This document shows, piece by piece, positions 1-33,796 of a stretch of 33,796 nucleotides of DNA. The notes below the pieces were generated by a model. That model was not told the origin of the DNA. It saw nothing but the letters and a program-made list of their open reading frames with translations, and ran no database searches. This stretch comes from Candidatus Eiseniibacteriota bacterium. GTDB lineage: Bacteria; Eisenbacteria; RBG-16-71-46. The stretch is from NCBI GenBank assembly GCA_023249845.1, contig JAHFBW010000005.1:1-33796 (forward strand). The letters are read 5' to 3'. Positions within the stretch are counted from its first letter, which is position 1; the number at the start of each line of letters is the position of its first letter. The translations under genes were made by a program, and so were the position numbers.

Positions 1-2
1 GG

Positions 3-1058
3 GATACTTCCACGGCCGACCTGCCCACCGTGTTCTTCGGTCGCGATTCGTTCCTCGTGCACGGCGGCAAGTGGGCGGTGAACGTGGCGAACGGGAGCGC
101 CGCGATCCCGCTGGCGCACAACTGGAACCAGACGCTGCTCGTGGGACCTGAAGCCTGGGGCAAGGTGGCGTCGTTCAAGGCGTGGACTCGCAACAACGGC
201 GTCGAGGGCCGCGCCTACCTCCTGGTGCAGGCATACAACGACACCGCCTCGCGCATGGCGCGAATCTGGAACGTGGACCACGACGAGGCCCTGAAGCGGC
301 TCGGCATCGGCAAGGTGGACGATCCGCTGCTCGACCTGGGCTGGAAGCGCACGCAGTTCGGCGAACCGCTCACGGAGTGGGTGGAGCGCGAGGCACGCGC
401 GTACGTGCCGCCGGGCACGAACGTGCTGTTCGTGCGCGCGGGCCTGATCGGGACGGGGCAGGTGTTCTTCGATGACGCCTCGCTCACGCTCCTTCCCGCC
501 CCGCCTGCAGCGAAGCCCGCCCAGGGCGAGAACCTCTACGCCGACCCGGGCTTCGAGCAGGGTGGGCTCGCGTGGGACCTGGCCATTCCGCCCTACGAAG
601 GCTCCAAGATCACGCTCGATTCGACGGTCGCGCACACCGGCCGCAACAGCCTGCGCTTGTCGGATTTCTGGGATGGGCTCGTGGAGGCCCGCATCGGCGT
701 CGGCCAGCCGTTCGAGGGACGAGCGCTGCGCGGCAAGCGCGTGCGGCTCACCGCCTGGCTCAAGGGCGACTCGCTCCATGGCACAGCGTTCGTGAAGATC
801 TACGCGCAGGGCTTGAAGTCACGAGTCACACAATCGCCCGGCGCGGAACTCCTGTCCGAGACCTGGGACTGGAAGCCGCTCGCGATCGAACTCGACATCC
901 CGGCGGACGCGGAACTCGTGTGGGCGAACATCCAGGCGTTGGCGCCCGCGCGCGGCACGGTGTGGGTGGACGACGCGAGGTTCGAGGTCGTGGGCCCGGC
1001 CCGGGGCACGCTGCTTCAGGTCGCGCCACCCTCTCCGCCCAAGCCCGACAGACGCTGA
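3..1058 (+). CDS. Secreted/cell-surface protein with carbohydrate-binding-module-like (CBM_4_9-like) domain, 5' truncated by window edge
   Basis: Frame open to the window edge (D-T-S-T-A-D-L-P-T-V...). C-terminal half 'GENLYADPGFEQGGLAWDL...HTGRNSLRLSD...VWVDDARFEVV' has the typical CenC/CBM4_9 jelly-roll pattern. Confidence 0.6.
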   Translation, partial: DTSTADLPTVFFGRDSFLVHGGKWAVNVANGSAAIPLAHNWNQTLLVGPEAWGKVASFKAWTRNNGVEGRAYLLVQAYNDTASRMARIWNVDHDEALKRLGIGKVDDPLLDLGWKRTQFGEPLTEWVEREARAYVPPGTNVLFVRAGLIGTGQVFFDDASLTLLPAPPAAKPAQGENLYADPGFEQGGLAWDLAIPPYEGSKITLDSTVAHTGRNSLRLSDFWDGLVEARIGVGQPFEGRALRGKRVRLTAWLKGDSLHGTAFVKIYAQGLKSRVTQSPGAELLSETWDWKPLAIELDIPADAELVWANIQALAPARGTVWVDDARFEVVGPARGTLLQVAPPSPPKPDRR

Positions 1059-1124
1059 TTCGGGCCTCTCGCCGCGCCCTTCCACGCTCGTGAGCGCGTG
1101 TTCGCTTGCACTTGCGGGTGGGTC

Positions 1125-1153
1125 TTGACACCCCGCGTGGACGGGCAGACAAT
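1125..1153 (+). promoter_or_regulatory. Sigma70-like promoter: TTGACA (1125-1130), 17-bp spacer, GACAAT (1148-1153)
   Basis: Perfect -35 hexamer, optimal 17-bp spacing, 4/6 match to TATAAT; lies in a non-coding interval. Confidence 0.55.
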
Positions 1154-1159
1154 TCGCGC

Positions 1160-1394
1160 AGCAGCTGGGCAGAAAGACCTCCTTGGCAGGGAGCTTTCAC
1201 ACCCGAACCGGGGCCTCGTTCGCTGCACGGGGCCTGTCTCGAGACGGACGCGCGAGTTTCACGAGCGAGGTGAGTCGCGCCATGTCAAGAGGCCGCGCGG
1301 TAAGGGAGCTGCGAGGACTCCGCTTCACTGGCCCTGGGTGAAACCCTCGCGGAGTCGGTAGGGGCCCCCCCTCTACTTGTGGCGTCAGCGCCAC
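1160..1394 (+). ncRNA. Candidate structured RNA (independent ncRNA or long 5' leader of the POT transporter)
   Basis: Noncoding stretch after the promoter with several complementary arms: 1214-1222/1262-1270 (9 bp with one GU), 1234-1238/1243-1247 with TCGA loop, 1316-1323/1349-1356 (GACTCCGC/GCGGAGTC), 1358-1364/1370-1376, 1379-1384/1389-1394 (GTGGCG/CGCCAC). Read by eye, not folded. Confidence 0.4.
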
Positions 1395-1539
1395 GCGCAC
1401 GCGCGCCCCCTAGTGTCCGGCGCTTTCCTTCGATTCCGGCTGGCATTCTCGTGGTGCCCGCGGGCAGTATCGCGCCGACTCATGCCCACCGGGGCCACGC
1501 GAGCCCCGCCACGGACCGACGCCAGGGGATCCTTCGCGC

Positions 1540-2850
1540 ATGGCCAGCCACGCCGCCACGGTTCAGCTCGCCGAGCAGCACCCGCGCGGGCTCTACGTGC
1601 TGTTCGCCACCGAGATGTGGGAGCGCTTCAGCTTCTACACCATGCTGGCGATGTTCACGCTCTACCTGCGCGACGTCACCGGCCAGGGCTTCGGCTGGTC
1701 GTCGGACCGCGCCACCGGGCTCTACGCGAACTACCTGATGTTCGTCTACGCGAGTCCGCTCGTCGGCGGCTGGCTGGCCGACCGGATCATCGGCTATCGC
1801 CGCGCCGTCATGATCGGTGGCCTGTTCTTCATCGCGGGCCACCTGCTGCTGAGCATCCGCAGCGAACCCGTCGTGTACGTGGCGCTCACCTGCCTCGTCG
1901 TGGGCAATGGCTTCTTCAAGCCGAACGTGTCCACCATGGTCGGCAACCTCTACCCCGACGGCAGCCACCTGAAGGACCGCGCCTACAACATCTTCTATAT
2001 GGGCATCAACATCGGCGCGTTCCTGGCCCCCGTCGTGGCCGAGTTCGTGAAGACCCGCTTCGGCTTCCACCCGGCGTTCGCGGTGGCCGCGGCCGGCATG
2101 GTGATCTCGGTGATGATCCTGTGGCGCCTGAAACGCCACATCGAGGGCGTGGACCGGCCGCGCGGCGTGACCGCCTCCGCGACGCCGCTGCCTATCGACT
2201 CCGTGCCCACGCCGAGGCGCATCGCCGCGCTCGTGGTCATCTATCTCATCATCATCGTGTTCTGGATGGTGTTCCACCAGAACGGCTCCACGATGACCTA
2301 CTGGGCCAACGAGAACACGGATTGGAGCGTGACCGGCATCATCTCGAACGCCATCAATCCCGGTTGGGTCATCCTGCTCACGTTCCCGCTCGTCGCGGCG
2401 TGGCGATGGCTCGACCGCCGCGGCCGGGAGCCGTCCACGCCGGTGAAGATGATGTGCGGCATGATCGCGACGTCGCTGGCGTTCTTCGTGCTGTTCCTCG
2501 CGGCCAAGCATGGCGAGAGCACGGTGTCCGGCGCTGACATCTACGCCTACAAAGTTTCGCCGCTGTGGCTCTTGGGCGCGTACGGTGTGCTCACGGCGGG
2601 CGAGCTCATGCTGTCGCCGATGGGCCTGTCGCTCGTCTCCAAGGTGGCGCCCGCTCACTTGCGCGGCGTGATGATGGGCGGCTGGTTCGTGGCCACCGCG
2701 ATCGGCAACAAGCTCACGCAGATCGGCCAACTGTGGGACGACATGCCGCACTCGAGCTTCTGGCTGCTGCTGTCCGGCTCGGCGCTGGTCATGGCGTTCG
2801 TGCTGCTGGCACTGCTCCGGCCGCTCAAGAAGGCGATGCCGGGGGCGTAG
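1540..2850 (+). CDS. POT/PTR2 family proton-dependent oligopeptide transporter
   Basis: ExxERF signature 'EMWERFSFYTMLAMFTLYL', 'SPLVGGWLADRIIGYRRAVMIGG', many TM helices. Confidence 0.93.
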   Translation: MASHAATVQLAEQHPRGLYVLFATEMWERFSFYTMLAMFTLYLRDVTGQGFGWSSDRATGLYANYLMFVYASPLVGGWLADRIIGYRRAVMIGGLFFIAGHLLLSIRSEPVVYVALTCLVVGNGFFKPNVSTMVGNLYPDGSHLKDRAYNIFYMGINIGAFLAPVVAEFVKTRFGFHPAFAVAAAGMVISVMILWRLKRHIEGVDRPRGVTASATPLPIDSVPTPRRIAALVVIYLIIIVFWMVFHQNGSTMTYWANENTDWSVTGIISNAINPGWVILLTFPLVAAWRWLDRRGREPSTPVKMMCGMIATSLAFFVLFLAAKHGESTVSGADIYAYKVSPLWLLGAYGVLTAGELMLSPMGLSLVSKVAPAHLRGVMMGGWFVATAIGNKLTQIGQLWDDMPHSSFWLLLSGSALVMAFVLLALLRPLKKAMPGA

Positions 2851-2862
2851 GAGGCGGCTCGC

Positions 2863-3822
2863 TCAGTCCCACTTCTGTGAGCGCAGGAACCACCAGGTCG
2901 CGAGCCCGGTCGCGAGCATCAGGCCGAGCACGTACCACTCGCTGTGCGCCCACTCGAACTCGGGCAGCTTGAAGTTCATGCCGTAGTAGCTCGTGACCAC
3001 GGTCAAGGGCAGTCCGATCGTGGCGATCACCGTGAGCCGGCGGACGACCTCGTTCGTGCGGTTGGAGATCGCGGACAGATAGAGCTCCAAGATGGACGAG
3101 CTCTCGTCCCGGAATGACTCCAGCATATCGGCCACGCGCGCGAGCCGGTCGTAGACATCGCGCAAGTAGGGCCGCAGTTCCGCGGGGATGGGCTTCAGCT
3201 CGTCGCGCGTCAGCGCCAGCAGCGTGTCGCGCTCGGGGCCGATGATGCGTCGCAACGCCCCGATGCCGCGCTTCAAGCGCAGGATCCGCGCGTGCATGGA
3301 CTGCGAGCTGTCGTTGAAGACCTGTTCCTCGAGCTCGTCCACGTCGTCGGCCAGCCGGTCCACGAGCGGCAGGTAATGGTCCACGAGCACGTCGAGCACG
3401 AAGTGCATGAGCAGCGCAGGGTTCTTGGAGAGGAGCCCCGGCCGTTTGGGCAGGATCTCCGCCGCGGTGTTCACCGAGCGCGTTGCGCCGTCGTGGTAGG
3501 TCACGATCCAGTTCTGCCCGACCACGATGTCCACCTCGCGCAGGCTCGGGCGGTCGTCCGACGACTCCCAGCGCGCGGAGTGGACGACGACGTAGACGTA
3601 GTCGCCGTAGTCGTCGAGCTTGGGCCGGTTCACCTGCATGACGAGATCCTCGACCACGAGCGGGTGCACGCCGCACGGCGCCAGCGCCTCGCGCACGACG
3701 ATCTCGTCCTCATCCTCGAAGTCGATCCACACGTTGGCCGACCGGTCGAGCACGACGCGGTGCGCGTCCTCGAGCGTCCCGGCTTTGGCGCCCGAGGCGT
3801 CCGCGATCCAGACGCGGATCAC
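2863..3822 (-). CDS. corA: CorA family magnesium/cobalt transporter
   Basis: C-terminal GMN motif in 'SYYGMNFKLPEFEW' between two TM segments. GTG start at 3822 overlaps the TGA of the upstream HDAC gene (GTGA). Confidence 0.9.
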   Translation of the reverse strand: MIRVWIADASGAKAGTLEDAHRVVLDRSANVWIDFEDEDEIVVREALAPCGVHPLVVEDLVMQVNRPKLDDYGDYVYVVVHSARWESSDDRPSLREVDIVVGQNWIVTYHDGATRSVNTAAEILPKRPGLLSKNPALLMHFVLDVLVDHYLPLVDRLADDVDELEEQVFNDSSQSMHARILRLKRGIGALRRIIGPERDTLLALTRDELKPIPAELRPYLRDVYDRLARVADMLESFRDESSSILELYLSAISNRTNEVVRRLTVIATIGLPLTVVTSYYGMNFKLPEFEWAHSEWYVLGLMLATGLATWWFLRSQKWD

Positions 3823-4736
3823 GACCGTGCCCCGGCCCGCGCCACGGCGAGCGCCATACGGCTGGTCGTGGCATGGAGCCGCACCGTGTCCTCGAGCCGC
3901 CGCGCGTAGCCGCCGCCGAGCGTGGTCGCGATCGCGATCCCGCGCGACGCGCAGCCCTCGATGACCGCGCGGTCGCGCGCTTCCATTCCCTCGCACGTGA
4001 GCTTGAGACCGCCGAGTTGATCTTCCAGGTACGGGTCGGCGCCCGCCTGGTAGAGCACGAGTTCCGGCGCGAAGGCCCACACGCGCTCGAGCGCCGGGCC
4101 CAATGCCGTGAGGTAATCCTCGTCGCCCGTTCCGTCGGCGAGCCCGACGTCCAGATCACTCTGCTCTTTCGGCATCGGATAGTTGTTCTCTTGGTGCACA
4201 GAGAGCGTGAACACGGCGGGCACGTCTCTGAAGATGTTCGCGGTGCCGTTGCCCTGGTGGACGTCCAGGTCCACCACAGCCACGCGCTGAACGAGCCGTT
4301 CGGCCAGCACGGCGTGCGCGGCCACCGCGAGATCGTTGATGTAACAGAAGCCCTCGGCATGCCCGGCATAGGCGTGGTGGAGCCCGCCGCCCAGGTGCGC
4401 CGCGGCGCCGTGGCGAAGCGCCAGCCGTGCCGCTTGCGTGGTGCCCGAGGCCGCGAGCGCGAACGCTTCGACGATCTCGCGAGACAGAGGCAGCTCGCTG
4501 TACTGCGTCCGCGGCGTCCAGCGGAGCGATTCGAGGTCGTCCAGGTAGGCTGGCTCGTGCGCCTGCTCGAGGAGCGCGCGCGTCACCGGTGGCGGCGAAA
4601 GTTCGGCGCCCGCTTCCAGGTCGCCCGACTCCACCAGCGCCCGATGCACGGCGGCGTATTTCTCGGTTGGGAACACGTGCGACCCGATGTCGCAGCCGTA
4701 CCGGGGCGACCACACGGCGGCGGGTGGATGGGGCAT
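3819..4736 (-). CDS. Histone deacetylase/AcuC/acetylpolyamine amidohydrolase family protein
   Basis: 'GGGLHHAYAGHAEGFCYINDLAVAAHAV', 'VAVVDLDVHQGNGTANIF', 'YQAGADPYLEDQLGGLKLT' match HDAC-family catalytic motifs. Probable start MPHPPAAVW at 4736. Confidence 0.93.
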   Translation of the reverse strand: MPHPPAAVWSPRYGCDIGSHVFPTEKYAAVHRALVESGDLEAGAELSPPPVTRALLEQAHEPAYLDDLESLRWTPRTQYSELPLSREIVEAFALAASGTTQAARLALRHGAAAHLGGGLHHAYAGHAEGFCYINDLAVAAHAVLAERLVQRVAVVDLDVHQGNGTANIFRDVPAVFTLSVHQENNYPMPKEQSDLDVGLADGTGDEDYLTALGPALERVWAFAPELVLYQAGADPYLEDQLGGLKLTCEGMEARDRAVIEGCASRGIAIATTLGGGYARRLEDTVRLHATTSRMALAVARAGARS

Positions 4737-4818
4737 GCCGCAAAGGTGCCATCGCATGCGCCGCCGTGGCAAAGGGAGGACAGCACCGGTGCGCGAATCC
4801 GCTATGCTTGCCGACCGC

Positions 4819-6033
4819 ATGTCCCACCCGTCCGCCGATCACGCGTTCCGCCGCCTCGCCGGCCGCCTCACCGCTCGCCGCGCCGCCGAGATGGGTCCGC
4901 GGCTCTGGCTCGTCACCGCCGCGCTGGCCGCGTGCGTCGCCGCGTTCACGTACTGGCAGGTACGTGTGCCGTTGGACGGCGCCATCCGCCACCATGGCAC
5001 GAGCGGCGGCGTGCAGCGCCTGGCGTTGACACTCACCGCGTGCGTCGTGGCCGGCGCCATCCTCGCGGCGTCCCGGCAATCGGCGCTCGCCGCCGACCCG
5101 CCCGGCCCGGAGTGGCTGGTGCTGCCGGTGCCTCCGAGCGCTGTCGAGCGTCACCTTGCGCGCGAAGCACGGCTGCCGTCGCTGCCGGTGATCGTGCCGG
5201 CCGCTGCGGCCTGGCTCGCGGGCTTTGGGCTCTTGCCCGGCGTGTGGCTCGCGGCTCTTGCCGTGGCGTTCGCGCTGGCCTGGGCACTCGCCACGCGCCT
5301 CGCCTGCGCGGTGACGCTGCGGCTCGCCACGCGCGCCACCGGCGTAGCCCGTGGCCTGCCGCCGGCGTGGCGAGCACTCGTGACCGCGCGCCGGCCGGTG
5401 CGTGTCGCGCGCATCGCTCCCTCACCCTGGCGTGCGCGGCCGCGCTGGCGGGCGCTCGCGCGACTCGATCGCGCGGTGTCGCTTCGCGCGGGCGCTCCGC
5501 GCGGGCGGCTCGGGTTCGCGCTCTTGTTCCTCACGTTGAGCGTCGGCGCGTGGTTCGTGGGCCGCGAGCCACTCGAACAGCGCGCGCAGGCGTTCGCCGC
5601 GTTCACGCTCGCCTGCACAGGGCTCGGCGCGTGGGCCGCGTGGCGGGCGGCAGGCGACCCGTCCTCCGCCGTCCGCGCGCTCCCGCTCTCGCTCACCGAC
5701 GCGTGGCGGGCCCGTGCCGTGCCGCTTGCGGTCGGGCTCGGCGCGGTGCTGCTGCTGCACGCGTTGGTCCCCGCGCAGGTGCCGCCGTTCGCGCGCCTGG
5801 GGTTGGCGCTCACCTGGGCGCTCCCCGCGCTGCTCATCACGCTCCTGGGCCTCCACCTGGGCCTGTCGCTCTCCGGGAGCCCCGGCGTCTCGGAGAATCT
5901 CTTCTATGGGTGGCTCGTCGCCGGCGTCATCGCGAGCCTGGCGATCCCGCTCCTCGGCTGGTGCGTGCTGATCGTGGCGTTCGTCCAGGCCACGCGCCGG
6001 GTCGCGCGCTGGAACACGCCGGAGGTGACGTGA
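4819..6033 (+). CDS. Multi-spanning membrane protein, probable ABC transporter permease subunit
   Basis: Many hydrophobic helices; followed with 1-nt overlap (TGATG) by an ABC ATPase gene. Confidence 0.7.
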   Translation: MSHPSADHAFRRLAGRLTARRAAEMGPRLWLVTAALAACVAAFTYWQVRVPLDGAIRHHGTSGGVQRLALTLTACVVAGAILAASRQSALAADPPGPEWLVLPVPPSAVERHLAREARLPSLPVIVPAAAAWLAGFGLLPGVWLAALAVAFALAWALATRLACAVTLRLATRATGVARGLPPAWRALVTARRPVRVARIAPSPWRARPRWRALARLDRAVSLRAGAPRGRLGFALLFLTLSVGAWFVGREPLEQRAQAFAAFTLACTGLGAWAAWRAAGDPSSAVRALPLSLTDAWRARAVPLAVGLGAVLLLHALVPAQVPPFARLGLALTWALPALLITLLGLHLGLSLSGSPGVSENLFYGWLVAGVIASLAIPLLGWCVLIVAFVQATRRVARWNTPEVT

Positions 6034-6773
6034 TGCTCGAGATCTCGAGTCTCGCCCGTCGCTACGGCACGCGCATTGCGCTGGACGACGTCTCCTTCGT
6101 CGTGCGCGACGGCGAGATCGTGGGCTTGCTCGGCGCCAACGGCGCGGGCAAGAGCACGCTGCTCCGCACCGTCGCGGGGCTCCAGCCGCCGGACACGGGC
6201 CATGCTTTGGTCGCCGGTCACGACGTGTGGGCGGACGCACTCGCGGCGAAGCGCGCCCTGGGCTACGCCGCGGAGGAGCCGACGTTTCACGAGGAACTCT
6301 CGGCGCGCGAATACCTCGCGTTCGTGGCGGCGGTGCGCGAGCAGGATCCCGCCCCGGCCCATGCCCGCGCCGTGACACTCGCCCGGAGTCTCGAGCTCGC
6401 CGCGCGACTTGACGAGCCGGTGCGCGGGTTCTCGCACGGCATGCGCAAGAAGCTCTCGTTCCTGGCCGCCGTGCTACACGAGCCGTCGGTGCTGCTCTGC
6501 GACGAGTCGCTCGAGGGCTTCGACGCCCCCTCGGCGCTGGCGGCCAAGGCTGAGCTCCGCCGGCTCGCGGGAGCGGGATCTGCGATCCTGTTCTCGAGCC
6601 ACGTCACCGAGACCGTGGAGCGACTGTGCGACCGCGTCGTGCTGCTGCACGAGGGCCGGGTCGCACGACAGCTGGCACGCGCGGAATGGGGCGCCGGTGA
6701 TGACCAGCACTCGCCGCTCGAGCGGCTGTTCCTCGAGGTGCTTGGAGAAACGCCCGCGGAGACGAAGCGATGA
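6033..6773 (+). CDS. ABC transporter ATP-binding protein
   Basis: Walker A 'GANGAGKST', signature-like 'FSHGMRKKLSFLAAVLHEPSVLLCDESLEGFDAPS', H-loop 'FSSHVTE'. ATG at 6033. Confidence 0.93.
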   Translation: MLEISSLARRYGTRIALDDVSFVVRDGEIVGLLGANGAGKSTLLRTVAGLQPPDTGHALVAGHDVWADALAAKRALGYAAEEPTFHEELSAREYLAFVAAVREQDPAPAHARAVTLARSLELAARLDEPVRGFSHGMRKKLSFLAAVLHEPSVLLCDESLEGFDAPSALAAKAELRRLAGAGSAILFSSHVTETVERLCDRVVLLHEGRVARQLARAEWGAGDDQHSPLERLFLEVLGETPAETKR

Positions 6774-8257
6774 GTCATCGGGCGTGCGCCTTCGCCGCGA
6801 TCGCGCTGGTGCTGTGCCCGTCATTCGCGCTGCCCGTGCGCGGAGCGCAGGCCGCGGGCATCTCTCCCCCGCCGGGACTGTTGGCGATGTGGGAGGGCAA
6901 GGACGGTGCGTCGGTGCGCGCGGCGCTCCGCCGATACGCTGCAGAAGGCGAAGCCGCCGAAGCCTCGGCCAGCAAGCGGCTCGAGGGCGGCGAAGCGGCG
7001 TGGTGGCTGGGTGTCCAGGACGCACGCGCGGGCCGCGCGGACAGCGCGCTCTTCCAATGGCGCCGGGCCACGCGGTTGCGCGGCGACTTCGACGAGCACT
7101 TCGCGCTGATCGACGCGCTGTTCCGCCGCGGCCGGCCGGCCGACGTGACTGAGGCGTACGGCGTCGCCGAGGTGGTGGCCCAGCAGTTGGCGCTCGGAAT
7201 GCCGCGGCGCGCACCCGAGGCGCACGCGCGGCTGGCCTGGGCGCTCCACCTGCGCGGGCGCTCCGACAGCGCGCTCGCGGAGATCCACCGGTGGTGTGAC
7301 GCGCTGCATCCGCGGCCGAGGTGGACGCGCCGGTTCGCGACGATCGAGCTCGCCGCAGGTGAGCCCGCCACCGCCTGGGGCTGGCTCGCCGCGCTGTCCG
7401 CGCGCACACGGCAGCAGGACGCCGACGTGGAATCCCTGCTCGTTCGTGTCCAGCATCAGCTTGGCTATTCCGACGAGCGCCGCAAGGTCTCAGTGGACGC
7501 CGTCGGTGAACGCATCGCGATGGGTGAGCGCGCGATCGCGGCCTCGCTCGGCGGCCGGTTCGAGACAGCGAGCGCCAAGGATGGCTTCCCGCTCCGCTGG
7601 CTTGCGGTGCCGGCCGCGGCGGGCACACCGAAGCGCGCGCCGCTTCTCTACGTGCTGCCACCGCTCGACACGTTGGCGTCCGTTGACACGCTTGCGGCCT
7701 CGCTCGCGGCCGCAGGGCACCCCGTGGTGCTGATGGCGCCGCGCGGCTCGCACGGCGCACTCGGGCCTGGTACTACAGGACCGGAAGCCTGGTTCGGCCG
7801 CGAGGGCGCGTTCCACGCGCGGGTCGCCGCCGATGCAGCGCAGTTGATGGACTTGCTCAGCCAGCGCGGCGTTGCGCCGGGCGGCGAATGGGTCGTGGGA
7901 GTACCGGGCGAGCTGGCGCCCGTGGCGCTGGAGTTGGCACGCACGCGGGGAGCTCGTGCGAAGGGCGGCCCCGGCATCTCCGCGCTCTTGCTCGTGGCGC
8001 CGCGGCTGCCTGTCGTGGAGGTGGCGGAGTTCCGCTCGCGCCTCCGCACGGTCGGAACGCGCACGTTCATCCAGGTCTCGCCCGAGGAGTCCGACGCGCT
8101 TGAGACCGCCGACCTGATCGCGCGCGCGACGCACCCGGGCCAGGTCCGCGTTGCCGACTCGGGCCTCGCCGGCCGCGGCAGCGCGATCTTCCGGGGCGAG
8201 CCCAAGGTCATCCAGCGGCTGCTCGCGTGGCTCGAGGAGACGCCGACCGGGAAGTGA
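6770..8257 (+). CDS. Secreted TPR-like protein with C-terminal degenerate alpha/beta-hydrolase-like domain
   Basis: N-terminal signal peptide; Ala-rich helical repeats; C-terminal 'LLYVLPPLDT...VVLMAPRGS...WVVGVPGELAPVALELA'. ATGA overlap with the upstream ATPase gene. Confidence 0.6.
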   Translation: MSHRACAFAAIALVLCPSFALPVRGAQAAGISPPPGLLAMWEGKDGASVRAALRRYAAEGEAAEASASKRLEGGEAAWWLGVQDARAGRADSALFQWRRATRLRGDFDEHFALIDALFRRGRPADVTEAYGVAEVVAQQLALGMPRRAPEAHARLAWALHLRGRSDSALAEIHRWCDALHPRPRWTRRFATIELAAGEPATAWGWLAALSARTRQQDADVESLLVRVQHQLGYSDERRKVSVDAVGERIAMGERAIAASLGGRFETASAKDGFPLRWLAVPAAAGTPKRAPLLYVLPPLDTLASVDTLAASLAAAGHPVVLMAPRGSHGALGPGTTGPEAWFGREGAFHARVAADAAQLMDLLSQRGVAPGGEWVVGVPGELAPVALELARTRGARAKGGPGISALLLVAPRLPVVEVAEFRSRLRTVGTRTFIQVSPEESDALETADLIARATHPGQVRVADSGLAGRGSAIFRGEPKVIQRLLAWLEETPTGK

Positions 8258-8286
8258 GTCCCGATCTCAGGGCCCGCAGAGGACAG

Positions 8287-8784
8287 ATGCATTCCAAAGA
8301 CCTCATCCGCGACAACCTGCGAAGGAGCGCCGACCGCGTCCTCGCGCGCGTAGAAGACATGAGAGCGCATTGCGTGGTGTATCCGACACCCAGGGGGGGC
8401 TGTCACACACTCTGGGTGCTCGGGCACCTGGCGTACATCGAGGCGCTCGTCATTCGCGGGTTCATGCTCGGGGGAACGAACCCCTTGCACGAGTGGGAGA
8501 AGCTCTTCGACGGCGAGGACGTATCCGGGGATATGAACGGGTACCCTCCGTTCGACCAGGTGCTTGCGAAATGCCGCGAGATGCGTGAGTCCACGCTGAC
8601 GCTGCTCGAGTCGCTCTCCGAGGACGATCTCGACAAGGCGAGCGCGAACGCGCCGAACGGCTTCGCGGCCACGTTCGGCACCTACCGCCTCTGCCTGCAG
8701 TACGTCGCCGACCATTGGTACATGCACCGCGGTCAGCTGGCTGACGCGCGCCGCGCGGCGGGGCTGGAGCGGATGTGGCTGTGA
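8287..8784 (+). CDS. DinB-like (DUF664) family protein
   Basis: 'WVLGHLAYIEALVIRG' and 'YVADHWYMHRGQLADARRAAG' match the DinB metal-binding helices (HxxxH). Confidence 0.8.
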   Translation: MHSKDLIRDNLRRSADRVLARVEDMRAHCVVYPTPRGGCHTLWVLGHLAYIEALVIRGFMLGGTNPLHEWEKLFDGEDVSGDMNGYPPFDQVLAKCREMRESTLTLLESLSEDDLDKASANAPNGFAATFGTYRLCLQYVADHWYMHRGQLADARRAAGLERMWL

Positions 8785-8829
8785 TGCGCGATCGGCGCCA
8801 CCCTCCGACACCCGGCGCTCCGCGGAGCT

Positions 8830-9711
8830 TCACGCTGCGGGCGCCGTAGCCGCCTGTTCCGGCCGTGACTCCACCAGCACCACGGCGAGCAGAATGAGTC
8901 CCGCCCCGAGCCACCAGCGCGGCACGAATCGCTCGCCGCCGAGCGAGAGTGCGACGAGCAGCGCGAACACCGGCTCCAGCGCGGACAGGAGCCCGATGCG
9001 GCCCGGCGACAGAGCGCGCTGGGCGAGCACCTGGAGCAGCTGCGCTACGCAACTGCCCGCCAGTGCGAGATACGCGAAACGCAGAAGGTCTGCGCCGTGG
9101 AGCGCGCGGAGGAGTCCGCCCAGGGGCCCGGTGAACGGCAGCAGCACCGCCGCCATCACGAACGACTGCACGCAGACGAGCGCCACCGGGTCGGCGGCGT
9201 GGACGAAGCGGGCCACGGCGACGATCTGGAGCGCGAACAGCGCCGCGCCGGCGAGCGTCAGGCCCTCGCCGCGCCCGAGCTCGAGCCCGGAGTGGAGCGA
9301 GACCAGCGCCGAGCCGGCGAGCGCGATCGCCAGGCCCAAGGCGAGCCGCGCCCCGGGGCGCTCGCGGAGCAGCGCCCACGCCCAGAACGCGGTAAGCAGG
9401 ATGCCGGCGCTTGTCAGGAACGCCGAGCTGCCAGCGCTCGTCCACCGCAGTCCCTCGGCCTGCAGCGTGAATCCGCCCGCGAGCAGCACACCGGAGAGAG
9501 CGCCGCCCACGAGATCCGCGCGGCCGGGCCGCTTCCGCCGCGCCAGCAGCACGAGCGCCAGCACCACGCCTGCGACCAGGAACCGAAACGCCACCAGCAT
9601 CACCGGTGGAATCGCCGAGACGCTGTCGCGGATCGCCACGAACGTGCCGCCCCAGAGCAGGCACGCGAGCACCATGGCGCCGACCGCGCGGCGCTCGGCG
9701 GAGCGCGTCAC
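8830..9711 (-). CDS. EamA/DMT superfamily transporter
   Basis: Ten-TM pattern with 'ACLLWGGTFVAIRDSVSAIPPVMLVAFRFLVAG' and 'SSAFLTSAGILLTAFWAWALLRERPG' repeats typical of EamA. Confidence 0.93.
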   Translation of the reverse strand: MTRSAERRAVGAMVLACLLWGGTFVAIRDSVSAIPPVMLVAFRFLVAGVVLALVLLARRKRPGRADLVGGALSGVLLAGGFTLQAEGLRWTSAGSSAFLTSAGILLTAFWAWALLRERPGARLALGLAIALAGSALVSLHSGLELGRGEGLTLAGAALFALQIVAVARFVHAADPVALVCVQSFVMAAVLLPFTGPLGGLLRALHGADLLRFAYLALAGSCVAQLLQVLAQRALSPGRIGLLSALEPVFALLVALSLGGERFVPRWWLGAGLILLAVVLVESRPEQAATAPAA

Positions 9712-10382
9712 GCTCGCGGGCGCCCGCGCGGTGGCCGGCGCCTCACACGCCCGGCGGACAGGCGGCCGGCCCGCGCGTGTGTGAGCGCGTACGACAGGCT
9801 CTCGAACTCCATCGTCATGTCCACGGCGCGGAGCGTCACGGAGTCCGGCACGCGCAGCTTGCGCGGCGCGAAGTTGAGGATGCCTTGCACGCCCGCCGCC
9901 ACCAGCGCGTCCGCCACCTCCTGCGCCGCGCGCACAGGCGTCGCGATGACGCCGATCTCGAAGCCGTCCTTGGCCGAGAGCTGCGAGACGGGCCTTACGA
10001 CACGGCCCTCGAGCGTCCTCCCGATGCGATCGGCGTCGGCATCGAACACGGCGACCAGGTCGAAACCCTGGTCCGCGAACCCGCGATAGCCGAGGAGCGC
10101 CGCGCCGATGTGCCCCGCGCCCACCACGCAGGCGCGCCAGCGGCGGTCGAGCCCCAACAGCGCACGGATCTCGTCGCGCAGATGTTCCACGTGGTAGCCG
10201 AGTCCGCGCCGGCCGAACGAGCCGAACGACGACAGGTCCTTCCTCACCTGCGCCGAGGTGATGCCCTCGCGCTCTGCCAGGAGGTGCGACGAGATCATGC
10301 GCTTGCCCTCGGCGGCCACCTCCTCGAGCACGCGGTAGTAATGGCTCAAGCGGCGGACACTGGGTTCGGAGATGCGGCTCAT
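9708..10382 (-). CDS. rex: Redox-sensing transcriptional repressor Rex
   Basis: 'RRLSHYYRVLEEVAAEGKRMISSHLLAEREGITSAQVRKDLSSFGSFGRRGLGYHVEHL' wHTH and 'VVGAGHIGAALLGYRGFADQGFDLVAVFDAD' Rossmann fold. Confidence 0.96.
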   Translation of the reverse strand: MSRISEPSVRRLSHYYRVLEEVAAEGKRMISSHLLAEREGITSAQVRKDLSSFGSFGRRGLGYHVEHLRDEIRALLGLDRRWRACVVGAGHIGAALLGYRGFADQGFDLVAVFDADADRIGRTLEGRVVRPVSQLSAKDGFEIGVIATPVRAAQEVADALVAAGVQGILNFAPRKLRVPDSVTLRAVDMTMEFESLSYALTHARAGRLSAGRVRRRPPRGRPRA

Positions 10383-10429
10383 GCTCCCTCGCTCACGAGG
10401 CTCGACCTGGCGCTGCGCAGTCGCGCCGC

Positions 10430-10447
10430 TCGTGAATATTTTCACAA
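10430..10447. promoter_or_regulatory. Rex operator (ROP-type) upstream of rex
   Basis: TCGTGAATATTTTCACAA: near-palindrome (TTGTGAA-N4-TTCACGA on the minus strand) starting 48 bp upstream of the rex ATG; fits the known Rex site TTGTGAANNNNTTCACAA with one mismatch. Confidence 0.8.
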
Positions 10448-10504
10448 TGTGGGACCGAACGACGGCCGCGGAGCGAGCGCGCCCCGCGGCCCCATCCGTC
10501 CGTC

Positions 10505-13069
10505 TCAGTTCTCTGACGACTCCGGTTCGTCCGGCGCTCCGGCCGGCTCGCTCGCTTCACCGGCGACGCCCGCGTCGTCCCCGTCGTCCCCGTTCGTGGC
10601 CGCGTCGTCGTCCTCGGACACCACGCGCGTCACACCGCCGACCGTGTCGGGCAGCAACTGTCCGCTCTCCTCGGGCGACGCGGCCAGGTTCACGAGGCGC
10701 ACGCCCTGCGTGTTGCGCCCGATGACACTGATGCCCTTCACCGGCATGCGGATCATCTGGCCCTGCTTGGTGATGATCATGAGCTCGTCGCCGTCCACGA
10801 CCTCCTTCACCGCCACGACGTTGCCGTTCCGCTCCGTGGTCTTGATCGTGATGATGCCCTTGCCGCCGCGGTGCGACACGCGATACTCGGAGATCTCGCT
10901 CCGCTTGCCGTAGCCGTGTTCAGTCACCGCGAGCAGCGTCGCCTGGCGCTGCACGCCGACCATGCTCACGACCTCGTCCTCCTGGTCGTCCAGCGTCACC
11001 GCCTTCACGCCGTAGGACGTACGGCCCATGGCCCGCACCTCGCCCTCGTGGAAGCGGATCGCGAGGCCCTTCTTTTTCGCGAGGATCAAGTCATGCGTGC
11101 CGTCCGTGATGATCGACTCGATCAGCGCGTCGCCCTCCTCGAGCAGCACGGCGTTGATGCCGGCCTTGCGCACGTTGCCGTAGGCGGACAGAACGGTCTT
11201 CTTGATCAAGCCCTTTTTGGTGGCGCAGACGAGGAAGTGCTGATCGTCAAACGTCTTCACGGCCACGACGGCCTGAACGCGCTCGTCGCGCGCCATGCCC
11301 TCGAGGTGATTCACGAGCGGCCGGCCCTTCGCCATGCGGCCCGCCTGCTCGATCTCGTGGACTTTCAACCAGTAGCAGCGGCCTTTGTCGGTCAGGAACA
11401 GCAGGTAGGCGTGCGTGTTGGCGATGAACAACTGCTCGATGAAGTCGTCTTCCTTCGTGCGTGCGCCGATCACGCCCTTGCCGCCGCGCCGCTGCGCGCG
11501 ATAGGCCGAGATCTCCTGCCGCTTTATGTAGCCCGCGTGCGAGATCGTGATCACCATGTCCTTCTGCTCGATCGTGTCCTCGTAGTCGATGCTGCCCTCG
11601 TCGATCACGATCTGCGTGCGTCGGTCGTCGCCGTACTTGTCGCGCAGGCGCCGCACCTCGTCCTGGATGATCGCGAGCATCTTCTTCTCGCTCGCCAGGA
11701 TCGACCGGAGCTGCTCGATGAGCTTGATGACCTCGAGGTACTCGGCCTGGATCTTGTCGCGTTCAAGCCCGGTGAGGCGCGCGAGCCGCATGTCGAGGAT
11801 CGCGTTCGCCTGGATCTCCGAGAGCCCGAACGTCTGGATGAGACCGGCGCGCGCCGTGTCGGCGTCCTTCGCCTTGCGAATCAGCGCGATGACCTCGTCC
11901 AGGTGGTCGAGCGCGATCTTCAGGCCTTCGAGGATGTGTGCGCGCTTCTCGGCCTCGGCGAGGTCGAACTCCGTGCGCCGGCGCACGACCTCTCGCCGGT
12001 GGCGGACGTACTGGTCCAGCAGGGCACGCAGCGTCAGTACCTGCGGCCTGTTGTCCACGAGTGCCAGCATGATCGCGCCAAACGTGGTCTGGAGCGGCGT
12101 GTGCACGAACAGGTTGTTCAGCACGACCTTCGGGTTCGCGTCCTTCTTGAGCTCGATCACGATGCGCATGCCGTCGCGGTCGGACTCGTCGCGCAGGTCG
12201 GAGATGCCGGCGATCTTCCCCTCGCGCACCATCTCGGCGATCTTCTCGAGGAGCGATGTCTTGTTCACCTGGAACGGGATCTCGGTGACCACGAGGCTCA
12301 TGCGGCCGCCCTTGCCCTCCTCGACCTGGACTTTGGAGCGCATCTTCATGCTGCCGCGCCCGTTCAGGTAGCAGTCGCGGATCCCCTGGGTGCCGTAGAT
12401 GATGCCGGCCGTCGGGAAATCGGGGCCCTTAACGATCTTGAGCAGGTCTTCCTGCGCGGTCTCGGGCTTGTCGATGATCGTGATGATGGCGTCGCAGACT
12501 TCGCGCAGGTTGTGCGGTGGCACCTCCGTGGCCATGCCGACGGCGATGCCCGAGCAGCCGTTCACGAGCAGGTTCGGGAGCACGCCGGGGAGCACGACCG
12601 GCTCTTCGCGCGTCTCGTCGTAGTTGGGCCGGAAGTCCACCGTGTTCCTCTCGAGATCGGCAAGCATCTCCATCGCCAGCGCGGTGAGTCGCGCCTCGGT
12701 GTAGCGCATGGCCGCTGGCGCGTCGCCGTCGATGCTTCCGAAGTTCCCCTGCCCGTCCACGAGCGGGTAGCGCATGACCCAGTCCTGCGCCAGGCGTACG
12801 AGCGTCGGGTATACGACGCCTTCGCCGTGGGGGTGGTAGTTGCCCGACGTGTCGCCGGCGATCTTCGCGCACTTTCTGTAGCCCCGGCCCGGCGCGAGAT
12901 TGAGGTCGTTCATCGCAACCAGGATTCTGCGCTGCGAGGGCTTCAGCCCGTCGCGCACGTCCGGAAGCGCGCGGGAGACGATGACCGACATCGAGTAGTT
13001 GATGTAGCTGGTCTTCATCTCGTCTTCGATGTGCAGATCGACGATCTTCGACCGGTCGTTCAGGGCCAT
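10505..13069 (-). CDS. gyrA: DNA gyrase subunit A
   Basis: '[30 protein letters not shown]', catalytic '[10 protein letters not shown]', GyrA box 'QRRGGKG', acidic C-terminal tail. Confidence 0.97.
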
Positions 13070-13141
13070 GTCCTCTTCCTTCGTGTCACCGCGCCAGCGC
13101 CGTGGGCCCGCTTCCTGCGAGCCCGGCGCGACGCGAGGTCG

Positions 13142-13761
13142 TCACTCTTTGGGTACGGTCTTCCAGCGCCATTCCAACGCGAGCGTTCCCCAATCCGTCG
13201 GGCGGTCGGCGTCGGCGTCGCGGCTCACAAACGCGTGTTTCCACGCCACAGCGCCACCGAACGAGTGCCCGCCCATCGTCTTCCATGTGAAGCTGGGGCC
13301 GGTCGCGACGAGCACGCCGCTCACGGCGTCGTTCACCTCGCCACGCTGGTCGCGCTCCTGACGGCCGTAGCCAAAGTCCGCCCCCCACACGAACTGCCAG
13401 CGGCGCGCTTCGCTCTGCGCGATCCGCGCTTCCGTGCGCCAGCCTGCGCCGAATCCCCAGCGGTGGAGCGACGCCACGGTGCCGAGCGGCTGGCCGGTGT
13501 TCGGGTCGATCAGGTCCGAGAAGCCGGTGCCAAGGTCGTCGGCATAGAGCACGCCGCCGAACGCGAACCGGTTCTCGAACGGCCACAGCAACGCGAGCGA
13601 CGCGGCGGCACCGCCGCTTCCCGGCGTGCCGTTCACGCCCACCGAGGTGCCCGCCGCGAACGCCAGCTCGGGGAGTTCGGTCGCCGTCGCCGGAGCGGCC
13701 GCACACGCGAGTCCCGCAGCGAGCACCGCGGCCGCGGACCGGGCCCAGGACGAACGCCGCA

Positions 13762-13762
<1 letters not shown>
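13142..13762 (-). CDS. Small secreted/outer-membrane beta-barrel-like protein of unknown function
   Basis: Signal peptide MRRSSWARSAAAVLAAGLACAAAPATA; alternating amphipathic Gly/aromatic-rich segments. ATG overlaps the gyrB stop (TGATG). Confidence 0.65.
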
Positions 13763-16034
<2,272 letters not shown>

Positions 16035-16040
16035 CCGCGG

Positions 16041-17222
16041 CTACTTCCTCCCGCCCACGGGCCGCGGCTCCGCCTCGGCCACGTCGGGCAGGCGGAGTGG
16101 CATGACCAGGCACAGCAACTCCTCGTCGGGCTCTGCCAAGGCGCCCGCCGGCTCGACGATACCCGCCGACAGCGCCGTCTTGAGCCGGAACACCACCTTC
16201 TCCGTGGGGATGTTCCGCAGCGTCTGCAGCAGGTAGCGGGCGTTGTAACCGATGTCCATGTCCTCGCCCTGGTACTCGGCGGCGACCTGCTGCTCTCCGG
16301 CGCCGAAGTCGGTCGTGGCTGACGACACCGAGAGCTTGTTGTTCGCGAGCGAGAACCGCACCTGCTGCGTGTTCGTGTCGGCGTGTGACGCCACGATGTC
16401 CACGGCCTCCATCAGGTCCGAGCGGGTCACCGTGAGCGAGCGCGGGTTGTCCTTGGGGATCACCTGCTCGTAGTTGGGGTACGGCCCCTCGAGCAGCCGC
16501 GCCGTGATCTGCACGCGGAACTCTCCCACCTGCGCCACGAATCCGGCGTGGCCCTTGCCGTCGGCGATGCGGATCTCGACCGGGCTCGTGGCCTCGGCCG
16601 CGACGCGGCTCATGCTCGCGAGCGCACGCGCCGGCACGATCACGCCTTCGCGCGTGAGATCGCCGAACCGGCCCTTGCTCGTCGCGCGCGCCAAGCGATG
16701 CCCGTCCGTCGCGACGAACGCCACCTGCTGCGCGCTGCCGTGCAGGAACACGCCGTTCAAGCTCGCGCGCGTCGTCTCCTCGCTCACCGCGTACGCGGAA
16801 CGCTCGACCAGGCGCGCGAGCGTCTCGCCGGGGAGCGTCACGGTGACGCCGCCGCGCAGCTCGGGCGGCGAGGGGTATTCGTCGGACTTCTGCACCGGAA
16901 AGCGTGACCAGCCCTTGCCGTCCCCGTAGCCAACCTCGAGCTGGTTCTTTTCGAGGCGTAGCGTCACCGCACCACGCGGCATCTTGCGCACGACTTCGTG
17001 AAAGTGCTTGGCGGCCACCGCGACGCGGCCGGGTGCGCGCCCGAGACATGGCACGGTGGCGCTCGTCGTGAGATCCAGGTCACTACCGGTGACGCGAAGC
17101 GTCGTCTTCTCGGCCTCGAGCAGCAGGCAATTCAAAAGCGGCTGGGCGCTTTTCTGGGGAACCGATCCAAGGGCACGGGCCACGGCGAACGCCAGATCGC
17201 CCTGCTGGATGGTGAGGTCCAT
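16041..17222 (-). CDS. dnaN: DNA polymerase III beta sliding clamp
   Basis: Clamp-like repeats; 'LLLEAEKTTLRVTGSDLDLTTS', near-terminal 'LCLVMPLRL'. Between dnaA and DUF721. Confidence 0.96.
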   Translation of the reverse strand: MDLTIQQGDLAFAVARALGSVPQKSAQPLLNCLLLEAEKTTLRVTGSDLDLTTSATVPCLGRAPGRVAVAAKHFHEVVRKMPRGAVTLRLEKNQLEVGYGDGKGWSRFPVQKSDEYPSPPELRGGVTVTLPGETLARLVERSAYAVSEETTRASLNGVFLHGSAQQVAFVATDGHRLARATSKGRFGDLTREGVIVPARALASMSRVAAEATSPVEIRIADGKGHAGFVAQVGEFRVQITARLLEGPYPNYEQVIPKDNPRSLTVTRSDLMEAVDIVASHADTNTQQVRFSLANNKLSVSSATTDFGAGEQQVAAEYQGEDMDIGYNARYLLQTLRNIPTEKVVFRLKTALSAGIVEPAGALAEPDEELLCLVMPLRLPDVAEAEPRPVGGRK

Positions 17223-17586
17223 GGGTCACTCCATGACGGCTGGGAACTTCATGTCCGGCCTCGGTTTCCGCCGCTCCCGGACGGCCGGTCCCGGGGGCTT
17301 TTCGAGGCGCCGCTGCATTCTAGGCACCGCCCCGTGCGAAGGCAAGCGGAGAACGGCCCAGGAGCAGGCTTCTAAGTCTTTCTGTATCAATAAATAAGAA
17401 CCCAGTCACCGTAGGGGCTGTGGACGCCGTTCACAACTCCCGCGAAAGGCCGCCAGCCGGTTGCCCGCAAGACACTTGGCTCTGCACTCGGGATGTGGAC
17501 GACGGCGTCAGTCATCCACGCGCTGGAGTGTCGGGGACCGAATCGCTCCCGTCCTCCGCACTCCCCCACGGCGCATCCACGGGCCT
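17223..17586. promoter_or_regulatory. oriC: dnaA-dnaN intergenic region: candidate oriC subregion with AT-rich DUE and DnaA-box-like sites
   Basis: 17370-17400 is 24/31 A/T in a very GC-rich context; nearby TGTGGACGC (17419-17427), TGTGGACGA (17494-17502), TCATCCACG (17512-17520), GCATCCACG (17573-17581) resemble DnaA boxes with 2-3 mismatches. Confidence 0.6.
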
Positions 17587-18987
17587 TCAAGAGGCCACTG
17601 TGGAGAACAGCGTGTTCACTTTGTCGCGGAACGACTCCTCGGCCTGGATCCGCTCCGCCACCTGCTTGCAGGCGTGAATGACGGTGCTGTGGTCGCGGCC
17701 GCCGAACACGCGGCCGATCTCGACCAGCGACAGGTCGGTGAGATGGCGCATGAGGTACATCGCCACTTGCCTCGGCACGGCGATCGCCTGCGTGCGCCGC
17801 TTGCCCACGAGCGACTCCGGCCGCACACCGAAGCGCTCGGAGACCGCGGACAGGATGCGATCCGGCGAGTTCGTCTCGGGCTCGGGCTTCACGTACTGCG
17901 CCAGCACCTCGTTCGCGAGCTCGGGTGTGACATCGCGATGTGTGAGCGAAGCCACCGCCATGAGCCGGACCAGGCAGCCCTCGAGATCGCGCACGTTGCC
18001 GCGCACGCGATCCGCGATCAGCAGCACCACATCATCGGCGAGCCGCAGGCCGCCGGATTCCTCCTCGCAGCGCGCGCGCAGGATGGCGATTCGCGTCTCG
18101 AGATCCGGATGCTGCGTGTCCGCCACCAGGCCCTGGTTGAAGCGAGAGATGAGCCGGTCCTCGAGGCCCGCGATGTCTTTTGGCGGCTGGTCCGCGGTGA
18201 CCACGATCTGCTTGTGGGCGTCGCGGAGCGCGTTGAACGTGTGGAAGAACTCCTCCTGGGTGCTCTCCTTGCCGGCCAGGAACTGCACGTCGTCCACGAG
18301 CAGCACGTCCACGGTGCGGTATTTCTCGCGGAACGCGTGCGTCCGCCCGTGCTGGATGGCGTAGATCATCTCGTTCGTGAAGCGCTCGGCGGAGACGTAG
18401 TAGACGCGCGCCTGGGGGTTCAGGCGCTTCACCTCGTGGCCCACGGCATGAAGGATGTGGGTCTTGCCGAGGCCCGACGCGCCGTGGATGAAGAGCGGGT
18501 TGTAGACGAAGCCCGGCCGCTGTGAGACCGCGCGCGCGGCGGCGTGCGTGAAGCGGTTGCTCGCCCCCACCACGAACGCCTCGAACGTGAGCCGCGGGTG
18601 GAGCTGGCTATCGAACCACTCGCGGGCGCGCTCGCCGGATTCCGCGGGCGGCATGGAGGGGGCGGCTGCCACCGGTCGAGTGAACACGGCGGGCGCCGTG
18701 GGAGGGAGCGGCGCCGGTTCGCGCGCGGTGAAGCGCACCTCCGGGCAGCGGCCCACCACATCAGTGCACGCGTGGCGCAGCGCGGTCAGATGGTGTTCGT
18801 GGATCCAATCCACGAAGAATGCGTTGGGAACCTCGAGGTCCACGGCGTCGGGCCCGATCTCGCGTGCGACGATGGGGCGGAACCAGGTTTCGAAGGCCTG
18901 GTCGCTGGTGAGTCGATCCCGAAGCTTTGACAGGACCTGTTCCCAGAGAGCGGCGACCTGATCAGGGGAAACAGGCAGGACGGCCAT
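17587..18987 (-). CDS. dnaA: Chromosomal replication initiator DnaA
   Basis: 'NPLFIHGASGLGKTHILHAVGHEV', 'VDVLLVDDVQFLAGKESTQEEFFHTFNAL', domain IV 'VAMYLMRHLTDLSLVEIGRVFGGRDHSTVIHACKQV'. Start MAVLPVSPDQ at 18987 preceded by AAGGA. Confidence 0.97.
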   Translation of the reverse strand: MAVLPVSPDQVAALWEQVLSKLRDRLTSDQAFETWFRPIVAREIGPDAVDLEVPNAFFVDWIHEHHLTALRHACTDVVGRCPEVRFTAREPAPLPPTAPAVFTRPVAAAPSMPPAESGERAREWFDSQLHPRLTFEAFVVGASNRFTHAAARAVSQRPGFVYNPLFIHGASGLGKTHILHAVGHEVKRLNPQARVYYVSAERFTNEMIYAIQHGRTHAFREKYRTVDVLLVDDVQFLAGKESTQEEFFHTFNALRDAHKQIVVTADQPPKDIAGLEDRLISRFNQGLVADTQHPDLETRIAILRARCEEESGGLRLADDVVLLIADRVRGNVRDLEGCLVRLMAVASLTHRDVTPELANEVLAQYVKPEPETNSPDRILSAVSERFGVRPESLVGKRRTQAIAVPRQVAMYLMRHLTDLSLVEIGRVFGGRDHSTVIHACKQVAERIQAEESFRDKVNTLFSTVAS

Positions 18988-19447
18988 TTCCAACATCCTT
19001 GCAGAGATGGTTCGTGCCGTTACCCACAGGGCTGGGAGCCTTCGCAAGTGCTTGCGTCCGTGCTTCCGGCCGTGTGCGTGAGGACGGCGGTGTGAATCGG
19101 GGACGGGAGTTGTCCACATCCGTGGACAAGCTCACAAGACAGTTTTTTCGCAACGAGTTGCGCTCGGGGGGGGCGGGGCTTCCTCCACATTGTGTCCACA
19201 GCGGTCCCGCCGGGCCCGGGGACGGTTCCGCCCTGCGCTACGGCAAGAGTCTGGCCATGGGTCGCAAGGCGATGTGCGACAAAGTTTTATTGGACTGGTC
19301 TGGGATGGGCGTCGCGATCCGTGGCACTCAGGGCTCGCGGCGATTCGGGAGGCTAGCACCCGTCCCGGGGTGCGACAAGGCGCGAGTTGAGAACTTGTAA
19401 CTCGCTGGGCGGTAAGGCGTTAATGAATAGCCATCTGCGCGGCGCGA
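18988..19447. promoter_or_regulatory. oriC: Region upstream of dnaA: candidate oriC/DnaA-box cluster
   Basis: TTACCCACA (19020-19028) and TTGTCCACA (19110-19118), each one mismatch from TTATCCACA; inverted partner CGTGGACAA (19121-19129); TCCTCCACA (19181-19189), GTGTCCACA (19192-19200). Confidence 0.65.
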
Positions 19448-20077
19448 CTAGAACGGGAACAGCACCCCGAATGTGATCGCGAGATCGTCCCTAATCTCAT
19501 CGCTCACAGCGAGTTGCGCCTCCGTCACCATGCGCAGGTCCGGATTGGGGTGGAACTCGACCCCGAACCGGATGGGGAACGACGTGTCAGTGGTGTTGCC
19601 CTGGCCCATGTCGATCCGCGACAGGAGCAGGCTCGCGCCGCCGTAGCCGAGCCACTTGCCGGAGAAGTCCAGCGATCGCGACACCGCGACCTGCGGGCCC
19701 ACCGAGAGGATGGTGAAGTTGTCGGCGCTCTCGAGCCCCAGGCCGCCACCCAGCGAGACGTTGACCGGGAACGTCTCGCCCTGCGTGGCGAGCTGGCCGC
19801 GGAAGTCGCCGCCCAGGCGGACACTGGTGCGCGTGTTGTTCGAGACGTCGATGCGCGACAGCCCGCCGAGGAATCCGAAGTCCAGGTTCGGATAGAACGA
19901 CAGCCGGAGCTGCCCCATGAGCGACGCGCTGTGCTGGTCGAACTGGAGGTAGGTGCCGCCGAGCCGGCCATTCACGGGCACGACGCGCGCCTCGGAAAGC
20001 GTGCCGTGCACTTGGGCGAGCGCGGGGCGGGCCGAGGCGAGCAGCACCACGGCGACGAGGAGGTTGAAGCGCTTCAC
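19448..20077 (-). CDS. Outer-membrane beta-barrel-like protein
   Basis: GTG start after GAAGGGAGATCCC; signal peptide MKRFNLLVAVVLLASARPALAQ; repeated amphipathic strands; C-terminal Phe (FGVLFPF) as in beta-barrels. Confidence 0.7.
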   Translation of the reverse strand: MKRFNLLVAVVLLASARPALAQVHGTLSEARVVPVNGRLGGTYLQFDQHSASLMGQLRLSFYPNLDFGFLGGLSRIDVSNNTRTSVRLGGDFRGQLATQGETFPVNVSLGGGLGLESADNFTILSVGPQVAVSRSLDFSGKWLGYGGASLLLSRIDMGQGNTTDTSFPIRFGVEFHPNPDLRMVTEAQLAVSDEIRDDLAITFGVLFPF

Positions 20078-20255
20078 GGGATCTCCCTTCTTCCGTGTCG
20101 AGCGGATCGGTTCGTTCGTCCTTGAACGAGGGAAGCGTGCCTCCAAGCTGCATCGTGCGGGCGCGAAAATCAAGTGCCGATGCCGACTTGTTCATGAACC
20201 GCGACAGGCTGGGCCGGGCTTGCGCGCGCCGCGCCCCGCGTGAGACAAGCGCGCC

Positions 20256-21146
20256 GTGAAGCTCTTGAGCGACTTCGACGGCGTGTGGACCTATCCCGAC
20301 GAGGAAGGCGTCGCGCACGGCGCGGAGCTGGACACGGCCCTCGCCGGGCTCGTGGGGGAGGGGGAGCGCGCGCAGGTGCTCGACTGGCTCGCCGCGGCGA
20401 GGCGCGCGGTGCGCGCGGAGCCCACGCGCTGGGGTTGGGTCTCGGCCGGGCGCCTCTCGGCTTTCGCGGACGAGGACCCGTTCACGGAACACGGCGCGCT
20501 GCTCCACTACCTGCACGACCAGCGCGAGCGCGATCCGCTGGCGCGACGTCTCGCCTCGGCCGCGGAGGCCCATGGCACATCGCTCGATTCATTCGGCGGG
20601 CGATGCCACGTGGCGGGTGTGCAGAAGGTGGAGGCGCGACGCGGTCCGGGCATCACGGCCGCGTCGGCCGCGGCCGGGCGCCAACTGCTCGCGGGTGGCG
20701 TCGAGATCGTGGTGGTGTCCAACTCCGGCACCGAGAAGCTCGACCGCTGGTTCCGGCACGCCAGCGTGCCTGCGAGCGTGCACCCGGAGCGCGCCGAACG
20801 ATCACTTAGGCTCCGTGGCTCGGCGCGCAAGTTCGGCCTGGCGCCGGGAGCGGGGGAGAGCATCGCCGTGGGCGGCATGCGCGTGGACGTGGCGCGGCCC
20901 GACTATGCGAAGGTGCTGAACGAGGAACATCCCGACGCCGTGGTGGGGGACGTGTTCTCCTTGGACCTGGCGCTCCCGCTGGCACTCAAGCGCCGCGATG
21001 TGGCGTGGCGTCGCACGCGACTCTTCTGGCTGGTTCACCCATACACGCCGGCGCGCATGCGGCGCGAGATCGCGGCGCTGCCGGACGGCGAGGTGGAGGC
21101 GGTCGAGGGCGGGCTCGCGGCGGTGGCCACGCGATTGCTGGCCTAG
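20256..21146 (+). CDS. HAD-like hydrolase/phosphatase
   Basis: Motif I 'LLSDFDGVWTYPDEEG', motif II 'IVVVSNSGTEKLDRW', motif IV-like 'DAVVGDVFSLDLALPLAL'. Confidence 0.7.
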   Translation: MKLLSDFDGVWTYPDEEGVAHGAELDTALAGLVGEGERAQVLDWLAAARRAVRAEPTRWGWVSAGRLSAFADEDPFTEHGALLHYLHDQRERDPLARRLASAAEAHGTSLDSFGGRCHVAGVQKVEARRGPGITAASAAAGRQLLAGGVEIVVVSNSGTEKLDRWFRHASVPASVHPERAERSLRLRGSARKFGLAPGAGESIAVGGMRVDVARPDYAKVLNEEHPDAVVGDVFSLDLALPLALKRRDVAWRRTRLFWLVHPYTPARMRREIAALPDGEVEAVEGGLAAVATRLLA

Positions 21147-21153
21147 CTCGGCC

Positions 21154-22031
21154 TCAGCGACCCTCGCGCACGTAGAACGCCGAAGCCCACGCGGCGCGCG
21201 ACTGGAAGCCGAGGCGGTGGTAGAGGGCAAGCGCGGGCGCGTTGAAGTCGTTGACGAACAGGCAGACGTGGCGGGTGCGAAGCAGCAGGCGCGCGCACAG
21301 CTCTCCGAGCGCGCGGCGCGCGATGCCCTGTCCGCGAAGCAAAGGCGGCACGTACACGCCCGAGATCTGCGCCGCCTCCTGGGTGATGGCGCTGATCCCG
21401 GCGCGGAAGCAGAGCCCACGGCGTCGCGCCATAGCCACGTCCAGCCGTCGCGGCATTCCTCCTCGACACGACGCGCGTAGCCGACCGGGTCCACCTCGCG
21501 CGGGTCCTCCATCAACTCCTCAGAGCGCAGCTCGGCGCCGGCGGCATAGAGGTAGGCGTAGTCCTCGCGGCGGGCGATGCGCAGTTCGGGCAGCGCGCCC
21601 GGCGTGCCGCCGGCGCGGGCCAGGACCATGTACACCTGTTCGCGCTCGAGCCGCAGCCGGATGCCGGGGCCCGGGAAGCTCTCGCGAAGTGCCGCCACGG
21701 CGTCGCGCGGGCCGATCAACTGCAGCCGCCCGGGCTTGAGGGCGGGCTCCTCCGCGGCGAGTTCGCCCAGCAGCCGGTGTGCCTCGGGGTCGTCGCCTGC
21801 GGGCAGCACCGCGCCCGAATGCGCGCCGGCGAACAGCAGCGCGGTGAGCCGGCCGTCACGCCGCGCACCCCACCACGAGTCGTGCGGTCGCGCGAGCGCG
21901 TCGCGAAGCACGAGCGCTGTCAGGTACACGTGCAACACGGGATCGTCCTCGAGGAACGACAACACCTCGGGGACGTCCCGCGGGCCGAGCCGGTCCAGGA
22001 CCGGTGCGCCGATGCCGGGATGGAGAGCCAT
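21154..22031 (-). pseudogene. GNAT-family N-acetyltransferase interrupted by an apparent single-base frameshift
   Basis: N-terminal part (MALHPGIGAPVLDRLGPRDV...DGWTWLWRDAVG) and C-terminal part (LCFRAGISAITQEAAQISGVYVPPLLRGQGIARRALGELCARLLL...NDFNAPALALYHRLGFQ) lie in different frames and join at the CCC at 21415-21417. Confidence 0.8.
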
Positions 22032-22176
22032 GGGCGTGGGGCATCGACTCTAGCACTTCGTCTCGGTCGGTCCCCGCCCGAGGCGACGATGCGGCCATTT
22101 TCGGCAACCCGCTCGCACGGGTTCGCCGATGGACGAGTCCTCGCGCGGATGCTTACATGCCCGCCCGGAGGTGCGC

Positions 22177-22875
22177 GTGAGCGAGCTGGTCATGCTGATC
22201 GAGGACGAGAAGGAGATCCGCGACCTCGTCCGCTACAATTTGGAGAAGGCCGGCTACCGCGTGGCCGCCGCGGCCGACGGGGAGGAGGGCCTGCAGCAGC
22301 TGTTCGCGTCCCGACCCGACGCGCTCGTCCTGGATCTCATGCTGCCCGGGTTGAACGGGCTCGAGATCGTGCGTGAGCTGCGCTCCGAGCCGCTCACGCA
22401 CGATCTGCCGATCCTGGTGCTCACGGCCAGATCGGCCGAGATGGACAAGCTGCTCGGGTTCGAGCAGGGCGCCGACGACTACCTCACGAAGCCGTTCAGC
22501 CCGCGCGAGCTGGTGGCCCGCGTGCGCTCCCTGCTGCGCCGCACGAAACCCACGGGGGCCGCCCGAGCGCTCGAAGTGGGGGTGCTCCGCGTGGATCTCG
22601 ACGCGCACGAGGCCTCCTGCGCCGGCGCGCGCCTGGACCTCACGCCACGCGAGTTCGACCTGCTCGCGTTCCTCGCGCGCCATCCGGGGCGCGCGCTGTC
22701 GCGCGACGAACTGCTGCGCAAGGTGTGGGGCTACGACTACGTGGGCGAGACGCGCACCGTGGACGTGCACGTTCGCCGGCTGCGCGCCAAGCTCGGAGAT
22801 CACCACGAGCTCATCGAGACGGTGCTCGGCGCCGGCTACAAGCTCACGGCGCCCGCCCCGGCCGGGGACGCGTGA
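22177..22875 (+). CDS. phoB: Phosphate regulon response regulator (OmpR/PhoB family)
   Basis: 'MLIEDEKEIRDLVRYNLEKAGY', 'DALVLDLMLPGLNGLEIVRELR', 'LTKPFSPRELVARVRSLLRR', wHTH 'LTPREFDLLAFLARHPGRALSRDELLRKVWGYDY'. GTG at 22177 likely; longer ATG start at 22129 possible. Confidence 0.92.
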   Translation: MSELVMLIEDEKEIRDLVRYNLEKAGYRVAAAADGEEGLQQLFASRPDALVLDLMLPGLNGLEIVRELRSEPLTHDLPILVLTARSAEMDKLLGFEQGADDYLTKPFSPRELVARVRSLLRRTKPTGAARALEVGVLRVDLDAHEASCAGARLDLTPREFDLLAFLARHPGRALSRDELLRKVWGYDYVGETRTVDVHVRRLRAKLGDHHELIETVLGAGYKLTAPAPAGDA

Positions 22876-24638
22876 GGCTGTCGCTCCGGGCGCGGCTGCT
22901 CGTCGTCCCGGTGATCGTGGTGACCGGTGCGGTGGGGCTGCTCACGGTGTTGGAACACGATGCCCAGCGCCGCTGGTTGCTCGAACACGAGTCCGACACG
23001 CTGGTGCGGCTCACGCGTGAAGCGGCGCGCACAGCGCAGGCGCAGGCGGCCTCGTGGCAGCCCGCGACAGACTCCCTCGAGGCCCGCTTTGGCCTGCGCG
23101 CCACGGTGATCGCGCCGGACGGTCGCGTGCTCGCCGACTCCCGGGCACGTGCACGCGAGATGGAGAATCACGGGCAGCGCGACGAAGTGCGCGCGGCGCT
23201 GCGCGGCGGCCTGGGGCTGACGGTGAGGCGCTCGCGCACGGTGGGCGAGGAGTTCCTGTATTGCGCCGTGCCGATGGTGCGCGACTCGGCGGCCGTGATG
23301 CGGCTGGCCCAGCCGCTGGTGATGGTCCAGCACCTGTCCGAGTCGCTCACCCGGCTGTCGGTCGCGGCCGCTTCGGTTGCGCTGCTCGCCAGCATCCTCG
23401 TGCTCGCCTACGTGAGCGGCCGCTTCGCACAGCGCTTGCGGCGGCTGCAGGTGGTGGCTCGCCGCATCGGGCAGGGCGAGCCCGGAGTGCGCGCCACCGA
23501 GTCCCCGGAGGACGACCTGGGCCAGCTCGGGCGCGCGTTGAACGAGATGCGCGGCGAGCTCGACACGCGAGTCGAGGCGCTGCGGCGCGAGCGAGACGAC
23601 CGCGAGCGCATCCTCGCCCACATGAGCGACGGCGTGGCGCTACTGGACGGCGCCGACAACGTGGTCCATGTGAACCACCGCTTCGCCGAGCTGCTCGATG
23701 CCGCGCGCCCGCCCGAATCGGGCACGCCTTTCACCGCGTTCGCACGCAGCCCGGAGCTGGCGGAGATGGTCGCCGAGTCCCGCCGCGCCGGGCGCACGGT
23801 GTCACGGGACTTGAGGCCATGGGCCACGCGCGCCGGCTCGGCACGCGGCACGGTCACGCCGCTGGGGGGCGCAACGCCCGAGCCAGTGCTGATCGTGCTG
23901 CACGACCTGTCCCAGGGTGAAGCGCTGCAACGCATGCGCCAGGATTTCGTGGCGAACGTGTCGCATGAACTCCGGACGCCGCTCACCACGTTGCGCGGCT
24001 ACGCCGAGACGCTGCTCGAGGGCGGGCTCGAGGACGAGGAGAACCGCGAACGCTTCGTGCGCATCATGCGCGACGGTGCGGTGCGGCTGCAGGCGCTGGT
24101 CGAGGACCTGCTGGCGCTCGCTGAACTGGAGCGCCCCGACGCGACGCTCCGGCGGGAATCTTTCGACCTGCGCGAGCTGGCGGCCGAGCAGCTGGAGCAC
24201 GTGCGCGAGGTGGTCACGAGCGCAAGCCTGGAGCTCGTGTTGGAGCCGGGCCCGAGCGTGATGGTGTATGCCGACCGCGTGCGAATCTCGCAGGTGCTGG
24301 CGAACCTCGTGGACAACGCGGTCAAGTACACCGAGCACGGTTCGGTGCGACTGACGGTGGGCCGCGATGACGAGATGGCATGGTGCGCCGTGCGTGACAC
24401 CGGCAGCGGGATACCGGCGGAGGACCTGCCACGCGTGTTCGAGCGCTTCTACCGCGTGGACAAGGCGCGTTCGCGGGAGGGGGCGCCCACGCGCTTTGCA
24501 CGTGGGACCGGGACCGGGCTCGGGCTCTCGATCGTGAAACACGCGATCGCGATGCACGGCGGCGAAGTGTCGGTGGTGAGCCGCGTCGGTTCCGGGACGA
24601 CCTTCCGGTTCGAGATTCCCGCGAACATCGCCAGCTGA
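22872..24638 (+). CDS. phoR: Phosphate regulon sensor histidine kinase
   Basis: TM-HAMP-PAS layout, H-box 'FVANVSHELRTPLTTLRGYAETLLEGG', N-box 'LANLVDNAVKYTEHG', G-box 'GTGTGLGLSIVKHAI'. GTGA overlap with phoB; pst genes follow. Confidence 0.93.
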   Translation: MRLSLRARLLVVPVIVVTGAVGLLTVLEHDAQRRWLLEHESDTLVRLTREAARTAQAQAASWQPATDSLEARFGLRATVIAPDGRVLADSRARAREMENHGQRDEVRAALRGGLGLTVRRSRTVGEEFLYCAVPMVRDSAAVMRLAQPLVMVQHLSESLTRLSVAAASVALLASILVLAYVSGRFAQRLRRLQVVARRIGQGEPGVRATESPEDDLGQLGRALNEMRGELDTRVEALRRERDDRERILAHMSDGVALLDGADNVVHVNHRFAELLDAARPPESGTPFTAFARSPELAEMVAESRRAGRTVSRDLRPWATRAGSARGTVTPLGGATPEPVLIVLHDLSQGEALQRMRQDFVANVSHELRTPLTTLRGYAETLLEGGLEDEENRERFVRIMRDGAVRLQALVEDLLALAELERPDATLRRESFDLRELAAEQLEHVREVVTSASLELVLEPGPSVMVYADRVRISQVLANLVDNAVKYTEHGSVRLTVGRDDEMAWCAVRDTGSGIPAEDLPRVFERFYRVDKARSREGAPTRFARGTGTGLGLSIVKHAIAMHGGEVSVVSRVGSGTTFRFEIPANIAS

Positions 24639-24645
24639 TCCCGCC

Positions 24646-24674
24646 GCGCTGCCGTTTTCATTTCACGGCAGCGC
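24646..24674 (+). terminator. Strong stem-loop just downstream of phoR (terminator-like, no U-tract)
   Basis: GCGCTGCCGT-TTTCATTTC-ACGGCAGCGC: perfect 10-bp stem, 9-nt loop, 8 nt after the phoR stop. Confidence 0.6.
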
Positions 24675-24871
24675 AACGCCCCGTCACCGCACAGAGGTAT
24701 CTCACCGCAAGACCGACGGGCTGAGGCCGCCCGGCCAGCGGCGTGGTTTCAACCCGCCGACACGCCGCGTTCACCTCGCCGTAACACTTGCCGTGGTGTG
24801 CTGGACCTGCCGCAGCAGGGGCCCTCGAGCCCCTCGCAAGGCCCTGCCCCAGAATCGGGAGGATCTGCGCC

Positions 24872-25195
24872 GTGACCGAAGAAACCGCGCCCCTCGTTGC
24901 ACTCGCGGGCGCAACAGGTGCCCCGTCGCGCGACCGACCCCGCCGCAAGCGGGGCCGGCCGCTCGAGATGCAACCAGAAGAGGTGCTGGGACGCATCCTT
25001 CGCCTGGCCGACCAGCACGCGCTATTCCGCGTGCACCTTGAGCAGCCCGCGCTCTACGCCCGCGCCCGCAGGTTGTTCGGCTCGTGGGCGGGGGCACTCG
25101 CGGCCGCGCACGTGGACCATGACGCCGCTCTCGCCGAGGCGCGTCGCCGGGCGCACGAGGCGCGGCGTCGCCGACGCGGGGCGCCGTCGCGCTGA
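24872..25195 (+). CDS. Small basic putative DNA-binding protein with AT-hook-like motif and HNH_repeat/homing-endonuclease-associated-repeat-like segment
   Basis: 'RPRRKRGRPLE' (GRP-core AT-hook-like), 'LYARARRLFGSWAGALAAAHVD'; GTG start preceded by GGAGGA. Confidence 0.6.
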   Translation: MTEETAPLVALAGATGAPSRDRPRRKRGRPLEMQPEEVLGRILRLADQHALFRVHLEQPALYARARRLFGSWAGALAAAHVDHDAALAEARRRAHEARRRRRGAPSR

Positions 25196-25235
25196 CGAGT
25201 CTGGGCAGCACGGCTCGCGGGTCCCGGGAGCGTTT

Positions 25236-25253
25236 GTTACCCGCCCGTAACCC
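25236..25253 (+). promoter_or_regulatory. Candidate PHO box upstream of porin gene
   Basis: GTTACCC (25236-25242) and GTAACCC (25247-25253) as 11-nt-phased direct repeats, ~140 bp upstream of the porin start. Confidence 0.35.
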
Positions 25254-25391
25254 ACACGCGCCGTTGCCGAAACTCGCTCGGCCCGACCATCAAGTCGCCC
25301 CGGGGCCATGCCCCGACCCCTGCGCACCCCTCGCGCGGCGAAGGAATCGCTCCGCGACGCATCGGGCACCGTGTTCCAGGAGGAGGAAACC

Positions 25392-26642
25392 TTGAAGCAT
25401 CGAATGTGCGCCATCGCCGCGGCACTACTCTGCGCCACCGCACCGTCACCGGGTCAGGCCCAGGAAGCCGCTGCCGACACCGGGACTGTCTCGCGCCAGG
25501 AGCTGCACGGCCTGCTGGAGGGACTGAACGAGCAGCTCCAGGCCATCCAGGCCGACACCGACAAGCTCAAGAAGGTCAAGTTCTCGGGTTACGTACAGGC
25601 CCGCACCGAGTTCAATGAGGCGAGCAACGACTCCGTGAAGGTGAGCGGCTCGCCCGCGACGCTCACCACGCCGAATGCGACGCGGTTCTTCATCCGGCGC
25701 GCGCGGCTCAAGATGACCTACGACTCGAGCCCGCTCTCGCAGGCCGTCGTCTACTTCGACGGTGGTACCGACCGCACCATCCGGCTGCTCGAGGCCTACG
25801 TCACGCTGCAGGACCCGTGGACGCCGGGGCACAACCACCAGCTCACGCTCGGCCAGTTCAACGTGCCGTTTGGCTGGGAGATCGAGCGCTCCTCCAGCGT
25901 GCGCGAACTTCCCGAACGGTCACGCGCCGAGAACGTGCTGTTTTCCGGCGAACGCGATCGCGGCGCCAAGCTCGAGAGCCAGTGGACGCCGCGGCTCAAG
26001 ACCTCGATCGCCGTGCTGAACGGCGGCGGAATCAACAGCACGGACTTCCCGAACACGGACCCGACGCGTGGCAAGGACGTCACCGGCCGCGTGCGCTGGT
26101 CGCAGGGCATCTGGGATGCCGCGGTGTCGGGCTACTGGGGCCGGCAGGTCACCGCGCTCACCGGGCCGGACGTGCTCACGGACAAGACGCGCGTCGGGTT
26201 CGATGCGCAGGGCTACTGGTCGCTGTCGAGCCTGGGCGGCGGTTCGCTGCGCGGCGAGTACTACGCGGGCCACGAGGCGAACGCGGACTCGAACCGCGTG
26301 CTCGTGGTGGCACCCGCGAGCGCCAACCCGAACCGGCTGCTCCGCGCCGGTGCCAACCCGAACCACTTAGCCACCGACATGCTCGGCTGGTACGTGATGC
26401 TCGTGCAGAACATGGGCGACCGTCTCCAGGCCGTTGCGCGCTACGACGTCTATGACCCGAACGTGGATGTGGACCACGACCAGTTCACGCGGGTCGGCCT
26501 CGGGATCAACGCGTTCTACGACGGGTTCACGCGATTCACCGTGGCCTACGACGCCATCACCACAGACGTCTCCGCCGGCGCCGGCCGGTTCACGGATCCC
26601 CACGACAACCTGTGGACGATCCAGCTCCAACACAAGTTCTAG
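25392..26642 (+). CDS. Phosphate-selective porin O/P-like outer-membrane porin
   Basis: TTG start after AGGAGG; signal peptide, coiled N-term, 'KVKFSGYVQARTEFN', 'RFFIRRARLKMTYDSSP', C-terminal Phe; adjacent to pstS. Confidence 0.85.
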   Translation: MKHRMCAIAAALLCATAPSPGQAQEAAADTGTVSRQELHGLLEGLNEQLQAIQADTDKLKKVKFSGYVQARTEFNEASNDSVKVSGSPATLTTPNATRFFIRRARLKMTYDSSPLSQAVVYFDGGTDRTIRLLEAYVTLQDPWTPGHNHQLTLGQFNVPFGWEIERSSSVRELPERSRAENVLFSGERDRGAKLESQWTPRLKTSIAVLNGGGINSTDFPNTDPTRGKDVTGRVRWSQGIWDAAVSGYWGRQVTALTGPDVLTDKTRVGFDAQGYWSLSSLGGGSLRGEYYAGHEANADSNRVLVVAPASANPNRLLRAGANPNHLATDMLGWYVMLVQNMGDRLQAVARYDVYDPNVDVDHDQFTRVGLGINAFYDGFTRFTVAYDAITTDVSAGAGRFTDPHDNLWTIQLQHKF

Positions 26643-26659
26643 CTCCCCCCGGAGGACCC

Positions 26660-27490
26660 ATGAATAAGATCATCCTGACCTCGCTGCTCGCGGCGGCTGC
26701 GCTCGCCGCCGCGCCCGTCCTGGCCGGAAAGCCCATCACGGTGAAGGGCTCGGACACCATGGTGATCCTCGGCCAGCGCTGGGCGGAGAACTACATGATC
26801 GCCCACAAAGGCCAGGTGATCATGGTCACCGGCGGCGGCTCGGGCACCGGCATCGCGGCGCTCATCAACGGCACCACCGAGGTCTGCCAGGCCTCGCGCG
26901 CCATGAAGCAGGACGAGAAGCTCAAGCTCCGCGATCGCTACCAGACGCTGGGCGTGGAGATCCCCGTCGCCAAGGACGGGCTCACGATCTATGTGCACTC
27001 GGGGAGCTCGCTCCGGGAGCTCACCATGCAGCAGCTGCGCGACATCTACCTCGGCACGATCACGAACTGGAGCCAGGTCGGAGGTCCGGACGCGACCATC
27101 ATCCTCTATGGCCGCGAGAACAGCTCGGGTACCTATGGCTTCTTCAAGGAACACGTGCTCGGCGGGAAGGACTTCTCGGAGCGCGTGCAGACGCTGCCCG
27201 GCACCGCGGCGGTGGTGAACGCCGTGGCGAAGGACCCCAACGGCATCGGCTACGGCGGGGCGGCGTACGCGAAGGGCGTGCGCGAGTTGGCGATGAAGAA
27301 GGCCGCCGCGAGCCCGGCCGTGCTGCCGACCAAGGAGGCGGTGCTTGCCGGCACTTACCCGCTGTCGCGCGACCTCTACTTCTACCTGCGCAAGGCGCCC
27401 GCGGGAGAGACCAAGAAGTTCGTGGACTGGGTGCTGTCGGCCGAAGGGCAGAAGGTGGCCGGCGACGTGGGCTACTTCCCGCTCCGGTGA
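26660..27490 (+). CDS. pstS: Phosphate ABC transporter substrate-binding protein
   Basis: 'ITVKGSDTMVILGQRWAENYM', 'TGGGSGTGIAALINGTTEVCQASRAMK', 'GRENSSGTYGFFKEHVL', with pstC/A/B downstream. Confidence 0.95.
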   Translation: MNKIILTSLLAAAALAAAPVLAGKPITVKGSDTMVILGQRWAENYMIAHKGQVIMVTGGGSGTGIAALINGTTEVCQASRAMKQDEKLKLRDRYQTLGVEIPVAKDGLTIYVHSGSSLRELTMQQLRDIYLGTITNWSQVGGPDATIILYGRENSSGTYGFFKEHVLGGKDFSERVQTLPGTAAVVNAVAKDPNGIGYGGAAYAKGVRELAMKKAAASPAVLPTKEAVLAGTYPLSRDLYFYLRKAPAGETKKFVDWVLSAEGQKVAGDVGYFPLR

Positions 27491-28461
27491 CCACGCAGGA
27501 CGACGCCACGATGAGCCGGGAAGTCTCCCCGGCGGCCCCGGCTCTCGCGCTCGTTCGTCAGCGACCGCACAGGGGCGAGGCCCTGGTCGAGTGGCTGCTC
27601 AAGGTCTGCGCGTTCTCAGCCGTGGCCGGGCTCGTGCTCATCGTGGTGTTCGTCTTCCGCGAGGCGTGGCCGGTGCTGGCGAACGCGGAGATCCAGAAGG
27701 AGGCGAGCCTCGCGAAGTTCATCTCCACCCCGAACTGGCAGCCGGTCGGGGACATCCCGAAATACGGCCTGGCCGCGCTCTTGATCGGAACGCTCAAGCT
27801 GGTGCTCATCGCGATGCTGTTCGCGGTGCCGCTCGCGGTGCTGGCGGCGGTGTTCAGCGCCGAGTTCGCGAGCCCGCGCGTGCGGGAGTTCTTGAAACCC
27901 GCGATCGAGCTGCTCGCCGGCATCCCATCTGTGGTGATGGGCTTCTTCGCGCTCATGGTGCTGGCAACGTGGCTCCAGTCCGTCACGCATTCCCCGATGC
28001 GGTTGAACGCGCTCACCGCCGGCATCGCGCTCGGCCTCGGCGTGATCCCCACCATCTTCACGGTTGCCGAGGATGCCTTGCGCGCGGTGCCGCGCTCCTA
28101 TCGCGAAGCTTCGCTGGGCCTCGGCGCCACCGCCTGGCAGACCGCGTGGCACGTGTCGCTGCCAGCCGCAGCGGCCGGCGTCGCGGCCGGGGTGCTACTC
28201 GGGCTCGCACGCGCCGTGGGCGAGACGATGATCGTGCTGATGGCGTCGGGCAACGCGGCCATCCGCTCGGCGAGCGTGTTCGATTCCGTGCGCACGCTGT
28301 CCGCCAGCATCGCGGCGGAGCTGGCCGAGGTCGTGGTCGGGAGTGCGCACTACTCGACGCTGTTCTTCCTGGGCGCGCTGCTGTTCACGGTGACATTCCT
28401 GATCAACGTCGCGGCCGGCGCGTTCGTCGAGCGGCTGCGCAAGCGGCTGGCGGGCGCGTGA
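27487..28461 (+). CDS. pstC: Phosphate ABC transporter permease PstC
   Basis: GTGA overlap with pstS; 'SYREASLGLGATAWQTAWHVSLPAAAAGVAAGVLLGLARAVGETMIVLMASGN'. Confidence 0.95.
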   Translation: MTTQDDATMSREVSPAAPALALVRQRPHRGEALVEWLLKVCAFSAVAGLVLIVVFVFREAWPVLANAEIQKEASLAKFISTPNWQPVGDIPKYGLAALLIGTLKLVLIAMLFAVPLAVLAAVFSAEFASPRVREFLKPAIELLAGIPSVVMGFFALMVLATWLQSVTHSPMRLNALTAGIALGLGVIPTIFTVAEDALRAVPRSYREASLGLGATAWQTAWHVSLPAAAAGVAAGVLLGLARAVGETMIVLMASGNAAIRSASVFDSVRTLSASIAAELAEVVVGSAHYSTLFFLGALLFTVTFLINVAAGAFVERLRKRLAGA

Positions 28462-29408
28462 GCGCGGCCGAACTCCCGGTTGCGTCGGCGCGTGCGCCGT
28501 CGCGTCGCGCAAATGCCGAGTGGACCGGCGCGGGCTTCACCGCGCTCTCGGGCCTGGCCGCGTTGTTCATCGTGCTCATGGTGGTGGTCATTCTCGGCGA
28601 GGTGGTGTGGAACGGCTGGGCCACGGTGACGTGGGAGTTCCTGTCGGGCGCGCCGCGCGAAGGCATGACCAAGGGCGGCATCTTCCCTGCGATCTACGGC
28701 ACGCTGCTGCTGGTCGTGCTCATGGTGGTGATGCTCGTGCCGTTCGGCGTGGGCGCCGCCATCTGGCTGCACCTTTACGCGCGGCAGGAGTCGTGGTTCA
28801 CGAAGGCCGTGCGCTTCGCCGTGCACAACCTGGCGGGTGTGCCGAGCATCGTGTTCGGGCTGTTCGGGCTCGGGTTCTTCATCCAGTTCGTCGGGCGCGA
28901 GATGGACCGCGTACTAGGGCTCGATGTGGTCTGGGGCCAGCCCGCGCTCCTGTGGGCGGCGCTCACGCTGGCGCTCTTGAACCTGCCGGTGGTGATCGTG
29001 ACCACCGAGGAGGCGCTGCGCACCGTGCCGCGGGAACAGCGCGAGGCGTCGCTGGCGCTGGGGGCGACGCGCTGGCAGACCGTGCGCCACGTTCTGCTGC
29101 CGCAGGCGTCGCCGGGGATCCTCACCGGGGCGATCCTCGCGGTCGCGCGCGGCGCGGGCGAGGTGGCGCCCATCCTGTTCACCGGGGCGGCTTACTTCCT
29201 GCCGTTCCTGCCCAAGTCCCCGACCGACCAGTTCATGGAGCTCGGCTATCACGTGTTCGTGCTCGCCACGCAGTCCCCCGACGTGGACGCAACGCGGCCG
29301 CTGCTCTACGGCACCGTGCTGGTGCTGCTTGTGCTCACGTTCCTCTTGAACTTGACCGCGATCCTGCTTCGCGCCCGGCTGCGCGCGCGGCTGCTGGGAA
29401 AGGTTTGA
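28458..29408 (+). CDS. pstA: Phosphate ABC transporter permease PstA
   Basis: GTGA overlap with pstC; '[57 protein letters not shown]'. Confidence 0.95.
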
Positions 29409-29409
29409 G

Positions 29410-30252
29410 ATGACCGTGGTTCCCGATCCCAGGCCGGGCTTGAGTTCGCGCCCGCACGTACCGGAACGCGGGCCCGCCGCGGTTTCAGGCACCGCGCCCG
29501 CGACGCGGCTCGCGGCCCGCGACTTCCACCTCTACTACGGTGCCACGCACGCGCTGAAGGGGATCACGCTCGACATCCCGAGCGGCAGCGTCACGGCGAT
29601 CATCGGTCCATCCGGCTGCGGCAAGAGCACGCTGCTGCGCTCGTTCAATCGCATGAACGACCTCATCCCGGGCGTTCGCACGCTGGGCCACCTCGCGGTG
29701 TCGGGCGTGGACGTGGGCGCTCCGAGCACGGACGTCGTGGAGCTCCGCCGGCGCGTCGGCATGGTGTTCCAGCGCCCGAACCCGTTCCCCAAGTCGATCT
29801 TCGAGAACGCGGCGTTCGGGTTGCGCATGCTGGGCATGAGCGACCGCGAGGTGCTGGCACAACGCGTCGAGGTGGGCCTGCGCCGCGCCGCGCTGTGGGA
29901 CGAGGTGAAGGACCGCCTCGACCGCTCGGCGCTCCAGCTTTCAGGCGGCCAGCAGCAGCGGCTGTGCATCGCGCGCTGCCTGGCGGTGGAGCCCGAGATC
30001 ATCCTCATGGACGAGCCCGCCTCGGCGCTGGATCCCACGGCGACCGCACGCATCGAAGAGCTGGTGCTCGAGCTGCGTGGGCGCTACACCATCGTGGTGG
30101 TCACGCATAACATGCAGCAGGCGGCGCGAATCTCGGACTTCACCGCGTTCATGCTGCAGGGCGTGCTCGTGGAGCACGACGACACGCGGCGGGTGTTCAC
30201 GAGCCCGCGTGAGAAGCTCACCGAGGACTACATCACCGGCCGTTTCGGATGA
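29410..30252 (+). CDS. pstB: Phosphate ABC transporter ATP-binding protein PstB
   Basis: '[27 protein letters not shown]', '[23 protein letters not shown]', '[42 protein letters not shown]'. Confidence 0.98.
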
Positions 30253-30334
30253 GGCTGGCGGCCCTGCCGAGACCGCGCCGACGTTTCACGTCCGCCGGCC
30301 ACACTCCGGCGCCACGAAAGGCGAGAACCCCACG

Positions 30335-31018
30335 ATGCAGAGGCATTTCGACGAACAGATCGATCAACTGAAGCAGCAGTTGCTGCTCATGAGTGGGCGC
30401 GCCGAGGGCATCACTCGAAAGGCGCTCGAGTCCCTCATGCGCCGCGACGTGGCGTTGGCCGAGCAGGTCATCGCCGACGACAAGGCGATCGACCGCATGG
30501 AGATCGACATCGAGGAGCAGTGCATCCAGCTCCTGGCGCTCCAGCAACCACTGGCCCGGGACCTGCGGCTGATCGCGGCGTCGCTCAAGATCTCGAACGA
30601 CTTGGAGCGGGTCGGCGATCACGCCGTGAACATCGCGGGCTGTGCGCTCCAGCTGGCCCGGGCGGCGCCGGTCAAGCCGGTCGCCGACCTGTCGGAGCTC
30701 GCGGAGAAATCCATCGCCATGCTGCGCGACGCGCTCGACGCATTCGTGCGCGGCGACGCCGACGCCGCACGCCAGCTCGTGCGGCGCGACGACGAAGTGG
30801 ACGTACTGAACCGCCACCTGTTCGCCGAGCTCATGAGCCGGATGATCGCCGACCCGCTGCAGGTCGAGCGCTCCATGACGCTGGTACTCGTGGGCCGGAA
30901 CCTGGAGCGCATCGGTGACCTCGCCACGAACGTGGCCGAGGAGGTGGTGTTCATCACCGAGGCACGCATCATCAAGCACCATGCGGACGAGGGGTTGGGG
31001 GATTTCGATCGGGGTTGA
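30335..31018 (+). CDS. phoU: Phosphate signalling complex protein PhoU
   Basis: 'RHFDEQIDQLKQQLLLMSGRAEGITRKALESL', 'KISNDLERVGDHAVNIAG', 'VGRNLERIGDLATNVAEEVVFITEARIIKHH'. Confidence 0.97.
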   Translation: MQRHFDEQIDQLKQQLLLMSGRAEGITRKALESLMRRDVALAEQVIADDKAIDRMEIDIEEQCIQLLALQQPLARDLRLIAASLKISNDLERVGDHAVNIAGCALQLARAAPVKPVADLSELAEKSIAMLRDALDAFVRGDADAARQLVRRDDEVDVLNRHLFAELMSRMIADPLQVERSMTLVLVGRNLERIGDLATNVAEEVVFITEARIIKHHADEGLGDFDRG

Positions 31019-32240
31019 GCAGCACCCGCTTCGTGCGCCGCACGCGTGGCCAGGCCCCGAGGAGCCACAGCGAGAACGCCACCGCGGCGAGCGCCGCCGC
31101 GACGGCGTGATGCAGCGTGACGCGCGCGGGATCGAACACCGGGCCCAGCACACGGACCAGGAGCGCCAGCACCAGTGAGGCGAGCGCTGGGCCCGAGAGC
31201 AGGACGCGCTCTTCCGAGCCCGCATGACCGCCGTGCGAGACCACCACGCGCGTGCCGATCCCGAGCGTCAAGAGCGCGTAGCCGCCCACGAACGCCACAT
31301 GCCATGCCTCGACGCGCTGAAGCGGCCAGATCGCGGCCGCGGTGAAGCCGATGGTGACGCACCAGCCGGCGCTCCAGATCGTCCACGACAGCCGATCGCG
31401 GCGGCCGGGCAGGCGCCACAGCTTCCACGCGAGCTGCGTGCTGAAGAGCGCGGCCAGGGCGCGGAGCCATCCCGCGAGCGTGGCGAACCCGAGAAATTCC
31501 GCGTTCACCGAGAGCACGAGCAGCGCCGCGATGGCAAGCGTGAACGCGCGGCGGCGCGGGCGATCGCCGGCGCGGGCCCAGCCGACGATGTCGAGCGGAT
31601 TCTCGATGCGCGCGAACGTCGGCACGAGCAGCGCGCCCAGGCCCAACACAAGCGCCGGCAGCATGCCGAGCGAAACGCAGCGCACACCAGCGCGTTCGGT
31701 ATTCGCCGGGATCACGCCGTGCACGGCGAGCAGCTGGACAACGACACCCGCCAAGCCCAACGCCATGCCGGTCGCTACGAGCAGGAACTCCTCGGGTGGC
31801 GCCGCGGCGCCCGGCCGGACGCGGCGCGTCACGGTGAACGCGAGCGCCAGGAGCGCTGCGAGCCACGCCCATGGCGCGGCCGGAACCTCGAGCGCGCGCA
31901 GGAGCACGTAGGCGGTGACCAGGGCGGCCACCACCGCGAGCTCTCGTGGCGTGCAGCGCGGGCCGTGCGTGAACGCCGGCATCGCGGTGAGCAGGAAGCC
32001 GCACACGAACGCCAGCTCGAAGCCCTGCACGAGCAGCGCGGCGTGCGCCGCACCCGGCCACGCAAGGGGGAGCGAGGCGGGCCAGCCCGCACGGGTGCTG
32101 GCGGCGAACGCCAGCCACGGCAGCAGGCCGGCGAGTGCGGCCACAATGCCGATCGGGAACAGCACGCGGTAAGGCTCGGGCGCCAGGCGCTCGCTCGCGG
32201 GTGGCAGCGGCTTCACGTCGTCCCTGCGCACGTGTTCCAT
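30972..32240 (-). CDS. NnrS family membrane protein
   Basis: 'HAALLVQGFELAFVCGFLLTAMPAFTHGP', 'ARIENPLDIVGWARAGDRPRRRA', ~12 TM segments. Confidence 0.85.
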   Translation of the reverse strand: MEHVRRDDVKPLPPASERLAPEPYRVLFPIGIVAALAGLLPWLAFAASTRAGWPASLPLAWPGAAHAALLVQGFELAFVCGFLLTAMPAFTHGPRCTPRELAVVAALVTAYVLLRALEVPAAPWAWLAALLALAFTVTRRVRPGAAAPPEEFLLVATGMALGLAGVVVQLLAVHGVIPANTERAGVRCVSLGMLPALVLGLGALLVPTFARIENPLDIVGWARAGDRPRRRAFTLAIAALLVLSVNAEFLGFATLAGWLRALAALFSTQLAWKLWRLPGRRDRLSWTIWSAGWCVTIGFTAAAIWPLQRVEAWHVAFVGGYALLTLGIGTRVVVSHGGHAGSEERVLLSGPALASLVLALLVRVLGPVFDPARVTLHHAVAAALAAVAFSLWLLGAWPRVRRTKRVLLNPDRNPPTPRPHGA

Positions 32241-32287
32241 GGCTCGTCCTCGCCTGCGTCCTGTCTCTGAACTCCCCGCGCCTCGCG

Positions 32288-33409
32288 CTATTCCAGCGTC
32301 TTGGAGAAGCGCTGTGTGGCGAACGCGAAGAACGCCACCGCGAATCCGGCCAGCGCCAGAGCCTGGGGCCAAAGCTCCGTGAGCCCGTTGCCTTTCAGGA
32401 CGATGCCGCGGATGAGCTGCAGATAGTAGGTGAGCGGCAGCACCAGGCCGAACAGCCTCGCGGCCTCCGGCATGGCCTCGCGCGGGAACATGAAGCCCGA
32501 GAGCAGCACGTTCGGCAGCATGAACAGGAACGCCGTCTGCGTCACCTGCGCCTGGTTGCGACCCAGCGTCGAGATGAACAACCCGAGCCCCAGGTTCGCC
32601 ACGATGAACAGGAACGTGGCGCCATAGAGCGCCGGCAGGGGCCCGCGCACGGGTACGTGGAACACCAGGTGGCCCACGATGAGCACCGTGGTCATCTGGA
32701 TGTAGCCCACGAACACGTACGGCACGATCTTGCCGAGCATGATCTCCCAGCGGGCGAGCGGCGTGACGATCAACTGCTCGAGCGTGCCGGTCTCGCGTTC
32801 GCGCACGATGGACAGCGCGGTGATGATGATGAGGATGTTGGACAGGATCATGCCGATGATGCCCGGCACGATGAACACCGCGCTCTTGAGCGCGGGGTTG
32901 TAGAGCGGCCGAACGCGCACGTCCACCGGCAGCCCCCGCGAGAGCGCGCCGGTGCGCTCGGCGACGAGCCTCACGTTCGTCCGCTGTCCGACCAACTGCG
33001 CCGCGCCGATGGCGCTCTGCGACGCCGTCGGGTCGCTCGCGTCCACCAACACCTGCACGTGCGCGGTGTGCCCGCGCTTCAACTCACGCGCGTAATCCGG
33101 AGGCAGCACCACCGCGGCGCGCGCCTGTCCCGCGTCCACGGCTTCGAGCGCTTCGGCGTAGGAGTGAACCTCGCGCCTCAGCACGAAGTTGTCGGTGGCG
33201 GTGAGCGACTGCACGAACGCGCGGCTCTGCTGCGAACGGCTCTGATCGAACACCACGGTGGGCAGGTGCCGCACGTCGGTGCGGATGGCGAAGCCGAAGA
33301 TCAAGAGCTGCATGACCGGCACGGCGAGCATGAGCCGCAGCGTCGCCGGGTCGCGCCGCATCTGCACGAACTCCTTCTTCACCATCGAGCGCAGGCGTTC
33401 GGCGTTCAT
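32288..33409 (-). CDS. ABC-2 type transporter permease (YbhS/YhhJ-like)
   Basis: 'MVKKEFVQMRRDPATLRLMLAVPVMQLLIFGFAI', 'IVRERETGTLEQLIVTPLARWEIMLGKIVPYVFVGYIQ'. Confidence 0.93.
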   Translation of the reverse strand: MNAERLRSMVKKEFVQMRRDPATLRLMLAVPVMQLLIFGFAIRTDVRHLPTVVFDQSRSQQSRAFVQSLTATDNFVLRREVHSYAEALEAVDAGQARAAVVLPPDYARELKRGHTAHVQVLVDASDPTASQSAIGAAQLVGQRTNVRLVAERTGALSRGLPVDVRVRPLYNPALKSAVFIVPGIIGMILSNILIIITALSIVRERETGTLEQLIVTPLARWEIMLGKIVPYVFVGYIQMTTVLIVGHLVFHVPVRGPLPALYGATFLFIVANLGLGLFISTLGRNQAQVTQTAFLFMLPNVLLSGFMFPREAMPEAARLFGLVLPLTYYLQLIRGIVLKGNGLTELWPQALALAGFAVAFFAFATQRFSKTLE

Positions 33410-33795
33410 GCGTCTCGCTCCTGGAGCGCCACGAAGATGTCCTCGAGCGAGCCCTCCGAGCCGAACTGGCGCTTCACCTCGGTGGGGGAGCCGAGCGCCA
33501 CCAGCTTGCCTCGCGACAGGAACGCGAGGCGGTCGAAGCGTTCGGCTTCGTCCATGTAATGAGTCGTCACGATCATCGTGACGCCCTCCGCGGCACGCTC
33601 GCGGATGATCGTCCAGAACAGCCTGCGCGCGGCCGGGTCGACGCCGGCGGTGGGCTCGTCCAGGAACACCACCTCGGGCGCATGCATCATCGCGCAGGCC
33701 AGTGCCAAGCGTTGCTTCTGGCCGCCGGAGAGCACGCCGGAGAGGCGGCCGCCCAGTTCGTCCAGCCGCATCGCGCGCTTGACCCAGCCGAGCCG
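33406..33795 (-). CDS. ABC transporter ATP-binding protein, truncated by window edge
   Basis: 'LSGGQKQRLALACAMMHAPEVVFLDEPTAGVDPAARR', 'VTTHYMDEAERFDRLAFLSRGKLVALGSP'; ATGA overlap with the permease gene. Confidence 0.93.
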   Translation of the reverse strand, partial: RLGWVKRAMRLDELGGRLSGVLSGGQKQRLALACAMMHAPEVVFLDEPTAGVDPAARRLFWTIIRERAAEGVTMIVTTHYMDEAERFDRLAFLSRGKLVALGSPTEVKRQFGSEGSLEDIFVALQERDA

Positions 33796-33796
33796 C

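Follow-up and report, generated by a model that had tools for sequence, protein, structure and literature searches.

In the Xanthomonas sRNA sX13, C-rich loops pair with G-rich motifs near the translation starts of mRNAs and thereby repress them (PMC3771888). Like sX13, RNAIII of Staphylococcus aureus and the UCCC-motif RNAs are standalone molecules, in which several hairpins present unpaired C-rich loops. 6S RNA (Rfam RF00013) is about 200 nt long and is encoded by a standalone gene, present in one copy and preceded by a sigma-70-type promoter. Comparative genomics has also yielded orphan structured RNA classes, intergenic in location and recognised by covariation (PMC2864571). The element described here resembles all of these in the features listed. 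It is about twice as long as sX13 and contains an additional closed, multibranched 5' domain; unlike the orphan classes, it matches none of the 4227 families of Rfam 15 and, as far as detected, is confined to one family of Eisenbacteria.

The element occupies positions 1161 to about 1376 of the forward strand of a 33,796 nucleotide stretch of DNA from a Candidatus Eiseniibacteriota bacterium (contig JAHFBW010000005.1), referred to in its entirety as the window. It is probably a standalone gene for a trans-acting noncoding RNA, provided with its own sigma-70-type promoter; that it represents a real noncoding RNA gene, about 215 nt long, of one family of the uncultured phylum Candidatus Eisenbacteria is very likely. 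The evidence comes from sequence comparison, and consists of the conserved fold and promoter, the non-coding character, the presence in single copy, the fixed place after one gene and the independence from the gene downstream. We infer from it that the RNA is discretely transcribed and acts in trans.

When 59 related genomes were searched at the DNA level, full or partial matches to the element turned up in 17 other genomes, belonging to the same GTDB family, and the conserved block was seen to open at 1161. The 18 copies can be aligned from the sequence GCAGCY, at the predicted 5' end, to a C-rich hairpin ending at about 1376, and conservation falls off on both sides. A covariance model built on the P1 domain (see below) detected exactly one copy in 18 of the 20 genomes of the family, with E values between 4e-17 and 3e-26. 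It gave no hit among 27 further members of the phylum or in the remainder of the 385 genomes, the larger runs having used strict prefilters, by which distant relatives could be missed. A single pattern match outside Eisenbacteria, in Arthrobacter, was judged to be due to chance. Both family genomes negative for the RNA are broken in the flank: in G012 (L113 2215-3359, contig G012:C154) GC-rich sequence turns abruptly AT-rich just past the upstream gene, and the contig is probably chimeric; in G010 the sequence past the same gene has the look of an insertion unrelated to the locus. The 3' end of the RNA is uncertain, since no intrinsic terminator could be located. Just 3' of the RNA, at 1380-1395, the window contains a GC-rich inverted repeat, GTGGCGTCAGCGCCAC, found in altered form in the closest relative and absent from the other copies.

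An earlier note, based on the window alone, had proposed a new structured RNA under the control of a promoter of its own, and both parts of the proposal are borne out by the homologues, through covariation, a conserved -35 box and the lack of Rfam matches. The promoter-like pair is formed by TTGACA (1125-1130) and GACAAT (1148-1153), on the forward strand and separated by a 17 nt spacer; none of 50 shuffled sequences contained such a pair. In all 18 homologues TTGAC is located 35-37 nt before the first base of P1, and the relatives carry, at about -12 to -7, a weaker -10 element resembling CACA.ACT, which ends about 7 nt before the same base. Given these distances, the predicted start of transcription coincides with the base of P1. 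The same note had seen no credible coding sequence here, and this holds for the conserved block: no reading frame is open throughout all copies, and the spacings between conserved blocks vary by 1-2 nt rather than in threes, on which grounds a coding gene or small ORF was rejected.

The fold supported by the alignment consists of a helix, P1, enclosing the hairpin P2 and a branch, P5, which carries P3 and P4; P6 and a terminal hairpin with a C-rich loop, P7, follow. The 5' strand of P1, GCAGCT (1161-1166), pairs with AGCTGC (1307-1312); all cells are paired (100%), three of six pairs show double changes, and the variants GCAGCT/AGCTGC, GCAGTC/GACTGC and GCGGCT/AGTCGC are found. Hairpin P2 (1167-1204), closed by the conserved loop TTGGCAG, is formed by the pairs 1167-1169/1202-1204, 1172-1176/1194-1198 and 1179-1182/1190-1193, paired in 94-98% of cells, and its GAAAG/CTTTC segment covaries to GGGAG/CTCCC and others. 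P5 joins ACCG (1207-1210) to CGGT (1298-1301), with 92% of cells paired and double changes. P3 (1211-1235) is a hairpin of nine pairs, all nine with double changes, and within its loop, TCGCTGC, the bases CGCTGC are invariant in all 18 copies. The P4 arm (1236-1293), with loop GAGCGAG, comprises 1236-1239/1290-1293, 1252-1255/1275-1278 and 1259-1262/1270-1273; 85-92% of its cells are paired, and double changes occur in 9 of 11 pairs. P6 (1316-1355), which has a conserved apical GCCC loop and a C-rich bulge (CCCTC) on the 3' side, is paired in 85-89% of cells (double changes in 11 of 14 pairs), and P7 (1359-1375), formed by TAGGGG and CCTCTA around a CCCCC loop, in 82% (double changes in three of six pairs). 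All these helices lie on the forward strand.

Over the 18 homologues, the full model, P7 included, has 62 pairs, with 91.3% of cells paired and 41 pairs showing double changes, versus 21.6 in shuffled alignments; in the 5' domain 93.8% of cells are paired and 21 of 36 pairs show double changes, versus 9.3. Controls in which the model was slid along the alignment all scored far lower, but they favour the model because the structure was partly read from the same sequences used to test it. The double-change counts are stronger evidence, together with the result of RNAalifold, which, when run unaided on the full-length alignment, returned the same architecture, with 58 pairs, 38 of them with compensatory changes. 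A structure-free ranking of covarying column pairs, noisy at 18 sequences, placed a P1 pair (columns 6-156) first and several pairs from P3, P4 and P6 among the other high ranks. A contact between the GGG preceding the 3' strand of P1 (1304-1306) and the C-rich loop of P7 is possible but unsupported; this candidate pseudoknot was noticed post hoc, on two variants only (Fisher p ~0.02).

The fold differs from the long-range rod of about 180 nt proposed earlier. The complementary arms named for the rod do exist in the window sequence, the first of them with mismatches, but across the 18 aligned copies the 21 rod pairs hold in 67.6% of cells, compared with 66.7% after shuffling, and their covariation is ordinary. 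Alignment of the relatives brought out strong covariation at 1161-1376, in a fold other than the rod. Taken singly, the sequence folds with unremarkable energy (z -1.36 and -0.83), and this result by itself would not have decided the matter.

As to the mode of action, the multibranched 5' domain (P1-P5) may serve as a rigid scaffold, in which the conserved loops UUGGCAG, CGCUGC and GAGCGAG would either stabilise the fold or serve to contact a partner. The unpaired C-rich stretches of the 3' domain, i.e. the GCCC loop and CCCUC bulge of P6 and the C-rich loop of P7, would then pair with the G-rich ribosome-binding regions of mRNAs. Such an antisense step between C-rich loops and G-rich translation-start regions, proposed by analogy, is tentative, and we give it distinctly less than an even chance. 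The P6 loop reads GCCC, and the P6 bulge and P7 loop are C-rich, in nearly all of the 18 copies, in genomes which are themselves GC-rich. Conservation is strongest among the bases of the 5' domain, a distribution equally compatible with protein binding; such a role, or a housekeeping one, is given about the same probability as the antisense step.

The best-placed alternative retains the standalone RNA gene and dispenses with antisense pairing, the RNA working as a protein-bound scaffold within a ribonucleoprotein; it is just as tentative as the pairing model. Conservation does not peak in a single-stranded seed but in loops that are closed off within the 5' domain, where CGCUGC is invariant and GAGCGAG almost invariant, and such loops hint at a scaffold or at a site for protein; the neighbouring protein, however, looks secreted and is no obvious RNA binder.

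An origin from the mRNA of the upstream gene, either as a 3' UTR element or as an RNA matured from the 3' end, is unlikely. It would agree with the arrangement of the locus: the upstream gene, whose end occupies 3-1058 of the forward strand, always adjoins the RNA, its stop codon lying about 100 nt before it in every RNA locus, and both are confined to the same family, the gene being present in all 20 genomes and, at an E value of 1e-8, in no other member of the phylum. The -35 box at a fixed distance in 18 of 18 copies, with the conserved block starting right after, points instead to an independent start. The part of the upstream protein encoded in the window has no Pfam match; its full-length relatives contain two jelly-roll-like repeats and, judging from their N-termini, look secreted. 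A second piece of this protein, 60 residues long and 98% identical, is found in the same assembly (G000:C171:4779-4958), perhaps at an overlapping contig end.

The gene downstream in the window, at 1540-2850 of the forward strand, encodes a POT/PTR2 transporter (Pfam PF00854), and the earlier note had considered a riboswitch-like leader of this gene. A closed, aptamer-like multibranched domain followed by two hairpins would suit a riboswitch or attenuator, and in the window the RNA lies on the strand of the transporter gene. The POT gene, however, follows in only three of the 17 loci with downstream sequence, namely those of the window's genus; among the 18 loci, nine have a convergent CorA gene on the opposite strand, five an ABC gene, which starts some 600-800 nt further downstream, and one reaches the contig end. 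Since the downstream gene varies, the RNA is not the leader of one gene, and no set of genes on its strand constantly follows it, as would be the case for a cis leader; we regard a cis-acting leader of the downstream gene as very unlikely. Only in the window's genus, with its three genomes, does the POT gene separate the RNA from CorA, and it therefore appears to have been inserted recently into an otherwise older gene order.

Comparison with Rfam 15 gave no match at gathering score over the window and, at 900-1700, none with E up to 10. tmRNA, RNase P RNA and SRP RNA were each found above cut-off elsewhere in the window's genome, which rules out these identities. A divergent or replacement 6S RNA, sequestering RNA polymerase, is highly improbable. 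It would fit the similar length, the single copy and the own promoter, as well as the absence of Rfam 6S hits (E up to 5) from the window's genus (G000, G001, G002). These points are outweighed by a multibranched fold, with no conserved rod, in place of the long, centrally bulged rod of 6S RNA, by the lack of RF00013 matches at gathering score in nine loci, as in the window, and by the separate Rfam 6S gene that 16 of the 20 family genomes possess, in 14 cases alongside this RNA. G019 likewise gave no 6S hit with E up to 5; all four assemblies are incomplete, and the absence may reflect this or a real loss. The 6S-like character suggested in the earlier note is thus not retained.

The standalone gene remains the preferred reading, and the RNA is a new family of the general kind of standalone bacterial structured RNAs; without a function, no categorical newness is claimed for it. 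A bolder view, to which we give somewhat less than an even chance, would see in it a new class of lineage-defining structured RNA, multibranched, protein-bound or ligand-sensing, acting in trans and maintained as a single copy in each genome across one Eisenbacteria family. A literature search found no description of this RNA, nor any described small RNAs for the phylum Eisenbacteria. To this phylum the present data add a strongly covarying RNA family, for which the promoter position can be predicted and the boundary is clear. Its family-wide conservation, at one copy per genome and always in the same location, speaks for a lasting function, and the alignment and model make the RNA directly testable in metatranscriptomes.
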